A stretch of 64,000 nucleotides of DNA from Saksenaea vasiformis B4078 (lineage: Eukaryota > Mucoromycota > Mucoromycetes > Mucorales > Saksenaeaceae). The notes below the pieces were generated by a model that was given only the letters and a program-made list of their open reading frames with translations, searched no databases and was not told the origin of the DNA. Location: the NCBI GenBank assembly GCA_000697055.1, contig JNDT01002282.1:161262-225261 (forward strand), in the 5' to 3' direction. The translations under genes were made by a program, and so were the position numbers. Below are positions 1 to 64,000 of this stretch, piece after piece (within the stretch, counting starts at the first letter, position 1; the number at the start of each line of letters is the position of its first letter).

Positions 1-51
1 AGCCACAAAGAGGTTTTGAACAATCCCGATCCCCTAATAGCAGTAGTTGAC

Positions 52-309
52 TTAGATGAGGTTTCTATGATTCTTTATGCATGATGGAGTACCCCATCCT
101 TGTGGACATTGGCAGGTGCCGTTTAATTCGCAAATACCACCATTGGTACAGTTATTGGTTGGTAATTGACAGTTAAAACAAGGGGGACATTCAGGACATT
201 GCCGTTTGTCAAAAGGACGATGAAATGGCATGAGAGGAGGGGGGAAGGAAGGGAAAAGCTTGAAAACAAGGTTTTTCCCGTCAAAAGCCCAGCAACAAGC
301 AAGGTTCAC
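52..309 (-). CDS. EGF-like domain protein, partial at left edge
   Basis: The minus strand reads a cysteine-rich segment with a complete EGF-like signature: a CPECPPCFNC stretch, then NNCTNGGICELNGTCQCP followed by GW-G-x-x-C. The six-cysteine pattern C-x5-C-x4-C-x-C-x6-C is clear. The residues before CPEC look like intron or UTR rather than a protein start (no convincing signal peptide in frame), so the true 5' exon probably lies between 310 and about 590. The rest of the gene would run off the left edge. EGF modules are usually extracellular, so a secreted or cell-surface protein is inferred. I do not recognise the full family. The domain call is firm; the gene limits are not. Confidence 0.5.
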   Translation of the reverse strand: MNLACCWAFDGKNLVFKLFPSFPPPLMPFHRPFDKRQCPECPPCFNCQLPTNNCTNGGICELNGTCQCPQGWGTPSCIKNHRNLI

Positions 310-851
310 CAGTCACGGTCACCTGGACAACATGCACTTTTAAAGGGAAACCTTAACGGTTTTTCGCGTGCGAATGACTGATCTTTTGTTTGTGGGAAAA
401 AAAGCGGGCAAAGAAATTGATGGACAGAGAGCTGTTTGATATTCTGGAAAGTAGGAAAAGAGATGGATTTTCTTAATTCATCGATTACGGGCGTTTTCCT
501 CCGCAAATGTTGCGTGTTGCACAGCCAAGTCGGAACCTTGCTATCTAATTTGGCAAGTGTACACACCTGTTTGACAAGTGACATGAATTAAAAAGAAAAT
601 GGCATTTCTTTTTTATAGATGGCAAATTTTTTGGGTACATGATACAAGAGATAACAAGGGTAAAATAAGAGAAAGAAAAGAGGGAAGAAAGGGATGCTCC
701 AGGCATAAAGAGAAAGAAGAAATGATAACAAGATGAAAAATTACAAAACGAACAAACATTCTATCTTCGGCGCGTAGTTATTTTTTTTACATGTCTAGAG
801 AAGAGTTCGGAGGAGGAAGAGGAGGAAGAAGGTTTTCTGGAAGAAGGATGA
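310..851. other. Intergenic or 5' region, no clear gene
   Basis: This stretch lies between the EGF-like gene and the stop of the homeobox gene. Short open frames here have no recognisable domain. It probably holds the promoter and first exon of the EGF-like gene and the 3' UTR of the homeobox gene. Confidence 0.4.
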
Positions 852-1711
852 TCATCTGTTGAGGTGATGATGAGCGGAGATGTAATGTAGTACTGTGTCA
901 TTACCAGAGTTGCCATCGTAAGGCAGAATGTCAAGCACCTGACCATTTTCTTCTTCTTCTTCATCTAACATGGGTTGTAGAATGCGCCTTCTTGCATTGA
1001 TGAACCAGTTACTGATTTGGTTCAATGTGAGATTTGTTTGTCTTGCTAAAGCGATTTTTTCTTCTTCGGTTGGATAAGGATGTTTCTTGTGCTTAGCTAA
1101 CCAATCGCGGAGTATTGCAGTGACAGCCTTGGGTAAGTTACCCCGTCGTTTTCTTGTCTTAATGTTGTTATTCCGACCAGCGGAAGTTTCAGAAGGTCTG
1201 GAGCGTAGACGAGTTGTTCTTGGTGGTGGTGAAGTACTTTTAGGAGGTGGAGAAGGAAGATCACGAGAAGGTAGAGGAGGTGTAGGTGATGAAACGAGTG
1301 ATGGAACGGGAGATGCTGGATGGTCTAGTAAAAAAAAAAAAAAAGATAGAGTATGTGTGTGAGTATTCCACGTGGGGAAGAGATGATGATGATGATTATT
1401 TATTTTATTTTATTTTTTTTCTCTTTTTACCTTTAGACAAAGTCATAATATCAGCCCAAAATCGGCCATTATGTTCCAACATTTCATGAATTCTTTTTTT
1501 ATGTGTTTCAATCGAAGGAACATAATGTGGGTCACCATAGGGAATATGAATATGTTCAAGATCTCCCGAGCCATCTTTTACAAATTCATGATCGTGAAAG
1601 AGTATGACAGGGCTGAAAATGCGCAGCTATTAAAAATATAATAATACTCAGCAAACCAATATAAAATTTCCACAGTATAACTTGTACCTGTTTGTCGGAG
1701 CACGTTGACAT
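852..1711 (-). CDS. TALE-class homeodomain transcription factor
   Basis: Three exons (1688-1711, 1431-1626, 852-1324) join in frame to 230 residues. Introns have GTACAAG/ATAG and GTAAAAAG/ACTAG ends and phases 0 and 1. The homeodomain spans about residues 133-191. It has the three-residue TALE extension around HPYPTEEE and the recognition helix [12 protein letters not shown], close to the TGIF/MEIS type. A Ser/Pro-rich linker precedes it (about residues 76-118) and an acidic run follows (DEEEEEN). A nuclear DNA-binding regulator is expected. In fungi TALE proteins include mating-type and developmental regulators, but no HMG-box or sex-locus neighbour is visible, so a mating role is not supported here. 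The start was chosen because the 8-codon first exon splices in phase to exon 2. Confidence 0.85.
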
Positions 1712-4687
1712 GGTGAATGAGGACAAAAAAGAGAAAAAGGCGAAATGGAAGACGGAAAGGTAAGGAATCAAGAGATGGGGACGAAAGAAAGTAGAAAGAG
1801 AAAACTGTCAAAAAGAAAAGAAAGAAAGTACTTAGGTTTTCTTTTCTCGCATGAAAATAAATAAATAAAAAAGAAGGCAAAAAAAAAAAGAGAGTAGAAG
1901 AGGTAGGAGAAGGTAAAACCGAAAGGGTTACTGCAATAAAAAGAAAAAGAGTGAGGGAACAAGTGCACAGAAGATATATGCCTATAGAAAAAAGCCACCG
2001 TTTTGTACGACGCATGACCAAAAGAGAAAAAAATGACATTTGCAACTGGACAGATCATATGAACAAGTATAGTTAAGTAAAAAAGAAGTTATTGTATAAG
2101 TATGGTTGTCTAAGCAACATAAAAGTACATAGTAACCATGGTATCAACTGATCAAAAAGTCAAAATACAAAAAAAAATGACAGGACACTATCTACTGCGC
2201 TTTGACCATCTGAGCAAATCTGACCCAATCACTTCCATCAAATGATATAGTAAAAATAAGCCCATTTTTTTTATAAACCTATTATTACTTCTTCTTCTTT
2301 GTTTTTCTTATTCTCTTTCCCGATTTTACTTTAAATTCCTCTTCTTTCATTTTTTCAATAGGCTAAAAAAGAAAGGGTTCTATTTTGTTGAGACATGCCA
2401 AATAAGCCTTCGGTTTATGTCGCACGGTAAATATTCAGGTGAGTTTACTTGTCCGATGCCAAATTTAGGTTGGCGTACAATTTACTGTTTCACTGAGCCC
2501 CTCTTTCCCAAACGTTTTTCTTTTTTGTGTTTAATGGGAAGATCAGTGAGAAAAATAAAAAAACGGCTGATTGTCATGTACATCTCTTTTTTTTTTCCCA
2601 CATGATCGGATACACTCTATTTTATCGGGGCTTCTTGTGGAAAAACACTATTCTTTCGTTTCTTTATTTGGATAAAAGAAACGTGGTAGTTGAAAACTGG
2701 TGGGAATGGAGGACAAGAAAAAAAAATGTCAGAATCTTCTTCACATGTTTAAGAACCCTGTTCGAACCGGACTTTTTTCGATTTAACCGGACTATACTAT
2801 CAGTGATTGTACAACTGAGGCATTTTCCATCTCTAGACACAGAAAATGAAAACACAGACAAACGAGAGAGAGACAGACAGAAAGAGATTAGTAAAAAAGG
2901 AAGATAAACTAATATAAGTAAAAGGAAGTCCGCATAGAAAACGAGGTAATGCATTCTCATCATGCAACTATATTACAATGCGTCTTTCAATGAAAACAAC
3001 TTCCTTCTTCGGTACCAAGGCAACTGTAATGCCGACTTTTAACCATAATAAAATAAACCGCGCAACATGGATCAACAGTAGTAATACATGTTCCTTCTGC
3101 TAATTTACCCCATCCTTTGTGTGGTGTGACTCGTTGGGACTTATCATAATGGCTTAATCATCAATCCATAAAAGTAAGCATGCAGTTTGAAACGCGTTTC
3201 AGTAATAGATGACGTGATACGCAGATCCTTACGAAATGACGTGGACTGATCATCCACGAATTGACACCCGCCCTTCTTACGGTCTATCCGTCACATGTCA
3301 CTGACATTATCCGTTTCTTTAATCCACGCTAAAGTGCGTGACAAAAAAGGGTCCATATGCATCGTGGTCTAAAGTGGGGCATAGAACCCTACTTCTCTAG
3401 TTTACCAAGTAGAATAACTCGAGAGAAAGCATATCATCTTCTATAAAGAAAGGAGATCGGAGTTCTCCGTGATTTTTGAAAGTGCTGTCATCATCGCATA
3501 AAAAATACGTCAACATACCTTTGGAAATCAGTCCTTACTAAACTCTTCCAATGCCAAACGCGAGGCCTAGCACCTTAGAATGAGTGCGAATTGTCCGCTG
3601 TTGCTGTTATGGATGACCTAACGCTGCGGGTCTCGGTTGCAATCAATTGTCGTAACTCAGGATAGTGAGAAGTTTTTTTTGAACTACGATGTAGTCCGGA
3701 CGGCGGAGCAATTTCGTTCTATGAATACGCAATGTTAGTCGTTGTGATCTTGCAGAAATCAGTGACTTGCTTGTGATGTGGGTGTAACGAATTGCTGTCT
3801 GTCATGGTCACAGCTAGAAAATACTTTAGAAGCGGCGTACTTGTCTATCAGGATAACCAGCGTCTTCTACGTAAGCGCTCTGCGAAATTAGTAACATTTA
3901 CTGGCAAGAGTTCAAGAACTCTCAAGGTGGCCCTTACAGATCAGCATCACCATAAGCTATAACAGTAGGTTGTGGATGATGTATATGTTCTCCTGACTGT
4001 CAGTGGGCGGCGCCTCCTTGAAGGCGTCGCCGACTTGCAGTGCGGTTCAATGATGATATCCTATCTAAACCATAGATATTAGCTTTACAACTAGAGAGAT
4101 ATCATCACATACGTCATGAGGTGGACTCTGCCAACAAGCACTCCGTCGTGCAGAGTATAACAGCATCGGATTTTCCCTGTGGCAATTAAGACCGTGTAAC
4201 CTGATGATCGTGTAAGTATAGCTTGCTATAATCAAGTATCTGATCCACTTACAGTGCATGAATATCATTGCTTAGCATTACGATGTATATCCGGGACTCT
4301 ACCACGCTAACTATCGGTTGGAGCGTTTTGGCGGTTTCTAAATGTGCAACCCCTTTTGGGTTTTACTCATTTTTTGGGTTGCATTTCCAGGCCTTTGAAG
4401 AACATCCCAAAGAATGATAATAATAATGACAACCATGTTTCTTCATTTGTAGTTCAGAATGCGGCTGATTCCTTGTAATATTCATTGTGTTATTGGGCTG
4501 TTTACTGTGTTGCTGTACGCTGAATGACGCCACTGTCCCCATTTTTGGAACACCGAAAAGACTGACATATGGGCGCGCCAGCGTTTGGGGATTATCGCTT
4601 TTGAGATGTATATATAAAAAAAGGGGGGGGGGAAAGAAGCAGTGGTATATCCCGTTATTCGTTGTTGTTTTAACTTCTTTCTCTGGC
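1712..4687. other. Gene-poor AT-rich region
   Basis: About 3 kb between two oppositely oriented genes. Open frames at 1578-2058 and 2417-2963 are poly-pyrimidine or AG-rich low-complexity sequence without domain patterns. The part around 3000-4300 has mixed composition but every frame is interrupted. It probably contains the promoters of the homeobox and PAQR genes and possibly old element remains. I see no RNA gene. Confidence 0.5.
4609..4617 (+). promoter_or_regulatory. TATA box upstream of the PAQR gene
   Basis: TATATATAA lies 71 bp before the first in-frame ATG at 4688 and 92 bp before the second at 4709. It is followed by a G-rich run. The distance fits a TATA-driven start around 4640-4650, which argues that the longer in-frame open sequence reaching back to 4487 is untranslated. 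Confidence 0.45.
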
Positions 4688-6031
4688 ATGGTCATTCAGC
4701 AACGCAATATGAAATCAAATGCTTCCATTGACGATCTTGTCCTGAACGATTCATGGCATCATGTCGCCTCATACGAAACAGAAGATACAGCAGCGCTCTT
4801 AGATAAACAACAACATAGAAGAACAATTCATTGGAACGAATTGCCTTCATGGATGCAAGATAACGTCTTTATTACTGCTGGTTATCGTCCACCAATGCCA
4901 GATTATACGAAATGCTTTAAATCCTTATTTTATCTTCATAACGAATGGGGTCCGTGCACACTATCTATCCATCTGTTCAATATTTTAACGTTTTGTCTAG
5001 TTAATATATGGAGTCATTTATTGGCTTTCATCGGTTTTCTGGGTCTTGGCCTCCATTTTTTATGGAGCCAACCTTTCGCAGATAGTCTTACCAAATTCGA
5101 CTACGCCTACTTTTTTGTATTTATCGGTGGAGCCTTAGTATGCTTAGGATTCAGCAGCAGTTTCCACTGTCTGGCATGTCATTCGGAACCGGTCGCCGCT
5201 GCATGGAATCGTTGCGACTATGTTGGTATCACAACCCTGATTGTGTAAGTTAAATCACAGCCCCAGACTCCGTTCCTGACATCTTCCATAGTGGATCTTA
5301 CTACCCTGTGATTTATTATGGTTTTCATTGCCATCCAGTCCTTCAAAGTACAAAAAAAGAAAAAGAACCATGGTAGGACCGCGATGTCTCACAAAAACTT
5401 TTCTTAGCTGTCTACTTGACCATGGTATCCGTTTTGGGCATCATTACGGTATAAACTTATTCGGCCTTTCTTGTTTTGGACTGACAGGCTTGCTAGGCTG
5501 TTGTGACCCTTCATAAACATTTCCGTACGCCTGCTTATCGATGGATGCGTACGACTCTTTTCCTCGCACAAGGCCTTTTTGGACTTATCCCTACCCTCCA
5601 TGGTATCTGGATCTATGGTGTACGTACATCCGAGGAAAGAAATGAAGGAAAACTGATATGGATCCATGTAGTTCCTCCGATCGCTGGATACCATCTCGTT
5701 GGGCAACATGATAATAATGGGTGCAAGTTATGTCGTTGGCGCATTGATCTATGGATACAGGTAAATATCCTTTCTGCTTCCTTGCTTTTTTTTCCTAATC
5801 CATTCCTTTAGAATACCGGAACGATGGTATCCCGGCTCCTTCAATATTTGGGTAAGAAAAACTACATGGCACTCAAATGGGATGATGCTTATTGTTCATA
5901 CGTAGTTCTCTTCGCATCAGATCTTTCACATTTTCGTAGTCATTGCTTTGATCTCCCATTACGTGGGTGTAATGAAAGCTATGGCATTCTGGCATGATAA
6001 AAATAATGCTGTATGCAATAGCTTCGTGTAA
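4688..6031 (+). CDS. PAQR (adiponectin receptor/Izh) family membrane protein
   Basis: Seven exons (4688-5244, 5292-5347, 5408-5448, 5497-5619, 5672-5760, 5812-5851, 5906-6031) keep one frame and give 343 residues, or 336 from the ATG at 4709. After a hydrophilic N-terminus come the family marks: a block beginning HNEWGP, then FHCLACHSEPVAAAWNR-DY, and near the end SSHQIFHIFVVIALISHY. Seven hydrophobic segments are expected. The conserved Ser, His and Asp residues form the zinc-binding site in solved family members (established knowledge). Yeast Izh proteins affect zinc and lipid homeostasis and vertebrate relatives bind adiponectin; ceramidase-like activity is discussed for the family. Substrate cannot be told from sequence. 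The stop lies 57 bp from the convergent mS26 gene. Confidence 0.88.
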
Positions 6032-6088
6032 ATAGTAGATGAATTAGAAAGTCCAGTCTTTTTGTTTTATTATTGGCCAGCCATTAGT

Positions 6089-6829
6089 CTATAGTCCCAT
6101 AGCTTCTTTCAACATCGCCTTCCTCTTTTCCACTTCCTCTGCCTCTGCTGCGGGTGTATCAAGCATATCACTGACGGTGCTCGTCACGAATGGTGGACGT
6201 CTTTGATGAACGATCTCGTCCACCTTGGCATCCAAGTTCTCTAATGTAATAAATTCCGAGGTGGAGTTGTAAAGTTTCACAAGCTGCTTCAATCTTTCTT
6301 CACGTTTTCTTTCTTCATGAGCTCGTCGATTGGCAATGCGCTGGCCCTCACGGTCAAACGTAGTCTCCGATTGAGGTAACTCCAAATCAAGCATTCGGAC
6401 AACCTCACGTTCATGCTCTTTCTGTTGCTGTCGTTCCTTTTCCAATGCTTGTCGAAGCTGTTGCATCTTCTCTTCTTGAATAGCTCTCTTTGTAGCGGAA
6501 GCTGCCTCACGGCGTCCGTGCTTTTCCAACAATTCGCGCGCATACTCATGACGAAGCGTACGCAACTCCTCACGGTGCTGCTTTTTAGGACTCGCTGTTG
6601 CTTCTTTGGGCTTTCCTTCGGGGTTGGGCAAATGTGATGGTAATGAACTACCGAGGTGACGGCGTTTACGTTCTATCTTTGGTGTCTCTCTTGCACCTTC
6701 AGGTGGTGTAAAGCCAGGAGCATAGCCGCGGACACCAGGGATGTAGTCTGGTGTGGCTGACATGAAACGAACAGAGACATACTGCTGGCATGGCCGATAA
6801 AAAGCGGAAAGACGACCCAATCGTTGCAT
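6089..6829 (-). CDS. PET123: Mitochondrial small ribosomal subunit protein mS26 (Pet123-like)
   Basis: A single-exon 246-residue frame. The N-terminus (MQRLGRLSAFYRPCQQYVSVRFMS) is basic, has Ser/Tyr and no acids, and looks like a mitochondrial presequence. The rest is a long charged helical protein with blocks such as LRHEYARELLEKHGRREAA and a coiled-coil stretch around residues 115-150, typical of mS26/Pet123. It should sit at the foot and mRNA-exit side of the fungal mitoribosome small subunit. Family assignment rests on overall pattern and length. The ATG at 6829 is the first in frame. Confidence 0.72.
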   Translation of the reverse strand: MQRLGRLSAFYRPCQQYVSVRFMSATPDYIPGVRGYAPGFTPPEGARETPKIERKRRHLGSSLPSHLPNPEGKPKEATASPKKQHREELRTLRHEYARELLEKHGRREAASATKRAIQEEKMQQLRQALEKERQQQKEHEREVVRMLDLELPQSETTFDREGQRIANRRAHEERKREERLKQLVKLYNSTSEFITLENLDAKVDEIVHQRRPPFVTSTVSDMLDTPAAEAEEVEKRKAMLKEAMGL

Positions 6830-7517
6830 GGTGTGTGGTGCCAGTCAAGGTGATCTCTTTTTCTTTTCACAGGCCCATAAACATGAGACTGGGTTTCGCT
6901 ACACGCACCCCATTGGCGCATCCATCAAATGACGTCAATAAAAATCAACCAATCAAGTAATCTCCGTACCTCACAGGTGCCCGCAGCACTGCCTCCATTC
7001 CACAAGAGGACAAAACCCGGGCCTAACAAAGAGGCTGGATGGCAGCTCTCTAACCGCCTTACCACTTGATAAGTGGACAAATAAAAACACCTTAACCAGG
7101 ACTTCGATTGCCATATACCGGTGACCATCGCTGTGAACTACAATGTGTTCCTGCAGATGCAATCACCCAAGACTATACAAATCAAATAAATATTTGTTGA
7201 ACATGATGGTAAAACTTACCAAAGGAGAACCGGTTAAGGCAAACCGCTGCGGAGACTCGCACCTAACAATGGGGTCACATCTTAGTAGAACATCTCCGCA
7301 GCGGTGCAAAAGGAGTCTAAAGAGATAGCTGTAGTTAAATCGTTCATTGACATAAGAAGATATACTTTCCTTGTAAGTTACCAGCATTGCGGTCACCGTT
7401 CAACGCGGGATGAAATCATAACTGATAATGCGTAAGAAGAGGAAGATAAATACATGCGTTTCTTGTCGAAGAAAATAAAAGATTGTCTTACTTGGAAAAG
7501 GAGCTTAAACGGTTTGA
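6830..7517. other. Intergenic region with an inverted repeat
   Basis: This includes the mS26 promoter side and repeat-like DNA. Short open frames in both strands show no domain. The only clear structure is the 13-bp inverted repeat listed at 7243-7305. Confidence 0.4.
7243..7305. repeat. Perfect 13-bp inverted repeat, 37-bp spacer
   Basis: ACCGCTGCGGAGA at 7243-7255 is exactly reverse-complemented at 7293-7305. The GC-rich arms stand out in AT-rich surroundings. It could form a hairpin or mark a small mobile element, but no target duplication was recognised. Confidence 0.6.
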
Positions 7518-8266
7518 TTATACATCACTTGATATCATTTCCAATTGAGAGGTATCTGCACCAGGAGAGTGTTCTCTTGCGATTGTATGCGTATAAATGA
7601 AGGTTAGAAATTATCCAAAACACAGCGCACTTACCGATAACATGTTTGGTTGAAGACAAGAAACAGGGGTTGAATTTTCCCAATCTGATGAGAAAAATTG
7701 TTGGAGGCAGTCCAAGACACGTTGATCCATCCAAGACATCTTTCACATTCTGACACTCACAGTTCCCACACAGCTTTTTGTCTACATCGACTGCTGGTAA
7801 GAATGAGATAAATGAGATGCAACACGTAGACTACTCACATTCTTACTACAGTTAACGAAGTTGATGCTGAACGTTTGCGTGCAACAACCGAACTGAAAGA
7901 CATATTATGTGTAAAAAAATAACCACCGGATGGGAAGGTACCCTGATCCAAAATGAGACAGTTTTCGACATCACAAGCCGGTGTCTTATCACAATCAGGT
8001 TGATAACGCGCTTTTAACGAACACTGAGATTACATGACGTAAAAAGCGTATGAAATCGCAACTATCAGGTTCATCAGGATACACTGATGTGTGAAGAACT
8101 GATGCATAACACCGGGATAGTTCAGTACATCTTTGTGTGACACGTGAATCTGGAGGTTGAAGGACAGCTCTGCTGTTAAACGGTTCCCACGTCTCTGAAA
8201 CAGTACTCTGCCGTTACGTATTACAGGACATGTAAAGCGACAGCAAACATATACAGCTGCAGACAA
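7518..8266 (-). pseudogene. USP-like (ubiquitin hydrolase) fragment, probably decayed
   Basis: On the minus strand a segment around 7640-7790 reads KKLCGNCECQNVKDV followed by GLPPTIFLIRLGKFN. This resembles the zinc-finger CxxC and the LPP-x-L-x-x-x-LKRF box of ubiquitin-specific peptidases. A strong GTAAGTG donor follows at about 7633. Upstream open pieces (7870-8000 with several Cys, and 8030-8266) look coding but do not join in frame through the splice sites I can see. No catalytic Cys or His box was found. I therefore call it a remnant or badly resolved gene. An unrelated CxxC protein remains possible. Confidence 0.3.
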
Positions 8267-8269
8267 TAA

Positions 8270-8546
8270 CGCAAGATTGCTTTAGTCAAATGTATGGGTA
8301 CCCATTTTCGACAGCTGAGAGTTGAAGAGGAGGCAATCAAGAAATGTTTGCTATAGCCAGGCAACATTGCCGCTTATCGAAGCATGTGATACAGCACTGA
8401 TCAGAAATCGAAAGGGAAGCAAAACAGTAAAATTTAACATTGTAAAGCAAATAAAATTGTCCAGCAAAAGAAAAAGAAGCTATCGCTAAAATTTAACAAA
8501 GAAAAAGGAAGTTGTGCAGCAAAAAAAAATAAAATAAAATCTATCG
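8270..8546 (-). other. 3' flank of the Fanzor gene, candidate guide-RNA region
   Basis: This stretch directly follows the stop codon. It is A-rich on the plus strand and holds no open frame. In characterised Fanzor and TnpB loci the guide RNA overlaps or follows the 3' end of the gene (established knowledge), so this is where it would be expected. I see no feature that proves it. Confidence 0.2.
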
Positions 8547-11500
8547 CTATTGTTGTGCATTTGGTCGTTGAAGCGACAGAGGCCGGGACTCCAGCCTCAT
8601 GTCGTTCTCCATGTACTGCACTAGGATCCTTCGCATGTTTCGCGATGCATTCACATCGCGACCCCAGTACTAAAAGAGCAAAATGTGAAGTCCATGAAAC
8701 CTCCCAAAAAAATACGTACGGTCAGTTGACCTGGCGCATCTCCTTCGTGCTCTCCATCGCACACCTTCACGGGATACACCGTCGTTGAATAATGCGGTGG
8801 AACTATAGTATTACCATTTTACAGGGTATTTCCGAATATGGTCATGCTTACCTCTGAGTTGCCTCTCTCCGCATTGCGAGCTACGGTGCAAGGCTCGCTG
8901 ATCATTGCCCAAGCAATATCTGCGTCGATGTCTGTCGCCACGTAGGCGAAGCACCTTTGTACTGTAAAAATACAATCAGCACAAGTACAGCTCCAGACTA
9001 TAACTTGGTACCGATGATTGCAAGACCCTGTGGGGATTTGAAGTTGCTCTGTTTGCTCATCGCAGCTGGAGCAAATCTTGCTTGTATTATACTCGTCAAC
9101 GAGTATAACTAGCGCTTCCTGGGCTAACGCATTGCGAAATTTCTTTGATTTTTTCATATATGAGAAGCTGCTGGTTGCGATGATAGAAAGATACAGACCT
9201 TCACAGGGACAGGAGCATGACCTTTCATTCCTGGCTTTAGATCCGCGTCACCATGAGAGATAATCACAGGAAGTTCGTCTCTTTCCATAATATCTCTTTT
9301 TCGTTTCCAGCTGGAGGCAGATGTTTTAAAAACCGGCTCATTATACCTCTGTTGACGAATTTAGCACGTGAAATAGCTCTACAGACTTACATTAGGAATA
9401 ATGTTACGAACAAGTTTGTTCGTTAGTCCGGATAGAGTCGAAGCTCTTGCTCTGCTCATTGTGAGTAGTCGCTCACGGTGTTCATAAGACGCGTTAAATT
9501 GCTGCAGTCTTGTAAAACCTGTTAACGATAACATACAGCATCTCCAGTTAGGATTTACCTGGTACGAACGGCACTAAACGTTCCTACATATCTTTGAAAT
9601 TCCACCATGCTAAATACCTTCGCGGAGTGGTCGTTTAGAAATGCATAAAATGGCTCAATTCCTGACGATCTACGGGCCGCAAGTTCATTCTGGCATCCCC
9701 ATGTAAATAGCGACAGTTTCCTGTGATGTTTTAGAAATTCACGACCAAACACAACAATTTACTCACTGATACAGCCTGTTAGTAATAGAAGAACAATGTT
9801 GGTGCCGGAATTCCGCGTCTCTCAGAGGAGCGTTCGTATCAACCGCCGTATACATTGAGCGTATGCCTGGATCCTATGTCAGCAAATGTACGTACTTCTA
9901 TCAATTGCAATGTATGGTACCTGGATCTAGGCCGATAATCTTGGATGTGTTGAGCCTTTCCTGAGACAGACCTCTGGGGCGCTTATTGAGGAGATATATA
10001 CCTCTTTCCCAGTTGCTGAGATCTGCATCTCGTCGCAGCAATCGGAAGTCTCGTTGCGACGAGGGAGTGCTATCTGGATTGGGCATGTCAGTATATATTC
10101 AAACAATTGATGTACTTCACATACATATGCGACGCCTATCAAACTGAACATCTGCAACTACTCCATTTGTTTGAAAGAAGTAGGCCAACTCGTATCGCGA
10201 TCGCGTCGCATCTTGGGCAGCTACCAGATATTTGAATGTCTCGAAAATTACAGCTCTGTGTTACCATCTGCTTGCCATCTCCATCTGTTTTTTTGGCATC
10301 TATCGATGTCAAAAACGGCTTCCCATAATCTTTCTCGTGAAGTTGGTTCGCGCATTTGGCGCTCGAACTCGCCGAGTGATATCAGTTCCACAGTTCCTCC
10401 TTGCGTCTAAAATATGCTAATTAATCACCACCCGAGCGCGCATAAGAACATATACCAGGTGATCGGGAAGAACTTCAGTCGTAGATACCGATTTGAAGAC
10501 GTAATACAGTACCCTCGCGTCCACACTGATATGAACAATTCTATGATCAGCTATCGGTAAAAGTGACCAACGCTTTCCGTTGTAGAGTTCTGTGTAAGGA
10601 TAGAGCTTGTGCAGATAGGCCACAATCCTCGGAAACAGGTTCCAATTTTCTGGCTCCTCAGGGTCTAGCTGCTCAACGACAATGCCTTCCAAGTGTTCCC
10701 TGTAAAGTTCCTGCTGAGTTCTATAACATACGTTACACATCGATTCGCTTCAAAAGCAAGAGCGTACCGCAAAAATCTCAACAATTCTTGCCGGAAAGGC
10801 ATATTCAACCAAAGATCGTTACGTATGGCTGCGCGACCCTGAATCAGACTAATCGCCTGTTTTGCTGTTGACATTTGACAAGAGTCAGATTCAATGTGAC
10901 AGTAAATGATCAGAGATTTTACCGTACGATTTTGGCCCTCCCCCTGGTAGTGGTTGGCCATGTCGCTCTTTCAGCTGTTTGAAGTACGCATGATATACAT
11001 AAAGCATATATGTTTCCACGTTTCCGAGCAAATGATGTCGTATATCTTGCGATTGTTTAGCAACAACAAAAAGACATACTGACGTCGCTACTTTCACTTA
11101 CTTTGCATGATCTGCGCAGGAAAATAATACATAATAGCTACTATAGCCTTTTCGTAACGTGGGATGTCATAAACATCTGCAAATGTCAGTCGTCAGTGAT
11201 GAGTAGGATATGTAATAGCGATACGTACATTGCCCATGCTGATTTTTTCGTAAAAAGTCATAGTAAACCTCGTAGGTGGTTTGTAGTGCCATGCGCCAGG
11301 GTTCCTTAAGCAAGAGATTGAATGAACTTATCGTCACGACCGTAAACCCTACTGCATGTGTCGCTTGCGTTCGACCGCCTACCAAGTTACACGCCATCCT
11401 CCAGAATTTTGCATCCATAATGGGTGGAAACGAGAATTCATCATTATCGTCACCGTGCTGCTCCGTCCACCTCCGGACGTGTAAGTTCGCAAGGTTTATA

Positions 11501-11749
11501 GCATCGGCTCTCAACGTTGTACACTGCTCCGCTAACGAGCGAAAACTCACCTAAGTCAAAGCATCATAAGTAGTGCAGTTGTTTGTAGCTTTCGACGCTC
11601 ACGCGCAGATACGAATATTCTTCCCGCAGAAAATTCTCCAACTTAAGCTGTCTGGTAACACGAAACTGTCTGTCGCCTTCGCGGGGAAGGATCGAGTGGC
11701 GATGTCGCGTTCTTCCCCTTTGTACAGGGAGCTCTTCGTTGTCAGACAT
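8547..11749 (-). CDS. Fanzor/TnpB-like RNA-guided nuclease homologue, 17 exons
   Basis: Seventeen exons join in one frame to 798 residues: 11603-11749, 11229-11550, 11102-11176, 10923-11045, 10768-10864, 10456-10720, 10265-10406, 10125-10220, 9921-10073, 9767-9866, 9559-9720, 9391-9508, 9199-9348, 9012-9142, 8852-8961, 8720-8802, 8547-8669. The C-terminal half has family marks in order: RuvC-I-like IIGLDPGIRSMYTAV near residue 473, a VIISHGDADLKPG segment near 625, VDEYNTSKICSSC at about 665-677 (first half of the zinc finger), and YWGRDVNASRN at about 759-769 (RuvC-III Asp). TnpB/Fanzor proteins are transposon-linked nucleases guided by an RNA made next to the gene. The long N-terminal half fits Fanzor1-type eukaryotic copies. 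The second Cys pair is weak: around 700-755 only single cysteines are seen, so exons 15-16 are the least certain. Other exon choices near there are possible. Confidence 0.78.
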
Positions 11750-12088
11750 AATGGAGCAACTAAAAAAATGAAAAGAGCAAGGAAACAAATTTTCTGGTAT
11801 TCAGACTTGTAAAAGCAGTGCTACCTATTTTGACAACAAAAGAGGAGGTTTGGAACTATTCAGAGTCTCGATTTGACATGTGCGATTTCGTATAAAGCTG
11901 CTCTCTATACTTTTTGCGGATGATCTGGCGACGAGCTTATGTTAAAACCTTTCTTCAAGTCCGGCGAGATATTCTGATATTAATGAGGAGTTGCACATGG
12001 TCATTGTGTCCAGGTTTCAGGTCTACACCACCGCAAGCAATGGGAACGGTAAAAATTTTCTCTAATATTATCGGTCTTTCTTATGGGG

Positions 12089-12162
12089 ATTACTGGAATG
12101 TCACAACTCCCAGTAATTTTGCGTAGTACGCAGTATTATCCAGTGATCATTACTGGATAATA
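12089..12162. repeat. Two adjacent imperfect palindromes with an ACTGG core
   Basis: ATTACTGG at 12089-12096 is mirrored by CCAGTAAT at 12110-12117. Next to it TATTATCCAGT at 12134-12144 is mirrored by ACTGGATAATA at 12152-12162. All four share the ACTGG core. They lie about 340 bp upstream of the Fanzor start and could be element termini or a protein-binding site. Confidence 0.55.
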
Positions 12163-12683
12163 TATGGAAATGCAGGTAAATAATAAGGTCATTTCCGTCA
12201 TGACGTTGAACAGACGAGTGATTTTAGTTTACGTTACCAAACGAAGCGGTTACTGCTATAGAATGATTTGCAGATGGTTACTGATGGATAGAAATTGAAA
12301 CAATGGGGATGCTCAGCAAGCGAAATTTGAAAAAAGGATTATATTATTAAAATGAGTGTTGTACTGTTTAAATGACTCATGGTGCTTGCGGGTAATAGAG
12401 GGATAGAGGAGTCTCGAGTTATCCTTATATGACTCTTTACTAGATCCGGATCATTATGCTTATCCTGCTTAACGCATTCTGCGTTCGCTCGCATCTCGGC
12501 AACAGTCGGATGAGATAAAATGTGTCTATAACCGTGTTCTAATAAAGTAACCACCTCCAGTACCTTTTGCCGTGTTCAGATGTATTGTTCTAATCACTAT
12601 GTAATAATGTAACTATGTCGGATATGACACCAGGATTGTTCCAGACTAAGTCCATAGCAGATGTGCAATTCAGGGATGATATG

Positions 12684-12779
12684 CATAGCTTTTATTGGAT
12701 GGTAAGGAGGGTACTCATAGTTTTTATTGGGCGGTAGGGACGATACTCATAGCTTTTGTTGGATAGCAAAAGTGATATT
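12684..12779. repeat. Tandem repeat, three 32-bp units
   Basis: Units start with CATAGCTTTTATTGGATGG, CATAGTTTTTATTGGGCGG and CATAGCTTTTGTTGGATAG at 12684, 12716 and 12748. Only a few bases differ between units. A minisatellite with no coding sense. Confidence 0.75.
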
Positions 12780-13080
12780 TATCATTTTATTCGCCTTCTT
12801 GCGGAAATGTCACCATCAGAAGGTAGGCTTTCTTTCTTAGATCTTTACACTCTGCATCAGAAAACAATGTGGGAACTACTGCATACTTACCGATAAAAGA
12901 CAAAATAAAAACATGAAAGGCAGAAAGAAAGAGAGAAGTGACAACAAATGGAATAAAAAGAAAATCCTTTAACACGTCACCTCCCTGATCTTTCATTATC
13001 ATACCTGCTGCCATACACAATACATACAAAAATCGCACATCCACGTTCCTTGTCAGATAAGCTACGTCACTAAATCGACT

Positions 13081-13700
13081 TTCTTAGGTACCATAGGCGT
13101 TACACAATCATGAACTATTGTAGACCGCAATTTTCCTTGCAAGCTATGACAGTATTCCCGTCTTATGTATTATAACAATTGCTCTCTCCAGGTATTAATT
13201 GAACTATTTTAGCAAAATTAAAGTATGGGATAAGGTTTAGGTAGCTTCTAAAGTGATCTGCTCTGCGCAACACCTACGGTCCTTAACAGCTCTGTCGCTA
13301 AAGTCTTAAACTACGTCATTTTTGAGGTGTGGGGTGCGCCAGTGGGATGCCTGTAGCCAAACTCCCTGATTACAGTGCTCTTAGGGACCATAGGTGTTAC
13401 GCAACCGTGCAGTACTCCAAAGCTCTTACGAGCAACAGCTGTATCTCCGTATCATAACAAGCGTTCTAGCCAGACGTTAACACAGAGTGACTTAGTAAAA
13501 CTAAGGTCTATGGTAGCTTCTAAGGTCACCTGCTCTGTACAACACTTTGACCCCTAAGAACTCTGATGCTATAAACACCGAGGGTTTCAACGCGATGGAC
13601 TGTGATAGTCAGATTTCTTAGGAGCCATAGCTTGCACAGCCACAAACCCCCACCGAGACTATCCTAAAACCCGCTGATTTCTGAGCCGAGAAATCCGGTA
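13081..13700. repeat. Degenerate tandem repeat of about 300 bp
   Basis: The segment starting CTTAGGTACCATAGGCGTT at about 13084 recurs as CTTAGGGACCATAGGTGTT at about 13380 and again, weaker, as CTTAGGAGCCATAGC near 13618. Inner blocks such as GGTAGCTTCTAA-GT-A-CTGCTCTG also repeat in order. This is an old tandem duplication of unknown origin. Confidence 0.6.
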
Positions 13701-13974
13701 TGGCTCCTAAGAAAGGCGTGACAATTAGAGCGAGAAAATGTATCGGCCCATTTGCTTTTGCAATGGGATGTGTCCTCAATGTACAAGCTTTCGGCGATTA
13801 TAGGATGCTCACAAAACAGGTATCTTTCAAAAAGCTCTTGCTACGACATCGCTGGACGTTGACTAGAGACAATGTTACTGTAAAAGCTGGTGCATAATGC
13901 ACAGTAAATGCTCTTTAGGTTCCATTTATTATGCAGTATTGTCATCATCTACTTGTCGCTATCCGTACCGTTTC

Positions 13975-16900
13975 TCATAACGCCTCCATTTTTTGTTTTT
14001 GAGCAATGCAAAGATGCAACATTGCAGACGTATGACCTTGGACCACCGCCTTTTGGTACCAATGAATTGCTGCATTGCAGTTAATTTCCACAGCGTGTCC
14101 ATCACGATACATATTCCCGAGTTGATATTGTGCTTCTGCATTGCCTTGCTCGCCAGCTTTTTCATACCATTTAAAAGCCTCGACATCGTCTTTAACAACA
14201 CCGTATCCATTCATGTACATATCTCCAAGCCTGACTTGCGCTATTGGAATACCTTCTGCAGCCGCTTGGTGGTATAATTCAAAGGCCTCTGTTGCATTTT
14301 CGCTCATAGCATGCCCACTAGAGATCATATCTCTCAGACGCTGCTGTGCGTTGGCATTTCCTTGTTCGGCCGCCTTTCTGTACCATTTAACAGCCTTGAA
14401 TTCATCTTTATCCACACCTCTCCCGTTCCTGTACATGTTTCCAACTTTGGTCTGCGCATAGGCGTTGCCCTGGTCAGCCGCTTTAACATACCATCCAAAA
14501 GCCACAACGTAATCTTGAGTTACACAGGCGCCACTCTTAAACATATCTCCAAGCAGGATTTGCAGGACCACATTTCCCTGATGAGCTAACTCTTCCCACT
14601 GCTTTAACATGCTGTCATGGTCTTTATCCACAGGTTTTCTCCCTCTGGATATGCTTTCAATTCGTCGTAGTGCCGTTTCATTCCCCTTGTCAGCTGCCAT
14701 TTTGTACCATTTGATTGCTTTGGAAAAACTTTGCCCAATACATTTTCCGTTTCTGTACATATCACCGATCCTGATTTGCATATACTGACTCCCACATTCG
14801 GCCGCTTTCTTGTACCATTGAGTGGCCGTGATATCATCTTGATCGACACCCGTTCCATCTCTGTACATGTCGCCGAGTTCAATATGCGCATGCTCGTTTC
14901 CCTGATCTGCCGCCTTTTTGTACCATTCGATGGCTTGGGACATGTCTTTTTCCGTACCATCTCCAGCACAACACATATCACCTAATTCCTTTTGTGCATA
15001 GCTGCTACCCTGCATGGCTGCCTTTTTGTACCATTGGAATGCTTTTATACTATCTTTTTCCACGTCTGCTCCGTATCGGTACATATCTCCTAGACGGATC
15101 GGCGCATCGCAATCGTTCTGTTCCGCTGCTTTTTCGTACCATTGAATCGCTTTGTCGATGTTTTGATCCACACGATCTCCATCTTTGTACATATCACCAA
15201 CTTTAATCTGCAGAGCTTGATTTCCATTAGAAGCTGCCTTTTCGTACCATTGGGTTGCTTTGTAGTAATCGGTTGCTACACCTTCTCCGACATAATAGAT
15301 ATCTCCAAGGGCAGTTTGCGCTTCCTGATTTCCCTGTTCGGCCGCCTTATTGTACCATTCAATGGCTTTGTCTATGTCTTGACCGTCGTAATCTTCATCC
15401 CAGTAGATCTCAGCAAGTTTAATTTGCGCTTCTTCATCCCCTTGATCGGCTGCTTTTCTGTACCACCCAATAGCTTCATCATAGTCTTGCTCTACACCAC
15501 TCCCGTCCCTATACATGTCACCGAGACTGTTTTGCGCATCGATATTGGCCCGAAGAGCAGCCTTTCTGTACCACTCGTATGCTTTGGCGTAGTTCATAGG
15601 CACATTTTCTCCGGAGTAGTACATATCGCCCAGCCGCGTTTGCGCCTCTTCGTTACCTTGATCAGCCGCTCTCATGTACCATTCCATAGCTTCACTGTCG
15701 TCCTTTTCGACACCTTGGCCCTGCGTATACATTTTTCCTAAGCTATATTGGGCTGCAGCCAAGTTCCCATTGGCTGCAAGCTTTAACCAGTTGAATGCCG
15801 CCGTATAATCCCGCGTGACACCGATGCCATCTCTGCACATGATTCCAAGTCTTTGCTGTGCATCGATATGATGCTGATGGGAGGCTTTTTCGAACCATTC
15901 GAAGGCTTTGATAGGATTTTGATCTACACATTGACCAGAGCTGTACATGCATCCAACCTGGTACTGAGCTTGGCTATGGTTGTGATTGGCTGCCTTCTGA
16001 AACCATTTGAAAGCTTCAACATTGCTTTTCACCACTCCCTCGCCGGATACATGCATCATCCCTAACTTGTACTGTGCATCGACAAGCTCTTGGTTGGCTG
16101 CTCTCTGAATCCATTGCGATGCTGCGTCATGGTCTTGGTATGTACCTCCACCGCTGTTGTACATAATACCAAGGTTGTACTGTGCTTGAGCATGATTCTT
16201 TTCGGCTGCTCTTGTGAACCAATAGAGAGCTGGCCTATAGTTTTTCTCTACACCTTCGCCATTGTAGTACATTACGCCAATGCTGTTTTCTGCATCCGCA
16301 TTATTTTGATTAGCTGCCTTTTGGAACCATTTCAATGCCCTGAAGTGGTCTTGCGATACACCGTTGCCATCTTTATACATACATCCCAGTTGATATTGAG
16401 CAGCACCGTTACCCTGATTTCCGGCTTTTAAAAACCACTGGTAGGCTTCGGAATAATCCTGTACGACCCCCTTTCCATTCATATACATTCCGCCAAGATT
16501 ATTCTGTGCGTTCGCGTCATTGTCATCGATAGCTTTTACTATCCACTCGCAAGCTTTCATGTGGTCCTGATCAACCCCAAATCCATTTGCATACATCATC
16601 CATAATCGATAGCGGCCGAACGGATCCATAGAAGGTGGGAGCATTTTGAACTTTTTTATCATTTGAACATTAGCGTGGCTTATGTGATCCACATGGTTGA
16701 CGCAAGTTTGCTCTGAAAAGTTCTTTTGGACTACATATTTGCACGTCCTCTCCACCATAGCTTTTAGCCGTTGTGGTAGTAAACAGTAAGCAGGGTTAAG
16801 CTGCTTGAGCTGAATGATCATCGGGTTTGCTTGAATCGATTCTATCCAACAGTTGACATTAGGTCGAGAGAAAGGCAAGGAGGAACGATCATAAGGATTA

Positions 16901-18107
16901 AAGAGAAGCGTTGGATCACCACCTGTCACGAAACAACGTGTTATATATTCCACATCTTTACAAACAAGAAAGTTGTATTTACCAAGGACGCTGTACTGTA
17001 GTCCTGAGCTTATAGCGTACTCAATAGCGCGCTTCAATCTATCCCCATTGTCATACGAATGTACACCAGATTCAGGAAAGCACATCTGTTCAAGCTCTAC
17101 ATTCGATTGGACTATAATCCTTCCACCTACAATGCATTGGTGAGGATAAATCTCCGTCTGCAGCATCAGCCCCTTACCGAGTACTATCTTGGAAGGGTAA
17201 AAGTAGCCATGCGATTTGAAGACCGTTTCTAGTTCTTTCGACCTCTGCTCGTCAGAACAGAACATGGCTACACGCTCGACACTGCTGCTAAACGAGGGTG
17301 TTGCCTGGATTCTTCCAGGAAGAAACTAGCGCAGTGCGTTATAGCGACAAGCGTCCTAGTTTGTAGCGTTGTTTCACTCACCTCGTAGCAGGGTGCGTAC
17401 AGCGCCAGACTCCGTGATTCGGTTGTGACGTTGTGCGCCGATTGCTGTTGTTCTTTGTATGGCTCAAGTTGAATGTGCATTGTTGGTCGAAAAGAAGAAT
17501 CGTGCATTGCATAAAGACATGCATAATTGCTTGCACCTACGCCATTCACCTGTTCTGCATATACTTCCGTTTTCCGGTGGACGCTTTTGAGGATTCCCTG
17601 TATCTCCTCTTCATCACAAGTCGATCGCTGTCCACAGCGCTCACTGCATATTTCGGCTACGGAGAAATGCGTTGGTTGCCCGTCGAGCCGGATTCCTTTG
17701 CCCCAATAATCAATTAATTCTTCCTCAATGCCCGCTCTTGGAGCACTGATAGATCGTAGTCCTCTCGAAACAATGCGCCAGGAGACATCATGGGTGTTTC
17801 TGTATCTACAGTATTGTGTAGCAGCAAGCAAAGATACACGGGCGGAGGAAAGCAACGGATTTATAACTCGCTGAGAAGTCATTTCCATGTCATATAGACG
17901 TTGGAGTGAAGCTATGCATAGGTACACAGATGTCATATGACCTGTGTCATCCATGATCTCACCCTGCAGAGCTATGTTGTCGCCTACACGAACATAACCT
18001 TCGGTTTCTCCAGATTTCTGGTCAATTAAGTCTCGCTGGATAGCTTGGTAATTTGATCTTTCTGAGCTATCGCAGGCTTGGCCGCAACGAACAACCTTCC
18101 TAATCAT
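13975..18107 (-). CDS. MACPF-like plus Sel1-repeat protein
   Basis: Two exons (17382-18107 and 13975-17304; GTGAGTG donor, TCCAG acceptor, phase 0) give 1351 residues. The N-terminal 470 or so contain a MACPF-like block: FKSHGYFYPSKIVLGKG, then VTGGDPTLLF and a segment ending near CLLPQRLKAMVERT. The remaining roughly 880 residues are about 24 Sel1-like repeats of 36 residues, each with A-x-x-x-LG-x-MY-x-x-G-x-G-V-x-x-D and A-x-x-WY-x-KAA. Sel1 repeats form an alpha solenoid for protein binding. MACPF folds can form pores or bind membranes (established knowledge), but function here is unknown and key membrane-spanning segments were not identified. The ATG lies only 52 bp after the stop of a gene with the same N-terminal domain, so the two are probably a tandem duplication. 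Confidence 0.72.
14000..16640 (-). repeat. Coding tandem array of 108-bp Sel1 units
   Basis: The large second exon carries about 24 consecutive 108-bp units, each encoding one 36-residue Sel1-like repeat. The units are diverged at the DNA level, so expansion looks old or under selection for variation. The regular period also creates long false open frames on the plus strand. Confidence 0.85.
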
Positions 18108-18159
18108 TTTTTCTTTTCATGTGAGCAACCAATTAACATGGTAGATAGTCTACTGGACG

Positions 18160-19849
18160 TTACCATTTTTGCAGTAGTCTTGGAGATAATGGAGCGGCAT
18201 TGACTATGAGGTACTGTTTTTGTCCATTTAGTTCTGTTCCTTCTTTTTTATGGGTCGTCGTCATGGACGGCGACAATGATAAAAACTTTTTAGGCCATAT
18301 CCCCGAAATATGCCCAAGCTCTGGGCACCTTAACTGCACATAAACCACATCACCATATTTTACAGGGCCATGACTATAACTCCCGGATGCTGCTGCAAAA
18401 CTGAAATTGGTTGGATGCACACGATCTTCGTACAAATCTTTGGTTATCTTCCCGGATTCCACGTAACACAATGCCTGCACTGCTATCCGATACATTAGCC
18501 ACTCGACGCAAAAGCTGACATTACTACCTTCTTCTTCTTTGTCTCCCCGCGTCAGAGTATGACCTTCTTTCAAGTATGGGTACTGACAAAGATAAGATTC
18601 ATGCTGGCTGTCTCTTAGCACATTTGGCACCAAGGTCAATGGATAGTTATGGTATACGTAATTATTCTCACTAAACACCCTCGCATATATCTCCTGCACT
18701 TGAAGGCTCAAGGCGTCATCCAGAATGCTGTACAAGGGCTTCATATCCTTCAACTGGATAAGTGCCGGTTTGCATTTAGTGGATAGCTTCCATCTTTCCA
18801 GCGTATCCACGAAAAAAGTCCCAATATCACCTCCTGTCAGTAGCGTGAGCAACTACAACAGACGTTGAACGCGAAATACCGATGGTGTTCCAGAATCTGG
18901 ATTCCTTTGCGGCCTTGATAATGTTCTCCTTCACGTCGCTGCTAGAACGCATCTCTTTCTGTTGTCCTTCCATGATGCTTTCATTATGGATTTCTGAACA
19001 AGGTTCCTTTTCACAAATAAGCATACCACCTAGATAAAGCAAAGACAGTTGAAAGTTTCGCGTTTTTGCAGACCTATCTAACCTATCAATGCCCTCGAAG
19101 GGTAATAGTAGCCAAATTGTCCAAATACACATTGTAATGCTTTGTACTTTTCTTTAAACGTCCCCTTCTCCAAAGCCTCTTGGATAGATCTTCTGAAATC
19201 GGTATCCGCGTGAACAGCTTCACAAGGTAGGCGCATCTATTTGATGCTTATTTAGCGTGGCTATTTTGCCAAGATTTCTTACTTCCGCCCAAGCAATATA
19301 AGAAACCAGACATGTCATTGTACACTCGTGGTTCTTCTTGTCATCTTTATGTGAATAGCAGCTGCTTGCAGCTGCGAAGTCATAGGCAAACGTGTCTGAG
19401 AAAAGGTCGTGGATGCTGGTGTCGAGAAGCAGATCATTGCCAAGACTGTCTCTTCTGACGGCTTTTGTATACGTATTTTCAACGTATGGCTTTTCTTGAG
19501 AGTATTCATGGATAAGTGTTCGAAGCTGCCTCTCTTGTTGTCCGATATTCAGTGCAAGACGCTTGGCAGGCGAACCATCGAAGTGGATGCCTCGGATGCA
19601 TCGGCGGGCAAATTCGGGCGTTAAAAATTGGCTGATCTTGTCAAGTCGTCAGAAAGACATCGATAAAAGTTTTATTTTCTTTACTACATTTGAAATGGAT
19701 GGTTGCTCCATACCGTAAAGTTTTACTGGGGAAAAAAAAGGCGATAATGACTTCGCCACACTTTGAACAGCTTCTAACATTCGGAATTTCGCCATTTGAA
19801 TATATACACCATGGGAAATTGGGATTCCGCAGGATTCAGGAGCATGCAA
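18160..19849 (-). CDS. MACPF-like domain protein
   Basis: Exons 19727-19849, 19283-19636, 19083-19236, 18880-19029 and 18160-18833 join in frame to about 484 residues; phases are consistent at each junction. The first exon is the least certain. A block FGQFGYYYPSRALIGGG, then NTIGGDIGTFFVDTLERW and a segment ending YSILDDALSLQVQEI, matches the MACPF-like region of the downstream Sel1 protein position by position. This identifies them as paralogues. There are no Sel1 repeats here. MACPF proteins act in membrane attack or membrane binding; in fungi many have unknown roles. No signal peptide is clear. The gene is divergent from the Tnp2 locus starting near 20009. Confidence 0.6.
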
Positions 19850-20008
19850 CCTGATTAAACTTGATCATTTAGAATGCTTAAGGATTCATCTGTGTTACTT
19901 CGGATCGTAAAGGATAGGAAAGGATTCAAGCTGGCATTTAATGATATAATCAAAATAAACTTCGGGTATCCGACTTCTTTCGTATCATCCATAAGTTTAC
20001 TCGCAGTT

Positions 20009-22948
20009 ATGAGCTTCTCCAACCAAAGAAAGTGCAGACGCGTTGAAACTATGTACTACTTGTGCAAAATTTGTAAAAACTATTTCCAAGCGACGCAGCA
20101 ATCAGAGGCAGAGTACAAAATCAGTTGCAATGCTAAGCGACTGGAGGAATCTCTCACGAGATTGTTGCTCGAAGATGAGTGTGCCCTCTTCGCAGTTTAA
20201 GCATCTCTTAACGACATGGTAGATGAGGTCTACGCGAACACTTGCTCGGGTGATGAGAACCCTACGGTATTCTACGAGAGAATTCTTCGGATTCCTTGCA
20301 AAGGTTAACGTTCTTATTGATTCTATATAGTCACCTATTTCGCCAGCGAATCCGATAGATAACGATCCGGATTATTATTATGAAGACGATATCTCCATCA
20401 ACTGTTGGCAAGCGGAGGATGATTTACCTGCCAACAATTTTCGCGTACAAGCAGACAATGTTGCCGATACTTTGCAGCTGGAAGATGATATGTCATTTTG
20501 CGAGCCAGACGACACTTTCCCTGTGGAGGAAACCGTTCAGGAACCAGACTTAACGGAACCGATTGCTAGAGAACCGCTTCATTTCTCGTTCAATTCAGCA
20601 GATCTTGACGAACCTGACTTGGCAGCAACTTTTAGCATGAAGCTGTTTGCGCTTGCAAAAGAGCATGGGGCCTCCAGAGCATACTATGAAAAACAAGTGG
20701 AACTGTTCAATACGTGGAACACTCTTCATGACAATCCCCCTTTCTTGTCGCACCACCTTGCTTCAAAGCAGTTCCTGAGCACGTTTCCCATTCAGATGAA
20801 ACTGTATCCTGTATACGTGAACGGTTGTCAGATGTTCAGCGGTGAAGACGAGGCAGATACGTGTCCCCATTGCAACGAAGCATTGTACGTCCAGGAGCAA
20901 GATGACCAATACAGCGACAATGGATCGCCACAAGATCAGTACATGTCACGAAAACGAAAGCCCCGTGCAGTAGTCAAGCAATTACCGCTACATTCTCAAT
21001 TGGGACTGATGTTAGCAAACGATAAGACACGCGAACTGCTTAAGTATCGCTCGCAGAGACAAACCAATTCTGAAGGTGTATACGAGGATGTTTTTGACGG
21101 TAAAATGTACAAGATGCTGAAAACAACCCACTTCTTGGACGAGTTGGATATTGATCTGGCACTGTACGCCGATGGTTTCACGCCTTCTAAGCGAACCAGC
21201 AATACAATGACGGTCGTTCACGTGGTGGCGCTTAACTTCCCTCCTAAGATCCTGTACCAAGAGAAGTACATGTTGCAGCTATGTATTATTCCAGGACCGA
21301 GATCTCCAAAAGATCTGTTAAGCTTCTTTCAGCCCCTCCTCCGCGAACTAGAACGTATGCAAACTTCAGGATTGCAGGTGAACTGCGGCGAAGTATCGTA
21401 TAGCTCGAAAGTTCATCTTATGCTTGCATCCGGGGATATTCCAGGGATCTCAAAATTGATGAACCATCGTGGACATACGTATGAATACGGATGCCGCATC
21501 TGTTGCATAAAAGGCAGTAGACAGGAGATTTCCGAGTCGAACGTTACAGGCGCAGATAGCGAGCGTGGTTCGACCTTGAAAACATTGCGAAGCGCTTGTT
21601 TCATACCAACGGGCAGTAAGCCCCATATCGATCGAAGAAGTCTCTTATAAATGGGGATGAAACGAAAGGAATAACCGAAGGTTCACTGTTTTCTGTTCTA
21701 TCTACTTCCACTGGTCCATTTTTCTTCGGTATGGATGAAATGCATCTAATCGGTCATGGCGTTGGAACAGGTTTGGAACTTGCTGTCAGGGAAGTATGGA
21801 AAAAAGCATGCGCTTTATCTGAAGACTGACGTGCGAGAAAAGATCGGAAGTAACATGAAGAAAGTTCGAAGACCGTCCCGACTATATTCCACAGTAATTG
21901 GAAAGATATTGAGAAGACTTCCGGCAGCTTTAAGGCAGTGGACTGGTTGGATTTTCTCCTCTACGTTGTGCCAACCATCGTTCAGGAGCATGTTACGGAC
22001 CGTGCAGCGAAAGACGCCGTATTGAGTTTAGTCGATGCCTGTTCCCTTGCAGAACGATGGGATCTAACAGACACATCTAACAGACACGGATTTACAAGCG
22101 ATCGATCGTGGAGTAAAGGCTGGCACAACTACCTATATGAGCAGTCGCGGGCCGGAAATATCAGTAGCAGCGTGTTTACCATCACGCAGCATTATCTGAC
22201 GCATATGACTGCCGTGATCGAACAGTTAGGTCCACTACGAGGTATCAGCACACGTCCGATGGAGAGAACCATAGGGATATACAAAAGTGGAATACGATCC
22301 CATGTCAAACCTAAAGAAAATGCTGCAAAGGTAATGTACATTCTGTCAGCATACCGATATTTTGAACATGTGTATGAGAACAACGCAGATCCAGTAGATC
22401 CTCCTCAGCAGCAGAAATCTAGCCAGGTTATCGTAGCAAACGCTGATGATCCCAATGCCCCAGAATTATGGGTCCCATTCAAGAGACGCGTACCAATCAG
22501 TACCATGAATAACAACAACTACAACCTCCTTCCACTCCTGCAGAGATTTTGGTCAATATATAGCGACGATGTGCAATCCATTGAGACACATATAACGACG
22601 GGATCACGTCTATGGAAGATGGATGGAGAGATAGTTGGGTGTGATCCAGACGATAACGATGATGGTAGCAGCGCCGGTGAAAACAGAGCGAACCACATGG
22701 TGCAGTTAGAACTCGATGTCGACTGCAACCGACAAAGCCGGAGTATCAGACGAGTTCCTCGTACTTACTTTGGGAAAGTGCTTTCGTTTTTCAAGCATTC
22801 GCACAATAATTTAACGGAGCTGCTCGCCTTAGTCTGCTTATACAAGATAGAGCTTACTTCACGAGGATTACCATACATCCAGCCATCAGCACAACGACAG
22901 ATGTGCGTAGTTCGTGCTGCAGACATAGTCTGCATGACGGGTGGATAA
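20009..22948 (+). pseudogene. Tnp2-family (CACTA-type) transposase, frameshifted
   Basis: The reading starts at MSFSNQRKCRR with an N-terminal cysteine cluster. The main body at 20472-21650 has the Tnp2 pattern: CPHCNEALYV, then YADGFTPSKR, LNFPPKILYQEKYM and IIPGPRSPKDLLSFFQPLL. After a GTAAGC donor near 21617, the text resumes with GMDEMHLIGHGVG. The remaining part at about 21760-22948 continues with AVDWLDFLLYVVPTIVQ and RGISTRPMERTIGI but needs at least two frame changes (near 21770 and 21865) that are too close for introns. I therefore call it recently inactivated. Tnp2 proteins are DDE-type cut-and-paste transposases. Terminal inverted repeats and target duplications were not found by eye. 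Confidence 0.65.
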
Positions 22949-23166
22949 GATCGGTATTCGGAAGGACCTACATCGTTTGGCCAAATATGCGTGCTTTGAA
23001 AGCAAAGCAAATAGGAAAGCTGAAAGATCTGGACAATTAGGACGGTATGATTAGTATCGCTCGTTACACAGTTATCATTAACGAGATTCATTATACTTAG
23101 ATGTTCCCACACACCTTTTTTTCTCTCTATCTTTTTTTTATTTATTTTCCGTCTTCGTAGTTGAAT

Positions 23167-24187
23167 ATGACTGAACTATTGCATGATTATATGATTCCAC
23201 AGATATTTTCGAAAGTAATCACACTGTGTGATGAACTTGCAGTTGTAAAGCAAGAACTGAAGGAGGAGCTGAAGAAAGCCAACGAAGAGATCGCGTTGCT
23301 GCGCCAAGAGGTTGCTACATTGAGGGTATTTGTAATCCGTAGAGCCTAAACTGTGCTAGGAGAATCAAGGTTATCAATCATACATGATACTAACAGGTAA
23401 ACCTGCTTAATCGACTCGTGTAGAATTCTTGCAGCTTCATGTACCCTCCCTCCTGTGGTGACGAGGCTATCGGCATTGACCATGTCATATCTGAATGCAA
23501 GGACCGAAATATTGAGCATCCAGTTGAGGAAAACGTGGACAGCGCTCGTTACGGGAAAACGAGGCAGTTGAATATAGAACTCATCGAGTGGTTGATCAAA
23601 GAGGCCAACAATGAAGGGTCTGCTGCCAGACAATTACAAGGCTGCGGCATATCGCCTTGCAGAGGCCCACCTCGTTCCAGTAGGAGTGCCCTTAGACAGG
23701 TGCGTCGGCTTCTGGGGAGCTAGAATCTTGTTGAGTAGGTACTGGCCGAAAAATATCCGCAGCTGAGCTGCTGTTACATCAGAGATACCAGCGCCAATGG
23801 ATAGTGGCAACTCAGTCGGTGTCTCAGACCAAGTTGGTAAGATAGTAGCTGTATATTATAGTGTAACTTGCTGATTGCTTTTAGAAGACACACAGGAGAT
23901 AGCGCTGCCGGCTGCAGTTCCAGAGTCATCCACAATGTTAGAGCCACAATCCCCAACAGATAGCAGCAGTTCAGTCAGGGTCCCAGAGGAAGCTGGTAAG
24001 ATATCAACCGTACATTATAATGGAAACTTACGTATCACTTTTACAAGGTACACAGGAAACAGCCCTGCCAGCCGCGGTTCCTGAGCCATCTGTGACATCA
24101 GGCCGTGCTGACAAGCCATCTCCAACCCCAACCTCTGCCCGTAAAGCGAAAAATCAAGGTGGGAGACCAAAAAGATCAAAGAAGTAA
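23167..24187 (+). pseudogene. Coiled-coil protein with conserved C-terminal block, frameshifted
   Basis: Exon 1 (23167 to about 23328) encodes a heptad-rich coiled coil (LAVVKQELKEELKKANEEIA). A later block reads LIEWLIKEAN and then, shifted by one base, LLPDNYKAAAYRLAEAHLVP and CVGFWGARILLSRYWPKNIR. I recall similar W-x-x-x-x-x-N/Y-x-A-x-x-RL...C-x-G-x-WGAR blocks in Mucorales hypothetical proteins, but this is memory, not a search. The tail uses a duplicated exon (see 23800-24115) and ends basic with GGRPKRSKK. The one-base slip near 23610 and a stop near 23766 suggest decay, or sequencing or splicing that I misread. It lies 220 bp after the Tnp2 remnant and may belong to the same element. 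Confidence 0.4.
23800..24115 (+). repeat. Tandem exon-intron duplication, about 159 bp
   Basis: GATAGTGGCAACTCAGTCGG at 23800 recurs as GATAGCAGCAGTTCAGTCAGG near 23959. Each copy is followed by a GGTAAGATA donor, an intron of about 60 bp and an exon starting ACACAGGA-A-AGC-CTGCC that encodes TQE-ALPAAVPE. Both exon copies keep the same frame and splice phase. Confidence 0.7.
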
Positions 24188-24469
24188 CGTAGACATAGAT
24201 AGTAATACGTGATCTGGTTGCATTTTGATCCAATAAACCAATATTAAATCTCTAAAAATCCATCATATAAATGAAGCTTATAATAGCTGTAAAATTTATT
24301 AGATAGCAGCAGATGGAGGAGGTTTCCTTTGGAATTACACAGGATTCACTTGGACGGGTTGGGATATTAGTGGAACTAGTTGGATCTTACCGGTCCCATC
24401 CGCAGGATTGCTGCGGATCTACACAGATAGTATAGGATGTAAACGGGTCGCGTAAGATTCAAAAGGATA

Positions 24470-24540
24470 GAGAAGGATAGGGATGCAAATGGATGCAAAT
24501 GGATAGTAAAGGATACTGGGATTCAAATGGATGATGTTTT
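24470..24540 (+). repeat. Short GGAT-rich direct repeats
   Basis: Repeats of AAGGATAG and GGATGCAAAT (twice in direct tandem near 24480-24500) followed by related ATTCAAATGGAT. Simple-sequence expansion; no coding frame. Confidence 0.6.
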
Positions 24541-25929
24541 GTTAGGGCGAAGTTATACCAGTCCGATCCTAGTCATACTGAATCCTGTTGCATCCTTCTG
24601 AATCCCGTTTCCCACGGTGTAATGCCCTTTAAGGTAGATGCTAGGCCGCTACGGGTTGACTTTGGATGTCATGTTGGCGTCAATAGCAGTGTTCCTTCCA
24701 AAAATAATAGTAGCTGTGGCGAAAGCCCTTTTTGGTAAAGTTATTTGAAATCGCTGCCAAGCATACCCATAGAGATGTCTGTCGTTCCGAGGACCGTGTA
24801 CTATCGTAACTTCGTATAAAAAAACATCACACTGTTCAAGAACTACTCGAAGTATTATGAAAACAGACATTACTAGAAGTTTGTGCGGTTTTCGATGTTC
24901 AGAAGATGTCCGAGGTTTACGTGCGTCCGACTACTTGTATATGTGTCACATTTTTCGGGATCATTTGTGCTGTCAAATCGCAGTGATGATCTAAAACCAT
25001 CCTCTACCCAACTATACAAAGGGATATGTAGAGCTAGCATTGTTTTCCGCAATTGGTAGTACAAGCAATCACTGTAGCAAGCCTTTCACGGCATTTTAAC
25101 AAGCGGCCGGAGGCATCTGCCAGTTCTTAGAGAGTAGTAAGACGGCAGACGGATACTTGACAAATGGGTCAACTTTTCACGCTTAATGTGATGTACAGTC
25201 TTCAGCAAACGTGGTTGTCGAAAAATCCGTGGAACTCACCGTCATACAAGCATTTTATCTGAAGCGTTCAACACGCACTGTTCTCGTGGATTCCATCAGA
25301 CAAGTTACAAGTCTTAATAAAGTGTGCTACCTAGTTGTCCTGGTACGATCGCGCACATACATCTATAAAGGACCATCACCGCGACATGAAGATGAATCTT
25401 AATCAAATGGTACTCACAGCTTCCAGATTATTGATGGCGTATTTCGTATAACGCACAACAGTATGTTCAATGCAAATACCAACAGAGGCTACAAATTATT
25501 ATAAGTCCTTATGAGCCCTATGAAGATTCAATAGAGACTTCCTACCTTTGGCAGGTGACCTTATCTTATTTACCCTTTGTCTGAAGTTCATGAAGGATGG
25601 CCCTGTGAAACCTTCCACAGAAAAATGCCGATTATTTTGCATAAATAACGCATGATGGTACTCGCTTTTAATACTTGTATTGAACGTATTTTCAGAAAGA
25701 AATTAAATACATGCAGTTAATCTGTAAGTTTTTGTCTATATCAAGTTAGCCCCTCCATAGGCGCAAAAACTTCTCCAGGCAGCATATAATTCATGCACGA
25801 TTGTTAAATGGAAGATTGATGTCATCCTGTCAAGCCCTGAAGGATACATCCGCCCCAACGGTGTCAGTTAGTCCCGCACCCGAGGCTTTATTGATTTGGT
25901 AGCGCCCAGGTTAGGACGGGCTGTAGAGG

Positions 25930-26120
25930 ACTTGAGGCGATGCAGCATTTGGCGATTTATTGTGGGAAATGAGTGCTGTAGAGTCTGGCAATATTTATTT
26001 ACTTAAGCAGCGAACAAAAGTTACTATATACAGATAAGACGGTTCGGGACCGAGGTCATGCAGTCTAAATGGACAATCAGAAGACATGAATAAACTTGTA
26101 GAAATGATGGATTGAAAGTC
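25930..26120 (+). repeat. Dispersed repeat, copy 1
   Basis: The run GAGGCGATGCAGCATTTGGC, then TTTACTTAA, ACGGTTCGG, and GCAGTCTAAA-GGACA with GACATGAATAA-CTTGTA recurs in the same order and orientation at about 59700-59905. Identity is roughly 65-75 percent by eye. No coding frame. It could be part of an LTR or a MITE-like element. Confidence 0.5.
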
Positions 26121-27203
26121 GAAGAAATAGAAAGGATTCATGTGTTCCTTTAATACTCGCCACACCCTGTTATCTGAAACCGCCTTTTCATGTCAGATAA
26201 AGAAATATATCACTGACGTGGACATGAAAAAAATACGATACGCAATGTCGGCATCAGAGTAACGTAAAAGAAAATAACTCCCAGCGGAAATTTGGTTTAT
26301 TTGAGGCTCATGCCAATAACTTAAAGCTAGGGCAGGATTGCATGCAAATTTCTGAAAAATGAAAACCAGAACGGACGTTGCTGATGACAATGGTGCAGTC
26401 TGGCAGTGGTTCCGTGATCGTACTATATCATGGCATCGTCTACCATATCCAATTTATAGGTATCCATAGAGGTCGATTTAGAGAACGTAACCCATATCTA
26501 TCCCATCGATAGGAGTGTATATAACCAAACAGTAGTCAATTGACTTGCATTTCAAACATTGCAGCATAACTAGCACAGAGCCACTGTCACACTCCGTTGG
26601 CTGGAATTGGTTGTTGTAGGCTAAGCATGTTTATTCTTCTAGTTTTCATGACTTCTACGAATATCTGTAAGTCTCAAACATACATGCAAACATTATTAGA
26701 ATCCCAAAAAGGTTCATCTCCGTGTCCATAATTTTGTTGATTCTTCATTTGCTTTCAGAACATCTCTACAACAAAGAATTTCATCCTTCGCATCGGACTA
26801 CTTTGGTTTCAGAATAAATGCGAGCCCTTCATGACGCTATTGGTTAGGGAAGCGGTTCTATTTTAGTGTTACTGAAGAAGGACTGGCTACTACAATGAAA
26901 GAGATATGGCATATTCAGCGAGTGTTTTTATGTACTGCTAACATCATAGATATTACAACCAGACGAAGCTAAATCTAGAATTCTCAATGATGTAGTTCTG
27001 CAAGCTTGTGATGACCCGTTTCATTGTGAAAACTGCAAGTCAGATGATGAATTCCTTATTTGTATAGCCCAAACCGTTTTGCTTTACTCCGCAGCCAACT
27101 TGGGGAATCACCGTTCCACGATTACCATCTGTACCACGGAACCGATCAAATATATAAATGTATTTTTTTTCCTAAAAAAAAAGGTATATATTAAGCCCGT
27201 CAA

Positions 27204-27482
27204 ATGAACCAAAGCTTTTCCCATCTCACACGCCGAGAACGCATTGCACGCCTACGGGCGCAAGGATATTTACCTCCCCCACCTTCGCCACCAACGGACG
27301 TATGTCAGGCATGCGGCGTAAGGAAGCCGAAACCTGAATTTTCTCTGGTAAGGTCAACAGTAGTCATTATAACAGTAGTCCTTATCAAACTATAGACACA
27401 ATGGAGGAAGCTCTGCCTTGGAAACCGTACATGTAGAGCATGTTGGATGCTGGAGGATGACTCGGACACAGACTCTGACTGA
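27204..27482 (+). CDS. Small CxxC-CxxC protein, unknown function
   Basis: Two exons (27204-27347 and 27396-27482) joined across a 48-bp GTAAGG...CTATAG intron in phase 0 give 76 residues. The N-terminus is MNQSFSHLTRRERIARLRAQ, followed by a proline run, then CQAC at residues 34-37, CxxxxxC around 55-61 and CRAC at 61-64. It ends in an acidic tail DDSDTDSD. Two CxxC pairs about 24 residues apart suggest a small zinc ribbon. A TATATATTAA sequence lies just upstream (27184-27192). I do not recognise the family. The gene stands alone in repeat-rich DNA, so it could be host or element-derived. Confidence 0.5.
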
Positions 27483-30315
27483 CAACGCAAGCAGAATAAA
27501 CGCTTCTTTGGCTATTTTGCCTTCTCCTTTTACAAAAAACTTGACGAGTGTCTTTATAAGCTCATGTATCTGAGCTTATTCTCTCCCTTTTTCTACACAA
27601 TATAGAATGTGGATTACCGGATGGAAGTTGAGACTTGAAAGTTGGAATAGTAGGTTTCGACCCTATCAGCCAAACTCTAAGTAACCATTTCGTACAAACC
27701 CTAAACTGTGGACACTTGAAACAATGAATATCTACTTTCACCACAACCCGGAGGGGGATCTATACAATAGGATGGCACCAACATCGAGATTTCAGTATGT
27801 ATTTAAGCAGACAAATGCTGTTATCAACTATATCAGTACTGTGCTCTACCATACCCAAGAGATGAAATATTTTCTGTTCGCAAGTGATACGTAACACACC
27901 ATAAACCTACAGGATCCGTAGTAGTATGTTCGGTTGATAGTCAAAACAGCCTTGGAGCCACTGCTTTCAAACTGACCTCTCCAAAATGGTCATGCGATGC
28001 GTGCATCCCGTGTTACCCAAACCGTGAATTACACATATCATTTTGCATCAACCTCTACGATAGGTCACGACCTTAGCTTTCTGAAGTACGAGCTGCTGAT
28101 ACACAATTGGCGCAGAGGTTATTACTTTATCCAAGTAGTCTTGCTAAGATAGCAATGCGATAGTGCTCGGACACTTGGTTTACGCACCAAATATTGTAGA
28201 AGTCATATGAAGAATGGTATAAACTTTGAAACGATGTACTTTCCAGCCTTCGTTTGGTAAAGTTTTACATCTGATTTCCCACAACGATTGTATCTTGCAG
28301 CTTGCGCTGCTTCGCATTTCAAATCTTGTTTGTTGGCTCCTTGTAAATAGGGTCATCTTGGATGATGCGTACCAGGGTCGTAGAATGTCATCTTTGCAGT
28401 CGAAAGACGAAAGCGTCGGACCGGATAATTTCGAACAATTTTCTCCACCATATTGATCCCTGTGTGGCTCGTAGTACGTCAACCTCAAAGAAAAATAGCT
28501 CACGAGAAAGACATGGAAATTTGATACTTCTTCCACCAAATTAATCCTGGTACATCTTGGTAGAATAAAGAATTTAAGTGAAGAAGATGACATGTTTCAC
28601 TTACGATGAAACTCTGAGACTAAAAAGGGAGTTTTAAGGGCCATCTGTTCGAGAGAATTCGCTGATCTACTTATGGATTATGTATCCGTAGTATACAGGT
28701 TATACTTTATTGTAGTTCCAGATAGTTACTCACGATCCTCTGTGTGAAGTATTAAGGGACACCTGCGATGCATTTTATGCAGAATGATATTAATGACATG
28801 CGAAGTAGGGAAGGAGAGAAGAGATTGTATGTATTTTGGGCTTCCTCAGTCAATATGACGGATCAACTTCCCTGTCTTTGCGTAGCCATCTAGCAGCACA
28901 CGTCTGTCGTCGCTGTGAGGCTTGCTTTCATGGCTACTAGCGAGAACATTGCGAATATTTATAGAATATACATGATTAGTGTAATATCTTCGGACAAATT
29001 GACAGAACAGTTGTACTGCTTATCCAGTTCGACGATGCTTTTCGTCAAAGAACTGACCTCTGTCTACACAAGCTATTCCTTGACCAAGTGTCCAGTCTGT
29101 TGGAGGCTGGCAAATGATCAATTATGTCCTGACTTCAATGTAGGAGTTTGTTTTCGTTGTCAATAGCCTTCTCAGTCAGCACAGCCCGCAGCGTTCAGGT
29201 AACCATCAATACCTCGACAACAAAAGTACACCATCGCGCTCTTATCAAAGAAGATAAAAATAGAAGATCTGCTTTGTTCTTTCTTTCTCGTACCAGTACA
29301 AAAAGAAAGACACCTTGTTGAGCGCAAAAAGTCGTGATTGCCCCTCTCTAATGGACAGGCATAAGTGAGAGCATCTTACCTCGACTGCTGTCGCGTCATA
29401 CCCACACGCAGGTAGTTGTGCTGTCTCGCTAGACGTAATTGGTATCCTAGGGAAAAGAGGATCCAAAACCGGATCAAGTAGAAGCTACAAGTGGCTTCGA
29501 GTTTAACTTAACAAGAAACGAAAGCTGATTCTATTACTGCTGCTGCTGCTCCAGCGCTGACCATCATAATTACTGTGGAACAAATGCGGCGACTACATTC
29601 TCTCTTGATGAGAGAAAGAAAAAGCGCCTGCTGTCAAACTTTCCCCATCTGCCCAAAACATGTAGCCAGACAGGGCCGGCCCGTCAACTGAGTCACCAAA
29701 CCGCTATCGATCTTTTGCTCATGTGAAAGACTGAGAGGAGTTGGCCATGTAGAGTGTGACTTCTGAGTGTCATTTCTTTATCATCATTGAGGGCAGAGGA
29801 TGTGGACATGCACGTGTTATGCGGGTAAGTAAAGTTTATTGGAGAGCATGCCGTAATGGAGTAGGATAACATGTTCGGGTCAGACAAAAATTCATTGACT
29901 AGTTTCAATTCTCTGGGATGATCCGATCTCATTGGACAGATAGGGACACTTGATTCCACATCATGATGCACATCCGCTAGGTTGGCTCACATGGAGAAGG
30001 TTGATCCCTTTTTCGCTGACCCTGAACCTTTCTTATGTACAAGCAGCAGTCGCTGTTGCTGTCAACCACGCCGAGGCTTGATATTACATTCAAATACCGA
30101 CACGAAATGTTTTGTGTACTACTGGCCTTTGATCAATATCGGACGAGAAAAAAGGCAATGAGGTGATTTTTTCTACATTGTTACACAGAGTCACAAAGAA
30201 AAGTACGACTACTTATTTAAGAAGACAGATCGTTTTGTTTTGTCCCCTTCACCGTCAAGCGTCTTCTTCCCTTTTCCTTCCTAAACATATCATCTATCTA
30301 TCCACTTCATCAACT
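27483..30315. other. Gene-poor region
   Basis: No supported gene. A 137-residue minus-strand open frame (28180-28593) and a plus-strand frame at 28915-29166 ending TKCPVCWRL...CFRCQ are the longest. Neither has a start context or domain I trust. A CTG run sits near 29538. The last few hundred bases hold the ERG25 promoter. Confidence 0.45.
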
Positions 30316-31291
30316 ATGAATTCAACAATGAGCGGTGAGCAATACCAGCTCAACTGGATGGAAACGAAATGGGAACAGATGTACGAAGGTCGCAATCCCT
30401 TAATCGTTACTGGCGTATTTGCATTCCTTCTTCACGAAATTGTTTATTTTGGACGCTTCATCCCCTTTTTAATCTGCGACTTTATTCCTTACTTCGAGAA
30501 ATATAAGCTGCAACCCGTAAGTTGATCATTCTTCCGTATGATAGTCTTTTTATTCATTCTTTCTATAGAAACGGGTAAACACAGCTGATGACTACTGGAA
30601 CTGTACAAAAAAAGTTCTCTACCAGCATTTTGCATTTGAAGGTCCTCTGATCTTCTTTTTCCATCCCATGGCCAGTCTTCTGGGTATTGGTATCGAAGCA
30701 CCATTCCCCGAATGGTAAGTTTTTCCGTCTCGTATTATTGGAATTTGTCGCTCATAGATCTCTAGGCGATATATCTTGATCCAAACCGCACTTTTCTTTG
30801 TCATTGAAGACTTCTATCACTACGTTGTGCATAGACTGATGCACTGGCCCCCATTGTACAAAAAAATTCATAAGGTCCATCACGAATACGCTGCACCTTT
30901 CGGTATTGCTGCCGAGTACGCTCATCCTCTTGAAACGTCAATTCTTGGTCTCGGTACAATCTGTGGACCGCTTGCTTATCATGCGACAATCAAATATTAC
31001 CTAAACGTCGGTCCTGAATGGAACCTTCATCTCTTCTGCATGCTGTTCTGGATTGTCCTTCGTCTATTCCAGGCGATCGACGCCCATTCCGGCTACGATT
31101 TCCCTTGGTCTCTTTGTCACTTCATTCCATTCTGGGCAGGCAGCGAGCACCACGATTATCATCACATGGCTTTCGTCGGAAACTACGCATCCTCCTTCCG
31201 GTGGTGGGACTACCTGTTTGGTACTGACAAGAAGTACAGAGCCTACCGAAAACGTCAGCAAATGGAAAAACTCAAGGCTAAAAGTCAATAA
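30316..31291 (+). CDS. ERG25: C-4 methylsterol oxidase
   Basis: Exons 30316-30516, 30569-30714 and 30766-31291 join in frame to 290 residues. Three histidine motifs of the fatty-acid hydroxylase superfamily are present: HRLMH at 138-142, HKVHH at 151-155 and EHHDYHH near residue 240. They bind the di-iron centre. The protein oxidises the C-4 methyl groups of sterol intermediates in the endoplasmic reticulum, with Erg26 and Erg27, on the way to ergosterol. Hydrophobic segments around 35-55, 85-105 and 115-135 fit a membrane enzyme. An in-frame ATG at 30163 would add a 51-residue basic leader; I prefer 30316 because the leader has no similarity to the family and looks like UTR. The yeast protein is of similar size (about 309 residues). 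Confidence 0.93.
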
Positions 31292-34200
31292 CAAAAACTC
31301 GTCTTTATCGCATCCTCATCTTAGTTTACTTCTCTAATTATTTATCCTCGCTTCCTTACTCCCTCCTCCTTCCCTCTCCCAAATGTATTTATCAGCAACC
31401 CTTAAACAAGAAAAGAAATACACTTAATATCATCGCCTAAAACGTTTCCCGGAAATTGATTAGCGACATTTATTCGACATTGTGGAGCACAGTGCATGAT
31501 TGACCTGACCATTTTTTTTTTGGTACAGCCTTATCACATGCGATAAGGTTATTTATATTGCCACATCGTAGAGCCATCACTATGGATATCTACCCAATGG
31601 ACAGGGCTCTAACGACCGTTTTGTACACCTTTGTCATCAATTCCGAAGATGTGATAGGCCGGAGGCCGATAACCCGCTCTGGCCCGGTAAAGTTATCTGA
31701 TGGCGGGGTCAGAGAGTTTTTGTGTACTTTTTTCGGAGTCTCTCTTTATTCAGATACCGATTGTACAAGGAGCTCACGAGTGTACCTGGATTTTTGGTAT
31801 AGTGCAGATTTATTCGATGATGGTTCGAAATAGTTCAGTTCTTCATAATACCAATATGCAGACGTCTTGAATCTAGTAACTAATTTGGCCGCATCATCTA
31901 AGCTGTCAAACATACTTACTGTGAGACCGCTTTGAGACATGCTAAGAAGTCTACAGACCATACTTTTCATTTAGAATGGAGTAGAAAGTTAGTTCTGCGA
32001 AGTTTTCTGTCTTGCGACGAGTCATCAATCTTCCCCATTTGACCAAGAAAGTGTACAGGACGAGGAATGTTCCTGGTCAATAAAACGCTCATCGCTCTTG
32101 CACACTGGCAAGACATATATTTTATCGACACAAGGCCAACCATACAAGCAATTCACCACGACTCGTCTTCTGCAAGTCTATACCAGCGTGATTTGTGCCA
32201 GATGTTAGAAACTTACTGACGTAGTGAGTCAACTGAACGCCACTGTCTTACTGTTTCTAAAGTCCTTACCAAAAGCTTCAACCTTTTCTCTCATATCCTT
32301 CATGTAGGCTATACCTATGCGATTACATATTGATTCAACCTCAGTTACATCCGAGTCTCAATCATTTCAGCCGTCATGTCAGCGCATATCTGAAATCAGC
32401 AGGTAAAAATCGTGTTGCAACAATACCTTGATTTATGTAATCACTTTCCCTAACAATATTTTTTCTTTCATAACTTAATATGCATTGTTTCTGCAAATAG
32501 CTGTAGTACCATGGTAGTGCCGTTCGAGCGTATATATATACGTTGTCCGTCTCTGTCCTTACTGTTCTCACTGTACATCTGGAGTCATCGTGAGTAAGTC
32601 ATGCTGCACTTAGAGATGTAGGTATGCTGCGTGGAGTGCGTTGCTCAATGTTGAGTTGGATCCAATAGCGGCAGCCATAATCTCGGCAAGGTCGCCTTGT
32701 TCCAGGTGAGTGTCAGCAGCGGGGTCTGAATCGATCGGCATGACAGCCTGACCTATTGGCCTGACAAATGATTTTAAGAGTTTTATCAGTTTCGCAAACG
32801 CTATGGCTATTCGGTCCGCCAGTCTTCAAGGCCAATAAAGACAGTATATCTAGTCTCTTGCATTTGAATAAGCTACATTGATGATAATTCTGCGCGGCTT
32901 TTCGGCCACTAAGCCAATGTCGTAGTAACCATCACCAATGAATCAAGTGTAACAATATTGTGTATTTGGAATAGTTGGAGAGTTGACTTCTACCTTGCCT
33001 ACAGCTGGGATCTTTCAGATAATGTCCGTGTATTGTCCTGGTGTCAACTCATTGTCCTGAAAGTCTGAGACACAAGAGTCATCGATAGCCTTTGAATCAT
33101 ATAATGCGTAGTACCGATATCATGGGAACCGAGGATATGTACATAACAAGTATATGCCGTGGAGTGACGACGCTTCGCCGGACTCTAGAGGACTTTTACT
33201 GAATAAAAAGCTTCCACGCCACCAAAAAGAGCGCCTCTATCTAGGATGTTGTATGTCCTTTTTTTTTCTTTTCTTCTTTCACAGGTACAAAGCAAAGAGG
33301 GATAACTAATAGCTGATATAATTTCGGCGCTTGGTTATGACAAGATACGTTTCACTCTCAGAGACAGATGCTGTGTTGCCTGAGAAAACCGAGAAACGAT
33401 CGGCCCTTACGGCGCCACCACATTCAGCCCCCTCTGCTGATCAAGCACGTTTTACTATTCCATCAAACCATAACTTTCCTTTATCACTACGACTCGCGAC
33501 GAAATGTTTTCTTCAGGATCTGATTGCTCTTGTAATGAACCAAGTGACCATATATTATGCTTTCCCGAAGCTTGCCGTCGGAAAGTTCTGTAACATTAAG
33601 GGCCAGCTTCTGCAGTCATCTCTATTATCTGTACTACGGAATCCATGTTAGAAGATCCTCCCATACGGGAAGTAGCGGTGTCCCTTGGTCAAAAAAGAAG
33701 ACGACAAATTAAGGCAAAAACCATCTATATGTTAGGAAGCAAATGTGATACCTACGTTTTCTCCAAGCCCCAGACCAAGAGGATCACTATTTTAGGTAAG
33801 GGAAAGGATCTCATGTTACGAGAGTTGATTGTACTTTTGACGTTGGATAAAAAAATTCATTGTCGATTTCGATTGCTAAGTATTTAAATTCGACAACAAA
33901 GGAAGCCGTTGACCACCGGCATGTTCAAGGTATACCTTATTGAAGAGGAGGCCACCCTGGCCCCTGTTCAGATAAAAACATTGAGAGCGGAACATTAAAT
34001 ACCATTGATGAAGTTTTTCCGGGAGTTTGTTTCGTATCCCTGGTACCACGAGTTAACCTTACTCAACGCCTGTTGGGAAAAGTTTCACCAAAGAACGTGC
34101 CACCGACTTGTCCATAATCTTAAATACACCGAGGACTTAGTAACGGTAACTGCGCGAGCACGCCAGCATGTAGTCTTCGCTTCCATCTATCAAATGATTT

Positions 34201-34411
34201 GACCGATTCGTAGGTTTTAGATTATAGACTATTCATAATTCCTAGATAGCCACTTCAACTATAAATTGGATAGGAAGGAAAGAAACAACAAGTAGTGCAA
34301 CCTCTTCCCCGTTATGCCCGTAAATTCACTGTAGCACATATACTACGAGTAGACGGAATGTATACGTTATGTGAAAGGCGGCTCTTTTTTAATTGTCTGT
34401 ATGCATTAAAT
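31292..34411. other. Gene-poor region with unassigned open frames
   Basis: The 3' UTR of ERG25 is followed by a CCTTATC-GATAAGG hairpin near 31530-31550. Open frames at 31558-31833, 33331-33887 and 34005-34202 (plus strand) and 31746-31970 (minus) lack known domains. The 34005 frame contains WEKFHQRTCHRLVHNLKY, which looks protein-like and may be a remnant of a repeated gene. A TATATATATACG sequence sits near 32531. Confidence 0.4.
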
Positions 34412-36005
34412 TTACAACGTGGTGTCTTCAGGATCATAATTGTCGTTAATAAGTCTACAAAAGGTTACATGAGTATTTCATATGTGGTACAACCCCGATG
34501 GCTTACCTATACACGTAAGTCGGTGGTGCAGATCCACTAGAAACGCACAGCGTCGTTAGTAAATGGAATACCTAGCGCAGCGAACACTCACAGATTGTGT
34601 ACAAACAGACTGACTAGCTCTGGCGCAACATAATCGTAGTATGGATTTGATACCGCCACTTTGTCGATAATAGGGCCTTGTTGAAAATCGAGCACGCTGT
34701 TGGGTGCTACAGTAACGTTGAATGTGTCGGCATCATAGGCAAAGAGTGGCGATAGCTTATACAACGCTGTGCATACTAGGACAGGCGTCGAGTGATGTTT
34801 CGCCGCAGCCGCAAGTAAATGTGAACCTGTCACAGCAACCAGGCCACCATTTGCCAGTACTACAATCACAGTCTCATCAGAAAAAAAGTACAAAATAGGT
34901 GCGAGATCTGTTTCGTACCCGCATGAGCACCCAAGACAACCTTGTTCACACGAGGCATAGCGGCAAAAATAGCAGAATCCACAATCACAGTTGTATCGAT
35001 ACCTGCTTTTGAGAGAGTTGCGGCCATCTCATGTCCCTGATATCTATTGCACACAAGGTTGGTTTCGTAGAAAAGTGAACGAATACGACTTACGTGGGCG
35101 AAGTTTCAGCTACAATCACTTGGAATTTACGTTTTTCCGCTGCGCGACAAAGGAACTCCTCCACTGTACGCGACTTGCCAATGGTCATAATCACTTCGCT
35201 TTTTTTCGCCTGTTAGGTCGTTTCCAAAACGAGTCCGGATTGCTTACTTTGCATGGATATAATCAAGTGCCTGGTCAGAAATACCCTCACACACAGTGTT
35301 CAGGTCTTCAATGATTTCCTCATTGATTTCCTGGATGATTAGAGGTTTCAAGTTATATGAACTCTTCTTTTCTTGTGCTTCGGCCGTCGATTCATCATTC
35401 TGTACTGAAAGATCCGCTAACAGTCGGAACATGGATGATTGAGCCATCAACTGTTGCCGTTCACCCACAGATCCCACTTGACTGCTTGTTGTCGACAGGT
35501 TCTTCGCGTTGGCTGGTTCATCATCTTCAAAAGACGAAAATGCATCTTCTTCCTCAGAACCGTCTGAGCCATCTCGATCTTCTGCATCAACCACATCCTT
35601 TGTCTCAAGTTCTCCACGAGCGACTTCCCGAATAACCTTCAAAAATCGTCTCACAATATTGCCGACGGCAAGTTCTACGTGGATAGATGCGTGTTGGCGT
35701 ACCTTTGTCCGAGTGAGAAATGTTACCTTTAGGTTGAGCTGCGGCCAATCGTCCTCCAAGCTCAGTAATGACGTCTAACAAAGTATCAGCGTCTCTCCAG
35801 CGCGTGGTTGATACAGCTTGTCGTAGGATAACAGCTGTCTCTTTAGCGACTTCATAAGAGCCAATGACTTGGCTAGCAGGTAGAAAAAAGAAAACCGGCA
35901 TGTCAGCATGCCGGAAACAGTTCCTTGTTGTTGCTTCATTTACCGTCGTTTCAGTCTCGAGATGAAATCCTCTACTCGTCTTTCTACGGCGTTGGGAAGC
36001 GTCAT
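34412..36005 (-). CDS. GCD7: Translation initiation factor eIF2B subunit beta
   Basis: Eight exons (35944-36005, 35727-35872, 35248-35674, 35094-35198, 34919-35043, 34592-34859, 34507-34536, 34412-34454) join in frame to 401 residues. Family marks include [75 protein letters not shown] and the C-terminus [15 protein letters not shown]. An acidic Ser/Asp/Glu insertion lies at about residues 95-135, as in other eIF2B beta proteins. The protein is a regulatory subunit of the decameric GTP-exchange factor for eIF2 in the cytosol and takes part in sensing eIF2 phosphorylation. The start is divergent from RPB12, separated by 137 bp. Confidence 0.94.
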
Positions 36006-36142
36006 GGAAATCGTTTTGAAAGAACGCAGTAAGCAGGAAGAAAAAAGAGGCAATGTCTTTTCACTGTGACTGCCCTTCCTCAGGACAAACATTTTACTTC
36101 GGCTCGCGCAAAACCCAACGACAAGTCTCTCATCGATCAAAC
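36006..36142. promoter_or_regulatory. Shared divergent promoter, GCD7 and RPB12
   Basis: Only 137 bp separate the two start codons, so both transcripts must start within this interval or overlap. No TATA box was seen. Both neighbours belong to gene-expression machinery, so co-regulation is plausible but not shown. Confidence 0.4.
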
Positions 36143-36426
36143 ATGGATGGTTATCAGGGTACTCCCATTCGTCAGCCTGTTGCTGTGATGACTTACATTT
36201 GCGCTGGTAATGATCTCAGGAATGAATGAGGGATTAATTGACTAATTCTTTGTATTCCAGATTGTGGCGCGGAGAACCAGCTGAAGCCCAGAGAACCTAT
36301 CCGTTGTCAAGACTGTGGTCACAGAATCATGTACAAGAAGCGAACGAAGAGAAGTAAGTCATTTACTAGCGTTGTGAGATTGTTTGACTAAATTTTTTTA
36401 TAGTGGTCCAATTCGAAGCTCGTTAA
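36143..36426 (+). CDS. RPB12: RNA polymerases I/II/III shared subunit RPABC4
   Basis: Exons 36143-36206, 36261-36353 and 36404-36426 join in frame to 59 residues. The zinc ribbon has CADC and CQDC pairs (residues about 21-24 and 38-41), followed by the conserved basic end [18 protein letters not shown]. Length and motif match the Rpb12/Rpc10 family closely. The protein is a structural subunit at the Rpb3 side of all three nuclear RNA polymerases. Confidence 0.95.
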
Positions 36427-37050
36427 ATGTATGCCACCATCGAGAATTGTCGAGCAAAACCTTCTGACTTACTTTGTTGATGACCCTTTACTTCTGCATC
36501 AAACATATCCATTAAAAACCACATCATCTTAAGTAATATCGCCAGTTACAAAAATAGTTATGTTTTTCAGCAGGGCTTCCAATGTACCAGTAAAAGAAAA
36601 AGTAGGTTCCTTTCGCAACACTGCATACCGCCACCCCCTACCTGGATGTACGTAGTTAAGAGAGACATACACATATTTGACGTGGCAATGGAGACGAGGT
36701 TTCTGATTCTGTGTGGCGTTTGAGATTTTCATGACCCCTCATGTCATACTGGTATCCTATGTTCTCTAGGAATAGCAGCGTGCTTCTGATGGCAGCAATG
36801 TCGTTGATCCGTTCTTCGCATCGGAAGACCAATTTTTCTGACTAAGAGACAGGGTACGTGATATGAGAAGAACTTATTTTCTATTCTAGTGAGTGATATC
36901 CACCGAGATATCATCTTCCCAGCTCTAGTCTGTGCATGTAGCATTTGTTTATTCAGATATCACACGTTACTAGAAAATTCCTTCCTAGGATGGATATCCT
37001 TCTACGAAGTACGTTCATTCTACACATAAAACAAGCAGCTGAATCACGAC
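36427..37050. other. Intergenic, convergent 3' regions
   Basis: This lies between the stops of RPB12 and the F-box/WD40 gene. Small open frames show no domain. It probably holds both 3' UTRs. Confidence 0.5.
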
Positions 37051-39921
37051 CTAAAATTCGCCGCGACTTAACCGCAGCACATACTCTAATTCTTCATCGT
37101 GTTCCTCTTCATGCATCACTCGACTGACATTGTTCTGCTGATATTCAGCCTTCAGTGGTTCAATAACCCGTGCTTTTGCATCAGCCCATGGATTGTTGTT
37201 GAGATGTGTACCCGGAGACACATGGTTTCTATAGCCACCATTACTATCCGCAGCTGTTGGCCATTCCTCGCTGTCTGTGCTCATTGTTTCTTCTGTTCCG
37301 CAGGATGGTGCTTGAGACGTCTCTTCTGTAGACATCCCATCGAGACTGGCAACTACTGCTTTCATCAAATCTTCATCATCATCCATGAAATCTTCTGGTG
37401 TAAAGCCATGTTCTTGGTCATGCACAACATATGACGGCTGAGGAGGAGGAGGAGGATTCGAGGATTCACTAGCCGTAGAAGCAGCCGATTCTTCTTGAGA
37501 CAGCATCATTGCATATGCAACCATCTCCTCTTCTGATAGACCACTTAGAGTGAGTTTCTGAATCTTCTTTTCATGCCGTTCTCGCTCTTTCTTTTCCTCT
37601 TCTAGTTTCTCCTTCGATTCCTGCAGCTCTTGCTTGATTTCATGATGAAATTGTCCACGTGCTCCTGTAAAAGGTACTTTGGCCTTGGAACGTAAGTTAC
37701 GTCGTGCTACCACAAAATGGAAGATAAATGAGCTATCAATAATTTAAACGGCATCCTCATACCAAGAAGCTGCTTATCGGGCGAGAAATCCCATGTCTTA
37801 ACTTGATGTCCTACAGTTGCTACACCTTGGTAATTGTTGCATCTGATATTCTTTACTCTAGTGAGACTAATGTCATCGCGGTCGACGGGAGCATTTCGAG
37901 GAATTCTAGAAACAAATGAGCAAAAACAGAGAGTAGATATGATGGCTTACCTGTTGGCCAGCGTGTTAATGTTGTATCCAGTCAATGGATCCCAGATTCG
38001 AATCCAACCATCATCGCTACACATACATATTAGCAATCCTACTCACGATGCATTCAGTGGGTTACCTTCCGCTAACGATCTTGCACGCATCAACCCAAAG
38101 GGCGCTGATTGGAGACACGTGTCCGTTCAAAACCTTTAAAGGTCTCACACGTCGCCCATCCTGACTCAATGCGTCGCCGTCCCATAAGCATATCGTTCCC
38201 GCCGTATCACCGCTAGCAAGAAGACGTGTCGTTTTAATTGGAGCCCAAATATCTGCTTCCGATGAAGGCATTGAGAGCTCTGTACTTTGTTTCTTCGCAG
38301 TGGCGTTGGTTTTTTTCTGGGGAGGTTTCAATGCCGCCTTGAGCGGTGGTGCACTTTTCGGCAAGGTCATATCCCATTCGACGCAGGAAACAACGCCTAT
38401 CTCATGACCGTAACCAAAGACAGCAGTACATTTTCCGGTCGCCATGTCATACTTCCACATTTCCTTTAGACCTTTGTAACAAACAATAATCGCACCATTC
38501 TGCTCATCACATGTGATGGATTGCACTGGTGTCAGGTTACCGCTCGAAGGTGCAGGGATACAACGTCGTGTAGGTGCATCCGCTGAAGCTATGTCCTCAC
38601 CGTTTCGAAGTGCCACACGGTATACGGACACAATTGCGTTGATATCCGCATCCCAGATAGCTACATATCCATTGTAATAGCCGGCAACAATGTATTGTCG
38701 AGTTACTTCGACGCATGTTAGACCTGGTGCAATCCCTTTATAGAGGTCAGCGTCTAACGATAGCCTTAAGAAAATAATTACCATGCAAACTTCTGATACA
38801 AGTTCTCGTCGGGACATCCCAAATTTTCACCGTGCCATCCTCGCTTCCGCTGACAAAATTCTCGTGCGTAAACGAAGGAAGAGCAAGGGAAGTTATCGCG
38901 CCACCTTGAAAATCGGTAAAAGCTCCAAACTGCCGTCTATCGCCAGGCGATCGGGTATGTGTAGTCATAGTGACGTATGGTACACGAAAGCCCCAAAGAA
39001 TTCGGTCGCTGTTCACGAACAAACTTCGGTTAGTCTCGCTGATTATAGGATAGATTCAGGCTTATCCCACCTGTCTATCTTGACGACCGTGAGACCTTGT
39101 GGGACTTCCTCTCGGGTACTGAACAGTAAACGACGATCTAATTTTCCTGTTACGGGGTTGCACCTCACAGCAATACCTACAAAATCAGTTAAAAGCTCAG
39201 CTATCAATAAGCGCTTTAATTTACCTTGTTGAGTACTTCCTGCTATCATCGAGGAGTTCTCAAAGTTCACATAGATATCGTCTACCGGCCCGATCTTAGG
39301 GTTAAATGACATGACGGTCCCACGCCCCTTCTCCCATTTTCTAGAGCGGCAAGTTGTAAGTAACAGATAAATCCCTGGCTAACATATATATATATTACCT
39401 GATTAAATGTGTGCGAAGAACGTATTCTGACTTCCAGCTATCCGGCAACAATCGCTTGAAGGGCAGCATCCCAAAGAATGCCATAAATGCATATTTCCCT
39501 AAATTACATGAGTACCGAGAGTAGACGCACATCTCGATTTCTTACAGCAGCTATCATCAGTCACGATATGTCGCCAATAACGACATACTTTTGCAGCCGT
39601 AGCCAACGTGACGGGATCGAGGCGTGCAAATATGTGTGTGACAAGCTCTAGGGAAAGTTGGTGGATGTAACACGGTGCACTATCGAGACATTCATTGTCA
39701 GCTTCCCTACCGCAGCAATACCGGCTATACAATACCTTGGATCGACTTCATGACGGTCCTTTCGTCCTTTTCGAGAATGACCATTGGAAAGATGGGTAGC
39801 GAAAGAGTCACTTGAGCCATATTGTGTGTCTTGTGTTGTATCGAAATAATTACAAATGGGTTCGAGATGTTCAGTCTGTAGGTCTTTTGTAGTTTGGAGT
39901 GTATGAGAATCGAAAGACATG
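37051..39921 (-). CDS. UFO1: F-box/WD40/UIM protein, Ufo1-like SCF substrate receptor
   Basis: About ten exons run from the ATG at 39919-39921 to the stop at 37051. They can be followed in phase, including the junctions near 39729/39671, 39562/39510, 38836/38787 and 38066/38019. The first exon leads to an F-box (LSLELVTHIFARLDPVTLAT...CRYWRHIV, about residues 68-105). WD40 blades follow, with SGSEDGTVKIWDVPTRTCI, NGYVAIWDAD, ASGDTAGTICLWDGD and DDGWIRIWDPLTGYN. The last exon (37051-37713) holds a coiled coil and ubiquitin-interacting motifs: LSEEEMVAYAMMLSQEES and, at the C-terminus, DEELEYVLRLSRGEF. Domain order matches yeast Ufo1, which recruits substrates to the SCF ubiquitin ligase and whose UIMs promote its own turnover. 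The gene is divergent from ATG6. Confidence 0.83.
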
Positions 39922-40178
39922 AATTTCAGAAGAGGAATGGAAATCGATGATCGACAAGTTGGATGCAACCTTCTACGTTTGGACGGTTCGAGGTCGCAGC
40001 GATGTCGTGCTGAGGTGCTTTGCGTTTATCAGGAATGAAACCGCCCCAACGGCTTGAGTTCATCTGGCTTTACACACAACAAAGTCCGGTGGCTGGGTTG
40101 TGCGTTTCACTCTCCGTCCGCGAACAACCTCTCTTGGTCGGGCCAGAATACTTCGCATAATTCCAGTGAGAGAATTCT

Positions 40179-41973
40179 ATGCATTTGCCATCTTCCATGC
40201 AACCCTTTCATTGCCAGAGATGCAAGCAACCCCTTCGTGTGGATGACTCGCTGGAGGATTTAGACTCTGCAAAGGCAGATTCGCTCATTGGTATTTTTTC
40301 TTTGAATGGTGTGCACGATTTTAATAATCTTTTCTATGCGACAGCACCCCTCATAGCTGAAGAACAATATCAGCAGCAAGCACGACAGAGTCGTAGTCAG
40401 AGACCTGTACAGGATGCACCCACCTACTCAGCCGCTGAACCTGTGTTTCGTCGAGTTGTTGATATGAAGCCACAGCACGCGGCCGTTAATACCCGAACTG
40501 TCTCTAACAAGCACAAACGTGAGAGTTACCCTGCGTCTTCTGAATCCTTTGTTGTTCTTTCTCGTTCTCAAGTAGCCCCGTTAACAAGTACATCAAATGC
40601 GTCAGGAGGAGGATCCTCAGGAGCGACGGCAGGAGCATCAACACTACAGTCTCAGACCGCAGCAACTGGTTCAAACACGGACAGCAACAACTGGCAATCA
40701 CCACGAAATAATAGTCTGTCTCACAGGCTGAAAGTTGCAAACCGATTATTTGACGTTATGTCATCCAAATCCAGTGTTGATCATCCGATGTGTCAGGAGT
40801 GCACAGACATGTTATTAGAGAGTCTGGAACGCCAGTTAGACGATGTCAGTAGAGAGCGTGATTGCTATATCGATTTTTTGAACAAAGTCAAGGACAGTCG
40901 CGTGAGTAAAGAAGAGGAGGAAGAATTACGGAGGCACGTAGAGGAGGTAACGAGAAGGCGTTTCCTTGTTTTAATATTCCACTCATCCACAAATCCTTGC
41001 AGCTTAAATTGGCGCAAGAACGCGGAACAAATGAACTAAAAAAAGTTCAAGAAGAACGCGATAGTCTAGCAAGAGAAACAGAGGAACTTGAACGCGAATT
41101 GAAGGCTTTAGACGAGCGAGAAGAACAGTTCTGGGAAAAATGCAACGATTATCAGTTACGATTGCAGACGTTTCAGAACGAGCGCGATTCGATCAATCTC
41201 AAATATGATCACGACGTGAAACAATACGAACGTTTGCAAAAAACAGTAGTCTATAACGATGCCTTCAGTATTTCACATGACGGACCTTTCGGTACGATCA
41301 ATGGATTCCGATTAGGACGACTCAGTACGCATCCTGTAAGTGCATGGTAGTTATGCGACCAGATGTGGATGATAGCCAATGTTTTAACAGGTAGAATGGA
41401 ATGAAATTAATGCAGCGTGGGGTCAAACATTGCTGCTATTGTATACGGTGGCCAACAAGCTGAAATTCCAATTCCAAACGTAAGAGGAGAAACGCTCTCA
41501 TGGTTACGGTTTCTCATAACAATTAGGTACCGTCTCGTCCCGATGGGATCATTCTCAAGAGTGGAGAAAATTGATGGTGACAGCGTGTTATCTTATGAGT
41601 TGTAAGTGACCAATTCATCCTAGGCAAGTGTCAACAACTAAAATTTGACGATAGATATGGCTCTGGTGATTTCGGCTTCAACCGTGTGTTCCTCAATCGA
41701 CGTTTCGATCATGCGATGGTTGCAATACTCAATTGTCTAAAGCAACTCACAGATTTTGCTGAAGAGCGTGACCGAAGTCTACGATTGCCGTACCGCATCA
41801 ACAAAGATAAGATTGGTGAATTATCGATCCGATTACAGTTTAATCAAGATGAGCTGTGGACCAAGGCTCTCAAATATATGTTGACGAATATGAAATGGAT
41901 TCTTGCATTCGCCAGCCGAGCCAATGTCGCCGTCGAAAACTATTCGAATGATGTCTCCTCTTCTTCACCCTAA
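40179..41973 (+). CDS. ATG6: Beclin-1/Atg6, PI3-kinase complex subunit
   Basis: Exons 40179-40946, 41003-41335, 41391-41479, 41527-41601 and 41655-41973 join in frame to 527 residues (521 from the second ATG at 40197). Two zinc-type pairs are seen: CQRC near the N-terminus and CQEC near residue 207. A coiled coil follows (about 210-340), then the evolutionarily conserved domain with [20 protein letters not shown] and [13 protein letters not shown]. The C-terminus has the aromatic membrane-binding region. Atg6 scaffolds Vps34 lipid kinase in autophagy (with Atg14) and endosomal sorting (with Vps38/UVRAG). A Ser/Gly/Thr-rich loop at about 130-175 is a low-complexity insertion. The second ATG fits the family start MQPFHCQRC better. 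Confidence 0.93.
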
Positions 41974-42078
41974 TACCTTATCTTTCTCCCTTCATGTACA
42001 TATCCTATTTTTTTTTTGGTTCTGTACACTGCATCTCATGATGCAAACGACTTTTATATAAAACAGTGTGTGCTGAGT

Positions 42079-42528
42079 CTAGAATGGCATGGACGTTTTT
42101 TGTTTGGAAAGCTCCTTCATTTTATCCTACGAAGAAACGCATTAGTCCACACATCGAGTTCACTGTGATTGATAATCATTTCATACCTCCTTCCAGGCTT
42201 GAATGGTCTGTGGCATCTTTTCCAGGTTCTTTCGGATCGTTTCTTCACGTTCAGCGCGCATACGTTCGTGTTTCTCTAATTTGTTGGGCTTGTAACGAAG
42301 TGGTTTATGTGGAGTTTTGGGAGGAAGGCCGATGGATGCGGGATCGATGCCTTCTTGGAGGCATGCCTTGCGCATGTCATTTTGTACTCGCAGACTGACC
42401 TGGCCCGGTCGCCAGAATGCACGCTGTTTCTTCTCATTGAAAACAAGCTGTGGTTTGATGTCTGCTTCAGTCAAAGGCTTAGACAGTTTGTCCAAGAACT
42501 TCTGGGAGAATACTCGACGAGTAGCCAT
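42079..42528 (-). CDS. MRPL25: Mitochondrial large ribosomal subunit protein mL59
   Basis: Exons 42187-42528 and 42079-42126 (GTATGA donor, CGTAG acceptor, phase 0) give 129 residues. The core reads FSQKFLDKLSKPLTEADIKP, then FWRPGQVSLRVQNDMRKAC and PPKTPHKPLRYK, typical of the mL59/MrpL25 family. The short second exon adds a basic tail (DKMKELSKQKTSMPF); without splicing the frame would stop one codon later. The protein belongs to the fungal mitoribosome large subunit near the central protuberance region. Confidence 0.78.
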
Positions 42529-43477
42529 GGCTCTTCTTGTCTGAGAGAAAAAAACAACAGCATCCCCCCTTTTTCAGCGGATTGTTTTTTAGTGCCAGTC
42601 ACCCTTCATCGGAAAATGAAATTTTACCTCGAAAAACGTCATGCCCAAATCATGCATCCATTTCATGAGCGCTACTGCAGATGCAGCCTATATTGGGAGT
42701 CCAGCAGGAAAAATATTGATGTTACGTAGGATATCGCCTTCTTGTATTGTGTAGATCTACTGGCTGATTTGTATCTCATTAGGTATGGTCTTGAAATTGG
42801 ATATCTCTTCTCGCCGAACCCATATCAGCAGAAAGGAAGACATAGTATCATCTTGGGAAGCTAGGAATTATAGTCATACTGTTTATTGAACAAGGTTTCA
42901 CGCTAACCTATATAAATTTTGCGTCCATGAGGAGCCAATTTTGCGCTAAGAAAGGGTCAAGTATGTATTCGTTAATCCATAAGTTGGCAACAAATTCATA
43001 CACTACTTACATCGACGCGACCCCTCGATGGACGCGAAATTCACATAGCAAAAATGTAATGAACACTAGCACCTGTATCGTATGCGTACGTTACCGGCGC
43101 TTTTCTTGAAGTATGCACTTCTGATCTGCATCAAACGTTTGCTCCATGTCTTTCAGCTAGTACGCTGTCATGGTGCACTTCATTTTTTACGCATCCAACC
43201 TTTCATTTGTATCTAAATACATTCATTGGAGGTCTAATCTAAAGAAAATCTTTGCTCGACTAAATAAAAGCGTAAAGTCATACTTACGAAACCTCTATCC
43301 GTTCTATTGTTTGGCATATACTACAGTCTTCATTTTATTGACAATATAGCATCCTATTCGAAAGAGATTGCGTGTCTTGCGTGCTGTCCGCTGGCCGACG
43401 GAGTTTCTAACGTCCTGAAGGCATTAAGTATCAATTATATGTGACCCACTTCACTTTTTACCTTTTAGCTTGATATA
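42529..43477. other. Intergenic region with a MITE-like element
   Basis: This is the divergent space between mL59 and SNF8. Besides the element at 42914-43041 I see no gene. Small frames on the plus strand near 42927-43109 come from the element. Confidence 0.5.
42914..43041. mobile_element. MITE-like element, copy 1
   Basis: About 125 bp bounded by AATTTTGCGTCCATGAGG and the near reverse complement CCTCGATGGACGCGAAATT. The arms match at about 15 of 18 positions. There is no coding capacity. A related sequence in the same orientation occurs at 59405-59530 (TTTGCGTCCATGAAGGGTCAA ... CAATGGATGTAAATT). AATT at both ends may be part of the arm or a target duplication. Confidence 0.6.
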
Positions 43478-44551
43478 ATGCGACGACGAGCCATTGGGGT
43501 AGCACATTCCGAGCATCGAAAGCGGCTAAATGTAGGCGGACGACTTTTACGAAGCGTGAATGCAACAATCTGATCCCGTGTTAGAGAGATTTCCAGCAGA
43601 TTGGTGACACCATAGCAGCCAAGGAACTGGAACAGGTAAAGGAAGAATGCTGTGTCGTTCACATTCCTGACAAATTTCGTCTCTTTCAACAGTTACAGGC
43701 ACAAATGGAGAACTTCAAAAGTAATTTGGAGGAATTTGCGTGGAAACATCGCAAAGATATTCGAAAGGATCCGACATTCCGTGCTCATTTCCAACGCATG
43801 TGTGCCAACATCGGTGTTGACCCATTAGCATGTAAGCCGAAACTAGAAATCGATCAAGAAACTGACAAGGGAGATGAAAAAAATAGCCAACAAAGGTTTT
43901 TGGGCGGATTTACTCGGTGTGGGCGACTTTTACTACGAGTTGGGTGTTCAGATCATCGACGGCTGTATAAGCACCCGATCTCGTGATGGAGGATTGACAG
44001 ACTTGAGCGATCTGCAAAAGCGACTGGAAACAATGCGATCTAAAAAAGGAATCCAGCAACAGGAGATTACAGAGTAGGTGATGGAGAGTAAGGCGAATTC
44101 TTGGCTCAACAGGCATTTTTTTTTAAAAAAAAAAAAAAGAGACGACATGATACGTGCAATACGAACTCTAAAGCCCTTAAATGGCGGCTTCGAGGTGCTA
44201 ACGATTGGTGATCGAAAAATGGTACGATCTGTGCCTAAAGAACTGGATGAAGATCAGTCAGCTTTGTTGGTGCTGGCACAGGTAATAGAGAGAATAGATC
44301 GGCAAAGATCATTCTCATTCTAATGCACCTATTAAGAAAACTGGATACGTGGATGCGGCAATGATCCAGAAGCAATGGGGGTGGAACAGCGCGCGGATTT
44401 CGCAGGCCCTGGTAAGGGTAATTGACTACAACAAACAGATTTAACATTTGGATAGCAACTTTTGTTACAAGATGGTCTTGCTTGGCTTGATTCACAAGGC
44501 GACGTGGAAACATACTGGGTCGCAAGCTATTTTAGATTGGGCGAAGATTAA
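43478..44551 (+). CDS. SNF8: ESCRT-II subunit Vps22/SNF8
   Basis: Seven exons (43478-43531, 43597-43635, 43693-43831, 43887-44073, 44140-44281, 44337-44411, 44456-44551) join in frame to 243 residues. Family marks are [64 protein letters not shown] and [19 protein letters not shown]. The N-terminal helical hairpin is followed by two winged-helix domains. With Vps25 and Vps36 the protein sorts ubiquitinated cargo at endosomes. The exon 2/3 intron is a multiple of three and open, so an 18-20 residue longer isoform is possible; the spliced form matches the family better. The acceptor of exon 5 follows a run of A. Confidence 0.92.
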
Positions 44552-44825
44552 CGAGGCCTATCATACACGGAACGGAAATGACAGCATGACCGCGGATACC
44601 CTTCCTGTCTCCTTTGTTTAACTTTCTTTGCAAAGAAATAAATCACGACGCTGTGGAGTAACTAATGTAGACTCTGGAAGGCTCCATATTCTCCACAGTA
44701 AGCATTATACACGCCATGATTAGTGGTAGTCAATGTTATGTTGTTACAGCTAGAATTTTTTTATTTTACTTAGAAAACTAGGACATAGATCTTAAGAATA
44801 AAACATACAAAAGCAACGTTCCTGA

Positions 44826-47800
44826 CTAGAATCCGCCAAATTGTTGTTGTCCAGGCTGCATGTTATTATACGATGCACCTGTCATCATTGGAGATTGTTG
44901 TGGGAGCATCCCTGCGCCAGCAGGTCCCGCAGTTAACATTAATGGGTTGCCCAAACCTCCCATAGGTGGAACGGGAGCTAGCGTTTTTGTAAATAACTAC
45001 CGAAAAACTGACTCTTTCTCTTACCATTTTCATTTTCAGTCTCCTGCTTTGCTGCCTTTTCCTTCAGGTCCTTGACATCTTTTTCAAGAATTTCCATCTA
45101 ATTATAATAAGAAAGACTGATACATAGATCACATCAGATTGTATTACCTTTGTAAACTGTTCCTTCATAGTATTGATCATGTATGGCATAGCAAAGTCAT
45201 TCAGACCGTTTCTCCAGGCAAGTTCCATGACAACATCCGGTCTCATCAAGTCGTAGCAAGTATACAACATTGCTGCAAAGCATTCGCGTTTTCCAACCTC
45301 AATGAAATATTGGAGAAGCTCTTCAGCGACTTCACGGTCCCTGGATTCTGCTGCGGTTTCCATAGCGTCCTTGAACAGACGATCCTGCTTTGACAACGCA
45401 ATGGATTGGCGCCATCGTCTGTTCTTCTTGTATAAGTGTGCAGCAATGCGGCGGAACTCGAGCAATTCGTGCTTTTCCAGGCTCTGAGCTAGATCGATAG
45501 GATCAATGTTATCATGGTTATCGATCGAGTCGCGCAACGATTCGTGATCCTCTTCCTCGATATAGAGTTCATTCAACGCGGCGTTAACTTCCTTGTTATT
45601 CACCTAAAGCCAAGAAGTTTAGACTGTGTCTTCTATAGCGTTTCTTGTACTTACTTCTTGGATAGACACCAAGTATGGTTTAATCAAGGGGATATTGTCT
45701 GACTTTGCAAACAGTTGGACAACACGAGTATGTTTAACGCGAGTCACCATCACTGAAAGGAGATCATTCAGAAGCATGGGTTGCTCGTTAAGGTAGAATC
45801 GGAGAGCCTTGTAGTAAAGCTCAACGTTAGAGACCTTGACGATGATCTCTTTGAATGCTGAGTGCTCCCATGATTCAGATGCATGATCCATCATCGCAGT
45901 AACGGCGTTGTCGAATTCGTCGTAATGGACGTACAAGAACACAAGTTCACGCCACAAATGAGCATCGGTACACGCACGAATCACCTTGGGAATATTGATG
46001 CGCGAAACGAACAACTTCAAGTGCTCCATCATTCTTTCTGGCGCATACTTGGCATAGAGCACAGCAAGTTCTGTGAACATTCCCATATGAGCTCTTTCTA
46101 AACCGAGACCGGATTCAAGGAGGCTGATTAATTCGTCAAAGAAGCCATTCTTCTCGTAGGTCTTGACAAGTTCATCCAATTCTTCGGCATGTACAATAAT
46201 GTGAAGACCACAGATTTGCGCAAGTCGGAACTCATGCTGTTGGATACATTCCGCGTTCACCTCCTTCCAGACCTTGGTGCTGTTCGCCTTACGGGCACAG
46301 TCAACAGCTCCTTGGTAGTCCTTCAATTGAACAAGTGTAGTGGCCAGGCTGGCATGGTTGGAGATGCTGCTGTACAGAATCTTGGCAGCTTCGAACATGT
46401 GCGCTTGGAAACAACGATCGCCAACCTGCTGGATTTGTGCAATATTTGGTGCAGCAATGAAGTCTTCAAGATCAGCCAATCGGTCTGTCTTGGCGTAGGC
46501 AAACAGCAACTCTGTCTCGATGTAAGGTTCTCGGGACTGCTTGCGAGCCATTTGCAGATAACGAACAAGATCCTCATACTTTCCATCAAGAGTAGCATTA
46601 CGTGTCACTTCCATGTAGTTGGACGTATCATTGGCACGAATGTAAGAGTCTAATCGTAACACCGGTCAGATCTGTCAAGTTGTCATAACTTCTCTTACCA
46701 ATGGCATCCTTGACGCGCATGTTATCCAGCTGCGCCTTGGCGAGCTTGCTCCAGGTATCAGGCTGATCGCAACGTTCAGCAAACTCATATGCACGATCTA
46801 GGTCGCCAATCTTTTCGATAAGGACATCAATAGCGTTGGCGTTCACATTGTGCTTCTTGAAAATGGCAAACGCTTCCTCATACAGCTGTCCTTCAATACA
46901 AACGCTGGCAATTTCAGCAGCGTTAAAGTTATCAAGACGAGTAATATAATCCATCACTCTTGAAGTATCGGACTAAATTATGATCGTTAGCTTACACATC
47001 ATTAGAAGAGAAACTACGAACGAACCTTGACTGCAGTGTAGATGAGGAGATCCTGGAGTGTCGCGTACTCGCTGAAAGTGCTGTTTTCCAAAACGATCTT
47101 CTCCAGAAGTTCAATCAACTCATTAGGAAGGTCTGCATTCATGAAAGCCTTCACTGTAACAGAGACGTCCTCAGGGACGGTACATTCAGGCAAGGCAGCA
47201 GCAACAATCTAAAGCTTCGTTAGAAAACAAACGAACGGTTGCGTCCGATTGGTGGTACCTGATCAATCAATTCACGACGATGTTCGTTATTCTCTTGAAG
47301 TACGAATTGCCACAGATCCAAATCGCGTCTGTGCACCAGGTAACGAGCTTGATGCTTGAACATGGAATTTTCGGTAGTAATATGGATCAGTTCATGGTCA
47401 CACTGTCCTTTCTCATAACAGATATAGGCCAGATAGGGGTCTCGCTTTTCGCAGTATCTACCGATGACTCTAGGTTCATAGTGCTAAACACAAGTACAAC
47501 GTTAGTTCGCCTTTAGGCATCACCTCATCAGCTGATCGTACCTCATTCTCCTTCAAGAATGGTTCGGGATTGTTGTTTGTATCGATGTAGATCTTGGCCA
47601 ATGCATTGTAGACTTCGGTATCAGTGCTGCCTTCAGTTACACGCATATTCAACCACGGAAGCAACAACTTCAGACGGTTCCTCTGCTCAACCTCATCACA
47701 CAGTTTACCAACAGGCAACTCGCCCTTGACAGACATAAGCAGGTTTTTGATCACATCTTCGTTACAACCAACATCCAAAAGTCCAGCAATGACTTCAGGA

Positions 47801-50800
47801 GTGCGAGATGGATTCACCTTTTGCACGTACACTTCGATGAAGTTCTGCAAGTTATTGTGATACAGGTAGAGAACAAGGTCGTGAACGAATCCAAATCGAT
47901 CGCAAACGATGATCAGAGGGAGCTGATCGCTAAGTTTCGCTTCCTACAAAGCACATTAAGTACAATTGTCATCTGAGAGCTAAAAAGAAACACAAACCTT
48001 CAAGAAGTTCTTCACTTTCTCGGCATCATAATAGTTGCTCTCACGGCAAATACGCTCAACTTCCCGAATGTTACCAGTACGACACGCAGCCTGGATGTAC
48101 TTAAAGTGGACCAACGGATCTTGGCTCACGTTGACAATTGATCCCAGATAGTAATACAAGCCTAATGATTGGATAAGCTTTTGCCATATTCCTTGTTTTC
48201 TCTTTACCTTCGTTGCTCTTGAAGGATTCAAACAGATCGATCAGATTGTGGGGTTGCAGTTGCTCAGAGTATTTGATTGCAACTTGCACTACTATCTGGA
48301 GATTCTGACGCAAATTGTTGGTGAGCATCTCGTTCAAGCACTCCAACGACTGGTCGACGGAAAGAGTTCCGAAATAATCTACAAGCCAATCCGCCTTCAT
48401 CAAGTGAGTGTAAGGGATAATACGCTTAATATCGTGAATATCGGTATAGTGTTCCAAAGCCTAGCGGATAACAAGGATACCAAGTTAGCAAAGCGTATGT
48501 AAGTCATGTCTGTACATACACGTTGGTACAAGCCAGCCTTCTCGCACAGTGATCCAATGGTGACACGGTCATAGTGGGTGAGCATTCCTGCGCTCAAAAT
48601 CGCATCGGCAACCTGAGGTGCATGTATCAAGTTCATCTCCAACACTCGGGTCTGCAAGTTGGCATGTTCAAGGTTGTTGTCTCGCAGATAGTCCAGCAAG
48701 AAGGAAGTAGCTTGCTGGATCATGTTTTGTGACATGAATACGTCCACAACCTGCGCATTGCCGTTAGTCCCTCCACATTGATTTTCATGACAGGACTCAC
48801 CTTGTCGGGTTCAATCAAGGAACCATCGGTGTCATTCACAAGAGCAGTGGCAAATTCTGCAGCCTTGTCAGCATCCGAACGAGCAATGTTATACAGCAGA
48901 GAGTTATAGTCAGGAGTGAAATCGACGGTTTTTGCGTAAGCAATGATCTTATCGTATTGGCGATTCTCAGCAAAACAAACGACGACCTGTACTACTTGTT
49001 AGTGATCTTAACGTGTCAGATCCATAGTCTACCTTGTGGGGTACATGCGCACGCAAATACACAGACAATGCCAACACAGAATCGTGCTGTTTAACGAAGT
49101 CGCCAAGCTCTTCACTGCATTCTAGCTTATCCTCCTTGAGCCACTTCTCGAGCAGAGGCTTGCGGTTCTGTGTCAAGATAGGCTTGGCCAGTTCAAGCGA
49201 TTCATACTTGTTAAGGCCACCTTTTTCAAGCAAAATTCCAAAGTACTGCAAAATTGGGGACATTTGATTAGGTGTACCAGTGATTTGTCTGAAACGATCG
49301 ATCGTCTGTACTGTACGGAGGATCCCCTAATAAAATAATCGCATAAGAGATTACATCCAGCAAAGCTTATACAACGTACCCTGGGCGAGTTTGCAGCGAC
49401 CTTGGCAGCCTCACCGTAAGCACCAGAGGCAAACAGCTGGTTGAACCGTTGCTCGTACAGATTATCAGCTCCTGGGAGTCCACCACGAGATGCCAGCTTG
49501 ATAGCCAGCTCTGTATTGTTCAGGGTGTTGATAATATATGGAATGATGGTGGTCTCGTCCAATGAAACAGATAAAACCTTATCATTGATCGTGTGTCAGT
49601 TTCGCATTTCGCGTACCCTATTCGCGGTTACCTGTCCTTTCTTATTGACGCCAATGATACCAGAAGTTGCTGTATGCTCCGCAGTGACGAAAATAGTATC
49701 ACCGCTGATTCTGTTCATGTAAATACAGGTACCACTCTCGAGATCGTACAAGTGGATGAAGCCCATCTTGGTGACGAGGTAGATGATACCATATTTGTTG
49801 CTGATCTGCATAGCAACTGGGAAGTCCGCAGCAGCTTCTGGAGGAAAGAACACCTCGACTGCCTTCTTTTGGAAGGGAGGATTATCTCCTTGATGATCCA
49901 CTTCGATGATTTGAAGCTACATATTCAGGGATTAGCTCACCATGATTTCGAAGTGCATATCAATTTTACCTTGGCTTGGCCATTAGCGCCACGAACAGCG
50001 AAGGTGAATAACTTGGTTGGGCTTCGTGCTCCATCTAAATCCAGTTCGGCAAATGCAGCAGCGTGGCCATCAATAGGTTGGCTGACACGACGTTCTGTAG
50101 AGTACAGCTGCATGTGACCGACAACACGGTTCTGTGCTGACGATATTCCAATGAGGACGAGCCATTTTCCATCAGCTGAGCTTCGATAGTTGATAATTTG
50201 GCACCCCGTGAGATTTTGATGTCTGTCAAACATTTTCTCTGGAGGAGAATCGCCCTCGATAGACCAATGGTATACTGCGTTTTCTGTTGCTAGACCTAAT
50301 GTCTTCACGTTGATCCACTTCCAAAATACAACATCCTCATGCATAATGTGTGACTTGAGCTTCGATTTCAACTCAAGATTAAACACCTGAAGTTGCTTTT
50401 GTGCTAAATATATTCCGCGATAAGTCCGATGCCATAACTGTAAAGAATACCTTTGAGAGCCATCACTTTAGTCGTTGGATGCATAACGACGGAGTCTGCC
50501 GTAATTGGACGCCTCATCATCTCATTATTGTTTGCAAGGTCAATAATGACCACCTGATTCGCGTTATTCGCTTGCTCGCGCACGCATATAAAACGATCGG
50601 ATTCCATAGTCAGCGTATTAAAGCCAATGCTGGCCCCGTTGACGCCAAGAGATTGCAACTAAGGAAACATCGTTTAAAACGCGTCAAATTACTTTTTGGT
50701 AGATAGATAGACTTCATAAGCCAGTAGTTGGCAAAGAAAAAAAAGAGGCTCGTGCCCATCCGGGAAGCTTACCTGGGCATGCTCTTGAAACTTTATGGGC

Positions 50801-50814
50801 AGCTGTTCACTCAT
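44826..50814 (-). CDS. CHC1: Clathrin heavy chain
   Basis: A long multi-exon gene from ATG at 50812-50814 ([14 protein letters not shown]) to the stop at 44826, roughly 1670 residues across about 15 exons. The N-terminal seven-blade propeller is visible in pieces such as [34 protein letters not shown] and [20 protein letters not shown]. The leg carries the alpha-solenoid clathrin repeats, for example KFDVNAINVLIE-type segments and [17 protein letters not shown]. The C-terminus is Pro/Met/Gln-rich ([15 protein letters not shown] ... [10 protein letters not shown]). PLMLT resembles the QLMLT site that Hsp70 uses for uncoating animal clathrin. The protein forms triskelia for endocytic and Golgi coats. 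Introns are about 50-70 bp, all GT-AG where checked. Confidence 0.95.
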
Positions 50815-51380
50815 CGTCTGCTCTGTATGAATAGTATTTGAACAGGTTCTGGTTCAGGATAAGAAAAAAGGAATAAATAAACGGTCTATAAATATATCAT
50901 AACTGTAATATTTTACCTGTTTGTCTCCTTCCAAATCGCACGACAGAGCTGAAGAAAAAGGAACCAAAGGCAAGAATTAGAACGACACACGTCAGAGACT
51001 CGATACGTCATGATTCCCTTTTTGGGTGGTTGTCGCTCTTAATTTTTCAGCGAGCGGGAAGATTTTCATAGCCCGATGCCAAGTAACTGTTTTGCACCAG
51101 CTTATATTGCTCATATCATTCTTGCTGGATTCAATAACTGACTTTTTCGGTTAGGAAATGCTTCATTGACAGAGGTATTTGTAAGATTCTTCCATAAGTA
51201 GTCCTTGATAGTGCAGACAGCATACCAAGATATAACGCTTTGAATTCGTCGCGTCTGGGATGGATCCACTACCGAGGCACAGTAACCAAATTTTATATGT
51301 TTTAGCTGAAGCAAGTATACGCAACAGTAACGAACGTTTTTATTATTATTTACAGCCATCCATCATCACTATGTTCGTCT
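50815..51380. other. Intergenic, CHC1 promoter side
   Basis: This region holds the clathrin 5' flank and the acyl-CoA dehydrogenase 3' flank. GTAAGCTTCC-type splice signals lie inside the gene, not here. A purine-rich stretch at 50740-50755 and 50930-50970 may include an untranslated exon. No separate gene is seen. Confidence 0.45.
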
Positions 51381-52883
51381 CTATTTGTACTGAGACGATA
51401 CCAGCTTAGCAATGGTTTGGAGCTGGATGTTGCTTGTTCCTTCGTAAATGGCGCCAATCTTTGCGTCTCTGTAGAACTTCTCAACGCCCAACTCGCGGGT
51501 GAAGCCAACACCGCCACACCATTCGATAGCCTTGCTAGCCGCCTTCTCGGCTACTTGGGATGAGTAAAGCTTAGCCATGGCAGCTTGAGCAATGAAAGAT
51601 CTGCCTTCTTCCTTGAGACGTGCAGCATTGTACGTCAACAGTCTCGCTGCTTCAATTTCCACGGCGACTATACAAATAGGCTTTAGCAAACGATAGTTGA
51701 TTGTTTCCTCTACTTACTCTGTGCATATTGATGCTGCATGGCTTGGAAATCACCAATGTATGTGTTGAATTGCTTTCGCTGGAAAAGATAAGGCAAAGCG
51801 ATGTCATATGCGCCTTGTGCCAGACCAATCATCTGGGCAGCAATACCAATACGACCTTCATTAAGGATCTCAATAGCGTACTTGTAACCCTTGCCAATTT
51901 CACCAAGGATGTTCTCCTTCGGAACGATAACGTCGTCAAAGTTGAGAACACAAGTAGATGAAGCACGGATACCAAGTTTGCTCTCCTTCTTTGCAACCTG
52001 CACGCCCATGGATTTCTCTACAACAAAGCAGGTAATACCTTTGTAGCCCTTGCTAGGATCCACGTTTGCAAACACCAGGAAGAAATCGGCTTCGGCAGAG
52101 TTGGTAATCCACATCTTGGAACCATTCAGGACATAATGGTCGCCACGCTCAGTAGCGCGTGTTTGGAGCGCAAATGCATCAGAACCCGAGGCAGACTCGG
52201 AGAGACAGAAACTACCGACAGTATCGGTAGCGAGTTTTGGAAGGTATCTCTTCTTGATATCTTCACTGCCATATTTGCGAACAAGGGTACCAACCAGGGT
52301 ATTCTAGAGAGTCACAGTTAGACCTCTCTTAACCAGCAATTATACAACATACCTGGACATCACAAAGAACACTAACAGAAGGATCAATCTTGGCGAGCTC
52401 TTCGATGGTAATAATGGCCGAGGTGAAGGAGCAATTGGAACCGTCGTATTCAGCTTCAGTCTCAATTCCCATCAGCTATTGAAAATGTATTTTAAATGTA
52501 ACGTCATCAAGAAGCATTATATTTACTTACACCTTGGTCAAAAAGACCCTTAAGAACGGACTTGTCCATGTATTCCTTCTCATCCATCTCGGCAACCTTC
52601 GGCTTTACAACATCCTGCGCAAATCTAGCGACTGCAGGCTGCTGTCAATTATATTTCAGTAAGGAAAGCGTACATACCTGTCTCCCTTAACATAAGCTCT
52701 TCGTCGGTGAAGGAGTGGAGGGAGGTAGGGACGGCGACAGCGTTACGGGCAACGGCGCTGTGGGTGAAGGATCTATTGGTAAACGTTTTAGGGCAACTGA
52801 GACACATATCATTCTCCGCTGAGGAACCTCTTTGGGACGACACGGGTAGCTAGGCGGACAGAGTTAACAGCAGAGCGCAACAT
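51381..52883 (-). CDS. Acyl-CoA dehydrogenase, short/branched-chain type
   Basis: Five or more exons run from ATG 52881-52883 to the stop at 51381. The start [20 protein letters not shown] is a strong mitochondrial presequence. Later parts show the flavin-dehydrogenase pattern: [110 protein letters not shown] and the catalytic-loop Glu in [17 protein letters not shown]. This Glu position matches SCAD/SBCAD enzymes. The enzyme oxidises short or branched acyl-CoA with FAD, passing electrons to ETF in the mitochondrial matrix. The presequence frame hits TGA at about 52809, and the next block is one frame over (see findings). Apart from that the exons splice cleanly. Confidence 0.87.
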
Positions 52884-53639
52884 GGTGAATGAAGTGTGAG
52901 GTGAAGAGGTGAAGAAGAGGACTGAACGTTTCCCCGGTTACGCGTATAACTGAATTGATTTAACATTTTCACATGACGACCACTCATTTGTTACACCGCC
53001 CATCTATCTCCACAATCTGAGTTCCTTCTTCCCTTTGCACCAGTTATATCGCAAGCTCGGCGGTACATGCAAATCCTCGGTGGAACCCGCATTGAGGGTA
53101 GCGATGTGGCATTGTAGAATATGTATGACCCATATTCGACACCTCACTTAAAAACTTCAAGAGACACTGACGTCCCTATTTGGCAGTATATTGCAGTATT
53201 CATAGGTATGGATACGGTAGAAAGCATCGCTTTCCTTTGCATTCAACTTCTTTCCGAGGTTTGTTGGCCCTCAAAGATACATCAGTATTGCTTATGAAAG
53301 CACGAAGGTGATTGGTCCCAGACTTCCCGATGTTTGCTTTCCGTTCTGCCTGTCTCTGCAGTTTTGCTTCATGTATACTTATTAATGACGGTCATACTTT
53401 TTACCGCCATTAATAAGCGTAGTTCCTATCCCTTTCGTTGCTTATCGGAGGTCTGCATGGTTATAAAAACAATTTTGGTCTCCACATGGCATGCTGCATG
53501 TTGCAAGTTGAAAATGTTTAATAGCGGCAAAGGAGCATTTACTGATACCTATCATCGTGCCAGGGGCGAAGTTATACTATGTTCTGACAGGAGCGATTTT
53601 ACCATGAAGGGTACAATATAAATGATTGTCTGAATTATA
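52884..53639. other. Intergenic, no gene seen
   Basis: This follows the dehydrogenase start. Minus-strand promoter elements are probable near 52900-53000. A plus-strand frame at 53334-53621 has no domain. Confidence 0.45.
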
Positions 53640-53940
53640 GTGTTTCGCAAAATGAATGTCGCAAAGGAAAGAAAAAAAATGTGGTTAGCGAACTACAAAA
53701 ATGGAAATCAATTCGGGGTCGATCTTTTTACACTCACCTGTTCCAATCGAAGTTCTCGACTTCCTATTTTTTTTTTTTTTTCTTGTGGCAATACTTACGA
53801 CATTGTCCAAATGTCGCGAGCTTCTGTTGCTCGGATTCTTCGATTTTCAGTCTTCGCAGAGAGGGCATCTAGATGTGAGTCTGTGAATGCCTCTTCGACG
53901 TTGACCACAATTAAGCGTCCATGAGACTCAGCGCTTTTCA
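53640..53940 (-). pseudogene. Decayed inverted copy of the 3' end of the Fanzor-like gene at 54571
   Basis: Read on the minus strand, this segment gives SAESHGRLIVVNVEEAFT and, after a gap, RRIRATEARD. It matches the intact gene's AEFHGRLLTVNVGEGFT and QIIRATEARDD. The zinc-finger part between them is deleted. The matching continues past the stop codon into the flank, where TTCGCTAAC-ACATTTTTTT-CTTTCCTTTGCGACATTCATTTT is shared. So DNA, not only protein, was duplicated in inverted orientation, and then decayed. Confidence 0.8.
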
Positions 53941-54322
53941 GTATGGTAGGTGATCATTGCCATCCAACGCTGGTGTATTACTGAATGCAGATAATATTTT
54001 GATTCAGACATTGGACAACATTACTTTCCTCAATTACGTGGGGAAATGGGTGGTGGCGGATGTTTGTAATATGCTTGCTCTCGTCAACCAGTTTGATTTA
54101 TGCAAACCTGTCTCATGGAGCTAATAAACTTTAGCGTAATGCAGGAACGACAAAGTAGTATGATTCTAGCTAAAACCATGTTTACGCTTTTTAAATGATG
54201 ATAACAATTTATGATAACGATTTTAAGCAGGAGCATCCGCCCACTTGGCAATTCTACGATACCAGATCGAAGTGTGAATTTGTTACTCGTTGAAAACAGG
54301 TGTGAGAAAGCTTTTCTTATTT

Positions 54323-54466
54323 CACTACGGGAAACCCGGTTCGTGATTGACTACTTCTCCTTGAGTAAAAGAATAGTCCACCAGCAACCTGTACCACACT
54401 AGTTCCTGGTGGACTATTTTGTACTCAAGGAAAAGTAGTCAATCAGGAACCGGGCTTCCCATAGTG
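54323..54466. repeat. Long hairpin: about 60-bp arms, 23-bp loop
   Basis: The arm at 54323-54383 (starting CACTACGGGAAACCCGGTTC) is reverse-complemented at 54407-54466 (ending GAACCGGGCTTCCCATAGTG) with only about 6 mismatches or gaps. It lies between the decayed copy and the promoter of the Fanzor-like gene. Its size and symmetry suggest a foldback MITE or a structured RNA. Confidence 0.85.
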
Positions 54467-54508
54467 TTTATCACTCTATCCTTTCTGATTTATCACTCCA
54501 TTCTTTTC

Positions 54509-54517
54509 TTATATATC
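54509..54517 (+). promoter_or_regulatory. TATA box of the short Fanzor-like gene
   Basis: TTATATATC lies 54 bp upstream of the ATG at 54571, next to two imperfect TTTATCACTCCATTCTTTTC-type direct repeats (54469-54540). Spacing fits a normal fungal start. Confidence 0.45.
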
Positions 54518-54570
54518 ACTTCATTCTTTTCTCTTTTCACTCTTATGTTCTTTCTTTCCTAACAAGACTG

Positions 54571-55139
54571 ATGTCCAGAACCGTGCGTGAATTCATAAGA
54601 AGAAAGAAATTAGAAAAGCAAAGACGGCTACTTGAAGAAGCTGAAAATGCAACAACTGATGATGAACAGCCCCGTAAGTTTTTTTTTTTTGGCTTTGCTT
54701 GAAGTCGTGCATCTGACCTGTATTCTGTCAAGCTCCCAAACGGAAGAAGCGAGTGAAAGGTCGACAGACTAGGAGACGGCAAATTTGGAAGAAGCCCCAT
54801 GGCCAAGCCAGGACTCTCAGAAAGTTGCTGAAGAGAGCCGAGTTCCATGGACGTTTGCTTACGGTCAATGTCGGGGAAGGATTCACCAGCCAGGTCTGTA
54901 GTACGTGCGGTCATCAAGGCATGGAAAGTGTAGAGATCGACGATTCGAAATTGCATAGCGTAGTACTCTGTAACAACTGCTTACGTATTTGGCAAGGAGA
55001 TATCAATGCCGGTCGAAACATTCACGCCTTGGCAATGCTGTCCATTCTTGCCGACCATACGCCAGACTCACGTCCACGTGTCCTGTCTGTGAACGTCGAA
55101 GATCAAATAATCCGAGCAACAGAAGCTCGCGACGATTAG
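54571..55139 (+). CDS. Stand-alone Fanzor/TnpB C-terminal (zinc finger plus RuvC-III) protein
   Basis: Exons 54571-54673 and 54733-55139 (GTAAGT donor, TCAAG acceptor, phase 1) give 169 residues. The first 60 or so residues are strongly basic (MSRTVREFIRRKKLEKQRRL; KRKKRVKGRQTRRRQIWKK). The rest holds the TnpB/Fanzor end: VNVGEGFTSQVCSTCGHQG, then VVLCNNCLRIWQGDINAGRN. This has both CxxC pairs and the D-x-N-x-G-x-N form of RuvC-III. No RuvC-I or RuvC-II part is present and no room exists upstream, because a TATA box and repeats precede the start. Cleavage activity is therefore not expected unless it pairs with another protein. It could be a recent truncation that keeps a frame by chance or a domain put to a new use, such as nucleic-acid binding. 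Confidence 0.75.
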
Positions 55140-55763
55140 ACTGTCGTAAGTATAGCAAAACATCGATTTCCATTTTTGGTAGTTCGCTAACGACATTTTT
55201 TTTTCTTTCCTTTGCGACATTCATTTTTGGAAAAACAGTATTCTGCACCGTCATATTAAGGAACAGAGATCCTTGTATGCTATTGTTGTTAAGAAGTGAA
55301 GCCAATTTCTCGCTAAATGTCGATACTGTGCGCCTTGAGAAGTTTTTATACATCTAATCAAACTCCGCAAACATCAGTTAAACATGATCTTCTCTGGATG
55401 TACCCACAGGTTCTACATGCAAACTAGCAAAAAGCTCAGTTTACAAACTTCCTTATTCGGCGGATCGTTACTACAGACATGATACGAATGTTGGGGATCC
55501 TGCAGAAAGCCAAGGTAGCAAGTCTACGGGATCGTCATGTGCCTTGGCCACCTCTTCTCCAGTTGACATTCTCATTCTCAGCGACCTTACCCTTTTATAA
55601 CCTATGCGAAATCTTGACGTCCAGATACTTGGGCGAACAAACGGCAATAAGGTTTAGAAAGAACAGCGCTCGTAGTGAAAAGGAAAAATGAAGAATGAAA
55701 ACGATACCAACTCACAGCCCTATCATCAGATTTATTCAACCTATATAAATCGTTTTAAACCGA
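55140..55763. other. Intergenic: 3' flank of Fanzor-like gene, nicastrin 3' region
   Basis: The first 110 bases are shared with the inverted copy at 53640. A 70-residue plus-strand frame at 55479-55691 has no domain. Nothing else is supported. Confidence 0.5.
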
Positions 55764-58295
55764 TTATTCGGTCTTCAATGCTTTCTTAAGGTATTTTTGT
55801 ATTAGAACCACGACGATAATACTTGCTAGAGCCCAGAAGATGCCGACGAGGAGTTCCATGATCTGATACTGCTTGGAGGTCACCAAAAACACTCGTAACG
55901 TGGGTGTGTTCCATCTATATATAGTTTAATGCCGGTCAATAAGCAATGGGCGTTATCGGTGCCCAACTTACGTGCTTTCTGTCCATGTTCCTTTCGTTGG
56001 GTCAACGACGCGCGTCTCACCTGTTGCTTCATCGTACTGAAGGCCCGTTCCATAAGCGTTGTGGTAGGCTGTTAGAGACTTAGTACATCGCTGTTTGATG
56101 CAGTATTCCCCTTTCTGACAGTCTTGCATCGTGTTGCAAGACGTGTTGCTGGGAATTCCAGTTACACCGCCTAGGAAGTTAAATGCAAATCGGGCAACTA
56201 GGTGAGGCTGTGGATTATCAAATCTAAACACAGAAGAATAATGGCTGATTCGTGAAACGTCGCCTGTCACTAGTAGAGAGGTTAGTCATTATGGAGGACA
56301 CTAATTCTTATTACCATTGAAATACGTGTGCATGAATGGGCAGGAAAAATTGGATACAAGGCAATCCATGAGCGTTTCAACTAATGTGCAGTTTGCACTG
56401 AGTTGGTCTGCAGTTCCGTTAGAGGATGATCCCTTCGCCCGATCATAAACTGCCCGTGCCGTGCTCGTGGCAAGATCACAAATATACTGCGTTGTTGCTG
56501 CCGAGTCATAGGTATCATCTAGGTCATTGTTGTAGTAACTACTTCAAAATTTAATGGATGAAGCTGGCATATGGTGTCATCCACCTTCCTAATTCTTTCT
56601 GGAAATCAGTAATGACCACTGCTTCAAGGTTCCGGTTCTTGGTGAGGAAGCTCATTGCACTACTTGGTGGTAGCTTTCTTTCAACTCCATCTACATTGGC
56701 AGGCTGCAGCTGAGCCTTTGCGTTCGTTTGCTGGTTGGTCTGTCTCAGGGCATCAACAATGGAAGAGCTTTTCATCATATCGTCAACATGCATCCAATAG
56801 CTGCTGTAATTATCTCCTGAACCACCCACTGAATTAAGCTCGATAACACTCTCGATATTATCAAAGTTGATTCGTTTGAAATTTAGATCGGCTACGCAAG
56901 GGAATGTGCACGGCGCGTTTGCATATGGGCAAGCTGTAGCTCGACTGGCATTTGTACACTGGAACGGTGTAGATATATCTTGAACAAACCGTTGTGATCC
57001 AGCAAAACCCCATGACTCAGCTGCAAACAAGGTATATAGAATATGTTTCGGGAACGTCGTGATAGGTACTGGCGCCTATCTGTTGGTCAGTATCGTAGTC
57101 TCCGTTTTTATAGACTCATCTTACCCGACTGAGGGTATCTGCAATTGAAAGCACAGCGACAAAAGCAGATATATCGTGGTTGGCACCAACTGTCAGGTCG
57201 TGAAATAAGGATCGACTATCCATTCCTGCAGAAATTACAATAATTGGCTTTCCGTCGTCAGCAGCCATATCGAGTGATGGGGACGAATAGACAGACATGG
57301 ATCCGACCGCTTGACACCAACCTAGGAACATCGTCAGAAATTTCACTTTAGCAGGATACTATTTACCCCGTCGTAAACACGTTTCTGAATCCACAGCCGC
57401 CCACATAAATGCGTCAAAGTCAACGGCCTGTAACGGATAGTCTTGGTAATTCTTATTTTGATTATAAGAAATGCCCTAATGATAATCGATAAGCTGATGC
57501 TTTGCAAGCTTACGGTCTACTTCATACCCGTAAAAGAAAACTGTACACTTGCTTTGCATATTTATCTCGCGAATTTAGAGCAAAAATTGGAATATCAAGG
57601 CTCTCTTCGATGATACCCTCACCCTGTAACGCTAAATCAACACAGGCACGGACTCTGTTGTAGACAGGTACCTTTGGATTCCATACGTACTGATCAGGAT
57701 CATTTGCATATAATCCAAATTGGCAATTGGGGCAATTCGTGTCGGGCGACCATTCTGGCTTATCTGGTGCCAAAGGATCACTGTGTAATATTGCTATCAA
57801 GCCTGTCACTCGTTTCGAATCCGCAAGCTCATGGACATTCTTCCTGTTTCAAGAGAAGTAAGTTTATCAAGTTCCTTAGGTTTTCTGATGGATCCCACTT
57901 TGTTAATAGATTATATGGGAGAACAACTGCATATAGATCGTTCGTGACTGGACTTCCTGCAACGAATCTGTCGATATCGTCTTGCGACTGCACTTGGTAC
58001 AGTATGCCACTCGAAGTATGGGGTGCTAATACCGATAAACAATAGTCAAGAAAGGACTGTAGTTGAACCATCTGGTACCATGACATCCGATTGTCCCTGT
58101 TGCATTCAATAGACGAACGCAAGGCCAGTTATTCAATTTGGCGTATATGTATGGATTTAAGCTTGAAGAGATGTCCTGTGCTTCAACATGCCGATGAGCC
58201 ACCGCTTCTGCGAAAGTCTCTCCTAGTTTACCCAGAGAAGATAACATCCATATCTTCAGTAGCACAGCGCCTGTCACAAACGAGCAAAAGCGCAT
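55764..58295 (-). CDS. NCSTN: Nicastrin, gamma-secretase subunit
   Basis: A multi-exon gene from ATG at 58293-58295 to the stop at 55764, about 650-700 residues. The start MRFCSFVTGAVLLKIWML resembles a signal peptide. Then comes NNWPCVRLLNATGTIGC, matching the conserved PCVRLLNAT-x-x-x-GC of nicastrins. The large ectodomain shows AGMDSRSLFHDLTVGANHDI (animal form LDSRSFFWN) and AAESWGFAGSQRFVQDI (animal form ETFDYIGSSRMVYDM), then many Cys. The C-terminus has one membrane segment (LLVGIFWALASIIVVVLI) followed by a short basic tail KYLKKALKTE. Nicastrin, with presenilin, Aph-1 and Pen-2, forms the intramembrane protease gamma-secretase; it gates substrates. I did not trace every exon, and presence of the three partners cannot be judged here. 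Confidence 0.87.
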
Positions 58296-59116
58296 GAGCA
58301 GAAAAAGGAAAGAGGTCACTGCTGAAAGCTGTTGCTTGGATATGCGCCACCAGCAGTGATTGCGACACGGACAGACTTGCACCATATTTGGAATTTTAAG
58401 TACCGGTGACACAAACGACAGCTTCTTGTTGTGCAACGGCTTTCCCGCATGGAGGAGTCAAATTCGCTCAAATAATGGAGAACAAGACCTCTTGATAATT
58501 TCTATATGGTTAGTCTGCCATGTGCGTATGAATCAAGACCACTGCGTTGTGGAGGATTGGAAAAGCTAGGAGAGGTGGGTCAATTGCTGAGCTTGATTGT
58601 GGCACATCTGCCCCCTTACCACAAAATTTGCTGCTGACTAGGAGGAGCGTGTGATTCATTTTGGGTACCAAATGTCACCATACGGTTTCGTTATTTTTCT
58701 TCTTTAGCGTCGAGATGTGGAAAGACAGTTATCTGCGGCATCTCAAACTTGGGTGCAGCGTACCGCCTGGTCTTGCAAAGTACAATGCCTGCTTTCGAAA
58801 ATTCGACAAAGATAGTAAGTATAACAATAACATCCTTGGCGTACATTGTCAGCTTGCGCACCGCGAGAGGAATCCGTTGAGCAGCCTAGACCTTGCTGAA
58901 TTGACTTCAACAGACTCTAATCATTAGTAAAGCTACGTCCAGCGAGGAACTCAGCTACTCCAGATCTTGAGTGGAAAGAAGCTGCAACTTTTCCCTATCG
59001 GTTATTCATACTGTTAATGGCTGAATAGCGTCAAAGGCGCATCTCTTCCCCACGATAGATGGGTCTGTTTGAAAGGAGAGTCAGCTAGCGTCGGAACTTC
59101 TTCATAGAGAGCTTTT

Positions 59117-59208
59117 TGTTGGCTGCTTCGTCTGCTTCACTGAATTTCCGACGCGACGGGATTTCGTCGGTCTCCAATAGTTCCTACGTAGCAGACGAAG
59201 CCAGCACC
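59117..59208. repeat. Inverted repeat with GC-rich arms
   Basis: TTGGCTGCTTCGTCTGCT at about 59117-59134 is mirrored by AGCAGACGAAGCCAGCA at about 59192-59208, with one extra base. Inside is a second small inversion (CCGACG ... CGTCGG). It could be a structured transcript or element end. Confidence 0.6.
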
Positions 59209-59404
59209 AGTTCTGACTAATCCGAAGCTGAAAGTATCACGGGTTGCTACTGCTACTTTCCATTTTGTTTTTCCCATCCATCATAGAAGCCAGCTTTTTG
59301 TCCTTTCATATATATATTGTAACCTTAATCCTACCAAAACGTTATAGAAAGAAATATATTTTACTGTTTATTTAACAATTTTTTATGCTACTGTAGATAG
59401 ATCT

Positions 59405-59530
59405 TTGCGTCCATGAAGGGTCAATTTGTGCTAAAACGAAAGGCCGTCGTCAGTACGTAAATCAACAACAAACTGATAGTCTACTTGCATCAGAATTGGC
59501 TTCCCAATGGATGTAAATTTTATTGGAGCA
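59405..59530. mobile_element. MITE-like element, copy 2
   Basis: This is a diverged relative of 42914-43041. The left end is TTTGCGTCCATGAAGGGTC, the right end CAATGGATGTAAATTTTA. Internal blocks such as GGTCAA-TTTG-GCTAA and CTACTT-CATC are shared in order. No coding frame. Confidence 0.5.
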
Positions 59531-59699
59531 GCATAAAAAATCGTTCATGGTTAGTAAATGGAATAATCCTTGAATGCCAGTTTACTAAACCCGAAGGAAT
59601 TGCCATCTTGGAGGCAACGGCCGACCTGCACCTGGGGCTGGTAGGGCCGGCGTAGAGATTACTCTGGCGTAGACAGCCAGTGGTCAGTGTTCAAGATAC

Positions 59700-59905
59700 G
59701 CACTGCAGAGGAGTTGAAACGATGCAACGTCTGGCGATCTATTGCAGAAGATGAATGATACTGAGTGTGCGACAACGTTTACTTAATTGAATGAAGGGCA
59801 AAGTGCACCAACGCAGTCAAAACGGTTCGGCACAAGGTAAGCAGTCTAAACGGCAGACAAAAAAACATAAATAATCTTGTATATGTAATGAATTGAAATG
59901 CTTAG
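59700..59905 (+). repeat. Dispersed repeat, copy 2
   Basis: Same orientation and block order as 25930-26120, with ACGATGCAACGTCTGGCGATC, TTTACTTAAT, AACGGTTCGGCAC and GCAGTCTAAACGGCAGAC. It lies just downstream of MITE-like copy 2. Confidence 0.5.
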
Positions 59906-60000
59906 CGGGGATGTTAAAGATAAAGAGCCAAAGAAAAAAAAGGGACAAGTATTCCCCTTAAATAAGCATCCCTTCTCATTAACTGAAACATGTTTTTTGT

Positions 60001-60365
60001 TGAGACACAAGAGTCCTATCTTCAACACGCCTTTCGCATGAGACAATAAAATCCTGTTTCCGACACACCATTTGCATGATATAACAAGAATCCGATCACT
60101 AATTCATCCTTTGCATGAGACGATGGTACCCTATCACCGACACGCCTTCTGTACGAGACAAAAAAACTGTACCTGTCACACATCTTTCGGCATGAGGTAA
60201 GAGAATCCAATCACTGACACGCCTTTTGCATGAGATAAAGGACTCTATCTCTAACACGGGATAATTGAGCCCATTCTTTAACACGTCCTCTACACGAGAC
60301 AATGAAACCCTGTCTCTGACACATATTTTGCCTTAGATAACGGGAAACTATCAATGACACAAACG
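60001..60365. repeat. Tandem array, about nine 38-bp units
   Basis: Units begin GAGACA/GAGATA and end with ACACGCCTTTTGCAT or close variants. Starts are near 60003, 60039, 60077, 60116, 60154, 60195, 60232 (longer), 60295 and 60334. Units differ by 20-40 percent, so the array is old. It makes false open frames on the minus strand. Confidence 0.75.
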
Positions 60366-60872
60366 TAACATGGAAGAGTATGACACGCAAATCATAGCAT
60401 CGGATGAACGTAAAAGTACTTATCTTTTGGGCAAGTCCCCGAAAGTCCCTAGAGGTCCCCACATTTGAAGCCCCGCCAGCAAATAGTTGTGGTTATTTAC
60501 GGACTAACACCAGCAATATTTGCAAATATTTGCGGTCCAAGTCCCCACTGCAAAATCTGCCCTAGGAAAACCTAATGAAATCGGTAGTACATTAAGTTGC
60601 TATTAGCTGCTTCGTTTAAGTAAGCGAATCCGCTACATTCACGAACTCATGGTAATCTTAATCATTATATGTTTTCCAATATATTGAGAAACTCATACTC
60701 GTATTCCAACTATATGATCTCACTTTGTCTCCGATAACAAAGATAAATGCAAAATCGATAAAAAGAATCACTTTAATGTTTTGTAAGATATTCAGACTAT
60801 TGTGTCATTTGGTTTATTAAGATATAAAAGAAGAAAGAAAATAGAAGGAAAAGAAAAAGAGAAAGTCTATGT

Positions 60873-63065
60873 CTAGGGGAACCACCCAAAGATCTCACTG
60901 GGGTTCATTGCTAGCCAATGTAAGGAACGCGCATTCTGCGATCGTTGGCGTTCCGCAATCTCCACGGCCGTCGCCAGAGACACGTGTCGATGATCAGCAT
61001 ACCGTCTGATCTCGTCAATGATAGTCCTTCTTCTGTTGAAGAACTTCTTCTCCTTCTCACTTCGGCGCCACCTCGTTTCCCAACGCTGTTCCGACTGCTC
61101 CACAGCGTATCCACCTGCGAGCCCCATGGTCCACTCGCGCCACAGATCGGGGACTGTGCAGATACCGCGACTCATGGTGTAGGAGGGCGGGACGTCCGAG
61201 TCAACTTGAACGACAGGGGTGTTGGCATCTTCCTGTCGTTGGGCCGGGGAAGGGATGGAGGTAGTGGCGATAGTTGACAGCGGCTGGCCATTGCTGTCAT
61301 CTCCATTCAAGTTGATGCTGAGGCTCAAGGTAGCCCTCCCCGTCACAAGCTGGCTGATATACTCGTTGGTGGTGGACGACGTCGCCTGCTGATCAGCGAA
61401 GCGTGCTACCAGGTCCCGATGCATGGCTTGGACCTTCGCTCCCAACACCAGTACGCAACGTTGCAGCAGCATGCCAGCCGGATCACTCTCCTCGGTCGCC
61501 AATGCTTTCGACCGGCTATATTGCAACAATAATTAATAAAAACGAATTCGACAATCACTGCAACAAGTGAGAGGTTGACTTACCGTTTAAAATCGGTATA
61601 GAGATCATGAGAGAAAATCTCATGGCTCTATAGGGATGATGGGGAAGCCTCTCCATCATGAATACGGAATCCTGGATGATCGTCTTCCGCAACGTGAACA
61701 GCACCTGAAAGAACGCCTGGGCTGCCACTGTGACCTCGATGCTGTCATCGTTGTTCGGATCATTGCGCTTGTTTAGGAGACGATCGTTCCACGAGTCTAG
61801 CTGGGGGAACACCATACGGCACAGTTCCTCAGGAGGGTCCAATGATGCGCGAGGAAGATGGAATTGGCCCTGCTGTGGGGGGAAGCCGGCCATGGTCCTC
61901 ATAATTTCTCTTGGTAGACCAGTGAGATACGCGCCATTCATGGTGCTGTTATTCCACCGTCCCTGGCGGCGGATCTGGTCTTCTGCGACACCGGCCAGAT
62001 CCGCCATCCTTGCCGCCGAACCGCGGTTGATATGGGTGGTTTTGTTGGACTTGATCCCAACAGACGGGAGAGCTGCGGTGACCGCATCGTGATGGGCGCG
62101 GTATCCCCATTCGGCAATCGGGTCAGTGCCAGTCTTCATGACCTTTATGCGGTACCAGCTGCTCGACGAGGAGAAGTCCGGGAATGGCTCATTCTCCATG
62201 TGGTACCTCCAGAAGAGGTAGAAGCCGAGGGCCATGAATGAATAGGCCTCGACACGCACATGTCTAATGCAGCCTGCTGTCTCCAGGCGATTGTTCTTGT
62301 TGGTCTTGCCTTGATGCAAGATCATCACCAAGGCTGGACAGCTGGCACCGGGTCTGGCACTCTCGTTCTCCAAATTGAAACACTGTAGATCCGTCAATTC
62401 CATCGTGCGGATGGATTCTCCACGGAGGAGAAAATAGTGGGAGAACAAGAATGCCACCGCATTCCTGAGCTGTTCGCCAACGCAATGGTTTCGCGTGTGG
62501 TAGTAGTTGACGACAGCGGCAACCTGGTCCATAGAAGTGTAGCCATCGGCCAGGGTCCCTTCTCCACGGTCCTCGAAGTTCTGGCGGCTGACATCATATT
62601 CTCGCGCCTTGGCTACCGTAATCAGGCCCTTCACCATTTCTCTCGGATGGGGGTGAGAGTTCATTTTTCGGAGCACTTGGGATTTGTACAAATCGGTTAT
62701 CGCAGAATTGTACTGCTCTAATGTCGCAGATTTGATCTTGTTTTCCTGGGTTCTGCCTTTATGGCGCGTGTTTCTGTCCATGACCTGTAGCATAATTTTG
62801 AGCTTCTACATACATATCTTTGCCGTGAAATACCTTTGTGCGCAAGAAGTGATTTAACTTCTCGCCTGTGACCATTCTTCTGTCGTCTTCGTTTGGCCAC
62901 ATTTCATCACACCATGCTAGGAATTCTTGGATTTTCGGCCTATATGCCTTCGTTGTCGTCTCAGGCCTGCAATTCCTCGCGTCTTCACTCAGTAAGTATC
63001 ACTGATCTTGCTACCTCATTATCAATAGATCCGTCGTTGTTTGAAGAAGATGGCACGCAAGACAT
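60873..63065 (-). CDS. Crypton-type tyrosine recombinase with GCR1-like C-terminus
   Basis: The main exon (about 61566-62784) and flanking exons (62834 to about 62990; 60873 to about 61517) encode a protein of about 690 residues. The N-terminal part CRPETTTKAYRPKIQEF resembles the core-binding region of Crypton/Ndc10-like proteins. The catalytic domain has Arg in LLRGESIRTMELTDL, HINRGSAARMADLAGV (H-x-x-R), GRW, and Tyr in MNGAYLTGLP, so the R...H-x-x-R...W...Y set looks complete. After a GTAAGTC intron the C-terminus reads RGICTVPDLWREWTMGL and RWETRWRRSEKEKKFFNRR, as in GCR1_C domains. Cryptons move by site-specific recombination. The 5' end is uncertain: an ATG at 63063-63065 (MSCVPSSS) is one frame off from the next exon. 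Lack of other large frameshifts suggests recent activity or selection. Confidence 0.75.
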
Positions 63066-63208
63066 TATAAGTGGGATCAGAAGAGAGTATATAAATGGAG
63101 TCGATTTCAGGAAGGGAAAAAAAGCTAACTCCCTTCTAGTGTTCTTTGCATGCTAATTTATACCCTTTAGATGTCGGAACATATCGTAACTTCAGTTACT
63201 GTTATCTC

Positions 63209-63560
63209 TTTCGCTTTTCTATCTGACACCTCATCTCTAGTGAATTAGAAGCACGCTAGAGATGATGTGATTGAAGAAAGCGCTGTTCATTGGTACGCTT
63301 GTAAACTTTTATTCGAAGAAGGAAATAAGACACTTCTAGGGACGGTCGTTTCTCATGTACGTCTTCCGATTAGTGCTTTCGCTTTTCTATCTGATACTTC
63401 ATCTCTGGTGAATCAGAAGCAGGCTAGAGATGATGTGATTGAAGAAAGCGATGTTCATTGGTACCTCGTAACTTTTATTCAAAGAAGGAAATGAGACACT
63501 TCTGGCGCAATCGCGCCTAAGGTTTCTAGGGACGGCTATTTCTTACGTACGTCTTCCGAT
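63209..63560 (+). repeat. Tandem duplication of about 168 bp
   Basis: TTTCGCTTTTCTATCTGACA at about 63209 recurs as TTTCGCTTTTCTATCTGATA near 63377. The following bases include CTAGAGATGATGTGATTGAAG in both copies, and TTCTAGGGACGG and GTACGTCTTCCGATTAGTGC close each copy. Identity is around 90 percent, so the duplication is recent. It lies upstream of the recombinase start. Confidence 0.85.
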
Positions 63561-64000
63561 TAGTGCTTAATGCTGAAACGCCCTTTTTGTCTGGTTTCAA
63601 CGTTGAATTGATTGTCAGCTAAAGTCAGTTGTCAAAAGTTCCTTAAGAAACATAGCCGTTAAAAGCAGTAAAGCACATCACTACAAGCAAATCGATCAGG
63701 GACATAAAAATTCAAAGACTGAAGTACGCAGTTTCAGAGAAACAAACTGCCACGTTATCTAACGGGATACAATACAAATGGCAAACAGAAACGTCTTGAC
63801 AGGAAAAAAAAATTTGGCAGGTCAAAAAGCTTGGAGAACTTATTTTGGCGGAGTCCCCATTTGGCTGGGGACTCAAGTCGGGGACGCAAATAAAAAAATC
63901 CGAAATAACTCCTACGTACTTCAAAGCGCAGAGTTCATCTGGAGTAACGCCGAATAATTTCTTATTGACGTCATTAGAAATTTCAATTTCCCATATCAAC
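63561..64000 (-). other. Right edge, possible exon of an unidentified gene
   Basis: On the minus strand 63920-63999 reads WEIEISNDVNKKLFGVTPDE followed by LCALK and a GTACGTAG donor. This has good coding character but is too short to assign. The remaining bases show no gene. Confidence 0.3.

Follow-up and report, generated by a model that had tools for sequence, protein, structure and literature searches.

A 17-exon Fanzor1-like gene within a Mutator-like transposon of Saksenaea vasiformis, and a conserved RNA near the transposon's 3′ end

Our analysis of a 64,000-nucleotide stretch of the Saksenaea vasiformis B4078 genome (hereafter the window) revealed an intron-rich gene predicted to encode a Fanzor1-like protein, carried by a Mutator-like transposon with terminal inverted repeats (TIRs) that also holds a conserved three-hairpin RNA near its 3′ end. 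We consider it likely that the end RNA directs this Fanzor-type nuclease to the insertion site and that its action helps the Mutator-like element persist. Fanzors are the RNA-guided nucleases of eukaryotes; the conserved RNA supplies a concrete guide-RNA candidate, and an expanded zinc region marks a branch unmatched by the published patterns tested.

The gene runs on the minus strand from an ATG at 11749 to a stop codon ending at 8547. The initial annotation had proposed 17 exons, 16 GT-AG introns and 798 stop-free residues, and the same numbers emerged from a manual rebuild by three-frame reading and from paralog-guided alignment, with all introns 42–58 nt long and consistent in phase. The exons below rest on the rebuilt model, joined by the C580 comparison for exons 1–14 and by protein alignment for exons 9 and 14–17.

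8547..11749, minus strand: Fanzor-type gene, 17 exons, 798 aa (rebuilt model, C580 comparison, spliced alignment)
11603..11749, minus strand: exon 1
11229..11550, minus strand: exon 2
11102..11176, minus strand: exon 3
10923..11045, minus strand: exon 4
10768..10864, minus strand: exon 5
10456..10720, minus strand: exon 6
10265..10406, minus strand: exon 7, 3 nt longer in the C580 version
10125..10220, minus strand: exon 8
9921..10073, minus strand: exon 9, ending inside the RuvC-I GLDPG (Asp 472 codon 9927-9925)
9767..9866, minus strand: exon 10
9559..9720, minus strand: exon 11
9391..9508, minus strand: exon 12
9199..9348, minus strand: exon 13
9012..9142, minus strand: exon 14, with RuvC-II Glu 667 (codon 9094-9092) and the first finger CxxC
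8852..8961, minus strand: exon 15, with the inserted Cys-containing finger part (Cys 710, Cys 724)
8720..8802, minus strand: exon 16, with Cys 745
8547..8669, minus strand: exon 17, with RuvC-III GRDVNA (Asp 763 codon 8657-8655) and the C terminus

Since GT and AG are frequent by chance, the model was checked for being forced, by spliced alignment guided by paralogs. With a 46%-identical family B paralog (locus L039) as the query, 16 of 16 introns were placed exactly, without frameshifts or stops, at a score of 1630; 40 Markov shuffles reached at most 94, the reversed sequence 66, the opposite strand 86 and ten other segments of the window at most 85. Guided by a family C paralog, the alignment contained 15 introns in all, 13 of the 16 being exact. 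The window protein had itself guided the first drafts of the paralog proteins, which leaves the test short of full independence. Independent support for the gene model comes from the closest copy in the genome, C580:150062-153266, which keeps all 16 GT-AG splice sites and the frame. Relative to this copy there is a single indel in the 17 exons (3 nt) and there are seven in the 16 introns, six of which are not multiples of three. A single-frame read-through of introns 14–15 was rejected, as C580 has 1-nt indels in both introns and none in the adjoining exons. In vivo, the transcript would be spliced to yield a 798-aa protein.

The comparison with C580 also bears on selection. By block sums, exons 1–14 differ at 78 of 2081 sites and introns 1–14 at 28 of 646, so the introns are hardly more diverged than the exons. 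The dN/dS ratio is 0.30 (bootstrap 0.21–0.42, 798 codons), or ~0.38 by block sums without residues 691–798, and dS outside this tail is ~0.07, also by block sums. Taken together, the dN/dS of 0.30 and the confinement of frame-breaking indels to introns indicate that constraint acted on the window and C580 lineages over much of the period following their split, and the proposal of a Fanzor-type gene with an open spliced frame gains from this signature of purifying selection. Past constraint does not demonstrate present activity of the window copy.

The tail of the gene has a history of its own. Exons 15–17 are 14–37% different from C580 and introns 15–16 are 40–46% different, as against 0–9% for the other exons and introns, and the window is the odd one out among the C580, C577 and C500 copies over the following interval:

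8600..8880, minus strand: recombinant patch; the window is 56–73% identical to C580, and C580 is 81–87% identical to C577 and C500 there

A genome search with 8500–8890 found no donor closer than C580 itself (72%). The tail keeps its frame, and its dN/dS of 0.19 (residues 691–798) suggests that the donor line was probably functional.

At the protein level, the catalytic motifs are GLDPG (Asp 472), DEYNTSKICSSC (Glu 667) and GRDVNA (Asp 763). The RuvC Asp-Glu-Asp residues 472, 667 and 763 are invariant in a four-protein alignment, as is the RD. RuvC-I reads GLDPG in the window and C580 proteins, GVDPG in family C and GLDAG in the family B copy L039, and the window protein accordingly carries the DPG motif, a Fanzor1 feature. 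Six residues separate Glu 667 from Cys 674, which is the rearranged RuvC-II glutamate position of Fanzor1; a passage of PMC10711439 describes the Fanzor RuvC-II glutamate as rearranged, six residues ahead of the zinc finger. GLDPG and RDVNA, both named by the initial annotation, are in place, and the TSKICSSC that it read as a finger start holds for its first half (CxxC), the second CxxC being absent. After the CxxC, the finger region contains five residues that do not vary among the four aligned proteins, Cys 691, His 693, Cys 710, Cys 724 and Cys 745; the counterparts of Cys 710, 724 and 745 are invariant in six Fennellomyces proteins. The Cys and His residues of this expanded finger may bind one or two zinc ions.

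These features agree in part with published descriptions of Fanzors. The spacings, TS, RD and first CxxC fit the Bao-Jurka motif, D-X(125,275)-[TS][TS]XX-[C4 finger]-X(5,50)-RD, and its C4 part does not, since the window protein lacks the second CxxC. The pattern of Yoon and others, DPGx(120-160)ExxxxxxCxxCx(12-18)CxxC, does not match either, with 192 residues from DPG to Glu and again no second CxxC. Because these two published sequence patterns fail, we call the protein, a predicted RNA-guided DNA endonuclease, Fanzor1-like rather than a member of Fanzor1, and such patterns are likely to miss this branch because of its expanded zinc region. The TDG motif of the WED domain is TNG in the window and C580 proteins and TDG in families B and C and in Fennellomyces. 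A profile search with TnpB models, as the initial annotation had proposed, produced matches to two models, each below its cut-off: the Cas12f1-like TNB domain of Pfam (PF07282) scored 24.9 bits (E 2.3e-5), just below 26.3, and the NCBIfam guided_TnpB model 17.3 bits against 100. All four aligned proteins matched the TNB domain of Cas12f/TnpB, and three of the four matched guided_TnpB, weakly. Among PDB entries, a stitched C-terminal piece matched Cas12m4a at E 0.0019. A profile run against solved structures returned no match up to E 1, and two AlphaFold models of the homologue P0002, one built from it alone and one with five relatives, had mean pLDDT values of 35.0 and 28.8. Given the lack of a PDB profile match and the low-pLDDT models, the RuvC fold of the window protein remains predicted.

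Six relatives in nr come from the mucoralean fungus Fennellomyces. An alignment search returned a Fennellomyces hypothetical protein (E 2.1e-116 over 94%), and a search with the first Fennellomyces protein added five more from the same fungus, all 'hypothetical proteins' and not annotated as Fanzor. BJV82DRAFT_635314 of Fennellomyces sp. T-0311 is 30% identical to the window protein over 94% and has His where the latter has Cys 674. The protein search with the window protein also found one metagenome protein, and two scans confirmed no viral relatives. In the searches with the window protein and with the alignment, scoring was confined to the ~8,000 candidates that had the most words in common, and there may be further relatives.

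The transposon that surrounds the gene has its 5′ end at the right and its 3′ end at the left, the right end being uncertain by 1–2 bases:

6891..13365, minus strand: Mutator-like (MULE-type) transposon with the Fanzor gene, ~6.5 kb (TIRs at both ends; C441 ends match)
6891..6922, plus strand: left TIR, the element's 3′ end (end-sequence comparisons)
13336..13365, minus strand: right TIR, the element's 5′ end, imperfect (end-sequence comparisons)
12282..12629, no strand: inserted dispersed repeat, 348 bp, LTR-like (TG...CA) by eye, shared with the C580 copy
13075..13294, no strand: small insertion, 220 bp, probably a MITE; the homologous ends of C441 and C462 lack it

The C441 element has matching sequence at both of its ends, in the order seen in the window, and similarity to the C580 and C577 copies begins sharply at 6890/6891, giving the same left end. 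The end sequence occurs 32 times in the genome at up to 3 mismatches (0 times for a reversed control), and one recurrence lies in the opposite orientation near 13361 within the window. The C441 element (C441:254209-260344) has both ends and a perfect 9-bp target-site duplication; C626 and C172 have flanking repeats of 12 and 10 bp, by eye, and flank inspection found no target-site duplication at the window copy, C160, C173 or C379. Carriage by a eukaryotic transposon, a Fanzor1 feature, is found here, as are the TIRs of a Mutator-like element. The initial annotation did not mention that a larger TIR transposon contains the gene.

We also considered an element spanning 6890–12629, where similarity to C580 ends, and rejected it, as this point is also the end of the dispersed repeat; the TIR near 13365 and the C441 comparison set the right end at ~13365. 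The repeat itself is present in at least 38 other places (40 of 78 candidates scored), and no target duplication was seen around it. A second gene in 6891–8546 was likewise rejected, the two minus-strand ORFs there having no Pfam match.

Near the 3′ end of the element, we identified a conserved RNA on the strand of the gene:

7011..7082, minus strand: conserved three-hairpin RNA, core of the predicted omega RNA (covariance model, 73.0 bits)
6891..7085, minus strand: predicted omega RNA scaffold, reaching the 3′ end of the element (RNA model; analogy with SpuFz1 and SfAV Fanzor)

At thresholds up to E 1, the 64-kb window contains no match besides the 73.0-bit hit. The three hairpins follow the stop codon in families B and C, and in family A (window 7011–7082) the same three lie near the 3′ end; they also occur in gene-less elements of ~1 kb and are thus common to three Fanzor subfamilies and to gene-less elements. 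Its position close to the end of the element is kept when the stop codon lies as far as 1.5 kb off. Helix 2 has no unpaired cell and shows compensatory changes: one pair occurs as AU, CG, GU and GC, and another as GC, AU and GU. In the alignment used, helix 1 pairs in 80% of cells and helix 3 in 63%, the latter reflecting, in our reading, a loop length that shifts the register. Three of five measures exceed those of all 500 shuffles and all slid versions: the share of paired cells (82.4%), the covariation score (0.266) and the count of cells changed on both sides (20). The remaining two, pairs with two-sided change and further pair types, do not rise above the shuffles. RNAalifold on its own recovers helix 2 only, and the RNA folds moderately better than shuffles (z -2.14). 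The hairpins become clear only after families B and C are added to family A, whose ends alone (last 60–200 nt) give weak consensus folding (z -1.1 to -3.3) with a covariation term of ~0.

Across 45 sources (269 kb), the covariance model gave 29 strong matches and one weak, and no source had more than one strong match. The training set accounts for 27 of the 29, the other two being L033 and L036; of the 16 sources lacking a match, several stop short of the element's end. A DNA pattern applied genome-wide at up to 3 mismatches detected 44 B/C-type and 12 A-type copies (controls 0). Measured against 48 exon matches, 43 of the 44 B/C-type copies start 22–97 nt after the last exon of a Fanzor gene on the same strand, and four of the 12 A-type copies lie within 3 kb of one. 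The copies share descent, so these counts are not independent. Passages on the SpuFz1 RNA (PMC10432273) and the SfAV Fanzor RNA (PMC10711439) describe both as arising from the 3′ end and running into the flank. By analogy, the three-hairpin RNA is probably the guide (omega) RNA, with a putative scaffold of ~190 nt and a guide that would extend from 6890 leftwards into the left flank.

The gene belongs to a large family. Two exon probes marked about 144 loci among the matches listed, 90 of them with two or more matches. The first probe retained 121 of 136 matches (E up to ~1e-3) and the second 117 rows among the matches listed of 188, after weak and neighbouring-exon-only rows were dropped; for 90 of these 117, a second exon lies within 1.5 kb downstream. 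Spliced alignment of 36 loci showed a nearly full frame without stop or frameshift at L021 and L045, the latter lacking its first residues at a contig end, and probably at L039 too. The other aligned loci have one or more stops or frameshifts, or are cut by contig or fetch ends. High copy number has a precedent in CMe-1A of a red alga, for which a passage of PMC3627910 gives ~150 copies.

Paralogs of families B and C, which are ~45% identical, have introns at the same residues and in the same phases for most of the 16 positions. Intron 9 is absent from all nine family B loci that reach that position, and families B and C, the L039 sequence among them, carry additional introns. Judged by position and phase, the introns predate the family and are ancestral rather than gained at the window locus, with some gain or loss within the family. 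The initial annotation took intron gain as a sign of long residence in the host; being older than the family and moved along by DNA transposition, the introns do not support long residence at this locus and do not date the window insertion. A retroposed copy was rejected, since the compared copies all retain introns. Jiang and others reportedly discussed introns in Fanzors in 2023. Passages from two papers that contain both 'Fanzor' and 'intron' held no statement on introns of Fanzor genes, and a passage of PMC3627910 describes Fanzor1 genes in Chlamydomonas Helitrons with five and ten exons and EST support.

The MULE transposase domain (PF10551) has no match on the window's contig (C565) and matches at 48 places elsewhere in the genome, five of which lie within 8 kb of a Fanzor match. 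Position alone was set aside as a link, since this number was estimated to be not clearly above chance. The association instead follows from equal spacing and co-copied sequence at three places: at C421, C540 and C624 the domain sits ~1.2 kb upstream of a family C Fanzor start on the same strand, and the DNA from just behind it through the Fanzor gene is 87–93% identical among the three. Only at C540 did the fetched sequence include the domain itself; there it has a broken frame and a score of 27.5 bits, the cut-off being 27.6.

These observations suggest how the element may be maintained. The Fanzor1-like nuclease would be cargo of a Mutator-like TIR transposon that contains no MULE transposase that we could find and whose mobilization would occur in trans. 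A structured minus-strand RNA, from ~7085 down to 6891 and continuing into the neighbouring host DNA, would be expressed as the omega RNA, with its guide part supplied by the host flank. Bound to this RNA, the nuclease would cleave sequences that match the insertion site, such as an empty allele or a site left by excision, and the element would be preserved or duplicated when the filled copy acts as repair template. Bacterial TnpB plays such a guided role in the persistence of its transposon.

Other readings of the same data have to be weighed. There is a real possibility, which we rate somewhat below even, that the window holds a dead but young copy whose frame is open through recent arrival out of an active lineage and whose gene is now idle. 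The window element has no target duplication, has received two insertions and has had its last exons replaced by a divergent patch, most full-length sister copies examined show stops or frameshifts in spliced alignment, and selection may have acted mainly along an active source lineage (dS to C580 ~0.07 outside the tail). Against an idle gene stand a dN/dS of 0.30 whose bootstrap range ends at 0.42, frame-breaking indels that fall only in introns, and a tail that is in frame at 0.19. The intact frame and constraint, together with the insertions near the element end and the missing target duplication, could also reflect domestication, with the nuclease retained here in the service of the host and not of a transposon; the element nevertheless still has its TIR ends and end RNA, as well as a 92%-identical copy on a different contig, and we regard domestication as very improbable.

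Loss of nuclease action, leaving an RNA-guided binder or regulator, seems to us improbable: the zinc-finger half is divergent, and the finger CPHQH of C580 and C577 has become CDGEH in the window only, yet Asp 472, Glu 667 and Asp 763 are all retained. The conserved RNA, for its part, might be a transposon-end or 3′-UTR element, such as a termination or transposase-binding motif, instead of an omega RNA. Its place near the element end and its presence in gene-less copies, which need transposase-binding sites, would suit such a role; the compensatory changes that preserve helix 2 and the proximity to the element end even with a stop codon 1.5 kb away speak against it, and we find it unlikely. 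Our preferred reading remains an RNA-guided nuclease that helps its transposon persist.

At the level of the family, we propose, at a confidence just short of even, that an unnamed mucoralean Fanzor branch forms complete RNA-guided Mutator transposons, in which transposase, intron-rich nuclease and omega RNA would be copied as one unit, and that gene-less copies, retaining TIRs and omega RNA, use the nuclease in trans. With ~144 loci, at least three apparently intact frames, gene-less copies with the end RNA and transposase sequence next to the nuclease in one subfamily, the effect of a Fanzor on the persistence or spread of Mutator elements is testable in one organism.

We found no literature record pairing 'Fanzor' with 'Mutator-like'. 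Passages of Bao and Jurka (PMC3627910) report MuDr-type Fanzor elements without transposase in three mucoralean fungi; likened by description, these resemble the window element in having a Fanzor gene, TIRs and no MuDR transposase, their 9-bp target duplications have a counterpart in the relative C441, and they differ in that one subfamily here has a MULE transposase domain upstream and a conserved RNA is described. The Helitrons CRe-1/2/3 of Chlamydomonas, as portrayed in the same source (PMC3627910), also carry a multi-exon Fanzor1 in a DNA transposon, whereas the window gene has 17 exons and resides in a Mutator-like element instead of a Helitron. Finally, SpuFz1 of Spizellomyces, in the passages of PMC10432273 that describe it, shares with our system the RuvC Asp-Glu-Asp, a 3′-end RNA and gene-less ghost copies, but consists of one ORF, has a CCCC finger and lies in a 2.1-kb element, in contrast to the 17 exons, other TIRs and expanded finger region found in the window.

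About 61 bp separate the 3' end of the Mutator-like element (window position 6891) from the downstream start codon (position 6829) of an open reading frame that runs on the same strand and matches the mitochondrial ribosomal protein MRP-S26, at a Pfam score of 24.2 bits, under the cut-off of 27. Because of this proximity and the shared strand, the element has probably inserted within the promoter or 5' UTR of the MRP-S26-matching frame. Other open frames in the window include:

window 4469-5248, plus strand: open frame that matches the haemolysin-III family (58.2 bits)
window 13975-17325, minus strand: open frame of 1116 aa that, judged by eye, resembles a series of many Sel1-type repeats

At the opposite end of the element, several short repeats lie around the right TIR (window 13080-13718); they are related to one another, have CTTAGG.ACCATAG ends and are perhaps nested MITEs. 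Within a few bases past the right end of the window element (13365) and that of the related element on contig C160 (L061), we observed the same 9 bases, GATTACAGT. In the relative on contig C441 that is flanked by a perfect target duplication (L058, C441:254150-260400), the C-terminal part of the Fanzor protein aligns on one strand and the N-terminal part on the other.

Further Fanzor sequences are present in the window and the genome. A broken second fragment, related to paralog family B and carrying stops and frameshifts, occupies window 3762-4220 (minus strand) and was also matched by our exon-probe search of the genome. Weak Fanzor-like matches fall within long open frames of 772 aa (C419:64554-64775, minus strand) and 452 aa (C525:135537-135767, plus strand) on two contigs of the same genome (G000), and these frames perhaps represent intron-poor Fanzor families.

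Within the 17-exon Fanzor gene itself, the 7 bases GATCCAG end exon 9 and likewise intron 9 (window 9867-9927), a repeat that may be due to chance or may be a trace of intron gain; intron 9 is absent from family B.
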